Positions 1 through 50,329 of a stretch of DNA of 50,329 nucleotides are shown here, piece after piece; the stretch's first letter is position 1, and the number at the start of each line of letters is the position of its first letter. Location: assembly GCA_017474385.1 (NCBI GenBank), contig JAFVHU010000038.1:1-50329 (forward strand), given 5' to 3'. Source of the stretch: Afipia sp. GTDB lineage: Bacteria; Pseudomonadota; Alphaproteobacteria; Rhizobiales; Xanthobacteraceae. A program made the translations under genes and the position numbers. Below the pieces are notes generated by a model, which was not told the origin of the DNA, did not search any database, and saw only the letters and a program-made list of their open reading frames with translations.

Positions 1-852
1 AGCGTGCGCCGCTTCGCCGACATGGAAATCTTCGTCGAGATTCAGGAAAACGTCCGCGGCTCCGACGTCTTCATTATCCAGTCGACGTCGTTTCCGACCA
101 ACGACCATCTGATGGAATTGCTGATCATCACCGATGCGCTGCGCCGCGCCTCCGCGCGCCGCATCACCGCCGTCATCCCCTATTTCGGCTACGCGCGGCA
201 GGACCGCAAAGCCGGCGGCCGCACCCCGATTTCGGCCAAGCTGGTGGCCAACATGATCACCCATGCCGGCGCCGACCGCGTGATGACCCTCGATCTTCAC
301 GCCGGGCAGATTCAGGGCTTCTTCGATATCCCGACCGACAACCTTTATGCCTCGCCGCTGATGGTGCGCGACATCAAGGACAAGTTCGACCTTGCCAACG
401 TGATGGTGGTGTCACCCGACGTCGGCGGCGTGGCCCGCGCCCGCGGCCTCGCCAAGCGGATCAACGCGCCGCTGGCCATCGTCGACAAGCGCCGCGAACG
501 CGCCGGCGAGTCCGAAGTGATGAACGTGATCGGCGATGTCGCCGGCTATAACTGCATCCTGATCGACGACATCGTCGATTCCGGCGGCACGCTGGTGAAT
601 GCCGCCGACGCACTGCTCAAATATGGCGCCAAGGAAGTCTCGGCCTATCTTACCCATGGCGTTCTGTCAGGCGGTGCGGTCGCGCGCATCACCTCGTCGC
701 GGCTCAAGGAACTGGTGATCACCGACTCGATCCAGCCGACCGAAGCGATGCGCAAGGCTCCGAACATCCGCGTGCTGTCGGTCGCCACCCTGATCGCCGA
801 AGCCATCGGCCGCACCGCGTCTGAAGAATCGGTGTCGAGCCTGTTCGACTGA
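1..852 (+). CDS. prs: Ribose-phosphate pyrophosphokinase, 5' partial
   Basis: Makes PRPP from ribose 5-phosphate and ATP in the cytoplasm, feeding purine, pyrimidine, histidine and NAD synthesis. The reading frame is open from base 1 (AGC GTG CGC), so the first roughly 35 residues lie outside the window; the GTG at 4 is internal. The 283 visible residues hold the conserved [17 protein letters not shown] segment, the [13 protein letters not shown] segment and the PRPP-binding loop DDIVDSGGT near residue 190. Full-length family members have about 310-320 residues, which fits. No clear terminator with a T-run follows; a 426-base spacer with hairpins does. Confidence 0.97.
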
Positions 853-1278
853 ACGGCTCAATCTCAAAAATATTTTTTCTCGCCCGGCGCGCGCAATTGC
901 TCTGCGCGACTCGCGCTGCGCGAATCCGATTCCGTTTTGTTCTCACTCACATCGCATTCCAAACACGAGTCAGCGGAGCGTAAGCTCATGCGCCGACTCA
1001 TGAATTGGCGCGAAAGCTGACTTCATCGCCTCGCATCGCGCTTACCTGTTGAAGAGACAGGAAATTAACCCTTTGCCTGTGGACGGGATTCGTGGCGGCG
1101 TTGCGCAGATTGCGCAAATCACTGATCAATCTTGTCACAAGGTTGCCGTTGCGGCGCACGATCCGAAAGCCGGATTGTCACGATCGTAAACGGAGAACTT
1201 GCAGCGACAGTTCTCGCTCGTTCTTTGCGTTTCGTTCAGGCGTTTCACATCCCACACCAAGCAGAGGGTGAAGGCAGC
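853..1278. other. Spacer with two hairpins, no gene seen
   Basis: Gap between prs and the YbjN-type gene. At 967-999 there is a branched hairpin: GAGTC pairs with GACTC, GCG with CGC, and GAGC with GCTC around a GTAA (GNRA-type) loop. At 1046-1062 CCTGT pairs with ACAGG around a 7-base loop. Neither is followed by a T-run, so they are poor candidates for simple terminators; they could stabilise the prs 3' end or belong to a small RNA. The promoter of the next gene must also lie here, but I cannot place it with confidence. Confidence 0.4.
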
Positions 1279-1779
1279 ATGTCCCATCTGGACATCATAA
1301 CGGATTCGCAAAGCAGCCCGCTTTCGGTCGTCGAGGAGATCGCGTCCTCCAACGACTGGTCGTTCGAACGCTCGGGTCACGACGAGATCACCATCCTCAC
1401 GCAGGGACAGTGGACCGACTATCAGTTGTCTTTCACCTGGATGGGCGACATCGACGCACTGCATCTGGCCTGCACATTCGACATGAAAATCCCGGAGGCG
1501 CGGCGCGGCGAAGTGCAGCGCCTGATCGCCGCGATCAACGAGCAATTGTGGATCGGTCATTTCGATGTCTGGCTCACCACCGGATCGATCATGTACCGGC
1601 AGGCGCTGATCCTGCCGGGCGGCATGACCGCCACGCCCGCGCAGTGCGAACTGATGCTCGAGGGCGCGCTGCATGCCTGCGAGCGCTACTATCCGGCGCT
1701 GCAATTCGTGGTCTGGGCCGGCAAGACCGCCGCGGAGGCCATGAGCGCCGCGATGTTCGATACCGCAGGCGAGGCGTAG
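1279..1779 (+). CDS. YbjN domain-containing protein
   Basis: A 166-residue protein of the YbjN/sensory-transduction-like family. It has no signal peptide or membrane segment, so it is probably cytoplasmic. The frame is open further upstream, to 1132, but the ATG at 1279 follows a purine-rich GAGGGTGAAGG and the sequence before it does not look like protein. The core (WSFERSGHDEITILTQGQWTDY, given here only in outline; residues about 25-45) and the C-terminal helix with ACERYYPALQFVVW are typical of the family. The gene sits just before proC, an arrangement I recall from related genomes. The molecular function of the family is not established; family members are linked to stress tolerance and chaperone-like roles. 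Confidence 0.85.
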   Translation: MSHLDIITDSQSSPLSVVEEIASSNDWSFERSGHDEITILTQGQWTDYQLSFTWMGDIDALHLACTFDMKIPEARRGEVQRLIAAINEQLWIGHFDVWLTTGSIMYRQALILPGGMTATPAQCELMLEGALHACERYYPALQFVVWAGKTAAEAMSAAMFDTAGEA

Positions 1780-1791
1780 CCAATCTATCGA

Positions 1792-1880
1792 TGTCATCAC
1801 CGGGCTTGTCCCGGTGATCCCGACCATATCGGTACGTGCCCCGAATATCGGGATGGCCGGGACAAACCCGGCCATGACGA
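1792..1880. repeat. Intergenic palindromic repeat, copy 1
   Basis: Two hairpins: TCACCGGGCTTGTCCCGGTGA at the left and GGCCGGGACAAACCCGGCC at the right, with the whole element flanked by TGTCAT and ATGACGA as inverted ends. Related copies lie at 2781, 14353, 20215 and 23981. It separates the YbjN gene from proC and may act as a transcript 3'-end structure. Confidence 0.85.
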
Positions 1881-1917
1881 CTAATATTGTTGTCTGGCCA
1901 TTTGTGCGGATCCTGAC

Positions 1918-2754
1918 ATGACGCCCTCAACTTCCTCCGACGCGCTGAAGAATTTCACAGGCTCACTTGTGCTCGCGGGCGCGGGCAAGATGGGCGGCGC
2001 AATGCTGTCCGGCTGGCTCGCGCAGGGCCTGGACCCCAAACGCGTCGTTGTGATCGAGCCGCATCCTTCTGATGAAACGCGCGCGTTCGCATCGTGCGGC
2101 GTGCGGCTGAATCCCGAGACCAAGGACATCGGCATGGCCGACGTGCTGGTGCTGGCTGTGAAGCCGCAGATGTTTCGCGACGCCGGACCGCAACTGCGGC
2201 CGCTGGTCGGCGCATCAACCCTCGTGGTCTCGATCATGGCGGGAACCACCATCGCAGGCCTCACCGAGGTCTGCGGCGGCAAGGTGATCCGCGCGATGCC
2301 CAATACGCCGGCGGCAATCGGACGCGGTATCACAGTCGCGGTGCCGGCGAGCGGCGTCACGCCGGATCAGCGCGCTGTCGCGGATGCGCTGCTGCGCGCC
2401 ACCGGCAGCGTCGAATGGGTCGCCGACGAAGCGCTGATGGATGCGGTCACCGCGGTGTCCGGGTCGGGCCCCGCTTATGTGTTCCTGCTCGCGGAAGAAC
2501 TGGCGCGCGCCGGCGTCGCAGCCGGATTGCCCGAAGCATTGGCGACAACGCTGGCGCGAGCCACCGTGTCTGGCTCCGGTGAACTGCTCCGCCTGTCGGA
2601 TCTCGACAGCGCCACCCTGCGCCAGAACGTCACCTCGCCGGGCGGCACCACCGCGGCCGCGCTGGAAGTGCTGATGGGATCGGACGGCTTTCAGCCGCTG
2701 CTGACCCGCGCGATCGCGGCTGCCACGAAGCGCTCGAAGGAACTGGCGAAGTAG
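1918..2754 (+). CDS. proC: Pyrroline-5-carboxylate reductase
   Basis: Catalyses the last step of proline synthesis, reducing 1-pyrroline-5-carboxylate with NAD(P)H in the cytoplasm. The 278 residues begin with a Rossmann fold whose dinucleotide motif GAGKMGGAM lies at about residues 20-28. The C-terminal dimerisation domain carries the family signature around VSGSGPAYVFLLAEELA (near residue 180) and ends with TSPGGTTAAALEVL. Length and motif order are normal. The ATG at 1918 has only a weak Shine-Dalgarno (GGAT), but the conserved part starts soon after. It stands between two palindromic repeats, so it is probably transcribed alone or as a short unit with the YbjN gene. Confidence 0.96.
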   Translation: MTPSTSSDALKNFTGSLVLAGAGKMGGAMLSGWLAQGLDPKRVVVIEPHPSDETRAFASCGVRLNPETKDIGMADVLVLAVKPQMFRDAGPQLRPLVGASTLVVSIMAGTTIAGLTEVCGGKVIRAMPNTPAAIGRGITVAVPASGVTPDQRAVADALLRATGSVEWVADEALMDAVTAVSGSGPAYVFLLAEELARAGVAAGLPEALATTLARATVSGSGELLRLSDLDSATLRQNVTSPGGTTAAALEVLMGSDGFQPLLTRAIAAATKRSKELAK

Positions 2755-2780
2755 AGCAAGTTCGTTCAACACATGATGCC

Positions 2781-2869
2781 TGTCATTGCCGGGCTTGACC
2801 CGGCAATCCATCCTTTCAAAATGACTTTGAAAATTCGATGGATCACCGGGTCAAGCCCGGTGATGACGA
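2781..2869. repeat. Intergenic palindromic repeat, copy 2
   Basis: Left hairpin ATTGCCGGGCTTGACCCGGC, right hairpin TCACCGGGTCAAGCCCGGTG, with TGTCAT and ATGACGA at the ends. It lies between the convergent genes proC and the histidine kinase and could terminate either transcript, though there is no long T-run. Confidence 0.85.
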
Positions 2870-2912
2870 TTGAGTGTGCTGAAGCGCTTTGCGCTACATT
2901 CAGTCTGCGACA

Positions 2913-4301
2913 CTACACCGGCACGCGCACCGTCGCGCGCAGCCCGCCCATCGGGCTGTCGCCAAGCGTGATGTCTCCGCCATGGGAGCGCGCGATGTCA
3001 CGGGCAATCGCGAGACCAAGCCCGGTGCCGCCCTCGTCCTGATTGCGTGCATCGTCAAGGCGCAGGAACGGCTTGAACACTTCTTCGCGCATCTCCACTG
3101 GAATGCCCGGACCGTCGTCATCCACCGTCACCGTCAGATAGCGATGATCGCGATGACCGGTAATCGCAATTGCATTGGCATGACGGCCTGCGTTCGACAC
3201 AAGGTTCGCGATGCATCGCTTGAACGCCGCAGGCTTCACGATCACGACGGGCATGCCGTGGAACACAACGGTCGCTGCATGACCGTGACGCTCGGCGTCG
3301 CTGCGCAGTTCTTCCAGCGCCTGCTCCATGTCGGTCGGCTGCGCATGCTCGCCGCTGTCGCCGCGCGCGAAGGCCAGATACGCCTCCAGCATGCCGCTCA
3401 TCTCGTCGACGTCCTTGCGCATGCCCTCGACTTCCGGGCTGTCGCCGATCAGCGCCATCTCCAGCTTGAAGCGGGTCAGGATGGTGCGCAGATCGTGGCT
3501 GACACCGGCCAGCATTGCGGTGCGCTGCTCGATGCTGCGCTCGACGCGCGATTTCATTTCCATGAAGGCGAGCGCCGCGCGGCGAACCTCGCGCGCGCCG
3601 CGCGGGCGGAAATCCGGCACCTCGCGACCCTTGCCGAAACTTTCCGCGGCATCCGCCAGCCGCAGGATCGGTTTGATCTGGTTGCGCAGGAACAGCACCG
3701 CCACGATCAGCAGGATCGATGACGTGCCCAGCATCCAGAAGATGAAGATTTCCGAATTCGACGCATAGGCCGCACTACGCTGCGCGAAGATGCGCATCAC
3801 CGTGTCGTCGAGCTTGATGCGGATTTCCACCAGCGACGAACGCCCGACGGTGTCGATCCAGAACGGGCGCGCGATCTGCCGGCTGAGCTGCACCGACAGG
3901 GTTTGGTCGAGCAGCGAGAAGAACGGCTTCGGCCCCGGCGCCGGCATGTCGTTGACGGGCAGGAAATCCACCACCAGCCCAAGCCGCTGCTGGGCGATCC
4001 GCTTGATCTGGGTGCGATCCTTGTCCTGCGGATAGGTCCTGTAGACATCGATCAGCGCAGAAATGTCCTGCACCACCGCGGCGGATAGGCGCCGCGTCAC
4101 CGTGTTCCAGTGCCGCTCCATGAACACGAAGGCGACCACCGATTGCAGGATCACCATCGGCACGATGATGATCAGCAGTGCGCGGGCATAAAGCCCCTTC
4201 GGCATCAGTTCCTTGAACCAGCGGCCCAGCCATTCGCTGGCGCTGGACACACGCCGCGACGCGGTGCGGATGAAGGTGAGACCGGTGTCGAGCGTACTCA
4301 T
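2913..4301 (-). CDS. EnvZ-type sensor histidine kinase
   Basis: Inner-membrane sensor of a two-component system, 462 residues from the ATG at 4301 (the frame is open to 4436 but that part overlaps the response-regulator gene). Two transmembrane segments (about residues 35-55, LLIIIVPMVILQSVVAFVF, and about 185-205) flank a periplasmic domain, followed by HAMP, then the H-box VSHDLRTILTR with the phosphorylated His. The usual Pro of this box (HDLRTPLTR) is Ile here. The N-box (RCIANLVSNAGRHA), G1 (DDDGPGIP) and G2 (GGTGLGLAIA) complete the ATPase domain. It is the third gene of a MarR-regulator/response-regulator/kinase unit and starts 19 bases after the regulator. The signal is unknown. Confidence 0.93.
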   Translation of the reverse strand: MSTLDTGLTFIRTASRRVSSASEWLGRWFKELMPKGLYARALLIIIVPMVILQSVVAFVFMERHWNTVTRRLSAAVVQDISALIDVYRTYPQDKDRTQIKRIAQQRLGLVVDFLPVNDMPAPGPKPFFSLLDQTLSVQLSRQIARPFWIDTVGRSSLVEIRIKLDDTVMRIFAQRSAAYASNSEIFIFWMLGTSSILLIVAVLFLRNQIKPILRLADAAESFGKGREVPDFRPRGAREVRRAALAFMEMKSRVERSIEQRTAMLAGVSHDLRTILTRFKLEMALIGDSPEVEGMRKDVDEMSGMLEAYLAFARGDSGEHAQPTDMEQALEELRSDAERHGHAATVVFHGMPVVIVKPAAFKRCIANLVSNAGRHANAIAITGHRDHRYLTVTVDDDGPGIPVEMREEVFKPFLRLDDARNQDEGGTGLGLAIARDIARSHGGDITLGDSPMGGLRATVRVPV

Positions 4302-4320
4302 GACAACACGTCCGGCCCGG

Positions 4321-5046
4321 TCACGGCGACGCCACGAGACGATAGCCGATACCGCGCACCGCTTGCAGGAACAGCGGATTGGCGGGATCGCGCTCGATCT
4401 TGCGCCGCAGCCGGTTGATCTGAACGTCCACCGCACGCTCGTTGACCGTGCCGTCGCCGCCGGTCAGCGCGCCGCGCGGCACGGTTTCGCCCGGCGTCGC
4501 GCTGAGAATGCGCAGCATGTCGCGTTCACGGTCGGTGAGATGGACGATCTTCTCGCCGTCGCGCAGTTCACCGCGCTCGAGATGATAAACGTAGGGCCCG
4601 AACGCGACCGACTCGATCGCAGGCGCCACCACCGGCGCGGCGCGCTTGAGAATGTTGGCGATCCGCAGCACCAGTTCGCGCGGCTCGAACGGCTTCGCGA
4701 CATAGTCGTCGGCGCCGATCTGCAAGCCTTCGATGCGGCTCTCGGCCTCATGCCGCGCAGTGAGCATGATGATCGGCACCGCCGAGGATGTGCGGATCGA
4801 GCGCGCGAGATCGAATCCGGTTTCACCCGGCATCATCACGTCGAGGATCAGGAGATCGAAATGCAGGCCGGTCAGCTTGGCGCGCGCATCGGCGGCGCTC
4901 ATGGCCGTGGTGACGCGATAGCCTTCACCGGCGAGAAATCGCGACAGCAGATCGCGGATGCGGCGGTCATCATCGACCAGCAGCAGATGCGGCGCGTCAT
5001 CGGCCAGTTGGCGGCCCGCTCGCTCCCGAATCGAGGTTTCTGTCAC
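4321..5046 (-). CDS. OmpR-family response regulator (PetR-like)
   Basis: A 241-residue DNA-binding response regulator. The receiver domain (residues about 18-135) has the acidic pocket VDDD, the phospho-accepting Asp in LLILDVMMPGETG and the Lys in VAKPFEP; the winged-helix Trans_reg_C domain follows and ends with INRLRRKIERDP and GIGYRL. It starts with GTG at 5046, whose GTGA overlaps the TGA of the MarR gene, so translation is probably coupled. The pairing of a MarR protein with an OmpR regulator matches the PetP/PetR pair of Rhodobacter capsulatus, needed there for cytochrome bc1 expression; I infer homology from organisation and protein type only. The kinase downstream is the likely partner. 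Confidence 0.93.
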   Translation of the reverse strand: MTETSIRERAGRQLADDAPHLLLVDDDRRIRDLLSRFLAGEGYRVTTAMSAADARAKLTGLHFDLLILDVMMPGETGFDLARSIRTSSAVPIIMLTARHEAESRIEGLQIGADDYVAKPFEPRELVLRIANILKRAAPVVAPAIESVAFGPYVYHLERGELRDGEKIVHLTDRERDMLRILSATPGETVPRGALTGGDGTVNERAVDVQINRLRRKIERDPANPLFLQAVRGIGYRLVASP

Positions 5047-5597
5047 CTTGAATCCTTCGCCGTCTTGCGGCTGCCTCGGAGAATTTCCTCCAGCACCTTG
5101 TCGGGATCGGTGTGGTCGATCATGCCCAGCAGGAACCGCCGCACGCTCTCGGCGCTCTCCGGGCCGATGGCGTCGAGCGCGCGGGTGATGCGCGCCGTCT
5201 GCAATCCCGCCAGTTTCGCCACAAGGGCCTCGCCCTTCGCCGTGGCAAAAAGAAGACGCTGGCGCCGGTCGTTGTCGCCAGCCTTCTGGACGATATAGCC
5301 CTCGTCCAGCAACTGTTTCAGGACACGCCCGAGCGACTGCTTGGTGATGCGCAGCACGTCGAGCAGATCGGCGACCTTCAGACCCGGATAGCGGGTCACG
5401 AAATGCACCACCCGGTGGTGGGCCCGGCCGAAACCGAACTCCTCCAGCACGTGATCGGCGTCGCCGACGAAGTCCCGATAGGCGAAAAACAGCAGCTCGA
5501 TGATGTCCCAGCGCAAAGGAACGGCCCCCGGCGTGGTGGAGCCGGCGGCGGCGTCAGTGGAATGCGCTCCTGCCTTCATAATTTTTATGTCAGCCAT
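5043..5597 (-). CDS. MarR-family transcriptional regulator (PetP-like)
   Basis: Winged-helix regulator of 184 residues from the ATG at 5597 (a TTG at 5618 and an ATG at 5576 are alternatives; none has a Shine-Dalgarno). The recognition part reads LKVADLLDVLRITKQSLGRVLKQL, followed by the wing with DNDRRQRLLFATAKG, the usual MarR DxRxxR pattern. It is first in a three-gene unit with an OmpR regulator and a histidine kinase, so it may act with them or control them. On the minus strand TATATA ends 7 bases before the ATG, so the message may be leaderless. Ligand unknown; a PetP-like role is inference. Confidence 0.88.
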   Translation of the reverse strand: MADIKIMKAGAHSTDAAAGSTTPGAVPLRWDIIELLFFAYRDFVGDADHVLEEFGFGRAHHRVVHFVTRYPGLKVADLLDVLRITKQSLGRVLKQLLDEGYIVQKAGDNDRRQRLLFATAKGEALVAKLAGLQTARITRALDAIGPESAESVRRFLLGMIDHTDPDKVLEEILRGSRKTAKDSR

Positions 5598-5600
5598 ATT

Positions 5601-5618
5601 GACGTATATAGGTCTCAA
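5601..5618 (-). promoter_or_regulatory. Possible promoter and operator of the MarR-regulator operon
   Basis: GACGTATATAGGTC at 5601-5614 is a near-palindrome containing TATATA (5605-5610), which in the minus direction would be a -10 box directly before the regulator's ATG. A MarR dimer bound here would block its own promoter. No good -35 box is seen at the usual spacing (TTGCGG lies 19 bases upstream), so this is tentative. Confidence 0.3.
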
Positions 5619-5772
5619 TGTTACAAAAACCGCAATGACGACGAAATATTAGTTCGTTTCATGCGTCACCTTTGGTCCTTAAGTTCGCACACGGACAACA
5701 GGCCCAGGACGCAATTTCTTTCAACGTGCGATTGTCGAGCGGCATTTCGGCAAACATACTGGACTTCGCGCC

Positions 5773-5825
5773 TTCCGCCAAAGCGGAAACCGGCCCTCGG
5801 GCCGGCGGGCCAGGTGCCAGACCTG
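5773..5825 (+). promoter_or_regulatory. Three consecutive hairpins in the ilvE leader
   Basis: Back-to-back stem-loops: TTCCGC/GCGGAA around CAAA (5773-5788), CCGGCCC/GGGCCGG around TC (5790-5805) and CAGGT/ACCTG around GCCAG (5811-5825). They lie about 50 bases before the ilvE start codon. No upstream leader peptide rich in Ile, Leu or Val is evident, so classical attenuation is not supported, but the leader RNA should be strongly folded. Confidence 0.5.
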
Positions 5826-5877
5826 AAGTGACCAGCCCGCCGCCGCGTGGACTGAATGAGAAGCCGGGAGAAGACCT

Positions 5878-6990
5878 ATGGGAGTTTCGTTCGAGAAAAT
5901 CGATGGCACCGTTCTCATCGATTTTGAAACGCGGCCCACACCAACTCCGACGCCGGATCAGGAGCGCATCGCAAAGCTCGTCGACCCCGGCTTCGGGCGG
6001 GTTTTCACCGATCACATGGCTGTGGTCCGCTACAGCCAGGCGAAGGGCTGGTATGGCGCGCGCGTCGAGTCCCGCGCGAATTTCTCGCTCGATCCGGCCA
6101 CAGCCGTCCTGCACTACGCTCAGGAAATCTTCGAAGGCCTCAAGGCCTACAAGCGCGACGACGGCGGCGTGAACCTGTTCCGCCCCGATGCCAATGCCCG
6201 GCGCTTCCGCAGTTCTGCCGAGCGGATGGCGATGGCGCCGCTGCCCGAACCTGTGTTCATTGAAGCGGTCGAGCAGCTCGTGCGCATCGACCGCGACTGG
6301 ATTCCCGGTGGCGAGGGCAGTCTCTACCTGCGGCCCTTCATGATCGCGAACGAGATCTTCCTCGGCGTGAAGCCATCCGCGGAATACATCTTCGCCGTGA
6401 TCGCCTCGCCTGTCGGCTCCTATTTCAAGGGCGGCCCTGCGCCGGTGTCGATCTGGGTGTCGGAGAACTACACGCGCGCTGCGATCGGCGGCACCGGCGC
6501 GGTCAAATGCGGCGGCAACTATGCCGCGAGCCTGCGCGCACAAGCGGAGGCGATCCAGCATGGCTGCGATCAGGTCGTGTTCCTCGACGCGATCGAGCGC
6601 CGCTATGTCGAGGAGCTCGGCGGCATGAACGTGTTCTTCGTGTTCGACGACGGTTCGCTGCTGACGCCGCCGCTCGGCACCATCCTGCCGGGCATCACAC
6701 GGGATTCGATCATCGCGCTCGCCAAGGAATCCGGCACGCGCGTGCGCGAGGAGACCTATACGATCGACCAGTGGCGCGCCGACGCAACCAGCGGCAAGCT
6801 GAAAGAGGCCTTCGCCTGCGGCACGGCGGCCGTCATCTCGCCAATCGGCAAGGTTTGTTCCGCGAGCGGCGATTTCACCATCAACGGCGGCGCCGCGGGC
6901 CCGGTCGCGATGGGGCTGCGCAAGAAGCTGGTCGACATCCAGTACGGCCGCGCGGCCGACACGCACAACTGGATCAGAAAAGTCCTGTAA
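5878..6990 (+). CDS. ilvE: Branched-chain amino acid aminotransferase
   Basis: PLP enzyme (fold type IV) that transfers the amino group between glutamate and the 2-oxo acids of Leu, Ile and Val. The 370 residues match the longer class of bacterial BCAT. The PLP lysine is in GAVKCGGNYAASL (about residue 207); YVEELGGMNVFFV and the C-terminal AFACGTAAVISPIG are family hallmarks. The ATG at 5878 follows GGGAGAAG. It is divergent from the MarR-regulator operon, and a strong terminator follows at 7019-7049, so it is probably monocistronic. Its leader contains three hairpins. Confidence 0.96.
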   Translation: MGVSFEKIDGTVLIDFETRPTPTPTPDQERIAKLVDPGFGRVFTDHMAVVRYSQAKGWYGARVESRANFSLDPATAVLHYAQEIFEGLKAYKRDDGGVNLFRPDANARRFRSSAERMAMAPLPEPVFIEAVEQLVRIDRDWIPGGEGSLYLRPFMIANEIFLGVKPSAEYIFAVIASPVGSYFKGGPAPVSIWVSENYTRAAIGGTGAVKCGGNYAASLRAQAEAIQHGCDQVVFLDAIERRYVEELGGMNVFFVFDDGSLLTPPLGTILPGITRDSIIALAKESGTRVREETYTIDQWRADATSGKLKEAFACGTAAVISPIGKVCSASGDFTINGGAAGPVAMGLRKKLVDIQYGRAADTHNWIRKVL

Positions 6991-7018
6991 GCGGCGGCGG
7001 ATCGTTCGTTCAAGATCA

Positions 7019-7049
7019 GGCCATGCGCGATGCCGCGCATGGCCTTTTT
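7019..7049 (+). terminator. Rho-independent terminator of ilvE
   Basis: GGCCATGCGC (7019-7028) pairs perfectly with GCGCATGGCC (7035-7044) around a 6-base loop and is followed by TTTTT. It lies 28 bases after the ilvE stop codon. Confidence 0.92.
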
Positions 7050-7050
7050 G

Positions 7051-7515
7051 TTACGCATGCTGCGCTTTGCGCCACATCTCGTAAATATCCTCGCCTTCGG
7101 GACGCACCGGCATGTAAGCCACCTTGAGCGCGATCTGCTTCGCAACCGGCCGCGCCATCTCCTCATAAATGGCGGCAGTCGACAGGCCGTACGGCACACC
7201 GTCTTCATTGGAATAGGCGTAGGTGACTTCGGTGATGCCGGTGAGATGCATCGCCGCCAGGCACATCGGACACGGATGGCCGCTGGCATAGATCACGCAA
7301 CCATCAAGGCGCGGCGAGCCGAGTACACGACTTGCGGCGCGGATCGCCTGCAATTCGGCATGGGTGGTGGGATCGCCTGTTACTGCGATTTCATTGACGC
7401 CGGTTGCGATCGTCCTGCCGTCCTTGACCAGCACTGCGCCAAACGGCCGGCCGCCGCGGCGGACGTTATCACGCGCAAGGTCGATCGCCTCGCACAGAAA
7501 GCGTTCAGCTGACAT
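7051..7515 (-). CDS. Nucleoside deaminase of the guanine deaminase type
   Basis: Zinc-dependent deaminase of the cytidine/deoxycytidylate deaminase superfamily, 154 residues. The zinc site is complete: H52-A-E54 in TTHAELQAI and C82/C85 in PCPMC. The length and the C-terminal tail ending in DIYEMWRKAQ resemble the small GuaD guanine deaminases (about 156 residues) more than TadA, in which the tail differs. It would convert guanine to xanthine or act on a related base in the cytoplasm; the exact substrate is inferred. It is the last gene of the run uvrC-pgsA-moaD-moaE-prmB and starts 12 bases after prmB ends. Confidence 0.85.
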   Translation of the reverse strand: MSAERFLCEAIDLARDNVRRGGRPFGAVLVKDGRTIATGVNEIAVTGDPTTHAELQAIRAASRVLGSPRLDGCVIYASGHPCPMCLAAMHLTGITEVTYAYSNEDGVPYGLSTAAIYEEMARPVAKQIALKVAYMPVRPEGEDIYEMWRKAQHA

Positions 7516-7527
7516 GCCGCTCTCTCC

Positions 7528-8529
7528 TTACGCCAGTGCCTCTGCCGGAATCCAGAACACCTCGCCGTCGGAGTCCTCGGTGTCGAGCCACAGCAGCGGC
7601 AGGTTCGGATAGGCATCCCCCAGCACATCGCGGCCGCGGCCGATTTCGCACAGCAGCCCGCCGTCGGGCGTGAGATGATCCTTCGCCTCGTCCAGAATTT
7701 TGCGCACAAGATCGAGACCATCGTCGCCGCCGTCGAACGCGATCGAGGGTTCGTGCAGGCATTCGCGCGGCAGACCCGCCATGCCCTCGGCATCGACGTA
7801 AGGCGGGTTGGTGATGATGAGATCGTAACGCGCATCGCCGACGGCATCGAACAGGTTGCCCTGATACAGCGAAACGCGATCCTCCAGACCGTAGTCGGCG
7901 ACATTGCGCGCGGCCACCGCCAGCGCGTCCGGTGAAATGTCGACCGCATCGACGGTGGCATTAGGGAAGCTCTGGCAGGCGAGAATCGCAAGGCATCCCG
8001 AGCCGGTGCAGAGATCGAGCACGCGCGTGATGTTGCCCGGATCGTCGATCAGCGAACCGCCCTCCTCTTCGAGGTCACCGCCGAAATGCGAGTCCAGCAG
8101 TTCCCCGATGAAGGAACGCGGCACGATCACCCGTTCGTCGACATAGAACGGCAGACCGCGCATATAGATCTTGTTGACGAGATACGCCGAGGGTTTTCGC
8201 GTGGCGATGCGCTTGTCGATCAGCGCAAGGATTTTTGCAGCCTCATGCGACGTGACGCGCGCATTGGCGAACATCTCGAACTGGTCGGGATGCAGATGCA
8301 GCGTCTCGCAGACGATGAACGCCGCTTCCGCCACCGGATCGGTGGTGCCGTGGGCGAATACCACTCCGGCCTCGACAAAGCGGCTGACTCCGTAGCGCAT
8401 CAGATCGAGCAGCGTCAGCAACTCGCCGGGCTTGACCGGATTCGCTGCTTTGAACGATGGCTTTGGCTTTGCACCTGCACGCTTCGCGGAAGCCTTCTTT
8501 GCGGAAACGGATTTCGTCTTCTTCGCCAT
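7528..8529 (-). CDS. prmB: Ribosomal protein L3 N5-glutamine methyltransferase
   Basis: SAM-dependent methyltransferase that modifies a glutamine of ribosomal protein L3. From the ATG at 8529 it has 333 residues; the first ~30 are a Lys/Ala-rich tail (MAKKTKSVSAKKASAKRAG), unusual for the family, then the helical substrate domain and a Rossmann methyltransferase with the SAM loop VLDLCTGSGCLAILA and the catalytic NPPY (ITNPPYVDAEGM). PrmB is preferred over PrmC because of the length and of MYGLPFYVDERVIVPRS-type wording (here MRGLPFYVDERVIVPRS). The start is set by TAATG: the moaE stop overlaps it by one base, so the two are coupled. An upstream start at 8541 lies inside moaE and is less likely. 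Confidence 0.92.
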   Translation of the reverse strand: MAKKTKSVSAKKASAKRAGAKPKPSFKAANPVKPGELLTLLDLMRYGVSRFVEAGVVFAHGTTDPVAEAAFIVCETLHLHPDQFEMFANARVTSHEAAKILALIDKRIATRKPSAYLVNKIYMRGLPFYVDERVIVPRSFIGELLDSHFGGDLEEEGGSLIDDPGNITRVLDLCTGSGCLAILACQSFPNATVDAVDISPDALAVAARNVADYGLEDRVSLYQGNLFDAVGDARYDLIITNPPYVDAEGMAGLPRECLHEPSIAFDGGDDGLDLVRKILDEAKDHLTPDGGLLCEIGRGRDVLGDAYPNLPLLWLDTEDSDGEVFWIPAEALA

Positions 8530-8993
8530 TACTTCTTCCACCGCGCCGCTGCATTGTCGTCATGGGCCTGCGCATCGACCCACACTTTGTTGTCCGCGCG
8601 TTCCTCGGATTTCCAGAACGGCGCATTGGTCTTGAGATAATCCATCAGAAATTCCGCGGCCTGAAACGCCGCCTCGCGATGTACCGACGCAGTCAGCACC
8701 AGCACGATATTGTCACCCGGCACGACACGGCCGTAACGGTGGATCACGGTGACGCCGGTCAGCGGCCAGCGCGCGATCGCTTCCGACACATGCCGTCCGA
8801 TCTCGGCTTCCGCCATGCCGGGATAATGCTCCAGCGTCATTGCGGCGATCGCCTTGTCGCCTTCGCCTCCGCGGCAGATGCCGGAGAAGCTCACCACCGC
8901 GCCGATGTCGGTGCTGCTCTTGGTCAGCGCCGCGATTTCCGCTGCGATGTCGAAATCGGCAGACTGGATTCGGATGGTGACGGGCGTCGTCAT
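8529..8993 (-). CDS. moaE: Molybdopterin synthase catalytic subunit
   Basis: Large subunit of molybdopterin synthase, which puts two sulfurs into precursor Z (cPMP) using the thiocarboxylated MoaD tail. The 154 residues contain the MTLEHYPGMAE segment, the active-site stretch VIHRYGRVVPGDNIV and the conserved catalytic Lys region APFWKSE near residue 135. It lies 8 bases after moaD and overlaps prmB by one base, so all three are co-transcribed. Confidence 0.95.
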   Translation of the reverse strand: MTTPVTIRIQSADFDIAAEIAALTKSSTDIGAVVSFSGICRGGEGDKAIAAMTLEHYPGMAEAEIGRHVSEAIARWPLTGVTVIHRYGRVVPGDNIVLVLTASVHREAAFQAAEFLMDYLKTNAPFWKSEERADNKVWVDAQAHDDNAAARWKK

Positions 8994-9001
8994 TTTGAGA
9001 G

Positions 9002-9253
9002 TTAACCGCCGGTCATCGGCGGGAAAAACGCGATCTCGCGTGCACCGGCGATCGCAGTGTCAGGCTTCACATGGGTATGGTCGATGGCGGCGCGGATCGT
9101 GCGCGGCGACGCGAAGGCATTGGCGTATTCCTCGCCGCGCGCCACCAGCCACTGCATCAGGTCGGACACGGTATGCACGCTCGCCGGCGGCTCCAGCGTT
9201 TCCTCGGCCTTGCCGACGCGTTCGCGCACCCATGCGAAATACAGAACCTTCAC
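9002..9253 (-). CDS. moaD: Molybdopterin synthase sulfur carrier subunit
   Basis: Ubiquitin-like sulfur carrier, 83 residues, ending in the diagnostic C-terminal Gly-Gly (FPPMTGG) that is adenylated and thiocarboxylated before sulfur transfer to precursor Z in MoaE. The start is GTG at 9253 (MKVLYFAWVRERVG); the GTGA there overlaps the stop codon of pgsA, so translation is coupled. The frame stays open far upstream over pgsA, but that part is only a shadow of pgsA. moaE follows 8 bases later. Confidence 0.93.
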   Translation of the reverse strand: MKVLYFAWVRERVGKAEETLEPPASVHTVSDLMQWLVARGEEYANAFASPRTIRAAIDHTHVKPDTAIAGAREIAFFPPMTGG

Positions 9254-9864
9254 CGGTCTTCCTCGGTCAGATGATGGATTCCTGCGCGCAGGTAATCCCA
9301 TCCGGTGTAGATGGTGAGAATGGCCGAAATCCACAACAATATAATGCCGATCAGAACGGTCGGCGGCAGGATCATTTCGCCCGCCTCGCCCGCGATCAGG
9401 AAGCCGATGGCCACGAGTTGCACCGTGGTTTTCCACTTCGCCAATTGCGACACCGGTACGCTGATGCGGACGGCGGCAAGATATTCGCGCAGGCCCGACA
9501 CCAGAATTTCGCGGCAGAGGATCACGATGGCCGCCCAAAGCGACCAGCCGCGAATGGTTTCGTCCGCCGCCAGCATCAAGAGGCACGACGCCACCAGAAG
9601 CTTGTCCGCGATCGGGTCCAGCATCTTGCCGAGCGAGGACTGCTGATCCCAGATCCGCGCGTAGTAGCCGTCGAGAAAATCGGTGATGCCCGCGGCGATA
9701 AAGACGAACAGCGCCACCCAGCGCAGCCACAGCGGCGCACCCATGATGGACTGCGCATACATGCAGCCGATCACCACCGGGATGGCGGCGATCCGGGAGT
9801 AAGTCAGGATATTGGGCAGCGACAGCGAGCGCTTTGCTGGCTTCGGGGCGACGACACTGGTCAT
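9250..9864 (-). CDS. pgsA: Phosphatidylglycerophosphate synthase
   Basis: CDP-diacylglycerol--glycerol-3-phosphate 3-phosphatidyltransferase, the committed step to phosphatidylglycerol, in the inner membrane. The 204 residues contain the CDP-alcohol phosphotransferase signature DG-x2-AR-x8-G-x3-D-x3-D as FLDGYYARIWDQQ followed by LGKMLDPIADKL (about residues 64-92), and several hydrophobic segments. It follows uvrC after 87 bases and overlaps moaD by GTGA. The uvrC-pgsA-moaD-moaE order is common in alphaproteobacteria. Confidence 0.95.
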   Translation of the reverse strand: MTSVVAPKPAKRSLSLPNILTYSRIAAIPVVIGCMYAQSIMGAPLWLRWVALFVFIAAGITDFLDGYYARIWDQQSSLGKMLDPIADKLLVASCLLMLAADETIRGWSLWAAIVILCREILVSGLREYLAAVRISVPVSQLAKWKTTVQLVAIGFLIAGEAGEMILPPTVLIGIILLWISAILTIYTGWDYLRAGIHHLTEEDR

Positions 9865-9951
9865 GGTGTTACCAATACTGCGAAAGTGCCCGCGTCAACA
9901 GCCCGGTGGGCGCATTTCCGGTAAGTCTAAATGCTGGCTGCGGCGAGACGT

Positions 9952-12009
9952 TCAACCGTTCCCCGGATGGAAGAAATCGAAGATTTTACGAGCACTTTCA
10001 GCGCTCACCCCCGGAACCTTGCCCAGATCTGCCACCGAGGCCCGCTCGATCTCCTTCAGGGTCCCGAAATGATGCAGCAGGGCACGTTTACGTGACGGGC
10101 CGATGCCGGGAATTTCCTGCAATCCGGCCTCGCGGATGTCCTTCTTGCGCAACTTGCGGTGCGAGCCGATGACAAAACGATGCGCCTCATCGCGCAGCCG
10201 CTGGATGAAGTACAGCACCGGATCGCGCGGCTCGAGCTTGATCGACGGCCGGCCGGGCATGAACAGGGTTTCCCGCCCGGCGTCGCGGTCCGGTCCCTTG
10301 GCCACCGCAATCAGCGAGACGTCCGTCAGGTTCAGTCCCGTGAAAATCTCGCGCGCGGCATTGAGCTGGCCCTGTCCGCCGTCGATGATCACGAGATCGG
10401 GCCATTGCGGCACGGCATCGTCGCTCGGCTTTTTCCCTTCGGCCGCATCGTTGATCAGCCGCTTGAAGCGGCGCTCCAGCACCTCGCGCATCATGCCGTA
10501 ATCGTCGCCCGGAGCTAAGCCTTCCGACTTGATGTTGAACTTGCGGTATTGATTCTTCAGGAAGCCTTCCGGCCCTGCGACGATCATCGCGCCGACCGCG
10601 TTGGTGCCCTGGATGTGGCTGTTGTCGTAAACCTCGATCCGCTTCGGCACACGCGGCAATCCCAGCGCCGTCGAAAGTCCCTCCAGCAACCGCGTCTGCG
10701 TGGCGGTGTCGGCGAGCTTGCGGCCGAGCGCCTCGCGCGCATTGGTCAGCGCATGCGCGACCAGTTCCTTCTTCTCGCCCCGCTGCGGTGCCGAGACCTC
10801 GATCTTGTGCCCCGCCTTGACGGACAGCGCCTCCGCCAGCAACTCCTGATCGTCAACGCGATGCGAAAGCAGGATCAGTTTCGGCGGCGGCTTGTCGTCG
10901 TAGAACTGCGCAAGGAACGAGCCGAGCACTTCGCCGGCATCGATCGATTTGTCGGCGCGCGGGAAATAGGCGCGGTTGCCCCAGTTCTGCCCGGTGCGGA
11001 AGAAGAACACCTCAACGCAGGAGTAGCCGCCTTCCTGATGGATTGCGAACACGTCCGCTTCTTCAACAGTGCGCGGATTGATGCCCTGCTGCGACTGGAT
11101 CGCGGAGAGCGCAGCAAGACGGTCGCGATAGAGCGCGGCGGTTTCGAATTCGAGTTCCTGCGAAGCCTTCTCCATCTCGCCCGCGAGTTCCTGTTTCACC
11201 AGCCGCGAGCGGCCGGAGAGAAACTCATTCGCCTCGCGCACCAGTTCGGTGTAGCCGGGGAAATCGATCTCGCCCGTGCAGGGACCGGAGCAGCGCTTGA
11301 TTTGGTACAGCAGGCAAGGCCGCGTCCGGCTTTCGAAGAATGAATCGCTGCAGGAGCGCACCAGAAACGCGCGCTGCAGCGCCGTGATGGTGCGGTTGAC
11401 CGCGCCCACCGACGCGAACGGCCCAAAGTAACGGCCGGGCCTCGTCTGCGCGCCGCGATGCTTGACGATCTGCGGTGCCCAGTGATCGCCGGTAATCAGG
11501 ATATAAGGAAACGACTTGTCGTCGCGCAGTTGCACGTTGAAGCGCGGCCGCAGCTGCTTGATGAGGTTGGCTTCCAGCAGCAGCGCTTCGGTCTCGGTCG
11601 CGGTGGAAACCATCTCCACATTGGCGGTCATCGCGATCATGCGCGCAATGCGCGCCACCTGGCCCGTCGGCCGCGCATACGATGCGAGCCGTTTCTTCAC
11701 GCTCTTGGCCTTGCCGACATAGAGCACATCGTTGGCCGCATTGAGCATGCGGTAGACGCCCGCTGAAGTCGGCGCGAGCTTCACCGCGCGCTCGATCGCC
11801 GCGCGTCCGATGGCGAGCGTGCCTTCGCTGGCGATTTCAGCGGAATCGTCAACCGGCTCCGGAAGACGAGCTTCCTCATCTTCCTCGGCGGTAATCGAGG
11901 CCGGGTCTAGGTCCTGTCCGCGCAGGTTCCGCGCGGAAGGCTCCTGCGGGGGCGCGTCCGGCGCCGGTTGATCCGGCGGCTGCGTCGGGTCGGAGGTGTC
12001 GTGAATCAT
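9952..12009 (-). CDS. uvrC: Excinuclease ABC subunit C
   Basis: Dual-incision endonuclease of nucleotide excision repair; with UvrB it cuts on both sides of a lesion. The 685 residues show the GIY-YIG nuclease domain ([20 protein letters not shown], about residues 75-95), a UVR helical segment binding UvrB ([20 protein letters not shown], about 285), the RNase H-like domain ([19 protein letters not shown], about 465) and two helix-hairpin-helix motifs at the C-terminus ([17 protein letters not shown] and [13 protein letters not shown]). The first 60 residues are an acidic, Pro-rich tail not found in E. coli UvrC. No strong Shine-Dalgarno precedes the ATG at 12009. Confidence 0.97.
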
Positions 12010-12225
12010 GATCAGAACTTAAGGGCTAGGAGCCAATTCATCCAGCAGGCGCGTGTAACACTTTCTTAAGGATGTGAATGCGGCGGCGGGCCGCCTTAAC
12101 GACCGCTTAACGTAAAACTCTCGATAAATTTTACGCAGAAAAGGTGGACTTCCGTAACCACGCGGGTCCGCTTCGCCTCGAAGGACTAACAACGGCCACG
12201 CCGGCGTGCGCGTGAGGAGAGTGAG

Positions 12226-12855
12226 ATGAATAAGAAGATTTTTGGCGCGATCATCGCCGCCGCAACATGCGTGAGCGCGTCCGCGCAGGCCGCGGACATC
12301 TACGGCCGCCGCCCCTATGCACAGCCCTATACGGTCAATCAGCCGCTCGCCAATAGCTGGATCGGCCCGTATATCGGCGGCAATCTCGGCTACGGCTGGG
12401 GCGATGTGTCCAACAACGGCGCGAAGCCTTCAGGCGTGCTCGGCGGACTTCAGGCCGGTTACAACTGGCAGAACGGCGCGTGGGTGGCCGGCATCGAGGC
12501 CGATCTTCAACTCAACTCGGCGGACGATACGTTCGCGCCGTGGAAGTTCTCGAATCCGTGGTTCGGCACTGTGCGCGGCCGCGTGGGTTATGCCTTCAAC
12601 AGCGTCCTGCTTTACGGCACCGGCGGTCTCGCGTTCGGCGCACTGAAGGCCCAGTTGCCGGGCGGCCTCTCGGAAACCAACACTTCGGCAGGCTGGACGA
12701 TCGGCGCCGGCGCCGAATTCGCGCTGAACCAGAACTGGTCGGCCAAGGTCGAATATCTTTACATCGATCTCAGCGAGAAGAACTTCCTGACGACCGGCAT
12801 GTCGAACGGCTACCAGTTCAGCACGGTCCGTGTTGGCGTCAACTACCGCTTCTGA
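12226..12855 (+). CDS. Outer-membrane beta-barrel protein (Omp31-like)
   Basis: A 209-residue exported protein with a signal peptide (MNKKIFGAIIAAATCVSASA, cut near QAA-DIYG). The rest is an eight-stranded-barrel pattern of alternating residues (IGPYIGGNLGYGWGDV, VGYAFNSVLLYGTGGLAFG, WSAKVEYLYIDL) that ends in VGVNYRF, a C-terminal Phe as required for Bam assembly. This is the Omp25/Omp31-type porin-like family common in Rhizobiales. GAGGAGAGTGAG sits just before the ATG at 12226. A strong terminator follows at 12882. The 216 bases before it must hold the promoter. Confidence 0.93.
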   Translation: MNKKIFGAIIAAATCVSASAQAADIYGRRPYAQPYTVNQPLANSWIGPYIGGNLGYGWGDVSNNGAKPSGVLGGLQAGYNWQNGAWVAGIEADLQLNSADDTFAPWKFSNPWFGTVRGRVGYAFNSVLLYGTGGLAFGALKAQLPGGLSETNTSAGWTIGAGAEFALNQNWSAKVEYLYIDLSEKNFLTTGMSNGYQFSTVRVGVNYRF

Positions 12856-12881
12856 TCCAGATCGCGTATCTGCGATCCATC

Positions 12882-12909
12882 AATCCCGGGCCTCTCGCCC
12901 GGGATTTTT
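12882..12909 (+). terminator. Rho-independent terminator after the beta-barrel gene
   Basis: AATCCCGGGC (12882-12891) pairs with GCCCGGGATT (12897-12906) around CTCTC, followed by a T-rich run. It lies between the convergent barrel and cold-shock genes. Confidence 0.93.
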
Positions 12910-12935
12910 ATTTCGGCCATGACGCCCGGAAAAGC

Positions 12936-13151
12936 TCAGGGCGAAATCACGAGATTGACCGCCTTCGGTCCCTTGCCCTTTTTGTCGGGCTCGACTTCAA
13001 AAGTAATACGCTGTCCTTCGATCAGATCCTTCAGTCCCGCGCGCTCAACTGCGGTAATGTGCACGAACACATCGCGTCCGCCGTCATCCGGCTTGATGAA
13101 TCCGTATCCACGCTCGGCATTGAAGAACTTGACGACACCTGTCATGGCCAT
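12936..13151 (-). CDS. cspA: Cold-shock domain protein
   Basis: Small single-stranded nucleic-acid-binding protein that acts as an RNA chaperone. It has 71 residues from the ATG at 13151 (MAMTGVVKFF); the longer open frame to 13211 is not protein-like, and GGGGAGGGG lies 6 bases before this ATG. RNP1 is seen as GYGFIKPDD and RNP2 as DVFVHITAV; the lysine-rich loop GKGPKAVNLV closes the barrel. The 272 bases between this gene and the end of rlmJ upstream on the same strand may hold its promoter and a long 5' leader, as is common for csp genes, but I could not identify a cold-box. Confidence 0.95.
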   Translation of the reverse strand: MAMTGVVKFFNAERGYGFIKPDDGGRDVFVHITAVERAGLKDLIEGQRITFEVEPDKKGKGPKAVNLVISP

Positions 13152-13423
13152 CGGGAACCCCTCCCCGCATTGCACCTCCGGCGCGCAACGCGCGCCGGCC
13201 AGGCCCGGCATTCACTGCCGGAAAGCGGCGGCCTTGAAGAGCGCCTCCCAAAACCGGAAACGCCCGGGGCCTCTCGTCATTCCGCCGCGGCCATTCGCGG
13301 GCGCGGAACGTAAAAGCCGACCTTCACGGCAGTAGCATAATACGGTTCCCGCGGAATTGGCCATAATGCATTTGAGTTTTTCAGAGGCACGCCCAATTCA
13401 CGACCGCGCCGCAGCGCAACGCG

Positions 13424-14284
13424 TTACGCCCGCACCGCCTCGATCCGAAAGCGGCCGGCGCCACCTTGTCCCAGCGGCTTTTCGAGTTCGTGCAGGATCG
13501 CCTTCAACTCCGCGGCGAGAGTCCACGGCGGATTGACGATCAGCAAGCCGGCGGACACCAGTCCGGAGTCGGCCGTCTGCGGTGCGACGCTGAATTCGAC
13601 GCGCAGGCATTTGGCGTCGCTGCTACCGGCGTTCGCCACGCGCGCCACATGTTCCGCCAGCGAGTCGGTCGCGCGGCGTTCTTTCACCGGATACCAGAGC
13701 ATGTAGATGCCGGTCGGCCACTTGGCGTGCGCCGCACTAAAGCTGTCGGCCAGCCGCTTGAACTCGTCGCGGCTCTCGAACGGCGGATCGATCAGCACCA
13801 GTCCGCGCCGCTCGTTCGGCGGCACGAATGCCGGCAGTCCGGTCCAGCCGTCGAGATCGACCACGCGCGCCTGCTCGTCACGGCGCAATGCTGAGATCAG
13901 TCGCTTGCGCGCATTGGGCTCCAACTCGCAGGCGACCAGACTGTCCTGCGGCCGCAACAGCGCGCGCGCGATCAGCGGCGATCCCGGATAGGCAGTGAGA
14001 TCGCGCTGCGGATTGAACGCGCGGATGATGTCGAGATAGGGCGCGACCAGCGCCATCACCGGCTCGGACAATCGCGCCTGCATCAGCCGCGCGATGCCGG
14101 TGCGCCATTCGCCGCCGCGTTCGGCCTCGCTGCTGGTGAGATCGTACAGCCCGGCGCCGGCATGGGTATCGATCACCCGAAACGCGGCCGGCTTCTCATG
14201 CAGATAGGTGAGGATGCGCGCCAGCACGATGTGCTTGATGACATCGGCAAAGTTTCCGGCGTGGAATGCGTGACGGTAGTTCAT
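13424..14284 (-). CDS. rlmJ: 23S rRNA (adenine(2030)-N6)-methyltransferase
   Basis: SAM-dependent rRNA methyltransferase (YhiR/RlmJ family), 286 residues. The N-terminus MNYRHAFHAGNFADVIKH is diagnostic and fixes the start at 14284; the frame runs on to 14437 only through the repeat upstream. The SAM motif is around VIDTHAGAGLYDL and the catalytic N6-adenine motif is DPPF (VLIDPPFES). Length equals the E. coli enzyme (about 280). Monocistronic by position. Confidence 0.95.
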   Translation of the reverse strand: MNYRHAFHAGNFADVIKHIVLARILTYLHEKPAAFRVIDTHAGAGLYDLTSSEAERGGEWRTGIARLMQARLSEPVMALVAPYLDIIRAFNPQRDLTAYPGSPLIARALLRPQDSLVACELEPNARKRLISALRRDEQARVVDLDGWTGLPAFVPPNERRGLVLIDPPFESRDEFKRLADSFSAAHAKWPTGIYMLWYPVKERRATDSLAEHVARVANAGSSDAKCLRVEFSVAPQTADSGLVSAGLLIVNPPWTLAAELKAILHELEKPLGQGGAGRFRIEAVRA

Positions 14285-14352
14285 GGCGCGACAGTTACGA
14301 CATCGCGCGACGAAAGTAACGTCTCCACTTCCGGAGTTGTCTCCGCTGTAGA

Positions 14353-14440
14353 TGTCATCACCGGGCTTGTCCCGGTGATCCCGATTGATGAAGCACTTTG
14401 CCCTGATAATCGAGATGGCCGGGACAAGCCCGGCCATGAC
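14353..14440. repeat. Intergenic palindromic repeat, copy 3
   Basis: TGTCATCACCGGGCTTGTCC at the left end is identical to copy 1 over those bases; the right hairpin GGCCGGGACAAGCCCGGCC ends in ATGACA. It lies between rlmJ and the RNase T2 gene (both minus strand). Confidence 0.85.
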
Positions 14441-14472
14441 AATCTAAACTTATGTTGGGCTTGGCAGCGAAC

Positions 14473-15198
14473 CTACCCTCCGCGCACCGGCGGCATCACG
14501 ACCTTGTCGCGGCGGCAGGACCGGCGGTCGATTTCGTCGCAGGCACGGAACTGCAAATCCTTGCTCATGCAGATGCGCACTTCGCTGAGGCGCTTGCTGT
14601 CGCATTGCACGGCAATCGCCGAACTCGACAGGCCGGGATTGGCCTTGATGAAGGCGTCCTCGACATCACCTGGAGTCACCAGTTTGGTATCGGACAATTC
14701 GAGATAGTCGGCAGGAATCTTCACCGCCGCGCGGGCCTTGCGGATGGTCTCGAAATACGCGCGCGCGCCCAGCCCCGAACAGGTGCCGTGCTTGTCCCAT
14801 TCGTTGTAGATCAGCCCCGGCGCCGGCATCAGATCGAGCATCGAGGTCATGACGTTGCGATCGAGCCGCGGTGACGGCTGCTGGCAGTAATTCGGAAAGC
14901 CGCGATCGTATTGCGGCCACAGCCCGTGCACGACAAAGGAGAACGGCCGCCCGGCGCACTGGGCCTGGATGCCGCGTCCGGAATTGCCGCGCTCATGCGC
15001 GGCCTGGCAGAACGACGGCGACCACGACAGCGACAGCACATAGAAATCGAATTCGCCGGGTGTGTTCTGGCGCTTGTCCTGCGCCGATGCCGAACCCGCG
15101 ATGACGCCGGCCATCGCAAGGCCGAGCAGCGGGGCGATGAGCCCGGAAAAACCAGATGAAAAACCAGCGGCCGACGAGCCGGATCTGAAACCGAACAT
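14473..15198 (-). CDS. Ribonuclease T2 family protein, exported
   Basis: Endoribonuclease that cleaves RNA through 2',3'-cyclic phosphates, acting in the periplasm. From the ATG at 15198 (preceded by GGGGGCGTCGCC) it has 241 residues with a long N-terminal signal region ending about SASA-QDKR at residue 39. Both catalytic segments are intact: CAS I FVVHGLWPQ (His91) and CAS II EWDKHGTCSG (Glu133, His137). Several Cys residues could form the family's disulfides. The open frame to 15288 is less likely as a start. Neighbours are other small exported proteins, without an obvious link. Confidence 0.92.
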   Translation of the reverse strand: MFGFRSGSSAAGFSSGFSGLIAPLLGLAMAGVIAGSASAQDKRQNTPGEFDFYVLSLSWSPSFCQAAHERGNSGRGIQAQCAGRPFSFVVHGLWPQYDRGFPNYCQQPSPRLDRNVMTSMLDLMPAPGLIYNEWDKHGTCSGLGARAYFETIRKARAAVKIPADYLELSDTKLVTPGDVEDAFIKANPGLSSSAIAVQCDSKRLSEVRICMSKDLQFRACDEIDRRSCRRDKVVMPPVRGG

Positions 15199-15365
15199 GG
15201 CGACGCCCCCTACCCCTGTCCGCAGCCCCGGCCAGCCACCGGTCGCTTTCGTGCGGATTACGCAATGCTCAAAGCCTAGACAGGCCATAAGAACATTTCA
15301 AGAACAAAATCGCCCCGTCCACCGAGCAGACGAGGCGACTGACACAATGAGTTGATTCGCGAAGC

Positions 15366-15836
15366 TTACGGGCGCGCGGCCTTGCAGGACGGATTGTAGG
15401 CCCAGTTGCGATCGAGGCCGACCACACACCATTCGACGCCCGAGTCGAATCCGGCGAAGCCGCCGTCCTCGATCACCGAGAAATGCACCTGGCGCGCGCG
15501 GCCATCGTTCAACATGGCGCTGGCGGTGCAGAAGCGGCGTGGGATGCTGTCATTTGCCCAGGCCCGGAAAGCGACCTCATGGACGTTGGCAAAGCCAGTG
15601 ATCTCAAGGGCGGAATTCCAGAACTTGCCCTCTTTTTCGGCGAACTGCTGGGTAATGGTGCCGAGCACCTCGTTGCAGGGACGCATCGCGCCGTCATAAC
15701 GCGGGCCGGACAGCCAGAAATTCCGCTCCAGCACATTGGCAGCCTCGGCCGCCGGGCTCAGCGTCATCAGGCCAGCCACGGTGCCAAGCGCCAAGGCAAG
15801 CGTCAGTTTGCGAAGTGTCGAGAAAAGGTCGCGCAT
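15366..15836 (-). CDS. Exported protein of unknown function
   Basis: A 156-residue protein starting at the ATG at 15836 (MRDLFSTLRKLTLALALG), with a signal peptide cleaved near AEAA-NVLERNF at about residue 34. The mature part of about 120 residues has four Cys (in PCNEVLG, RRFCTASAM, EWCVVGL and PSCKAAR), which suggests two disulfides in a periplasmic protein. I recognise it only as a conserved hypothetical of the Bradyrhizobium group. The frame is open to 16292, but that upstream part runs over the opposite-strand gene and is not plausible. Confidence 0.75.
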   Translation of the reverse strand: MRDLFSTLRKLTLALALGTVAGLMTLSPAAEAANVLERNFWLSGPRYDGAMRPCNEVLGTITQQFAEKEGKFWNSALEITGFANVHEVAFRAWANDSIPRRFCTASAMLNDGRARQVHFSVIEDGGFAGFDSGVEWCVVGLDRNWAYNPSCKAARP

Positions 15837-16013
15837 GGGAGCGGTCCACCGGAATCCGGGATGAAGTTGTGCCGGAAGGTGCCGCGAAGCCATCAGCCGG
15901 TCAAGTGCAGCGCGGCAACACTCGCCAGCCAACCCCTGCCGAAACGCACGGGCATTCTTTCCATGGCAGCCCGGCCGCCTTATGGTGAGGACGAGATTCC
16001 ATGGGAGACGACG

Positions 16014-16322
16014 ATGCGGACAACGGGTAAGGCGATTCTGGCTGCGGTCTTCGGAGCGCTGATGTGTTCGCAGGCAGGCGCAGCCTGGTTCGACATCGAC
16101 ACGGTGCCGCCCTTCAAGGGCAACGACACCGGCGGCATCATCGCCTATTCGCTCTACAAGGAAGGCGCGGACGTCAAGGCGATGGCCCTCAACCACTGCG
16201 CCAGCTACGGCAAGTCCGTGAAGCTGACCGGCGTCGATGCCCAGTACGGCGGCTACATTTCCTTCTCCTGCGTCTGGGTCCATCCGGGTCACCTCAATCG
16301 GCCGCTGCGCGTCGGCTACTAA
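16014..16322 (+). CDS. Small exported protein of unknown function
   Basis: A 102-residue protein from the ATG at 16014, with GGGAGACG just before it. The signal peptide is MRTTGKAILAAVFGALMCSQ, cut after AGA. The mature part of about 80 residues holds three aromatic-rich segments and two Cys (NHCASYGK, SFSCVWVH). It is divergent from the exported protein at 15366-15836 and 23 bases before a DUF3617 gene, with which it probably forms an operon. Function unknown. Confidence 0.78.
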   Translation: MRTTGKAILAAVFGALMCSQAGAAWFDIDTVPPFKGNDTGGIIAYSLYKEGADVKAMALNHCASYGKSVKLTGVDAQYGGYISFSCVWVHPGHLNRPLRVGY

Positions 16323-16345
16323 AGCTCCCCTTCAGGAGACCGTCC

Positions 16346-16873
16346 ATGATGCGAATGCTTCGGTTGTTTCGTGTCATGGCGGTGGTGATTTTCGGCGGCG
16401 GTCTTGCCGCCCTTCCGGCGCTGGCCGATCCGATTGAAATGCCGAGCCGCAAGCCGGGGCTCTGGGAGCTGAAGCTGGACAAGGCCGGCGCCCAGACCAT
16501 GCAGCAATGCACCGATGCCACCACCGAGAAGGAGATGGCATCGACCTTCGGCCCGATGGCGAAGGAGATGTGCTCCAGGCAGGAGATGAAGAAAACCGCG
16601 CCCGGCCTGGTGGTCGATTCGACCTGCAAGATCGGCAACATGACGTCGGTCTCGCACACCGAGTTCAACGGCGACTTCAACTCGGCCTATACGGTGACCA
16701 CCACCTCGAAGAACAGCGGCGGTCCGGCAGGCATGCCGGCCGAGACCACCAACGTCCTCGAAGCGAAATGGATCGGCCCCTGCAAGGCGGATCAGAAGCC
16801 CGGCGACATCCTGATGCCCGGCGGCATGAAGATGAATATCAAGGACATGAAGGCGATGCGGCCAAAGCAGTGA
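16346..16873 (+). CDS. DUF3617 family exported protein
   Basis: A 175-residue protein from the ATG at 16346, with TTCAGGAGACC as Shine-Dalgarno. A signal peptide (MMRMLRLFRVMAVVIFGGG, cut near ALA-DPIEM) leads into the DUF3617 pattern: RKPGLWELKL near the N-terminus, then paired Cys in QQCTDATTEK, EMCSRQEM and DSTCKIG, and a beta-rich WIGPCKADQKPGD at the end. The family is periplasmic and uncharacterised. It follows the small exported gene by 23 bases and ends at a large palindromic repeat. Confidence 0.85.
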   Translation: MMRMLRLFRVMAVVIFGGGLAALPALADPIEMPSRKPGLWELKLDKAGAQTMQQCTDATTEKEMASTFGPMAKEMCSRQEMKKTAPGLVVDSTCKIGNMTSVSHTEFNGDFNSAYTVTTTSKNSGGPAGMPAETTNVLEAKWIGPCKADQKPGDILMPGGMKMNIKDMKAMRPKQ

Positions 16874-16880
16874 AAGCTTG

Positions 16881-17001
16881 CCTCACCTCTCCCCGCCTAC
16901 GGGGAGAGGTCGAAGACTGAGCAAAGCGAAGTCTTCGGGTGAGGGGGATTTTTAGGATTGCCCCTCACCCCAACCCTCTCCCCGTAAGCACGGGGCGAGG
17001 G
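16881..17001. repeat. Large palindromic repeat of the CCTCACC/CTCCCCG type
   Basis: CCTCACCTCTCCCCG and GGGGAGAGG form one hairpin, CCTCTCCCCG with CGGGG-CGAGG another, and the GGGTGAGGGG at 16938 pairs with CCCCTCACCCC at 16971, so the whole is a branched long palindrome. It has the same design, and partly the same sequence, as the element found inside ileS at 30353-30466. It lies between convergent genes. Confidence 0.85.
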
Positions 17002-17007
17002 AGAAAA

Positions 17008-17223
17008 CTACTTCCCGATCTTCCAGGGATCGTACTTCTCTTTCGAGTCCGGAACGTTCTTCATCGCGGCCCTGGCGGCGGCTTCTTCCCGCGCCATGCG
17101 CTTTTGCCGATCTTCGCCCTTCGGCTCGGACGCGCCGCCTGTATCGGGGCGTCCCCTGCCTTGCGCATGGGCCTGCCCCGCGAACAACACAGCAGCCGCA
17201 ACAGCAATCAGGACGAAACGCAT
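17008..17223 (-). CDS. Small exported charged protein
   Basis: A 71-residue protein starting at the ATG at 17223 (MRFVLIAVAAAVLFAGQAHA as signal peptide). The mature ~50 residues are highly charged and rich in Gly, Glu, Lys and Arg (EDRQKRMAREEAAARAAMKN) and end in KYDPWKIGK. No family recognised. The frame is open to 17358, but that part overlaps another gene's coding sequence on the same strand and lacks the signal peptide at its start. Confidence 0.65.
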   Translation of the reverse strand: MRFVLIAVAAAVLFAGQAHAQGRGRPDTGGASEPKGEDRQKRMAREEAAARAAMKNVPDSKEKYDPWKIGK

Positions 17224-17320
17224 CGGATATCTCCGTCGGAAGCTAACGGCCGGAAACCTAGCTCCGTTCAAGGCTCCAGAACAATCAGAAATGCTCAAGA
17301 TTGCGTGCGGCCCGGCGCGA

Positions 17321-17716
17321 TCAGGCCACGCCGAACCGCTTCTCGAAAGCCGCGACATTGATCACGCCGCGCCGATGGGTGCCGTCGCCGATCTTGCGGG
17401 AACCGTCCCACGCTTCCACGTCGAACAGCACGCTCTTGGCGTCGATCTGGCGCACGCGTGACGTCACGCGCACCGTGCGCCCGACCGGAGTCGCCGCCAG
17501 ATGCCGGACATTCACCTCCATGCCGACGCTGACATAACCTTCCGGCAACAGTTCGGCGATGGAGGCGGTGCACGCCTTTTCCATGTGCAGGATCATGACC
17601 GGCGTCGCATAGACCGGCGGCATGGTCGCCAGGAAATGCTGCACCGTCATCTCATGCGCAACGGTGACGACGGTTTCGCCGGGAATGCCGACGGCGACTT
17701 TCTCAAGCACGTTCAT
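17321..17716 (-). CDS. Hot-dog fold thioesterase of the FlK type
   Basis: A 131-residue cytoplasmic thioesterase resembling fluoroacetyl-CoA thioesterase FlK. The three catalytic residues of FlK (Thr42, Glu50, His76) have counterparts at Thr38, Glu46 and His72, all shifted by four (YATPVMILHMEKAC and VNVRHLAATP). The Streptomyces enzyme's fluoroacetate specificity need not hold; the natural substrate is an unidentified acyl-CoA. It follows the tautomerase gene by 7 bases and the DUF2000 gene lies before that, a probable small operon with unclear theme. Confidence 0.85.
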   Translation of the reverse strand: MNVLEKVAVGIPGETVVTVAHEMTVQHFLATMPPVYATPVMILHMEKACTASIAELLPEGYVSVGMEVNVRHLAATPVGRTVRVTSRVRQIDAKSVLFDVEAWDGSRKIGDGTHRRGVINVAAFEKRFGVA

Positions 17717-17723
17717 GTTTGGA

Positions 17724-17924
17724 CTACTTCGCTGCGGCCTTGCGCTCGAGGAAGGTCTTGCCGCCCTTCATCTTGTGGGTCAGCGGCGCTTCGTTGATCT
17801 GCACCGTCACGACTTCCGCATCGACGCCGAGGTTCTTCACCAGCGCCTGGGTGATGTCGAGCATCATGCCCTTCTTCTGCTCGTCGGTGCGTCCGGCAGC
17901 CATATTCACGATGACCTCAGGCAT
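17724..17924 (-). CDS. 4-oxalocrotonate tautomerase family protein
   Basis: A 66-residue member of the tautomerase superfamily. The initiator Met is followed by Pro (MPEVIVNMAAGRTDEQK); after Met removal the Pro is the general base. Family members assemble as hexamers or trimers and convert 2-hydroxymuconate and similar enols. The usual Arg11 position is Arg (AGRTDEQ). Substrate unknown. Between a DUF2000 gene (35 bases upstream) and a thioesterase gene (7 bases downstream). Confidence 0.9.
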   Translation of the reverse strand: MPEVIVNMAAGRTDEQKKGMMLDITQALVKNLGVDAEVVTVQINEAPLTHKMKGGKTFLERKAAAK

Positions 17925-17959
17925 GTTCGTTTCCTTTTCTTTGCGGCAGCGAAAAACTG

Positions 17960-18370
17960 TCAGGCGTGAAACTTCAATCCATTGACGATCTTGTCAACCA
18001 CCTTGCGCTCGGCGCGGAACGCCAGCCCGACCAGATTGAGATCGGCGCGGATGACGGCCTGCACCGCGGCGCGGTTGGCTTCGTCATGCGTGGTCTTGAA
18101 CATGTCCTCGGTATAGACGGCGGGCTTGACGTCGCGCGCCAGTGCCCGTTCGAGCGCCCGCGACAGCGCGGGCCGGTCCGCGCCATAGATCAGGATCGGC
18201 TGACCGATCAGCGCGTGATAGCGCGTGCCGGATTTGTCCTCATAAGGCTCGCCGATACATTCGGGAAACGCCGCCGCGATGCCGCTGGCGAGGAACGCCG
18301 CGACGTTCAGCTTCTGCCACGCTTCCAGGTCCGAGCGGATGACAAGGGCAACCTTGGTGTCGAACTGCAT
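17960..18370 (-). CDS. DUF2000 family protein
   Basis: A 136-residue soluble protein of the DUF2000 family (peptidyl-tRNA hydrolase-like fold). The N-terminus TKVALVIRSDLEAWQKLNV and the segment GQPILIYGADR are typical; function unknown. The ATG at 18370 is well placed. First of a three-gene run with the tautomerase and thioesterase genes, separated from hisS upstream by repeat copy 4. Confidence 0.82.
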   Translation of the reverse strand: MQFDTKVALVIRSDLEAWQKLNVAAFLASGIAAAFPECIGEPYEDKSGTRYHALIGQPILIYGADRPALSRALERALARDVKPAVYTEDMFKTTHDEANRAAVQAVIRADLNLVGLAFRAERKVVDKIVNGLKFHA

Positions 18371-18388
18371 GGAGCAAACTCAAGACAG

Positions 18389-18493
18389 CGTCATTCCGGG
18401 GCGCGAGCAAAGCGAGCGAACCCGGAATCCATCACCGCCCTCAACAGTATGGATTCCGGGTCCGCGCCAAAGCGGGCGCGTCCCGGAATGACG
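18389..18493. repeat. Intergenic palindromic repeat, copy 4 (variant)
   Basis: Ends are GTCATTCCGGGGCGCG and GGGCGCGTCCCGGAATGACG, with an inner pair GAACCCGGAATCCAT / ATGGATTCCGGGTCCG. It shares the inverted TCATTCCGGG ends with the other elements but not the CTTGTCC core. Lies between hisS and the DUF2000 gene. Confidence 0.85.
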
Positions 18494-18500
18494 AAGTAAA

Positions 18501-20123
18501 TCATTTCCAAGGCACATTGTGGCGCGCGAGAATTTCGCGAACCTTTTCGACAAGCTCGCTTTCCTTGCAGGCGATCTGGGCCTGTGTCTGCTTCTGCAGA
18601 TAGTCGTCGCGATTGCCGGTGTCTCCGGCAATTTCCGCGCCGATGATCAGGTCCTTGATCTGAACCTCGCCCTTCGCCTTCTCGTCGCCGCCCTGAATGA
18701 CGACACACGGCGAATTGCGCCGGTCGGCATACTTGAACTGGACGCCGAGATTGTTCTTTGGATTGCCGAGATAGAGTTCGGCGCGGATGCGAGGCCCATC
18801 CGGCCTTGAAGGATCAACAGGAGAGTTGCGCAGTGTCGCAACGAATTTCTGGTATTGCGCGATCTCATTGCGGTCCATCACCACGACGACCACCGGACCA
18901 AACTCCGGCGTGGTGTCGATCTTGCCGAGCAGCGTCAGCGCCGCCTGCAAGCGCGAGACGCCGATGGAGAAACCGGTCGCCGGGACCGGCTCGCCGCGAA
19001 AGCGCGACACGAGCCCATCATAACGTCCGCCGCCGCCGACCGAACCGAACCGAACCGGGCGGCCCTTCTCGTCCTTGGTGTCGAGCAGGAGTTCAACCTC
19101 GTAGACCGGGCCGGTGTAGTATTCGAGGCCGCGCACCACGGAGGGATCAATGCGGACACGACCATCGTCGTATCCACCCGCACGCAGCAACTTCCAAATT
19201 TCCTGAAGCTCCGCCAGCCCCTCTACAGACGACCCAAGAAGATTGTGCGCAATGCCGCCAAAAATTCCTTGTGCCCGAATATCTTCAGCTTTTCTGGCTG
19301 TGATTTCGCCCGACGCAACGCCTTCCTGAAATTCAACATTACTCGACCTTGCAGCTGCGCTCATCGAAGCAATCTCAAACAAGACAAGAACCTTGTCAGC
19401 TTGCGCGCTATTCAGCCCGGCTCCCTTAGTAAAGTCGCCGCTTTCATCCTTGCGACCTTCGCCGAGCAATTTGCGAACTTCTTCGACCGGAAACTTATCC
19501 AGCTTGTCGATCGCGCGCAGCACCGTCAGCCGCTTGCCCGCGTTCTCGTCACCGCCAAGGCCGATGCTCTCCAGCACGCCATCGAGCACCTTGCGGTTAT
19601 TGACCTTCACCACATACTGGCCGCGCGGAATGCCGAGCGCTTCCATGGTGTCGGCCGCCATCATGCACATCTCGGCGTCGGCGGCCGGCGAAGCGGAGCC
19701 CACCGTGTCGGCATCGAACTGCATGAACTGGCGGAAGCGGCCGGGGCCCGGCTTCTCGTTGCGATAGACGTAGCCGTTGCGATAGGAGCGATATGGCTTC
19801 GGCAGCGTGTCGAAATTTTCCGCGACATAACGCGCCAGCGGCGCGGTCAAATCGTAGCGCAGCGAGATCCACTGCTCGTCGTCGTCCTGAAACGAGAACA
19901 CGCCCTCGTTGGGGCGGTCCTGATCGGGGAGAAACTTTCCGAGCGCATCGGTGTATTCCATCGCCGGGGTTTCCACCGGCTCGAACCCGTAGCGCTCGTA
20001 GACCTCGCGGATTTTCTCCACCATCTGCCGCGTGGCGGCGATCTCGGCGGGCGTGCGATCTACCAGCCCGCGCGGCAGGCGCGCGCGCAGTTTCTGGGGC
20101 TTTTTTGGCTTTTTGTCGGACAT
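18501..20123 (-). CDS. hisS: Histidyl-tRNA synthetase
   Basis: Class II aminoacyl-tRNA synthetase that charges tRNA-His, 540 residues. The Lys-rich N-terminus leads to the catalytic core with [20 protein letters not shown] (motif 2, about residue 115-135), the histidine signature [16 protein letters not shown] and a C-terminal anticodon-binding domain ([12 protein letters not shown]). Residues about 208-311 (bases 19190-19500) are encoded by DNA of about 50% GC by my hand count, much lower than the flanks, and this part, between motif 2 and the histidine signature, looks like a replaced segment. The reading frame and signature residues are intact, so the enzyme is likely functional. Confidence 0.96.
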
Positions 20124-20214
20124 GAGGCTCGATGTATCGCGGTGTAGGGCGACGTCACATTACAAATGATACAAGGGGTTACCAGTGGACACGGAGACGG
20201 GCAAGCACACAGGC

Positions 20215-20304
20215 CGTCATGGCCGGGCTCGTCCCGGCCATCCACGCCTTGTTTGTTGCATGTTCTGAAAGACGTGGATGCCCGGAACAAGTCCGGGCAT
20301 GACG
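20215..20304. repeat. Intergenic palindromic repeat, copy 5
   Basis: GTCATGGCCGGGCTCGTCCC at the left and GGAACAAGTCCGGGCATGAC at the right, with a complementary middle: GCCATCCACGCCTT and GACGTGGATGCCC. Lies between tadG and hisS (both minus). Confidence 0.85.
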
Positions 20305-20323
20305 AACGAGAACTAAGCGGCTT

Positions 20324-21973
20324 TTAATTCACCAGCACCGCGCCGTCACAGCGGACGCCGGTGACCCAGACATCCGCCTGACCGAGACCCACGCCCAGCG
20401 TCTGCAACACCGAGTTGAGCAGCGTGTCGATCGAGCCGGTTGCGCCGCCGATGATGCCGGCCACCAGCGCGCCGATGCCGGGGATCGGCAGGCCGAGCGG
20501 CCCGAGTTGCACGCCGAGTTGCAGGTCGCCCAGAAGGCTCGATGTCAGCGACGAGGTGAACGATGTCGTGTTCACGGTCTTCTTGGTCTGCGCCTGAATG
20601 TCGGCATAGCTGAACATCACGCTGGTCGGCGATGCGTTCGCCATGGTTGCATGCGCCCGGCCCGTCACCTGGATCGCGCCCAGGTTGACGATGTTGACCG
20701 CCGGCGGATTCGGCTTGGTGGAGAAATTCGTCATCATCGCAGAGGTCACGTCGCCGATCCATGCATCGACAATGCCGGGCGAAACGCCAAGCGTCACGGT
20801 CGAAGTGTTGACGTTGGGATAGCCGCACGAAATGGCGTTGAGCGTCGCGGTGCCCGCCGCGATCTCGACATAGACCGGAAGATTGACCACCGACACCGCG
20901 CCCGAACCGACAAGCTGGATCTTCAGCAGCACGCGTGTCTGCGCGGTGTGCACGCTCGCGCCTAGCGATCCCACGGTGATCCAGCTTGTTCCCACCGGCC
21001 GCTCGCCGACGGTGGCCTGCAACGTGACGCCCGCGATGCCCGGCAGCGAAAGGTTTACGTTGGCCGCGATCTGGTTGGTCCCATTGGCCAGCGCCGCCAT
21101 GGCCGAGAGCATATCCAGCGCCGACACGCTCGCGCCAACTTTGGGCTTCTGTCCGACGGTGAGACCGGAGTACGGCCCGACGTTGATCAGCGCATTCGGC
21201 GTGATCTTCTTGGTCATGCCGGAAATCGCCGATGAAATACTGGACAACGCAGCAATCGCGCCGTTGTTGCCGGCCGCCGCGGTCTGTAGCGCCGCCACGA
21301 TATCGGTCACCTTCAAATTGCTGTTCAGCAGCGTGTCATAGCTGACGCCGGTCAGGTTGACCCGCGTCGCCAGCGCCGAGAGGAAATCGAACGCGTCGAT
21401 CTTCGCGCTGAGCAGTGCGTTGTAATCCATCGCCGACAGCGACAGCGTGGTGCCGAGCATGCCGCCCAGCAATGAATTCAGCAGCCCGCCGTTGAGCGAG
21501 ACCAGCCGCGAGCCGATGACGAAACTCGCGAGCCGCGTGGTGCTGGCGATCGCGGTTGCCTTGAGATTCCACTGGCTGTCGCCGGTCAGCACCTTGCCGA
21601 AATACAGCGGCGTCTTGGTCTGCATGGTGACCCGCACCGCGTTGGCGGGCGTGGCCGCCGCCACGAAGCGCTGCTGCGGCGTCAGGGACGCATTCGCCGT
21701 GTAAACACCGGGTTCGACAGCCACGAGCGACTCCGGTGGATAGTTGTTCTTGGCGACTGTCGCCGCAGCAGCGCGGGACGCATTGGTCAGGTCGCTCGCG
21801 GCGACAAGCGCCGCGAGGTCGGTGGCGCTCTGGGTCCGCCGTTTGTCGGCGAAGATGGCGCCGACATCGACGCCGAGTGCTGCGCAGGCGATCACCAGCA
21901 GCAGGCTTGCCGCGCCCATGATCGCGATATTGCCGCGGTCGTCGGCGGCGAAACGCCGGAGCAGGCTGCGCAT
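20324..21973 (-). CDS. TadG-type pilus assembly protein
   Basis: Membrane-anchored protein associated with the Flp/Tad system, 549 residues. Residues 12-45 are the TadG N-terminal domain: DRGNIAIMGAASLLLVIACA is the transmembrane helix with the preceding glycine-containing cleavage-like motif. The long rest is periplasmic, Ala/Ser/Thr-rich, with low-complexity stretches. The ATG at 21973 has GGGAGG 6 bases upstream. A TadE-type gene precedes it by 26 bases, so the two form an operon. No other tad gene (cpaF, flp) is present in the window, so this is an isolated pair. Confidence 0.9.
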   Translation of the reverse strand: MRSLLRRFAADDRGNIAIMGAASLLLVIACAALGVDVGAIFADKRRTQSATDLAALVAASDLTNASRAAAATVAKNNYPPESLVAVEPGVYTANASLTPQQRFVAAATPANAVRVTMQTKTPLYFGKVLTGDSQWNLKATAIASTTRLASFVIGSRLVSLNGGLLNSLLGGMLGTTLSLSAMDYNALLSAKIDAFDFLSALATRVNLTGVSYDTLLNSNLKVTDIVAALQTAAAGNNGAIAALSSISSAISGMTKKITPNALINVGPYSGLTVGQKPKVGASVSALDMLSAMAALANGTNQIAANVNLSLPGIAGVTLQATVGERPVGTSWITVGSLGASVHTAQTRVLLKIQLVGSGAVSVVNLPVYVEIAAGTATLNAISCGYPNVNTSTVTLGVSPGIVDAWIGDVTSAMMTNFSTKPNPPAVNIVNLGAIQVTGRAHATMANASPTSVMFSYADIQAQTKKTVNTTSFTSSLTSSLLGDLQLGVQLGPLGLPIPGIGALVAGIIGGATGSIDTLLNSVLQTLGVGLGQADVWVTGVRCDGAVLVN

Positions 21974-21999
21974 CGGAACCTCCCTGAATTTCAGTGAGC

Positions 22000-22446
22000 T
22001 CAGTACCCGCCGCGCGGAATCGCCGCGGAGCGCGCGATGGTTGACGACGGCATCGGCACGAATGCCGGCAGCGAGTAGATGAACATGCCCGAGGCGTCGT
22101 AATTGACGGAGACGATGAAGACGTTGGCGTCGGAGCCCGACGTCGCAGCGTTGACGGTGAGCTTTGCCGGATCGATCAGCGGATACGAATTGACGTTGCC
22201 GGTGACGTAGCTGTTGGCGAGCGTGCTGCGCTCGCTTTCACTCAGACCCGCAACTGAAGACCGCGCGGCTTCCGCCGCCAGTTGCTGCACGCCGTGGACG
22301 ACCGCGAGATACGAGCCGTACATGATGATGCCGAACACCATCATCAGGAATATCGGCGCGATCATCGCGAACTCGACGGCGATGGCGCCGTCGCGCGCGG
22401 TGCGGAATTTTTCGAGCAGTGTGCGGGCCTGTTCCATGACAGGCAT
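22000..22446 (-). CDS. TadE family protein
   Basis: Pseudopilin-like protein of 148 residues from the ATG at 22446 (MPVMEQAR); the frame extends to a TTG at 22458, and an ATG at 22437 is also possible. The family signature is clear: RDGAIAVEFAMIAPIFLMM, with the Glu typical of TadE about residue 22 followed by a hydrophobic helix. The rest is periplasmic, ending in ARSAAIPRGGY. It is the upstream partner of the TadG-type gene, 26 bases away. Confidence 0.88.
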   Translation of the reverse strand: MPVMEQARTLLEKFRTARDGAIAVEFAMIAPIFLMMVFGIIMYGSYLAVVHGVQQLAAEAARSSVAGLSESERSTLANSYVTGNVNSYPLIDPAKLTVNAATSGSDANVFIVSVNYDASGMFIYSLPAFVPMPSSTIARSAAIPRGGY

Positions 22447-22630
22447 ATGCGCATACAACCTTTAAGGGCAAACTAATTCATATCACTACTAATGGTAGTA
22501 GCATTATCCGGCTGCGGTCAGTGCCTTCACTTACGGGCGACCATGCGTCGCGATGCGTTCCGGATGACATCGGAAACTGTTAGGCTCTCCGTCTAAGAAA
22601 AAACTTGCTCCTTGCCGGAAGGAACGACCT

Positions 22631-23974
22631 TTGAATATTCAGCACCCTCGCTCGACTGTCGCGACGCCGAACGACCTTGACGCTTTCTGGATGCCGTTCA
22701 CGGCCAACCGGGCGTTCAAGGCCAGGCCGCGCATGCTCGCCGGCGCCAAGGACATGTACTACTTCACCACCGATGGCCGCAGCATCCTCGACGGCGCTGC
22801 TGGCATGTGGTGCAGCAATGCAGGCCATAACCGCGACCCGATCGTGAACGCGATCCAGAAGCAGGCCGCGACCCTCGACTACGCGCCACCGTTCCAGTTC
22901 GGCCATCCGCAGGCCTTCGAGCTTGCCAGCCGCATCGCCGCGCTGGCGCCGAAGGGTCTTGAGCATGTGTTTTTCTGCAACTCCGGTTCCGAAGCGGTCG
23001 ATACCGCGCTGAAGGTGGCGCTGGCCTATCACAACGGCCGCGGCGAGGCCGGACGCACCCGGCTGATCGGCCGCGAGCGCGGCTATCACGGCGTCGGCTT
23101 CGGCGGTATTTCCGTCGGCGGCATGGTCAACAACCGCAAGATGTTCGGCACGCTGCTGACCGGCGTCGATCACCTGCCGACCACCTATGACCGCGAAAAG
23201 CAGGCCTTCACCAAGGGCGAGCCGGAGTATGGCGCGCATTTCGCCGACGAACTCGAACGCATCGTCGGAATTCATGGTCCCGGCACCGTTGCCGCCGTGA
23301 TCGTCGAGCCGATGGCGGGGTCCACGGGCGTGGTGGTGACGCCGAAGGGCTATCTCGAGCGGCTGCGCGCGATCTGCGACAAGCACGGCATCCTGCTGAT
23401 CTTCGACGAAGTCATCACCGGCTACGGCCGCCTCGGCTATGCCTTCGCGGCCGAGCGCTACGGCGTGCTGCCGGACATGATCACCTTCGCCAAGGGCGTC
23501 ACCAACGGCGCGGTGCCGATGGGCGGCGTCCTGATCCGCGACGAGATCTACGACTCATTCATGAAGGGCCCGGGCCACGTCATCGAACTGTTCCACGGCT
23601 ACACCTACTCGGCGCATCCGCTGGCCTGCGCGGCCGGTCTCGCCACCCTCGACATCTACCGCGAGGAAGGCTTGTTCGAGCGCGCCAGGGCGATGGAACC
23701 GAAATGGGCCGACGCCGTGATGGCGCTGCGCAACGAGCCGAACGTGGTGGACATCCGCACCGTCGGCATCACCGCCGGCATTGATCTCGCGCCCAACAAG
23801 GAAGGGCCCGGCAAGCGCGGCTTCGAGGCGCTGGACTCGGCGTTCCATGACAACGACCTGATGATCCGCGTGGCGGGCGACACCTTGTGCCTGACCCCGC
23901 CCCTGATCGTCTCCGAAAGCCAGGTCGGCGAGATCATGGACAAGGTCGCCAAGGTGATCCGCGCGGTCGCCTAA
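22631..23974 (+). CDS. Class III aminotransferase, omega-amino acid:pyruvate type
   Basis: PLP-dependent transaminase of 447 residues (fold type I, class III). The start is TTG at 22631 (GGAAGGAACGACC just before it); the conserved part starts at DLDAFWMPFTANR. The PLP lysine lies in FAKGVTNGAVPMGG, preceded by the class III signature LLIFDEVITGYGRLG. The wording is close to beta-alanine/taurine:pyruvate aminotransferases of alphaproteobacteria, which hand omega-amino groups to pyruvate. Substrate preference is inferred. Promoter sequences are in the 170 bases before it; divergent from the tadE-type gene. Confidence 0.93.
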   Translation: MNIQHPRSTVATPNDLDAFWMPFTANRAFKARPRMLAGAKDMYYFTTDGRSILDGAAGMWCSNAGHNRDPIVNAIQKQAATLDYAPPFQFGHPQAFELASRIAALAPKGLEHVFFCNSGSEAVDTALKVALAYHNGRGEAGRTRLIGRERGYHGVGFGGISVGGMVNNRKMFGTLLTGVDHLPTTYDREKQAFTKGEPEYGAHFADELERIVGIHGPGTVAAVIVEPMAGSTGVVVTPKGYLERLRAICDKHGILLIFDEVITGYGRLGYAFAAERYGVLPDMITFAKGVTNGAVPMGGVLIRDEIYDSFMKGPGHVIELFHGYTYSAHPLACAAGLATLDIYREEGLFERARAMEPKWADAVMALRNEPNVVDIRTVGITAGIDLAPNKEGPGKRGFEALDSAFHDNDLMIRVAGDTLCLTPPLIVSESQVGEIMDKVAKVIRAVA

Positions 23975-23980
23975 GATTTT

Positions 23981-24106
23981 TGTCATGGCCGGGTTTATCC
24001 CGGCCATCTCGACTGCCGAGACATCGTGCTCCGGTTATCGGGATCACCGGGACATAGGCGAGCGAAAGCGACGCCGTCCTTCAGACGGCTATGCCCGGTG
24101 ATGACA
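23981..24106. repeat. Intergenic palindromic repeat, copy 6 (composite)
   Basis: Outer arms TGTCATGGCCGGGTTTATCC and CCCGGTGATGAC; between them an inner unit GACGCCGTCC-TT-CAGACGGC of the same kind as in the element at 27066-27130. So this copy looks like one palindrome nested inside another. It lies between the aminotransferase and the EAL protein genes. Confidence 0.85.
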
Positions 24107-24218
24107 AATGTGAGAACCGAGCCGCAGGGCCGTGCCTTAATTCAATCGGAAAACAACAACTTCGCCCCGAATCAAACTTGATGCTAAGCTCGCGCCGGTT
24201 CGGGGTTGGGCAGGCTTC

Positions 24219-25664
24219 ATGATCCGCATTTCGACGATTTTCATCGCCATCTGCATGGTGCTGATCGCAGCGTCGCTTGGCCTGCTGCTGTATTCGCTGG
24301 CAGGCCTCAGCATCCCCGAATCCGCCATTGTCGCGCTGACCGCGCTGACTTTCCTGATCCTCTACAACGCGGTGTCGATGCGGCTGCGCGATCGCACCGA
24401 TGTCGGCGGCCAGATCGCGGATCTGTCGCGCGGCACTGCGGATCTCGCGCGCCAGGTCGCCGAGTTCGGACGCCGCATGAGCGCCATCGAGACCCGTCTG
24501 TCGGCGATCGACGCCAGCGGACAGGAACGCGTTCAGACCGTCGCCAGCGAAATCAGCGAACTGGGATCGCTGGTCAAGCAACTGGCCTCCTCCGTCGCCG
24601 CTCATGACGACCTTCTCGCAAATGCCGTCAGCACATTGGCTGAGCAGCAGGTTGCTGAACCGGCCAATGAAGCGAACGAAGCGGCTTCCGCGACTCCGGT
24701 CACCAACGCCCACGCGCCCGCAAAGCCGGCCGATGCACAGCCCTCGTCCGCCAATCTCAACAACACCCCGCTTCTTGTTGCGGTGAGAAACGCCATCGAA
24801 GCCAACCGCGTCGATCTGTTTCTCCAGCCGATGGTGACACTGCCCCAGCGCAAGGTGCGGTACTACGAAGCCGTCGCGCGCGTGCGCGACGACAAGGACC
24901 AGTTGCTGACCGCGAACGATTTCATCGGCACCGCGGAAGCCGCCGGCCTGATGGGCCAGATCGATCACACCGTGATGCTGCGCTGTGTGCAGGTGCTGCG
25001 GCGGCTGATGGTGCGCTCGAAAGACGTCGGCGTGTTCTGCAACGTCTCGGGTATGACGCTGAGCAATCCGTCGGTGTTCGGGCAGTGCCTCGATTTCCTC
25101 GAAGCCAACCGCATCCTGGCGCCGTCGCTGGTTCTCGAATTCAAGCAGAACACGTTCCGCCATCTCGGTCCGGTGGAAAGCGAGCATCTCGCCACTCTGC
25201 AACGGCTCGGCTACGGCTTCTCGATCGACAACGTCACCGACCTGCGGCTCGATCCGCGCGAACTCGCCGACCGCGGCGTGAAATTCATCAAGGTCCCGGC
25301 GGCGATGCTGCTCGACCAGAAGCAGTTATCCTCCGCCGACATTCACGCCGCCGACCTGTCCGATCTGCTCGGACGTTTTGGAATTGATCTCGTGGCGGAA
25401 CGGATCGAAGGCGAGCGCGCCGTGGTCGACCTGCTGGACTACGATGTCCGCTTCGGCCAGGGCTTCTTGTTCGCGCCGCCGCGTCCGCTGCGCCCCGAAG
25501 GCGCGGCTTCGCCTTCGGAACCCACGAGCGGATCGAATGCCACATCCGCGGCTCCGGCGGTTGACGCTTCCGCCCGGAAAGAAGACAAAGCCGACGTCCG
25601 GGCCGAGCCTCCACGCGCGACCGGCAACGCCGCGCTGGTGCGGCGGGCATCCGCACAGAAGTGA
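24219..25664 (+). CDS. Membrane protein with coiled coil and degenerate EAL domain
   Basis: A 481-residue protein with two hydrophobic segments (about residues 3-28 and 32-52), a coiled coil (about 60-125, ADLARQVAEFGRRMSAIETR), a Pro/Ala-rich linker, an EAL domain (about 195-420) and a Pro/Ala tail. The EAL motif is EAV (Glu217). Of the other catalytic positions, the Glu of LEFKQ and the Lys of KFIKVP remain, but the usual DDFG is SIDNVT and the KID motif has Pro for Asp. So it probably binds rather than cleaves cyclic di-GMP. Two membrane segments, coiled coil and inactive EAL are the architecture of Caulobacter TipF, a flagellar factor; equivalence is a guess. A HAD phosphatase gene follows at once. 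Confidence 0.87.
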   Translation: MIRISTIFIAICMVLIAASLGLLLYSLAGLSIPESAIVALTALTFLILYNAVSMRLRDRTDVGGQIADLSRGTADLARQVAEFGRRMSAIETRLSAIDASGQERVQTVASEISELGSLVKQLASSVAAHDDLLANAVSTLAEQQVAEPANEANEAASATPVTNAHAPAKPADAQPSSANLNNTPLLVAVRNAIEANRVDLFLQPMVTLPQRKVRYYEAVARVRDDKDQLLTANDFIGTAEAAGLMGQIDHTVMLRCVQVLRRLMVRSKDVGVFCNVSGMTLSNPSVFGQCLDFLEANRILAPSLVLEFKQNTFRHLGPVESEHLATLQRLGYGFSIDNVTDLRLDPRELADRGVKFIKVPAAMLLDQKQLSSADIHAADLSDLLGRFGIDLVAERIEGERAVVDLLDYDVRFGQGFLFAPPRPLRPEGAASPSEPTSGSNATSAAPAVDASARKEDKADVRAEPPRATGNAALVRRASAQK

Positions 25665-25673
25665 TCTTTTTCC

Positions 25674-26549
25674 ATGAAACTGCCTGACGCCGCCGCTCTG
25701 CGATTCGCCGATCATTTGCGCGATCTCACCACCGGCGTCGATATCATTCTCAGCGACGTGTGGGGCGTGATTCACGACGGCCTGACCGGTTTCGTCCCGG
25801 CCTGCGAAGCACTGCAAACCTTCCGCAAACAGGGCGGCACGGTGATCATGATCACCAACGCGCCGCGCCCGGCCGATTCCGTGCAGCGTCAGCTCCGCCG
25901 GATGAACATTTCCGATGACACCTATGACGCCATCGTGTCGTCCGGCGATCTCACCCGCAATTTCGTTGCCTCGCATCACCAGCAGGCCGTTTTCCAGATC
26001 GGGCCGGAGCGCGACAATCCGGTGTTCCGCGGGCTCGACGTCAAGTTCACGACCATCGAGAACGCCGACTACGTCACCTGCACCGGGCTGTTCGACGACG
26101 AGACCGAAACCGCCGAGGATTATCGCGGCGTGCTGGAGAAAGCCCGCACGCGCGACCTCACCTTCGTCTGCGCCAACCCGGACATCGTGGTCGAGCGCGG
26201 CGATCGGCTGATCTATTGCGCGGGCGCGATTGCCGAACTGTATCGCGATATGGGCGGCGAGGTGATCTTCTACGGCAAGCCGCACCGGCCGATTTACGAC
26301 CGCGCGCTTGAACTGGCCGCGGAGAAGCGCGGCGTGTCCACGCCGCTCGATCGTGTGCTCGCCATCGGTGATTCCGTCCGCACCGATCTCAACGGCGCCA
26401 ACGGAATGGGACTGGATTGCCTGTTCCTGACCCGCGGCATCCATGCCGTGGATTTCGAAGGGCTCGACGTCGCCGACGCATTCTCGGTGCGGCGGCTGTT
26501 CGGAGACGCCAAGCCGCCGTTCGCGCTGATGCGCGACCTGGTGTGGTGA
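25674..26549 (+). CDS. HAD-type hydrolase, TIGR01459 family
   Basis: A 291-residue phosphatase of the NagD-like HAD subfamily (type II cap). The first motif is ILSDVWGVIHDG (about residues 23-34), then the cap with NPDIVVERGDRLIYCAG-type sequence and motif IV VLAIGDSVRTDLNGANGMG. The family is specific to alphaproteobacteria and related groups, with unknown substrate; a sugar- or nucleotide-phosphate is likely from homology to NagD. Starts 10 bases after the EAL protein gene ends, so they are probably co-transcribed. Confidence 0.9.
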   Translation: MKLPDAAALRFADHLRDLTTGVDIILSDVWGVIHDGLTGFVPACEALQTFRKQGGTVIMITNAPRPADSVQRQLRRMNISDDTYDAIVSSGDLTRNFVASHHQQAVFQIGPERDNPVFRGLDVKFTTIENADYVTCTGLFDDETETAEDYRGVLEKARTRDLTFVCANPDIVVERGDRLIYCAGAIAELYRDMGGEVIFYGKPHRPIYDRALELAAEKRGVSTPLDRVLAIGDSVRTDLNGANGMGLDCLFLTRGIHAVDFEGLDVADAFSVRRLFGDAKPPFALMRDLVW

Positions 26550-26597
26550 GACCGCCCAAGCAATATCCAACGCCGGGCTCTTGAGCTGAGGTGCAGC

Positions 26598-27044
26598 ATG
26601 ATGAAATTGGCTTTCCCGATCTTTCTGACGGTCGCAGCCGGCGCGAGTATCGTGATCCAGCAGGTCCTCAACACCAACCTGCGGACAGCACTGAACTCCG
26701 CGGCATGGTCGGGTTTCACCAGCTATTTTGTCGGGCTCATCTGCATGGTGGTTCTCGCCGTTGCATTGCGCGATCCCGTGCCACAGGTCGCGACAATGGC
26801 GCGAATTCCGTGGTGGGCCTGGAGCGGCGGCCTGTTCGGCGCCATCTTCATTGGGCTCGCGATCGTGCTGATCCCGTCTCTGGGAGCTGCGACGTTCATC
26901 GCCCTTCTCGTCACCGGACAGATGCTGGCATCGGTGACATTCGATCACTTCGGCTGGATGGGTCTCGCGCAGCGCTCGATCGATCTGCCGCGTTTGATCG
27001 GCGTCGCCATGCTGATCGGCGGCGTCATTCTCATCCGGCGGTAA
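26598..27044 (+). CDS. Small DMT-type membrane protein (DUF606/YdcZ)
   Basis: Inner-membrane protein of 148 residues with about four to five transmembrane helices (for example ISLTVAAGASIVIQQ-like residues 8-25, YFVGLICMVVLAVAL, GLFGAIFIGLAIVLI, LIGVAMLIGGVILI). The family (YdcZ) belongs to the drug/metabolite transporter superfamily; transported substrate unknown. AGGTGC is the Shine-Dalgarno before ATG 26598 (a second ATG at 26601). Follows the HAD gene by 48 bases. Confidence 0.88.
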   Translation: MMKLAFPIFLTVAAGASIVIQQVLNTNLRTALNSAAWSGFTSYFVGLICMVVLAVALRDPVPQVATMARIPWWAWSGGLFGAIFIGLAIVLIPSLGAATFIALLVTGQMLASVTFDHFGWMGLAQRSIDLPRLIGVAMLIGGVILIRR

Positions 27045-27065
27045 CAACAAGCGACCGAATAACTA

Positions 27066-27130
27066 AATGCCCGGCAGCGCAGACAAGTTTACGCCGTCTG
27101 CGCAAGGCAGACGGCTATGGACCGGGCATT
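27066..27130. repeat. Nested palindromic repeat, short type
   Basis: AATGCCCGG (27066-27074) pairs with CCGGGCATT (27122-27130), and an inner CGCCGTCTGCG pairs with GGCAGACGGC. The inner module matches the one in repeat copy 6. It stands between the convergent DMT-type and cheY genes and can serve both as 3'-end hairpin. Confidence 0.8.
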
Positions 27131-27159
27131 CGAAAATTCTGAAATGATGGTGCGGCGGC

Positions 27160-27555
27160 TTACGCCGGCGCGTGATCCGGGAACACCGCTTCGATCTTGG
27201 TCTTCAGCGTCGCGGCGTTGAACGGCTTGACGATGTAGTTGTTCACACCGGCCTTCTTGGCGGCGATGACGTTTTCTGTCTTCGATTCAGCCGTGATCAT
27301 GATGAAAGGCGTGGTGGCGAGATTCGGATCGCCGCGCACTTCCTTGAGCAGATCGTATCCGGTCATCGGCTCCATGTTCCAGTCGGAGATCACGAGGCCG
27401 TACTTCTTGCCGCGCATCTTGCTGAGCGCCGCCGAGCCATCGCTGGCATCATCGATATTCTCGAAACCGAGTTGCTTGAGCAGATTGCGGATAATGCGGA
27501 TCATCGTGTTGTAGTCGTCCACAACCAGAACCGGCATCGACAAATCCATGGCCAT
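27160..27555 (-). CDS. cheY: CheY-like single-domain response regulator
   Basis: Stand-alone receiver domain, 131 residues from the ATG at 27555 (MAMDLSMPV), after GAGGGAG. All phosphotransfer residues are present: VVDDYNTM (acidic pair), the phospho-Asp in VISDWNMEPM, the Thr in IMITAES and the Lys in YIVKPF. Sequence close to the CheY that binds the flagellar switch in rhizobia. No che or flagellar genes are adjacent, so it is an orphan copy, and its partner is unknown. The frame is open to 27648, but the family starts at DLSMPVLVVDD. Confidence 0.92.
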   Translation of the reverse strand: MAMDLSMPVLVVDDYNTMIRIIRNLLKQLGFENIDDASDGSAALSKMRGKKYGLVISDWNMEPMTGYDLLKEVRGDPNLATTPFIMITAESKTENVIAAKKAGVNNYIVKPFNAATLKTKIEAVFPDHAPA

Positions 27556-27791
27556 CGCTGTTTTTCTCCCTCGAACGCAGCAACCGGCTTGCGTTATCAA
27601 CACTTTGCGGATGTCTTCTGACATCCGCAGTCGGGGCGAACCTAGCATCGGCTGCTTAAACAGCCCGTTAATCGGACCACATCGGGATTATCTTAAGTTG
27701 CGCCGTTAAGGCCTGATTCAGCAGCTTGACTCCGATGGCAGGCCGGGGTCAGGTCCGGCCCGATTTCTTCATTGTCTTCCTACCGGTACCC

Positions 27792-28766
27792 ATGACGACA
27801 AGCTTTTCCGTCATTCGTGACGCCACTCCCGCCAGCGCAATTGTAAAGAGCGCTGTGGTGGCGATGGGCAATTTCGACGGCGTCCATCTCGGCCACCGGG
27901 TGGTGATTTCAGCGGCCATCGACATGGCGCGCAAGCTCGGCAAGCCTGCCTACGCGGTGACGTTCGAGCCGCATCCGCGCAGCTTTTTCAGCCCCAACAC
28001 GCCGCAGTTCAGGCTGAGCGATGAAGCCGCCAAGCTGCGCCTGCTCGCCGGGACCGGTCTCGACGGCGCGGTGGTGATGACATTCGACGGCGCCCGCGCC
28101 GGCACCACGGCACAGGATTTCATTAACCACGATCTCATCGGCCGGCTCGGAATCAGCGGCATCGCCGTCGGCTACGACTTTCATTTCGGCAAGGGGCGCG
28201 CGGGATCGCCGTCGCTGCTCGCCAGTGAAGCGCCGCGGCTCGGCATCGAAGTCCACATCCAGGCCCACGTCGATATTCTGGATCGCCCGGTGTCATCGAG
28301 CGCGATCCGCATGGCGCTGGCCGAAGGCCAGGTCACCGAGGCGACCGCGATGCTGGGCGCGCCGTGGTTCATTTCCGGCGAAGTCATTCACGGCGAGAAG
28401 CGCGGCCGCGACATGGGCTATCCCACCGCCAACATCCGCCTCGACAAGAACTGCGGCCTCAAGCATGGCATCTATGCGGTGCGGGTCGGGATCGGCGACA
28501 AACGCTTCGACGGTGTTGCTTCCTTCGGCCGCCGCCCGACCTTCGACAACGGCGCACCGCTGCTGGAAATCTTCCTGTTCGATTTCAAGGGCGACCTCTA
28601 CGGCCAGAAGCTCGATATTGCGTTCATCGGCTTCATCCGCGACGAACTGAAGTTCGACGGGATCGACGCTCTGGTGCACCAGATGAACGACGACAGCACA
28701 AAAGCCCGCGCTGCCCTCGCCGTGGCCCCGGATGCGTTTCCGAAGCTCGGAATTGTCACGAATTGA
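27792..28766 (+). CDS. ribF: Bifunctional riboflavin kinase/FAD synthetase
   Basis: Makes FMN and FAD from riboflavin and ATP. From the ATG at 27792 it has 324 residues (308-330 in the family). The N-terminal adenylyltransferase domain has the nucleotide motif VAMGNFDGVHLGHR and VGYDFHFGKGRAG; the C-terminal kinase domain has KRGRDMGYPTANIRL and ASFGRRPTFDNG. Longer in-frame starts exist upstream (ATG at 27735) but are not conserved. ileS follows after 185 bases, as in many alphaproteobacteria (ribF-ileS-lspA). Confidence 0.96.
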   Translation: MTTSFSVIRDATPASAIVKSAVVAMGNFDGVHLGHRVVISAAIDMARKLGKPAYAVTFEPHPRSFFSPNTPQFRLSDEAAKLRLLAGTGLDGAVVMTFDGARAGTTAQDFINHDLIGRLGISGIAVGYDFHFGKGRAGSPSLLASEAPRLGIEVHIQAHVDILDRPVSSSAIRMALAEGQVTEATAMLGAPWFISGEVIHGEKRGRDMGYPTANIRLDKNCGLKHGIYAVRVGIGDKRFDGVASFGRRPTFDNGAPLLEIFLFDFKGDLYGQKLDIAFIGFIRDELKFDGIDALVHQMNDDSTKARAALAVAPDAFPKLGIVTN

Positions 28767-28951
28767 GCGGCTTGCGGGCCTTTCCGATGCCCCCCATGCC
28801 TGCTATCTAGGCCCTATGTTGGCGCGGCGCACCATAATCGGCATTAGCGGCCCGGCTTCCGTCTGAGCACACGCTCGGCGCAAGACCGGGATCGATTTAT
28901 CGTCGCACGTTCCGTGCACACCAGCGCCATTCGAGCCAAGCCAGAGCATTC

Positions 28952-31900
28952 ATGTCCGACAAGCCCCAAAAGTCCGTTGCCCCCAAAGCCGACGGCAACG
29001 ACTACTCCAGCACTCTTTATCTGCCGCAGACCGAGTTTCCGATGCGCGCGGGCCTGCCCCAGCAGGAGCCCAAAATTCTGGCGCGCTGGAACGAGATCGA
29101 CCTGTACGGCAAGCTGCGCGAGGCTGCGAAGGACCGCGCGAAATTCGTGCTGCATGACGGCCCGCCCTACGCCAACGGCAACATCCATATCGGCCACGCG
29201 CTCAACAAGATCCTCAAGGACGTGGTGACCAAGAGCCAGCAGATGCTCGGCTTCGATTCCAACTACGTGCCGGGCTGGGACTGCCATGGCCTGCCGATCG
29301 AATGGAAGATCGAGGAAGAGTACCGCTCCAAGGGCAAGAACAAGGACGCGGTGCCGATCGTCGAATTCCGCCAGGAATGCCGGGCGTTCGCTCAGAAATG
29401 GGTCGACATCCAGCGCGAGGAATTCAAACGCCTCGGCGTGGTCGGCGACTGGTCGCATCCGTACATGACGATGACCTTTCCCGCCGAAGCACAGATCGCG
29501 CGCGAACTGATGAAGTTCGCCGCCAACGGCACGCTCTATCGCGGCTCCAAGCCGGTGATGTGGAGCGTGGTCGAGAAGACCGCGCTCGCCGAAGCTGAAA
29601 TCGAATACGAGGACTACACCTCGGATGCGGTGTGGGTGAAGTTTCCGGTCAACGCCGCGCACGGCCGTCTCGCCAAGGCTTCGGTCGTGATCTGGACCAC
29701 GACACCGTGGACACTGCCGGGTAACCGCGCCATTAGCTTCTCGCCGAAGATTTCCTACGGCCTCTACAAGATCACCGACGCGCCCGCCGACAACTGGGCC
29801 AAGACCGGCGATCTTCTGATCCTCGCCGACAAGCTGGCCGAGGACGTCTTCAAGCAGGCCCGCGTCACATCGTATGAAAAAGCCGGCGACGTCTCCGCTG
29901 ATATTCTCGATGCGATCGAGTGCAATCATCCGCTGAAAGATCTAGAAGGCGGTTACGAATTCACCGTGCCGCTGCTGGCCGGCGATCATGTCACCGACGA
30001 CACCGGCACCGGCTTTGTGCATACGGCGCCTAGCCACGGCCGCGAGGACTTCGATGTCTGGACCGCGAATGCGCGCGAACTCGAAGCGCGCGGCATCAAC
30101 TCGGTCATCCCCTACACTGTCGATGCGGACGGCGCGCTGACCGAGCACGCGCCGGGCTTCACCGGCAAGCGCGTGCTCACCGACAAGGGCGAGAAGGGCG
30201 ACGCCAACGAGGCCATCATCAAGGCGCTGGCCGAGCGCGGCATGCTGCTCGCCCGCTCGCGCCTCAAGCACCAGTATCCGCATTCGTGGCGCTCGAAGAA
30301 GCCGGTGATCTATCGCAACACGCCGCAATGGTTCATCGCGATGGACAAACCCTTTTCTCTTCCCTCCCCCCTTGCGGGGGAGGGTCAGGGAGGGGGGGAG
30401 TCGCAAACGCTGGCGGCCGCTGTCACCCCCACCCCCAACCCCTCCCCGCAAGGGGGAGGGGAGCAAAAAGAAACGCTGCGCGCCCGCGCGTTGCAGGCGA
30501 TCAGCGTCACACGCTGGGTGCCCGAACAGGGTCAGAACCGCATCACCGGCATGATTGCAGGCCGCCCGGACTGGGTGATCTCACGCCAGCGCGCGTGGGG
30601 CGTGCCCATCACGGTGTTCGTGCGCGAAAAGGGCGACGGCTCCGCCGAGATTTTGCAGGACGAGGCCGTCAACAAGCGGATCGCCGACGCCTTCGAGAAG
30701 GAAGGCGCAGATGCCTGGTACGTCGAGGGCGCGCGCGAGCGTTTCCTCGGCTCGCATGCCAACGAGGAATGGCAGAAGGTCAATGACATCTGCGACGTCT
30801 GGTTCGACTCGGGTTCGACCCACGCCTTCGTGCTCGAAGATCCGGTACATTTCCCGGGCCTCGCCGGTATCAAGCGCAAGGTCGATGGCGGCAACGACAC
30901 CGTGATGTATCTCGAAGGCAGCGACCAGCATCGCGGCTGGTTTCACTCCTCGCTGCTGGAAAGCTGCGGCACCCGCGGCCGCGCGCCGTATGACGTGGTG
31001 CTGACTCACGGCTTCACGCTCGACGAGAACGGCCGCAAGATGTCGAAGTCGCTCGGAAACACCACCGAGCCGCAGAAGGTGATCTCGCAGTCCGGCGCCG
31101 ACATCCTGCGGCTGTGGGTTTGCGCGACCGACTATGCCGACGACCAGCGCATCGGCCCGGAAATCCTCAAGAACACCATCGAGACCTATCGCAAGCTGCG
31201 CAACACGATCCGCTGGATGCTCGGCACGCTGCATCACTTCAAGCGCAGCGACGCCGTGTCCTACAGCGAGATGCCGGAGCTGGAACGGCTGATGCTGCAT
31301 CGCCTGTCCGAGGTCGATGCCATCATTCGCCCAGCCTACGCGAACTTCGACTACAAGACGGTGATCGCGACGCTGGCGAACTTCATGAACACCGAACTGT
31401 CGGCGTTCTACTTCGACATCCGCAAGGACATGCTGTACTGCGATCCGCCGTCGTCGGTGGAGCGCAAGGCCGCGCTCACCACCGTGGACATTCTGTGCGA
31501 CTCGATCCTGAAGTGGCTCGCGCCCGCTGTCAGTTTCACCGCCGACGAAGCCTGGACCATGTATCGTCCCGACGCCGAACCCTCGGTGCATCTGACCACG
31601 TTCCGCGACGACCTCGACCGCTTCCGCGACGACGCTCTCGCCAAGAAATGGGAGACCATCCGCGAGGTGCGCCGGGTGGTCACCGGCGCGCTGGAAGTGG
31701 AACGCGCCGCCAAGCGCATCGGTTCGTCGCTGGAAGCCTCGCCGCTGGTCTACGTCTCCGACAAGGCGGTGTTCGCGACGCTGTTCGACGTCGATCTCGC
31801 GGAAGTCTGCATCACATCGAATGCCATGATCACGAACGAAGATGCGCCCGCGGGCGCGTTCACGCTGAACGATGTGCCCGGCGTTGCCGTCGTCGTCGAA

Positions 31901-32035
31901 AAGGCTGTCGGCACCAAGTGCGCGCGCTCCTGGAAGATTCTTCCGACCGTCGGGAGCGATCCCGAATATCCGGACGTCTCGCCTCGCGATGCCGAAGCGC
32001 TGAGGGAGTGGAAGGCGCTGGGAGTCGGTGTGTGA
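28952..32035 (+). CDS. ileS: Isoleucyl-tRNA synthetase, with an in-frame repeat insertion
   Basis: Class I synthetase that charges tRNA-Ile and edits valine; 1027 residues. The HIGH motif is in [15 protein letters not shown] (about residue 75), the CP1 editing domain spans about residues 200-440, and KMSKS is in [10 protein letters not shown] (about residue 700). Residues 468-506 (bases 30353-30466) are Gly/Pro-rich translation of a palindromic repeat, placed where E. coli IleRS has only SMDQKGLRAQ; without it the protein would be near the usual ~990. The C-terminal Cys zinc finger is reduced to KCARSWK. The GTGA at 32032 couples it to lspA. Confidence 0.96.
30353..30466. repeat. Palindromic repeat inserted in ileS
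   Basis: Left arm CCCTCCCCCCTTGCGGGGGA forms a hairpin; right arm CTCCCCGCAAGGGGGAGGGG forms another; the two arms are inverted copies of each other around a 45-base middle. Length 114 bases (38 codons), no stop codon in the ileS frame, and flanking ileS sequence is continuous on both sides. Same type as the intergenic element at 16881-17001. Confidence 0.9.
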
Positions 32036-32529
32036 ACCCGTTCCTCCGCTCCGGTGTGATCGCCGCCGTTATAGCCCTGGTGCTCGATCAGGCAGCGAAG
32101 CTCTGGCTGCTGAACGTGTTCGAACTCGGCCCGCGGGGCACGGTCGCAGTGACCCCGTTCTTCGACCTGGTGCTCGCCTGGAATACCGGCATCAGCTACG
32201 GCTGGTTCCAGGATTCAGGCCCGGTGGGCCAGGCCATCCTGCTCGCAGTCAAGGCCACGGCGGTGATCGTACTGGCGGTCTGGATGGCGAAATCCGGCAC
32301 CCGCCTTGCGGTCATCGGCCTCGGGTTCATCATCGGCGGGGCCATCGGCAACGCCATCGACCGGCTGGCCTATGGCGCGGTGGTCGATTTCGCGCTGTTT
32401 CACGTCCAGATCGGCGGAAAAACCTACAACTGGTACGTGTTTAACCTTGCCGACGTGGCCATCGTTGCCGGAGTTGCCACCCTCCTGTATGACTCCTTTG
32501 TAACCCCCGGCGCCGCAAAAAGGCCCTGA
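32032..32529 (+). CDS. lspA: Lipoprotein signal peptidase
   Basis: Inner-membrane aspartyl protease (signal peptidase II) that removes the signal peptide from diacylated prolipoproteins. The 165 residues have four hydrophobic helices; the catalytic Asp pair is D119 (GAVVDFALF) and D141 (FNLADVAIV), with the conserved GNAIDRL before. It starts with GTG at 32032, overlapping the ileS stop codon in GTGA. The ileS-lspA order is common across proteobacteria. Confidence 0.96.
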
Positions 32530-32659
32530 TAACCGGGGATACGCGTGTGTTATCGGCCAGTTGGCTTGTCCATCCGGCCCTCGGCAATCTGGCTTGCGGC
32601 GACATGCCCACGAGGACATCGCCGCGCCGTTTGATAACGGATTTGGACAACGGATCAGG

Positions 32660-33397
32660 ATGAACGCAATGACGGGCGGCATCGGTTCAGGTTTGCATCT
32701 CTCATCGCGCCGCGCGACGCGCGCGCTGCGGTTCGCCGCCATCCTGCTTGGCGTCGGTCTGGTACTCGGCGCCGGCCCGGTTCGCGCGCAGGACGCTGAC
32801 GAAGAAGACGACGGCAAGACCTTTGAGCAAAAGCTCATGGACAACCTGATGAGCGGTCTCGGCGGTCGCAAGCTTGAAGACGGCTCCATCGAATACCGCG
32901 AGCGCTCGCCACTCGTGGTTCCTTCCAAGGTCGATGCTCTTCCTCCGCCCCAGAGCGGCAAGCGGAAGCTGGCGCCGAACTGGCCAAAGGATCCGGACGA
33001 AGCCGAGCGCAAGGCCGCGCGCGAAGCCGCCAAGCAGAAGGCGATCAGCCCGGAGGAAGCGCGCATGCCGCTGATGCCGAGCGAACTCAACAAGCGTGTC
33101 CCGCGCGGCAGCAGGACGGCCGAGAGCAATGCGCCCGGTGGCAACAATGCGAATGCGCCGCTGATGATGATGCCGTCGGATCTCGGCTACAGCGGTGGCC
33201 TGTTCTCCAACCCGTTCGGCAGCACGAAGACGGAAACCGAGAAATTCACCTCTGAGCCCGAGCGCAGCGAACTCACGCAGCCTCCTAGCGGCTACCAGAC
33301 CCCGTCGCCGAACTTCGCCTATGGCGTCGGCCAGTTGAAAGCTCCGAAGGAAGTGTGCGACTCCGCCAGCGGCAAATGCGAAAAGCGCTGGGATTGA
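32660..33397 (+). CDS. Exported protein of unknown function
   Basis: A 245-residue protein from the ATG at 32660 (GGATCAGG before it). After a short basic part a hydrophobic segment (FAAILLGVGLVLGAGPVRA, about residues 24-42) forms a signal peptide cut before QDADEEDD. The mature protein is hydrophilic, with a conserved KTFEQKLMDNLMSGLGG helix, a Lys/Arg/Ala stretch and Pro/Ser-rich parts, ending in CDSASGKCEKRWD with two Cys. I recognise it only as a conserved hypothetical near M16 peptidase genes. It may be co-transcribed with lspA and the peptidases. Confidence 0.78.
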   Translation: MNAMTGGIGSGLHLSSRRATRALRFAAILLGVGLVLGAGPVRAQDADEEDDGKTFEQKLMDNLMSGLGGRKLEDGSIEYRERSPLVVPSKVDALPPPQSGKRKLAPNWPKDPDEAERKAAREAAKQKAISPEEARMPLMPSELNKRVPRGSRTAESNAPGGNNANAPLMMMPSDLGYSGGLFSNPFGSTKTETEKFTSEPERSELTQPPSGYQTPSPNFAYGVGQLKAPKEVCDSASGKCEKRWD

Positions 33398-33559
33398 GCC
33401 TGAGCTGAACTTCCTGGCCGCGCCGTCAATGGCCGCGGCCTCGTGATCGCGATCCGCCCGCCCGTTGATTTTTCGAGGTGCGATCGTTTCAGGTCCCGCA
33501 GTGTCGCCTCTCGCGGATTTGAATGTTTTCCGGGCGATAAATCTGCGATCCGGTACATC

Positions 33560-34957
33560 ATGATGATTTCCCGCCACCACATCGTCCGGGCCTTCACTGC
33601 GCTCGGCCTCCTGCTCGCGCCAGCCGCCATTCACTCCGCGGCTGCGCAGACCGCGCCGCAACGGCCGGCGACCTTCACGCTCTCGAACGGCCTCAGTGTC
33701 ATCGTCATTCCGGATCGCCGCACGCCGGTGGTTACGCAGATGATCTGGTACAAGGTCGGCTCGGCCGACGAGACGCCCGGCAAATCGGGCCTCGCGCATT
33801 TCCTCGAGCATCTGATGTTCAAGGGCACCAGCGCGCATCCGGCCGGTGAATTCTCCCAGTTGATCGCGCGCATCGGCGGCAACGAGAACGCCTTCACCTC
33901 CTACGACTACACCGCCTATTACCAGCGCGTCTCCCGCGACAAGCTTGCGACCATGATGGCGTTCGAGGCCGACCGCATGACCGGCCTCATTCTCAAGGAC
34001 GAGAACGTGCTGCCGGAACGCGACGTGGTGCTCGAAGAATACAACATGCGCGTCGGCAACAGCCCGGATGCGCGCCTGACCGAGCAGATCATGGCGGCGC
34101 TGTATCTCAACCATCCCTATGGCCGCCCGGTGATCGGCTGGCACCAGGAGATCGAGAAGCTGAACCGCGAGGACGCACTCGCCTTCTACAAACGCTTTTA
34201 CGCGCCCAACAACGCCACCCTGGTGATCGCCGGCGACGTCAGCGCCGACGAGGTGCGTCCAATGATCGAGGCAGCCTACGGCAAGATTCCGCCGCAGCCG
34301 GCGATTCCGCCGCAGCGGATCAGGCCGCAGGAGCCCGAGCCCGCCGGGCCGCGCACTGTGACGCTGGCCGATCCGCGTGTCGAACAGCCGGGGCTGCGCC
34401 GTTACTATCTCGTCCCGTCGTCCGTCACCGCGACCCCGGCTCAGGGCGCCGCGCTCGAAGTGCTGGCGCAGTTGATGGGCACCGGCAGCAACTCGCTGCT
34501 CTATCGCGCATTGGTGGTCGACAAGCCGCTCGCGGTCAGTGCGAGCGCCTGGTACCAGGGCACGGGCGTCGATCCGACCCAGTTCGGCATTTCAGCGTCG
34601 CCGAAACCCGGCGTCGAATTCCCGCAGGTCGAGCAGGTCATCGATGAGGTCATCGCAAAGCTTGCAACCGATCCGGTGCCGGCCGACGAGCTCGAACGCA
34701 TCAAGACCCAGATGATCGCTCAGGCGATCTACGCGCAGGACAGCCAGACTACGCTGGCGCGCTGGTACGGTGCCGCCGTCACTGTCGGCCTCAGCGTCGA
34801 CGACATCGGGGCATGGCCCGATCGTATCCGTGCCGTCACGGCCGAACAGGTTCGCGATGCCGCGCGGACATGGCTTGAGAAAAAGCGATCCGTGACCGGC
34901 TATCTCATCAAGGACACGGCCGCGACGACCGCGAAGCGCGAGGAGAAACGTTCGTGA
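33560..34957 (+). CDS. M16 family zinc peptidase, catalytic subunit
   Basis: Exported metallopeptidase of 465 residues. It starts at the ATG at 33560 (no strong Shine-Dalgarno; the frame is open back to a GTG at 33443) with a signal peptide (AFTALGLLLAPAAIHSAAAQ). The zinc motif HxxEH is intact: H80-F-L-E83-H84, with the third ligand 76 residues on at Glu160 (VVLEEYNM). Two M16 domains follow each other. It overlaps the second M16 gene by GTGA, so both are translated together and likely form the heterodimer known for PqqL/processing-peptidase-like pairs. Substrate unknown. Confidence 0.93.
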   Translation: MMISRHHIVRAFTALGLLLAPAAIHSAAAQTAPQRPATFTLSNGLSVIVIPDRRTPVVTQMIWYKVGSADETPGKSGLAHFLEHLMFKGTSAHPAGEFSQLIARIGGNENAFTSYDYTAYYQRVSRDKLATMMAFEADRMTGLILKDENVLPERDVVLEEYNMRVGNSPDARLTEQIMAALYLNHPYGRPVIGWHQEIEKLNREDALAFYKRFYAPNNATLVIAGDVSADEVRPMIEAAYGKIPPQPAIPPQRIRPQEPEPAGPRTVTLADPRVEQPGLRRYYLVPSSVTATPAQGAALEVLAQLMGTGSNSLLYRALVVDKPLAVSASAWYQGTGVDPTQFGISASPKPGVEFPQVEQVIDEVIAKLATDPVPADELERIKTQMIAQAIYAQDSQTTLARWYGAAVTVGLSVDDIGAWPDRIRAVTAEQVRDAARTWLEKKRSVTGYLIKDTAATTAKREEKRS

Positions 34958-36330
34958 TCATCACTCGCCGTCACCTGCCGCGTCTCGCGGCTGCCTTTCT
35001 TGTCGCCACGTCCTCGTTTGCTGCGCTCGTGACGCCGGCATCCGCCGCCGCGAAGGTTCAGCGCGTGGTGTCTCCGGGTGGTATCGAGGCCTGGTTCGTC
35101 CAGGACGCCACCGTGCCGCTGGTGGCGATGGAGTACGCCTTTGCCGGCGGCTCGACGCAGGACCCTGCCGACAAGCCCGGCATCGGTTCGTTCACTGCCA
35201 ACATGCTCGACGAAGGCGCTGCCGATCTGGACTCGAAAGCATTTCACGAGCGCCTCGAACGCCGCGCGATCGAGATGAGCTTTTCGGTGACCCGCGATTA
35301 CCTGCGCGGTTCGATGCGGATGCTGAAAGAAAACAGCGACGAGGCCTTCGGCCTGCTGAAGCTGGCGCTGACCTCCGCACGCTTCGACAGCGAGCCGCTG
35401 GAACGTGTTCGTGCGCAGATGCTGTCGAGCGCACGCCGCGAGACCACCAATCCGGTGTCGATCGCGGGACGCAAGTTCTGGGAACAGGCCTATGGGACCC
35501 ATCCCTATGCGCGGCAGCCGAACGGCACGCTCGAAAGCCTTCCCGCAATCCAGTCCGCCGACCTGAAGGATTACGCGCAGCGCGTGATCGCGAAGGATAC
35601 GCTGAAGATCGCCGTGGTCGGCGACATCACGCCGGAAGCGCTCGGCAAACTGCTCGACGATACGTTTGGCTCCCTGCCCGCCAAGGGCAACCTGACGCCG
35701 GTCCCGGAGGTGCAGGCCGCCAAACCGCCGCTGCACACATCGGCCATCGTGGACGTGCCGCAGACCTCGGTGAATTTCGGCGGTCCCGGCATCGCGCGCA
35801 ACGATCCCGACTTCATGGCCGCCTACATCGTCAATCACATTCTGGGCGGCGGCACGCTATCGACCCGGCTCTACAAGGAAGTCCGCGAGAAGCGCGGGCT
35901 GGTCTATTCGGTGTCGGAATCCCTGATCTGGCTGAAGAAGTCCTCGCTGTTTGCGGGCTCGACCGCGACCCGCGCCGACAAGGCGACGGAGACGCTCAAC
36001 ACCATCACCAACGAGATCGCGCGCATGGGCAGCGAAGGCCCGACCCAGACAGAACTGGATGAGGCCAAGTCCTTCCTCAAGGGCTCGCAGATGCTGGCGC
36101 TCGACACCTCGTCGAAATTCGCCACCGCGCTGCTGCAATACCAACTCGACGAGCTCGGCATCGACTATATCGAGAAGCGCAATGCGCTCGTCGATGCGGT
36201 CACGCTTGATGATGCCAAGCGCGTCGCCAAGCGGATCTGGGGTCAGGGGCTCTTGAGTGTCAGCGTCGGCCGCGCGGCGCAGGCAGCGGCGCCGCCGCCC
36301 GCAACCGGCGTTGCGCCGAAGGCGAACTAG
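34954..36330 (+). CDS. M16 family peptidase-like protein, non-catalytic partner
   Basis: A 458-residue exported protein with signal peptide (LAAAFLVATSSFAALVTPAS). It has the M16 fold but the HxxEH position reads FTANMLDEG, so it has no zinc site; the Arg-Tyr pair of the C-terminal domain is kept (EVREKRGLVYSVS). Such a subunit usually completes the chamber of the catalytic partner just upstream. The GTG start at 34954 overlaps that gene's stop codon. Ends 83 bases before convergent sodB. Confidence 0.93.
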   Translation: MIITRRHLPRLAAAFLVATSSFAALVTPASAAAKVQRVVSPGGIEAWFVQDATVPLVAMEYAFAGGSTQDPADKPGIGSFTANMLDEGAADLDSKAFHERLERRAIEMSFSVTRDYLRGSMRMLKENSDEAFGLLKLALTSARFDSEPLERVRAQMLSSARRETTNPVSIAGRKFWEQAYGTHPYARQPNGTLESLPAIQSADLKDYAQRVIAKDTLKIAVVGDITPEALGKLLDDTFGSLPAKGNLTPVPEVQAAKPPLHTSAIVDVPQTSVNFGGPGIARNDPDFMAAYIVNHILGGGTLSTRLYKEVREKRGLVYSVSESLIWLKKSSLFAGSTATRADKATETLNTITNEIARMGSEGPTQTELDEAKSFLKGSQMLALDTSSKFATALLQYQLDELGIDYIEKRNALVDAVTLDDAKRVAKRIWGQGLLSVSVGRAAQAAAPPPATGVAPKAN

Positions 36331-36413
36331 GCCTTCGACAATTTGGTCTGGCAGTCTCCGTCAGTATCGCTGGCGACGTCGCCTGGTCGTAACCGATTTT
36401 ACTCCGGCTGAAT

Positions 36414-37022
36414 TCAAATCGCAGTAGTTGCGAGTTCGTAGCGCTCCGTCACAACTTCCCAATTGACGAGCTTCGACAGGAACGCATCGACATATTTCGG
36501 CCGGAGGTTGCGGTAGTCGATGTAGTAAGAGTGCTCCCACACGTCGCATGTCAGGAGTGCAGCATGCCCCTCAGTCAGCGGCGTGTCGGCATTGCCAGTC
36601 TTGGTGACAGCGAGTTTCTCGCCGTCGAACACGAGCCAAGCCCAACCGCTGCCGAATTGGGCGATACAAGCAGCCTTGAAGACCTCCTTGAATTTCTCGA
36701 CCGAGCCGAAGTCCGTAATGATCTGCCTTTCAAGATTGCCGGGGATCGAACCACCGCCGTTCTTCTTCATGCCGAGCCAGAAATGGCTGTGGTTCCAGTG
36801 CTGGCCGGCCTGATTGAACAGCGTGCGATCGGCGAGCCTGGCAGCGCTGGTCCTGATGATGGTCTCGAGATCCATGCCCTTGTAGGGGCCATCCGCCGTC
36901 AGTTCGTTGAGCCGATCAACGTAGGCCTTGTGGTGCTTGCCGTGATGGAATTCCAGGGTCTCGGCGGACATATAGGGCGCGAGCGCATCTATCGGGTACG
37001 GCAAGGTCGGAAGCTGAAACAA
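36414..37022 (-). CDS. sodB: Superoxide dismutase, Fe/Mn type
   Basis: Converts superoxide to hydrogen peroxide and oxygen in the cytoplasm. No ATG fits; the start is TTG at 37022 (FQLPTLPYPIDAL), 6 bases after a perfect AAGGAG, giving 202 residues, the family length. Metal ligands are His26 (EFHHGKHHKAY), His78 (HWNHSHFW), Asp160 and His164 (CDVWEHSYYIDY). The Gln in FNQAGQHWNH is at the Fe-type position. It is the last gene of an irr-ahpD-peroxiredoxin-unknown-sodB run, 38 bases after the unknown gene's stop, and converges with the M16 genes. Confidence 0.94.
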   Translation of the reverse strand: MFQLPTLPYPIDALAPYMSAETLEFHHGKHHKAYVDRLNELTADGPYKGMDLETIIRTSAARLADRTLFNQAGQHWNHSHFWLGMKKNGGGSIPGNLERQIITDFGSVEKFKEVFKAACIAQFGSGWAWLVFDGEKLAVTKTGNADTPLTEGHAALLTCDVWEHSYYIDYRNLRPKYVDAFLSKLVNWEVVTERYELATTAI

Positions 37023-37060
37023 GGGAATCTCCTTCGATTTATCGTTCGAGGTTGCAGCGG

Positions 37061-37630
37061 TCACGACGGCAGAACAGCGCAGTGATCGCAATTCAGGTGC
37101 GCGATCTCGGCGTGCTTTGCGACATGGAAGACAGCGAATGCGGTCGCCTTCGCCTGGTCGACGTAGCTCGCGATTTCTGCGTCCGGCGCGGCACGCCGGT
37201 GCAGATGCCGAACGAGGAGTGCCAAGGCGTGCTTCAGGTGTCGCGTGCAGTCGAGCCTGAGCGGCAGCGCCGTCTCGGGTGATGCCGCGCTTGCGAGCAG
37301 CTTGTCATAGGCCCTGACCAGGAAGCCCTCGGCGGCCGCTTCGTCCCCGGACCGCTCCGCGATCTCCGCCAGATTGTGGCAGGAAATATTGTAGATTACT
37401 GCGATGGGGACCGATGTGCCGTTATTCGATGCAAGAGCGAAAAGGCGTTCCGCCTCGTCAATCCCTTGATGATAGAGCGCAAGCGCCCGCGGAACGTCGC
37501 CGGCCGCATAGGCCGCGTTGGCAGCCTCGGTGGCCTCCCGCCAGACCGCATCGTCGGCGATGGCGTCCTGCCGTGGTGCCGCTGAAAGGCGCGACGCTGT
37601 CGCGACCCGACTTTGCGAGTTCCCGTCCAT
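37061..37630 (-). CDS. Unknown protein with helical repeats in peroxide operon
   Basis: A 189-residue soluble protein from the ATG at 37630, after a perfect GGAGGAAA. The middle (AYAAGDVPRALALYHQGIDE, then NLAEIAERSGDEAAAEGFLV) has the alternating pattern of TPR-like helical repeats. The C-terminus ends in HLNCDHCAVLPS with a CxxC that could bind metal or act as a redox pair. No family recognised. It lies between the peroxiredoxin and superoxide dismutase genes, which suggests a role in oxidative-stress defence, unproven. Confidence 0.72.
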   Translation of the reverse strand: MDGNSQSRVATASRLSAAPRQDAIADDAVWREATEAANAAYAAGDVPRALALYHQGIDEAERLFALASNNGTSVPIAVIYNISCHNLAEIAERSGDEAAAEGFLVRAYDKLLASAASPETALPLRLDCTRHLKHALALLVRHLHRRAAPDAEIASYVDQAKATAFAVFHVAKHAEIAHLNCDHCAVLPS

Positions 37631-37644
37631 GCTGTTTCCTCCGG

Positions 37645-38184
37645 TCACGCCGCGTTGAGTACCGCGTCACCCTTCTGCCAGTTGCAGGGGCACAGTTCGT
37701 CGGTCTGGAGCGCGTCGAGGACGCGCAGGATCTCGTGCGGGTTGCGGCCTACGGAAAGGTCGTTGACCGAGACGAAGCGGATCACGTTCTCCGGATCGAC
37801 GATCAGCGTGGCACGCAGGCAGACGCCTTCTTCCGGATGCAGCACGCCGAGCGCCGTGCTCAGTTCCCGCTTGATGTCGGAGAGCATCGGAAATGGGATG
37901 GTCTTGAGATCTGCGCGGCTCTGCCGCCAGGCGAGATGGACGTATTCGCTGTCTACGGAGACACCGTAGATGACGGTGTCGCGATCCGCGAACTCGCTGT
38001 TCAACGCGCCGAAGGCCGCAATTTCGGTCGGGCAGACGAAGGTGAAGTCCTTAGGCCAGAAGAAGATCACCTTCCATTTGCCGGCATCGCTTGCCTCTGT
38101 AAGGCGCGTGAACGCGGTCTTCGGGTCGTTCGAGATGACGGCTTGCAGATTAAATGCGGGCAGTTTTGTACCGATCGTCAACAT
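37645..38184 (-). CDS. Peroxiredoxin of the AhpC/TSA family
   Basis: Thiol peroxidase that reduces hydrogen peroxide and organic peroxides, 179 residues. The peroxidatic Cys51 is in FTFVCPTEI, and the resolving cysteines Cys165/Cys167 in ELCPCNW. The length and the C-terminal CPC are typical of AhpC partners of AhpD, as in mycobacteria and Bradyrhizobium. ahpD precedes it by 3 bases. GGAG lies 15 bases before the ATG. Part of the irr-like regulator operon. Confidence 0.94.
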   Translation of the reverse strand: MLTIGTKLPAFNLQAVISNDPKTAFTRLTEASDAGKWKVIFFWPKDFTFVCPTEIAAFGALNSEFADRDTVIYGVSVDSEYVHLAWRQSRADLKTIPFPMLSDIKRELSTALGVLHPEEGVCLRATLIVDPENVIRFVSVNDLSVGRNPHEILRVLDALQTDELCPCNWQKGDAVLNAA

Positions 38185-38187
38185 GTT

Positions 38188-38793
38188 TCAGTTCGCTCCT
38201 GAGAGGGTTTGCTGGCGGGAAATGGACGGGTTCGGACGGCCGCGCTCCGATGACGCGTGTTCGGGCGTTGCATCGAAAACCGTGGCCGCCGCATGGATCA
38301 CGGCTGCGATCCTGATGACCGACTGGATGGCCGGAGTGCTGATCCCGTGTTGACGTGCGCCGGCGACATGCGCCTCGGTGCAGCCGGCGCAGCCGTTGAC
38401 TACGGACGCCGCAAGACCGAGCAACTCGAAATCGCCCTGCGCGATGCCATGCTTCGCGAGACCGTTCATCCGCAGACCGGCAGGTAGGCCTGCCAGGTCG
38501 GGATCGGCGGCCATATGAACGGCCCGGTAATAGATGTTGGCCATCGCCATGATGGCGGCTGCGACGCGCGCCGCCTCGATCGTTGCCGGATCGGCATGGG
38601 CGGCGGCCACGGACTCAATCACGTCGACCACGCGCCCGTTGCGGGCCGCGATCGCAGCGGCAAGCGCCGATCCCCAGATCTGGGCTGCTGACAGGTCGGG
38701 CAGGCCGCCCGAACCGAGCAGCGTACCGAGGTTCAGGCGCACATCGCGGGCAAACTCGGGCAACGACTGGCGAAGCGCTTCGACTGACATCAT
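38188..38793 (-). CDS. ahpD: Alkylhydroperoxidase AhpD
   Basis: Thiol disulfide carrier that reduces the peroxiredoxin, and has weak peroxidase activity itself; 201 residues. The family active site is present as NGCAGCTEAH (Cys135, Cys138, His142). The start is ATG 38793, whose ATGA overlaps the stop codon of the irr-like gene. The frame is open further (to 38838) but that lies in the regulator's tail. The last 25 residues (SERGRPNPSISRQQT) extend beyond the usual length. Confidence 0.94.
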   Translation of the reverse strand: MMSVEALRQSLPEFARDVRLNLGTLLGSGGLPDLSAAQIWGSALAAAIAARNGRVVDVIESVAAAHADPATIEAARVAAAIMAMANIYYRAVHMAADPDLAGLPAGLRMNGLAKHGIAQGDFELLGLAASVVNGCAGCTEAHVAGARQHGISTPAIQSVIRIAAVIHAAATVFDATPEHASSERGRPNPSISRQQTLSGAN

Positions 38794-39359
38794 TCCGGAT
38801 GCCTCGGCTGCGCGTTGGGCGGCGCACACGCTGAGCATGCGTCGCCGGCATCCGCCGCGCAGGCTCCGCAGCTTGCCTTGCCGATTGGCCTCAGCCGGAT
38901 AACGGCGTCGATCCTTGTGATGACATAACCGTCAGGCGGCTCCGGATGTCCGATCTCGATGGACCCTTCGGGCACGTCGATGATGCGGTTCTCCGCCTCA
39001 ATGTAGAAATGATGGTGTTCCCCGGCATTCGTGTCGAAATAGGTCAGGTCCCCGCTTACCGTCACGCGGCGCAGCAGCCCGGCATCCGCGAACTGATTGA
39101 GCGTGTTGTAAACGGTCGCGAACGACACACGGATGCCGGCCGCATCGGCCTCGCGGCCAAGTGTACCGGCGGTCACATGGCGGTGATCCGCCGTGAACAG
39201 CAATTCGGCGAGCGCCATGCGCTGGCGCGTAGGCCGAAGCGCGGCCTGCTGAAGCAGGGCGCGAATGTTCTTCGCCCCAAGAGCCAGCCGCCCGACATGC
39301 TCATGGCGCAGATGCCGCTTGAGAACTGCTGAAGTCACCGATGCGGAGTGTTCGTACAT
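38790..39359 (-). CDS. Irr-like Fur-family regulator with Cys-rich tail
   Basis: Transcription factor of 189 residues. The DNA-binding part (LLQQAALRPTRQRMALAELLF, given in outline, and SFATVYNTLNQFADAGLLRRV) and the metal/heme site EHHHFYIEAENRIIDVP closely follow Irr, the iron-response regulator of rhizobia, rather than Fur or PerR. It lacks the N-terminal heme motif GCPWHD of Bradyrhizobium Irr. Instead residues 164-178 carry C-x2-C-x7-C-x2-C, a possible metal or redox site. It leads an operon with ahpD, peroxiredoxin, an unknown protein and sodB. A Fur-box-like palindrome lies 40-60 bases upstream. Confidence 0.88.
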   Translation of the reverse strand: MYEHSASVTSAVLKRHLRHEHVGRLALGAKNIRALLQQAALRPTRQRMALAELLFTADHRHVTAGTLGREADAAGIRVSFATVYNTLNQFADAGLLRRVTVSGDLTYFDTNAGEHHHFYIEAENRIIDVPEGSIEIGHPEPPDGYVITRIDAVIRLRPIGKASCGACAADAGDACSACAPPNAQPRHPE

Positions 39360-39398
39360 GGAGATCGCCGAATGCCTGTGATGCCAACTCTTTATCGC

Positions 39399-39419
39399 TA
39401 TTGAGACGCATTTGCAATA
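39399..39419. promoter_or_regulatory. Fur-box-like palindrome upstream of the irr-like gene
   Basis: TATTGAGACGCATTTGCAATA; its core TGAGACGCATTTGCA (39402-39416) matches the 7-1-7 Fur consensus TGAGAATnATTCTCA at 10 of 14 positions by my count. It lies 40 bases before the start codon, so the regulator may control its own operon. The outer arms TATTG/CAATA add symmetry. Confidence 0.45.
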
Positions 39420-39558
39420 AGGTATTTTTTCCTAGCTTACAGCGAATACGGATCCGTTTTCGGGGTGATCGGCATCCAGTTTAAGCGCCGAAATCACCTC
39501 TCCCTTCGGTTGGTGCGGTTTGTGATTTGCGAACCGGATGCATGTAATCGATGAATCC

Positions 39559-40233
39559 CTAGTGCTGCCCCGCGAGATTGATCGCGAGCGCAAGAGCACC
39601 CACCAGAATGAGACTGGTGGCCCATGCCGCATCGAGATTGAACCAGCTCCGCGACACGAATTTGAGCCCCAGATAGCGATAGACCAGCCATGCCGACAAT
39701 CCGCCGGCCGCAATCATCGCAGCCGAGTGGACAAAGGCGACCAGCACGGCCGTGCCGAGGTTGGCGCCGATCAAAACGCTTGTCGCGATGTGTCCGTTGT
39801 CCGGCTCCGCGGCACGGCAGAGCCCGAGATAGATCGGAACCAGCATCAGCCCGGCGCCGTGAGCGATCGCGACGACGAAGGACCAGAGCCCGAGTTGCGT
39901 CGGTCGTATCCGCGCCAGCGCCCGCGGATGACGCCGGTTGACGAGCCGGAAAATGCCGAACCCGATCACCAGGAGACTTGCGCCGATCTGAATCTGCCGT
40001 TGCCACTCGACCAGCGCAGCGAGCACGGCAAACGGAAGAACGATCAGAAGCACGGCCAGCAGATGGCCGATCGAGAGCGGCCACAGCGCGGCGACCAGCG
40101 CGCGCGTGCTCCTGCCCATGAGTCCGGCCGAGACGGCCAGCGGCCAGCCCATGCCGGGACTCACCCCGTGATAGATGCCGCTCACAACAACAGCGAGCCA
40201 AAGTCCCGCGGGTGTCCAGACCGCGGCACTCAA
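39559..40233 (-). CDS. Membrane protein next to methanethiol oxidase
   Basis: Inner-membrane protein of 224 residues with about six hydrophobic segments. The conserved SGIYHGVSPGMGWPLAVSAG at about residue 18-37, with His and two Pro/Gly turns, looks like a transport or assembly motif and matches a family of HupE/UreJ- or TauE-like membrane proteins by pattern only. It starts with TTG at 40233, 2 bases after the methanethiol oxidase stop, so it is translationally coupled to it. A role in copper supply or sulfide/sulfur export for that enzyme is possible but unproven. Confidence 0.75.
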   Translation of the reverse strand: MSAAVWTPAGLWLAVVVSGIYHGVSPGMGWPLAVSAGLMGRSTRALVAALWPLSIGHLLAVLLIVLPFAVLAALVEWQRQIQIGASLLVIGFGIFRLVNRRHPRALARIRPTQLGLWSFVVAIAHGAGLMLVPIYLGLCRAAEPDNGHIATSVLIGANLGTAVLVAFVHSAAMIAAGGLSAWLVYRYLGLKFVSRSWFNLDAAWATSLILVGALALAINLAGQH

Positions 40234-40235
40234 AG

Positions 40236-41636
40236 CTAGACCGACGGATAGCAGAATGAATCCGTCGAACAGTCGCCGCCGTCGAGCCGGACCTGATGCG
40301 CGCGGTAGCCGTCAGGGAAACTCAGCCAGTAGTCCTTTGCGAGTTCGAGACCGCCGCCCGGTTTCACATTCGCCATCACCTCGGCGCCCGGGATTCCGTC
40401 GGGATAGAACTGGTCATCCCATGTCGAATAGAGCGAGTTGGTCCAGTACACGCGCTTGCCGTCCCGGCTGATCTCGACCATCTGCGGGCCGCCGGCATAG
40501 ACCTTGCCGCTCGGATGAGGCGTGCGGCGGGCGATGCCGCCGATGTGTACGGAGCCCGCAAGCTTCGGCTTTCTCGGATCGCTGACATCGTACTGACGCA
40601 TCTCGCCCGTTCCCCAGCAGGACACATAGAGAAACTTGTCATCCATGGAGAGATCGATATCACTCACCAGCGGCGGCACTGCGCCGAAGCCCTGCAACAG
40701 CGGCGGGAGCTTTTCCTTGGGCGCGGGTTCAGCCGGAATCGTCGCCGTCTTTTCAATGTGAAACTTTCCACCCTCGCGCCACCAGGTCCAGATCGAGCCT
40801 TCGAGATTGGTGGTATCGACCACGACGCCAAGGAAACCATATTCGCGAACCGGGTCATGCGCAGGACGGACTTCGAGCGCCATTTGATGATTGGCGCCGA
40901 GATCGATGGTCTGGACGTTGCGGCGGGCCCGGAGATCCCAGAAGTGGATTCGATGGCCATACTTGTTGGACAGCAGATCCTCGGCCACGATTCCATTCTC
41001 GAACTGCGGCGGCAGTCCCCACTCGCTGGTGACCATGTAATCGCGCGGCAGGTTCCACCAGAAATCATAATGCAACTTCTGAGGCCCGCGATCGATCTCC
41101 CAGCGACCGAGAACGTCGAATGTCTCGCAGTCCATGATGAAAACGCCGGGAGGCCCGTCGGTGCCGTCCTTTCCGCCGCCGCCGAGCGTGCTGACGTAGA
41201 TGCCTTCCGGCCCGCAATGAACGGTGTGAGGCCGCGAGTAACCGGTCTTCTTGAAGATCTCTTCGGGCTCGATGATCTTGTGCATCTTCGCCTTGGTCGG
41301 ATCAGGCTTGGTATCCACGATGTAGATGCGCGAGGACCGGATTCCGGGGATGATCAGATAGCGCCGCTCGACGAACGCATGCCCGGTCAGCGGCGACAAA
41401 GCCGACGAGCAGGCGTTCCAGCCGAAATGATGAAACTCGTCGCCCTTGTTCGGCATCGTCACCGTGTGGACGACCTGACTGTAGCTCGGCGAGCCCGGCT
41501 TCACGTCGATCACCGCGAGCGCATCGGGCTTCGAGAAATCGGGGCTGAGCAGCAGCGTATAAGCGAAGTTTTCGGGGGGAGCTTCCATCGCAAGCTTCGG
41601 TGATGCGTAGAAGGTCGGATCGGGCCTCATCGTCAT
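40236..41636 (-). CDS. mtoX: Methanethiol oxidase (selenium-binding protein SBP56 family)
   Basis: SBP56/MtoX family, which oxidises methanethiol to formaldehyde, hydrogen sulfide and hydrogen peroxide with a copper-dependent centre. From the ATG at 41636 (GGAGG 7 bases before) it has 466 residues, the family length. The signature HHFGWNACSSAL near residue 70 includes the conserved Cys, and HTVHCGPEGIYVSTLG, WDLRARRNVQ and VSCWGTGEMRQYDVSD fit a seven-bladed propeller. No clear signal peptide; an open extension to 41750 is hydrophobic but lacks a Shine-Dalgarno. It is coupled with a membrane protein gene, upstream of the Irr/peroxide operon. Confidence 0.9.
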   Translation of the reverse strand: MTMRPDPTFYASPKLAMEAPPENFAYTLLLSPDFSKPDALAVIDVKPGSPSYSQVVHTVTMPNKGDEFHHFGWNACSSALSPLTGHAFVERRYLIIPGIRSSRIYIVDTKPDPTKAKMHKIIEPEEIFKKTGYSRPHTVHCGPEGIYVSTLGGGGKDGTDGPPGVFIMDCETFDVLGRWEIDRGPQKLHYDFWWNLPRDYMVTSEWGLPPQFENGIVAEDLLSNKYGHRIHFWDLRARRNVQTIDLGANHQMALEVRPAHDPVREYGFLGVVVDTTNLEGSIWTWWREGGKFHIEKTATIPAEPAPKEKLPPLLQGFGAVPPLVSDIDLSMDDKFLYVSCWGTGEMRQYDVSDPRKPKLAGSVHIGGIARRTPHPSGKVYAGGPQMVEISRDGKRVYWTNSLYSTWDDQFYPDGIPGAEVMANVKPGGGLELAKDYWLSFPDGYRAHQVRLDGGDCSTDSFCYPSV

Positions 41637-41821
41637 CGCACTGCCTCCTGTGTCGACCCGCAACGCCAAGACCAGACATGCGGAAGCGAGTTTGCAGAAA
41701 GAGAATGACCTATTGAGCGCGAGCAGCAGCAGCCCGCTGGCGAGAAGCATAGCACCGCATCAACGCCACCGGAAAAAAGATCGAGACGAAGAGGGACGGG
41801 TTCCCCTCGTGTTCCGCCGCC

Positions 41822-42769
41822 TTACTTGAACAGCGGCGTGCCCGGCACGAAGGCGTCGAACGCCGCCCAGAACTGCTGGCGGTAGCGATCCTGCTCCTGA
41901 AGGATTTCGTGCTTCGAGCCCGCGATCACCAGATGCGATCCGGCGCGCAGGTGATAGGCGAATTCCTCGATGGCGGCGGTCGAGACGATGGTGTCGCTGC
42001 TCGCGGCCATCATCAGGATCGGCTGCCTGATCTGCGACGGATAACTCGCCTCGCGGAATTCAACGATCGCCCGGAACGCGCTGTCGGCCCACGCCACTGT
42101 CGGAGACGCGATGCCGAGCGTCGGATCTTCCTCGAAGATCGCGGCGTTGCGCGCATAGCGCACGGGATCCGACGTCAGCGGATTGTTGACGAAACTGTTT
42201 GTGCCGGTGAGTTCGCCGTTACCGCCGGGCACGTAGCTGCCGCCCATCCCGAGCCAGCGCAGGGTGCGCACGAAAATCCGCGTGGGGAGTTTGGTGGCGT
42301 AGCCCGGCAGATCGATCATCGGCGCGGACAGTACGATGCGGTCGAACCAGCGCTTGCCGGCATGCGCCACCCGCAGCAGCACCGCGCCGCCCATCGAATG
42401 CGCCAGCGCATAGTATGGCGGCGGACAGTCCGGCAGCATCACCTGCTGCACGAAGGTTTCGACATCGACCTCAAAATCCGAGAACCGGTGGACGTAGCCC
42501 TTGCGGGGATCGCGCAACTGCCGCGAGGAATGGCCCTGCCCGCGCCAGTCGATCATCGCCACCGCGAAGCCGCGCTCGCGCAATTCGCGCACGGTCTCGA
42601 AGTATTTCTCGATGCTCTCGCCGCGTCCGGTGAAGACGCAGACCGTGCCCTTGCGATTGGCCGGCGGCTGCCAGCGGGCGAAGCGCAACTCCGCGCCATC
42701 GGGCGTCTTGATGGTGCCGCTGACGACATTGTCGGGAACGGGATTGGCAGGAATGGAAACGAGCGTCAT
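41822..42769 (-). CDS. Alpha/beta hydrolase (monoacylglycerol lipase-like)
   Basis: A 315-residue soluble hydrolase of the serine-hydrolase (lysophospholipase/PldB) type. The nucleophile elbow is ALAHSMGGAVLLR (Ser near residue 119); RGQGHSSRQLRDPRKGYVHR is the family's region before the lid; the acid and His fall in MMAASSDTIVST and AGSKHEILQE. Substrates are likely monoacylglycerols or lysophospholipids. No neighbouring gene in the same operon. Confidence 0.92.
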   Translation of the reverse strand: MTLVSIPANPVPDNVVSGTIKTPDGAELRFARWQPPANRKGTVCVFTGRGESIEKYFETVRELRERGFAVAMIDWRGQGHSSRQLRDPRKGYVHRFSDFEVDVETFVQQVMLPDCPPPYYALAHSMGGAVLLRVAHAGKRWFDRIVLSAPMIDLPGYATKLPTRIFVRTLRWLGMGGSYVPGGNGELTGTNSFVNNPLTSDPVRYARNAAIFEEDPTLGIASPTVAWADSAFRAIVEFREASYPSQIRQPILMMAASSDTIVSTAAIEEFAYHLRAGSHLVIAGSKHEILQEQDRYRQQFWAAFDAFVPGTPLFK

Positions 42770-42844
42770 GGGAGGCCGATCAGGCGAAAGGAATCATCAA
42801 ATTCGGAAAGGATATTGCGGGCAAAAAGAGGGGGCGGGAACCCT

Positions 42845-42872
42845 CTTGAACGTCACGAGGCCCCTCCCATAT
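42845..42872 (+). promoter_or_regulatory. RpoH (sigma-32) type promoter of hsp20
   Basis: CTTGAAC at 42845-42851 and CCCATAT at 42866-42872, 14 bases apart, match the sigma-32 consensus CTTGAAA and CCCATnT. It would start transcription near 42880 and give a 5' leader of about 185 bases before the hsp20 ATG. Confidence 0.7.
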
Positions 42873-43040
42873 CAGTTTCGTGCAGGCCAGTTAAGGCTGC
42901 GCGCAGAACGAAAACCCGGCCCAATGGCGGGTTGTCTGCTCTTTGAAAAAGAGTGGCGCGTTGTGCAAGCGAGACGGTCTTAAAGGCGTGCTCACGCGAG
43001 CTTTGCCCAAGATGGTGTCCGTCCCGCCTGAAAAACGCGC

Positions 43041-43062
43041 TGGTCGCTCAATTGGAGGACTA
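43041..43062 (+). promoter_or_regulatory. ROSE-type RNA thermometer hairpin of hsp20
   Basis: TGGTC (43041-43045) pairs with GACTA (43058-43062), and CTC (43047-43049) with GAG (43055-43057), with G43046 bulged. This hides the Shine-Dalgarno GGAGG (43054-43058). A bulged G opposite the Shine-Dalgarno and the UCGCU sequence are the defining features of ROSE elements that repress small heat-shock genes of Bradyrhizobium at low temperature. More hairpins upstream (for example GCGT-GCTC-ACGC at 42987-42998) may belong to the same leader. Confidence 0.85.
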
Positions 43063-43065
43063 ACC

Positions 43066-43527
43066 ATGCGTAGTTTCGATCTCACCCCCTTCTACCGTTC
43101 CACCGTCGGTTTCGACCGCCTGTTTTCGCTGCTCGATCAAGCGAACGGCGACGGCTCGTCGGGCTATCCGCCCTACAACATCGAGCGCACCGGCGAGAAC
43201 AATTTCCGGATTTCGGTCGCCGTCTCCGGCTTTTCGCAGAATGAAATCTCGATCGTCGCCAAGGAAAATACCCTGACGATCAAGGGCGAGAAAGCCGCCA
43301 ACGAGAACAGCCAGTCCAGCGAAGTGCTTTATCGCGGCATCGCGTCGCGCGCCTTCGAGCGCCAGTTCCAGCTTGCCGACTTCGTGCAGGTGAAGAACGC
43401 CTCGCTCGAGAACGGCCTGCTCCACGTCGATCTCGTCCGCGAGATTCCCGAAGCGAAGAAGCCCCGCCAGATTCCGATCACCACGTCGGCCCCCGCGCCG
43501 CAGGTGACCGAGCAGGTCGCGGCCTAA
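43066..43527 (+). CDS. Small heat-shock protein, Hsp20 family
   Basis: ATP-independent chaperone that holds unfolded proteins in large oligomers; 153 residues from the ATG at 43066, preceded by TTGGAGGACTAACC. The alpha-crystallin domain spans about residues 35-130 (INRTGENNF-type start IERTGENNFRISV, ending LLHVDLVREI) and the C-terminal tail has the IxI motif (QIPITTS). An RpoH-type promoter and a ROSE thermometer in the leader give heat induction at both levels. Strong terminator at 43561. The open frame to 42943 lies in the leader. Confidence 0.95.
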   Translation: MRSFDLTPFYRSTVGFDRLFSLLDQANGDGSSGYPPYNIERTGENNFRISVAVSGFSQNEISIVAKENTLTIKGEKAANENSQSSEVLYRGIASRAFERQFQLADFVQVKNASLENGLLHVDLVREIPEAKKPRQIPITTSAPAPQVTEQVAA

Positions 43528-43560
43528 ACGTCCGGCTTTATCGAACCTCCCAAACTACAA

Positions 43561-43590
43561 AACGCCCCGGTGCCCCGGGGCGTTTCTTTG
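43561..43590 (+). terminator. Rho-independent terminator of hsp20
   Basis: AACGCCCCGG (43561-43570) pairs with CCGGGGCGTT (43575-43584) around TGCC, followed by TCTTT. Lies 33 bases after the hsp20 stop codon. Confidence 0.92.
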
Positions 43591-43631
43591 CGCCTTCTTT
43601 CCCTCCTCACATGGGGAGGGAAAAGAAAAAC

Positions 43632-44528
43632 TCACTCCAGCGTCTGTGCATCAGGCATCGCCTGCGTCGGCCATAGCCGCACCGTCGGAGCCTGCGGCGC
43701 GGGTGCCGTTGCCGCCCCGACCGTTGCCGCCGCGGGTTTGTTCTCTACCGCGGCCGGCTTCGCGGCCGCCGAAGGCTCGGCAGAAGGAGCCGCGGCCTGC
43801 TGCTGCGCCGGAGCTGCCGTCTGTGGCACGGTCGAGGTTCCGGCCGGTGCTGGGGATGGAGTTGGGGTCCGGTTCGTCGCCTTCGCTCCAGGACGCTGCG
43901 CCGTTCTCGGCACCGCCGCCGGAGGACGCGGCGCATTTCGCAGGTCGAGCAGCGCTCCGCGCCGGTTTTCATAACCCGCATAGATCGCGGGCGGCGGACC
44001 GGGCGGACCATAGACCGCCATCATCCGCTCATCGACGGCTTGAGCCGGAATGAAGCGCATGATCTGGCCGGTGCGGGCATCGATGATCAGGCGGCCATCG
44101 TCGCCATTCCGGTCGATCGCGGCGATGGTGTAGATCCAGCCGCGCTGGGTCACCCGGCCAAGCGGCGAGTAACCGCTTGAACGCAGGACGGTCACGACCT
44201 GCTCGGGCGGCAGCATCGGGCGCGCACCCAGTGTCGAGCGCTGATAGCGGCTTGAGGGAATCGCCGCATAAGGCCCCGGCGCAGAGGGCCGCTGCGAATA
44301 CGGCCGCTCCTCATAGTAAGGCCGCTCAACAGGCGGTCTTTCATAGGCGGGAGGCGGCCGCGGACCGTCTTCGTCTTCCAGAATTCGCGGCATCGGAATG
44401 TGAATGTCACCCACGATCGGAAAATCGTCGGCTGCGAACGCCGGAGGCACGAAAACCAGGCCGGCTCCCAGGATCGCGCTGGCTGCGACAGCCCTTCCGA
44501 TCACCTGTAGTGTTGAAAACGACGTCAT
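43632..44528 (-). CDS. Proline-rich exported protein of unknown function
   Basis: A 298-residue protein from the ATG at 44528. The signal peptide (VIGRAVAASAILGAGLVFVP, cut near AFA-ADDF) leads to a Pro/Arg-rich stretch (PPPAYERPPVERPYYEERPY), then a folded module of about 80 residues (PEQVVTVLRSSGYSPLGRVTQ, IDARTGQIMRFIPAQ) reminiscent of PepSY-type or small periplasmic sensor modules, and a low-complexity Ala/Pro C-terminal third. No family named with confidence. The Pro-rich parts suggest it spans or coats the periplasm. Confidence 0.75.
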   Translation of the reverse strand: MTSFSTLQVIGRAVAASAILGAGLVFVPPAFAADDFPIVGDIHIPMPRILEDEDGPRPPPAYERPPVERPYYEERPYSQRPSAPGPYAAIPSSRYQRSTLGARPMLPPEQVVTVLRSSGYSPLGRVTQRGWIYTIAAIDRNGDDGRLIIDARTGQIMRFIPAQAVDERMMAVYGPPGPPPAIYAGYENRRGALLDLRNAPRPPAAVPRTAQRPGAKATNRTPTPSPAPAGTSTVPQTAAPAQQQAAAPSAEPSAAAKPAAVENKPAAATVGAATAPAPQAPTVRLWPTQAMPDAQTLE

Positions 44529-44680
44529 CGCGGTTGGCCTCCCATTCTGGGTCCCAAATCCGTCCCCGGATTCCCAAAAGTCTTGGGTCAAACGTGATTT
44601 CCGATTTCGGCGGAGCTAGGACCGGACAGCGGCGGCAATGCCTTAATCCAGCGGTGTTTGCGGGCCACCACAACGCATCC

Positions 44681-44753
44681 CAGTGTCCCGAATCCGCAGT
44701 TCGCCGCCTTCTGCCGCGCTGCCCGTAGCGAACTGCGGATTCGAAGGACACTG
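44681..44753. repeat. Long palindrome 1
   Basis: CAGTGTCCCGAATCCGCAGT (44681-44700, continuing TCGC) pairs with GCGAACTGCGGATTCG-AA-GGACACTG (44728-44753), about 24 base pairs with a 23-base loop. Its outer ends CAGTGT and ACACTG match those of palindrome 2. Confidence 0.92.
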
Positions 44754-44765
44754 ACGATATTGATT

Positions 44766-44843
44766 CCAGTGTGGTTTCGGTTCGCAAGTCCACGAACGGA
44801 GCGTGCATCAGGGTTTCCGTGGACTTGCGAACCACCACACTGG
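44766..44843. repeat. Long palindrome 2
   Basis: CCAGTGTGGT followed by GGTTCGCAAGTCCACG pairs with CGTGGACTTGCGAACC followed by ACCACACTGG, with a small unpaired TTTC on the left side and a loop of about 23 bases. It begins 12 bases after palindrome 1 ends. Confidence 0.92.
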
Positions 44844-45152
44844 GAGGACTCTCACGCGCTTGTGTGATAGGAAAAAGTTTGGCAATCTCGGCATTAGGAC
44901 AGGACTACTGTCCCAATTTCCGGGTAATCTCGGCACGGCGTTTGCAGCGCCGGTAAGATCAGCAGGCCGCATGGCAGCCGGAAACGGCACGCGCGAACTG
45001 CACTTTCTAAAGCGAGGCTCGTGACAGCGCGAGCGGTGGCCCCGAGGACTTCCTCAAGAAGGAAATTCCGAAGGGTTCCGCGAACGCCGAAGCTGCGGCC
45101 AAAATGGGTTAAAATAGACTGCCTCTAAATCCAAAGAGGCGTGAGGATGAGA

Positions 45153-49718
<4,566 letters not shown>

Positions 49719-49871
49719 CTGACAGGCTCGGCGCGGGCGCAGCACATCCTCGCGAACTGGAAGAAGTATCTTCCGATGTTCCGCAAGGTGATGCCGGTCG
49801 AATACCGCCGCGCGCTGAAGGAAATGAAATCGCGCGAGCCGGAAGAACCGAAAATCGCGATCGGGGCGTAA
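49719..49871 (+). pseudogene. gltB: In-frame C-terminal remnant of gltB beyond the TAG
   Basis: Fifty sense codons in the gltB frame between TAG (49716) and TAA (49869-49871): LTGSARAQHILANWKKYLPM, then the conserved RKVMPVEYRRAL and a tail ending PEEPKIAIGA. This is the expected C-terminus of the family. Codon use is normal for the genome, so the stop looks recent, or is a sequencing error, or is read through. Confidence 0.85.
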
Positions 49872-49882
49872 GCAGAGAACCC

Positions 49883-49981
49883 CGTCATCCTGAGATGCGA
49901 GCCGCGTTGCGGCGAGCCTCGAAGGGCGACGGGAATGAAACTGGTCATCCTTCGAGGCGCGCAAGAGCGCGCAGGATGACG
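49883..49981. repeat. Intergenic palindromic repeat, GTCATCCT type
   Basis: CGTCATCCTGAGATGCGAGC with GAGCCTCGAAGG, and the complementary GGTCATCCTTCGAGGCGCGC ending GCGCAGGATGACG; the ends GTCATCCT and AGGATGAC are inverted. A different family from the CCGGGCTTG elements. Lies between gltB and gltD. Confidence 0.85.
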
Positions 49982-50021
49982 GCAGAAACTGATGGACTAG
50001 AATTCAGGGGCGTCGGGTTAC

Positions 50022-50329
50022 ATGGGTAAGCCTACAGGTTTTCTTGAGATCGAGCGTCACGACCGCAAGTATGAGCCGGTCGCGGAGCGGGTGAAGGATT
50101 TCAGGGAATTCGTCATTCCGCTGAGCGAGAAAGACACGCGCGATCAGGCCGCGCGCTGTATGAATTGCGGCATCCCCTATTGCCACGGCACCGGCTCGGT
50201 TCAGCCCGGCACGCCCGGCTGCCCGGTCAACAACCAGATCCCGGACTTCAACGATCTCGTCTACAACGGCAACTGGGAAGAAGCCTCGCGCAACCTGCAC
50301 TCGACCAACAACTTCCCCGAATTCACCGG
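50022..50329 (+). CDS. gltD: Glutamate synthase small subunit, 3' partial
   Basis: Beta subunit of NADPH-GOGAT, which takes electrons from NADPH through FAD and 4Fe-4S clusters to GltB. The first 102 residues are in the window, from the ATG at 50022 ([20 protein letters not shown]). The N-terminal iron-sulfur motifs are visible: [12 protein letters not shown] and [11 protein letters not shown]. The rest, including the FAD and NADPH domains, is beyond the window. It follows gltB after a repeat of about 100 bases. Confidence 0.95.

Follow-up and report, generated by a model that had tools for sequence, protein, structure and literature searches.

Rickettsia palindromic elements (RPE) enter genes in frame, housekeeping genes included, and the Rhizobium-specific intergenic mosaic elements (RIME) are palindromic mosaic repeats that lie between genes. 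A 2024 review describes the RPE as dispersed palindromic repeats of about 150 bp and regards it as merely conceivable that RPE-like elements alter proteins in other prokaryotes (PMC10969869). According to another report, CGTC-tagged REPs predominate in alphaproteobacteria, have no dedicated transposase and sometimes lie inside ORFs, their in-gene targets being genes for DNA repair, RNA helicase, tRNA synthetase and pseudouridine synthase; its main text leaves ileS unnamed and reports a shared site only for recB of two Xanthomonas (PMC3733652). As far as these two sources go, in-frame genic palindromes have precedents in Rickettsia and among the REPs of several species (PMC10969869, PMC3733652), and no paper on palindromes in ileS was found in the open-licence literature searched. 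What is new is a single site that has recurrently trapped palindromes of different kinds, collapsed forms among them.

The locus described here lies in a 50,329-nt stretch of DNA from Afipia sp. (GCA_017474385.1, contig JAFVHU010000038.1), hereafter the window, whose host genome, labelled G000, is a draft of 4.48 Mb in 162 contigs and 84% complete; the best named matches for the isoleucyl-tRNA synthetase (IleRS) of the window come from Afipia. As the initial annotation had claimed, a palindromic element lies within the ileS frame and brings no stop, the whole ORF reading through it (Table 1). The same annotation held that the synthetase tolerates the element. The ORF is indeed intact and carries what we take to be the HIGH and KMSKS motifs, their residues invariant or nearly so in the IleRS alignment, and an anchor search of G000 (84% complete) revealed no second ileS with the same anchors; the insert-bearing enzyme may therefore be expected to be active, as judged from its sequence.

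Table 1. Palindromic features of the window and the gene that holds the insert
Feature	Positions	Strand	Basis
ileS, isoleucyl-tRNA synthetase, 1027 aa, intact	28952..32035	+	PDB IleRS matches; Foldseek top matches are IleRS
Segment that the nearest relative lacks, residues 467-507, 123 nt	30350..30472	+	alignment with G018
Family A (subtype A1) core of the dispersed palindromic element, 105 nt	30361..30465	+	alignment with own-genome and genus copies
Left hairpin, CCCTCCCCCC-TTGC-GGGGGAGGG	30362..30384	.	by reading
Right hairpin, CCCCTCCCC-GCAA-GGGGGAGGGG	30439..30461	.	by reading
Stretch named by the initial annotation: the core with 8 nt of flank before it and 1 nt after	30353..30466	+	
Second palindrome, resembling the ileS insert in build without being a close copy	16881..17001	.	

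The element had been measured at 114 bases, or 38 codons. A palindromic stretch of that extent is real, but the core shared with other copies spans 105 nt and the net gain of the protein is 29 codons. The core contains two hairpins, of which the right is a near-complement and at the same time a partial direct repeat of the left. The 114-nt segment has the strongest fold in ileS (MFE -78.2 kcal/mol, against a mean of -39.7 and an sd of 6.4 for other 114-nt ileS stretches taken in steps of 19 nt), and since its sequence also recurs in the same genome, chance is ruled out as the source of the palindrome. That the reading frame is free of stops is unsurprising in itself, because the element is open in four of the six frames, all three forward ones among them. 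The branched-palindrome likeness that had been drawn to a second palindromic element of the window (last row of Table 1) stands mainly for the design: direct BLAST between the two aligns 27 nt at 81% (E 1e-4), with weaker matches besides, the MFE structure of the ileS insert is one long interrupted hairpin and that of the second element several hairpins, and the second element is absent from the matches of the whole-genome search with the ileS insert. A scan of the window against Rfam gave no match. Elsewhere in the window there are palindrome pairs with GTCATNNCCGGGCTTGNCCCGGNNATCC (1785-1878, 2774-2867, 14346-14441, 20208-20303 and 23974-24068), which are likely to be CGTC-type REPs.

The nearest relative, G018 (IleRS 95% identical over 880 columns; sister in the tree with a support of 96), has a plain 12-residue loop (36 nt) without the element, and a native loop of 12 residues stands at the site in most of the fetched Afipia and Bradyrhizobium IleRS. 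In the window 41 residues take the place of the 12 of G018. The distance from WFIAMD to WVIS is 257 nt in the window, against 170 nt in 66 and 155 nt in nine of 93 motif-bearing rows of the fetched ileS loci (some genomes, the window included, being counted twice), and in the aligned IleRS chains of Priestia megaterium (PDB 8c9e) three residues lie between the matched flanks. Because the sister has the plain loop, most relatives have 12 residues and Priestia has three, the window insert is best read as a palindrome that took the place of the loop in this one lineage and not as a clean insertion; the native loop residues are missing, and comparison with G018 revealed no target duplication at the ileS segment. 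An alignment with relatives, the check proposed for the idea that these residues are absent elsewhere, thus came out in its favour, and the well-supported sister gives no sign that they are ancestral. Further, an AlphaFold2 model built from 59 family sequences (pLDDT 74.6, pTM 0.71; best PDB matches IleRS), which supersedes an earlier model from 24 sequences that was too poor (pLDDT 65), shows a strand at 453-462, the first part of it at low confidence, and a helix at 509-519. Residues 472-505 have a pLDDT below 50, and on this ground the insert is probably a disordered linker.

Family A is dispersed well beyond ileS. Searching G000 with the 114-nt insert, as the initial annotation had suggested, returned 20 matches at E <= 1e-3, some of them counted on both strands, which represent the copy itself and 16 other places; six of these 16 copies lie within an ORF of at least 200 aa. 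Two other full-length copies in G000 are 78% identical to the insert and one 40-nt arm is 100% identical, and among the matches listed for the genus there are many copies, some of them 85-86% identical over about 105 nt. With both strands counted and at most 40 candidates scored per genome, the family A query gave 8-61 matches in each of seven genomes, and a second kind of palindrome, here called the GTCATTCC kind, 64-78 in each of six. On plasmids, family A was matched in 30 records, three of them over at least 80% of the query and the rest over shorter parts; the top three listed belong to Methylobacterium (two) and Chelatococcus (one), and in the best 20 of the 30 the match has no annotated gene under it in 17, in a gene table that is incomplete, and three records have no annotation. 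Plasmids of Rhizobium and Sinorhizobium have short matches of about 37-50 nt, of which one, in S. meliloti pSymB, is intergenic. The claim that the repeat moves, or moved recently, finds support in a relative, G148, where copies elsewhere in the genome are 97-98% identical to the ileS insert, and in the window through the sister that is without the element. The RAYT domain (PF01797) was not found in G000 (84% complete), and within the genus it was found in three of 29 genomes and not in the other 26, G000 included; RAYT was considered as the driver of the window element and set aside, there being no PF01797 match in G000.

Other proteins carry such elements as well. A second IleRS loop, from KFPV to IWTTTPW at the entry of the editing domain, holds family A in G073 (L135) and G208 (L223), parts of these elements being found by BLAST and their full extent by reading, so that G073 has two elements, in the main and in the second loop, within one IleRS. 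Among the 33 family A copies of G148, 12 have an ORF of at least 200 aa across them, and of the ten ORFs scanned with Pfam those of an HrpB helicase (full copy), DNA polymerase I, polA (part of a copy), and an RNA pseudouridine synthase (full) have domains that flank or surround the copy; a domain on one side only was seen for an ATP-dependent DNA ligase (full) and for UvrB, where part of a copy lies in a long N-terminal extension. Three of the six ORFs in G000 were scanned. The glycyl-tRNA synthetase beta-subunit gene glyS (contig C41, L257, 771-2981, minus strand) contains an in-frame family A element, the Pfam profile matching in two stretches, the better of which starts right after the copy, and in a ribonucleotide reductase ORF a short match lies towards the C-terminus, a domain being found on just one side of it. 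For the GTCATTCC kind, 18 of 40 copies (39 in G080, one in G314) are spanned by an ORF of at least 200 aa; none of the seven of these ORFs scanned has a domain on both sides of the copy, and at L281 a gamma-glutamyltranspeptidase domain follows the copy only.

The point that the initial annotation missed is that the same IleRS loop has been struck repeatedly across the bacterial family of the window by palindromes of different kinds. An anchor pattern flanking the loop was searched in 391 genomes of this family and found in 283, the remaining 108, with no anchors within the searched gaps, being uninformative. The loop is near normal length in 225 genomes, longer by 6 to 26 aa in 40, and longer by 26 to 46 aa in 18 genomes from 10 genera; a control with the reversed pattern gave 0 in each of the three gap classes. 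Every extended loop is open in frame (18/18 of the long and 40/40 of the middle group). The 18 long inserts are palindromic, 12 of family A, five of the GTCATTCC kind and one a looser variant in G040, which is placed with the GTCATTCC kind by reading alone, its best match to another insert covering 22 nt. Shortened pieces of family A occur in at least six genomes (G127, G150, G055, G163, G009 and G197), and 17 of the 58 extended loops are not palindromic by reading. Within the single genus g28, four of 16 genomes have the full element, two have half of it, one has other sequence and nine have the plain loop. BLAST of 80 ileS loci (689 kb) found 13 copies, five in ileS, all of these in the main loop, and eight outside ileS. 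In an order-wide search of 397 genomes (378 from other families) only the window was found, which points but weakly to a restriction to its family, since at normal length the anchors fit just 19 of the 126 genomes from other families. By reading, KPF/RPF or KPI often directly precedes the element, and KPF/RPF appears to be rarer in plain loops.

In three species the element has collapsed, each keeping one hairpin in frame. Compared with the window, G009 misses 81 nt between the CCCTCCCC repeats of the two arms; G055 misses 78 nt compared with G148, and in G197, set against G143, 90 nt are missing from between CCTCCCCCT repeats, the repeats at the collapse points being read by eye. These gaps fit a collapse by slippage between the arms.

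We consider it probable that high-copy and often open palindromes keep landing in these genomes and that selection retains those that fall into permissive loops, the IleRS loop being a recurrent trap. In the lineage of the window, a high-copy two-hairpin palindromic repeat of about 105 nt (family A) would have landed in an IleRS surface loop flanked by the strand leading out of the editing domain and by the helix with which the second half of the catalytic fold begins, and would have replaced the native 12-residue loop. Being GC-rich with few stops, the palindrome could become a disordered Gly/Pro-rich linker, with the enzyme presumably staying functional. Palindromes of at least two kinds would keep arriving at the same loop and would be kept because many in-frame linkers are tolerated there; palindromes may simply be the common available insert of suitable size, and selection would remove out-of-frame and harmful landings. 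Deletion between the direct repeats of the arms might later collapse the element in frame to one hairpin, with erosion to follow. The copying itself could be driven by a transposase acting in trans, or by template switching in repair or replication.

That the insertion process prefers this DNA site, making the hot spot a matter of targeting more than of tolerance, appears unlikely to us. It would account for the same few codons being struck each time, for the identical left frame of the GTCATTCC kind (GTC ATT CCG in 5/5) and perhaps for the KPF/RPF or KPI so often read just before the element. However, the exact junctions vary by several codons, the second IleRS loop and several other genes have been struck too, and non-palindromic variation occurs in this loop too, all of which would sit better with a loop that is permissive rather than targeted.

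How many insertions the loop has received can be approached from a FastTree of 148 of the 185 fetched IleRS rows, calculated with the loop left out and after dropping seven named duplicates, 14 identical rows and, by random thinning, 16 empty Bradyrhizobium rows. Counting gains and losses alike, the full family A element needs 14 changes on this tree, nine of which well-supported branches make unavoidable; with G040 counted in, the GTCATTCC kind needs six, four of them forced. Together with the different elements and the different reading frames, the tree suggests about 13 or more insertions, a number that is soft because ileS recombines. Inserts common to non-sister genomes (G148/G093/G244/G250 and G033/G073) are 89-96% identical, and synonymous difference in these genomes is 4-12% in the insert versus 27-36% in the flanks. 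Since shared inserts are near-identical while the flanking synonymous sites diverge, short ileS tracts appear to have been exchanged between species, or the inserts homogenised, and for this reason the counts on the tree would exceed those of insertions. As to where each insert came from, ten of 16 insert clusters have own-genome matches in the sampled loci, three have none in the few own loci sampled and three are without own loci; five of the ten are closest to own-genome copies and five, the window among them, to the ileS insert of another species (over 104 nt the inserts of the window and G077 agree at 83%, whereas the best own-genome copy of the window reaches 78%). Assigning each insert an own-genome origin by similarity was, at five against five, not decisive. 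In G009 (L091, about 741-1060), the ileS of an Afipia, there is also a divergent patch in the editing domain, about 48 nt longer than its counterpart in the window; the patch is probably recombined and probably disturbs the position of G009 in the tree.

These observations bear on the view that palindromes entered ileS just once or on a few ancient occasions, were lost many times and spread between species by recombination of the gene, to which we give little credence. The near-identical inserts of non-sister genomes, the recombined patch of G009, the left junction KPFSLPSP common to G009 and the window, and the half of the testable inserts that are closer to another species' ileS insert than to the sampled own-genome copies would all be in keeping with it. 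Yet different kinds of element stand at the one site, and between clusters the end-to-end identity of full inserts does not exceed 74%, though locally, over about 90-110 nt, it rises to 82-85%. Moreover, family A is read in different frames in different hosts: TTGCGGGG and GCAAG fall at phases 1 and 2 in the window, at 2 and 0 in G077, and both at 2 in the G148 group, so that descent from one insertion would need paired frameshifts.

A palindrome of another type brings in the question of selection on the hairpin. Type C, a 36-nt palindrome of the main loop, was read in 12 of the 40 middle-group loops and in two further loci; it has been noted in the ileS of G027, G098, G172, G346, G370 and others, in several genera and partly flanked by an ATGGACA repeat. 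It was found only in ileS, seven of ten genomes giving one match (in ileS) and three giving none at two mismatches. Five of its nine pairs have changed on both sides, 93% of the cells being paired, and shuffles scored as high in 0/500 for covariation and in 2/500 for the number of such pairs, a pattern that fits either hairpin selection or template-switch repair of imperfect palindromes. That the loop of ileS serves as a landing site under selection, where an mRNA hairpin or flexible linker at the boundary of the editing and catalytic domains is beneficial, any palindrome is recruited and pairing is kept by compensatory change, nevertheless strikes us as very improbable, and so does the view that the hairpin or linker as such is selected, for example an mRNA hairpin which paces translation at the domain boundary, with palindromes recruited to it. 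The finding of type C only in ileS and its two-sided changes speak for selection, but correction by template switching would also give paired changes, and relatives have collapsed and empty forms. Most plain loops have no hairpin beyond chance: folding at z < -3 against shuffles was found in five of 100 plain loops tested versus 19 of 58 extended ones, and at z < -2 in 20 of 100 versus 27 of 58. Selection is given low weight because type D and many type C fold no better than shuffles. Finally, an assembly artefact is hardly credible: the window does come from a draft in many contigs, but the frame is preserved with ileS sequence on either side, and the single-contig genome G148 has an insert of this kind too.

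It remains to set these palindromes beside the systems described before. The likeness to Rickettsia palindromic elements put forward in the initial annotation stands for a dispersed palindrome in the frame of an essential gene, an analogy that extends to the mode of action. The element of the window is a dispersed palindromic repeat whose 105-nt core, shorter than the approximately 150 bp of the RPE, falls within a range of 100-150 bp, and by its sequence it appears to have entered ileS in frame, as did others in glyS, hrpB and further genes. The hosts differ, being Afipia and relatives with genomes of 2-11 Mb, and in the bacterial family of the window one codon site has been struck repeatedly by different kinds of element. 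For the CGTC-tagged REPs, the GTCATTCCGG...CCGGAATGAC kind resembles the superfamily, and the gene classes struck here resemble those named in that report; by reading, however, a C precedes GTC in only three of five inserts of the GTCATTCC kind, and the family A element of the window is without a CGTC end. GTAG REPs with their RAYT are likewise palindromic repeats that are sometimes intragenic, but no GTAG end was read in the window element and G000 (84% complete) gave no PF01797 match. With regard to MITEs, which have terminal inverted repeats and a target site duplication, the arms of the window element are inverted repeats, and in comparison with the sister G018 the segment replaces 36 nt with no duplication seen. 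Any likeness of family A to RIME lies in the description and in the short matches on plasmids of Rhizobium and Sinorhizobium. Palindromes that change a protein are now seen far from Rickettsia, in an essential gene and at one site that has received at least two kinds of repeat, and the empty, full and collapsed states in related species form a natural series of replicates that bears on insertion without a known transposase, on removal, and on the entry of new linkers into essential enzymes. Because the same loop took in different palindromes repeatedly in related bacteria, protein-coding palindromes are not a speciality of Rickettsia.
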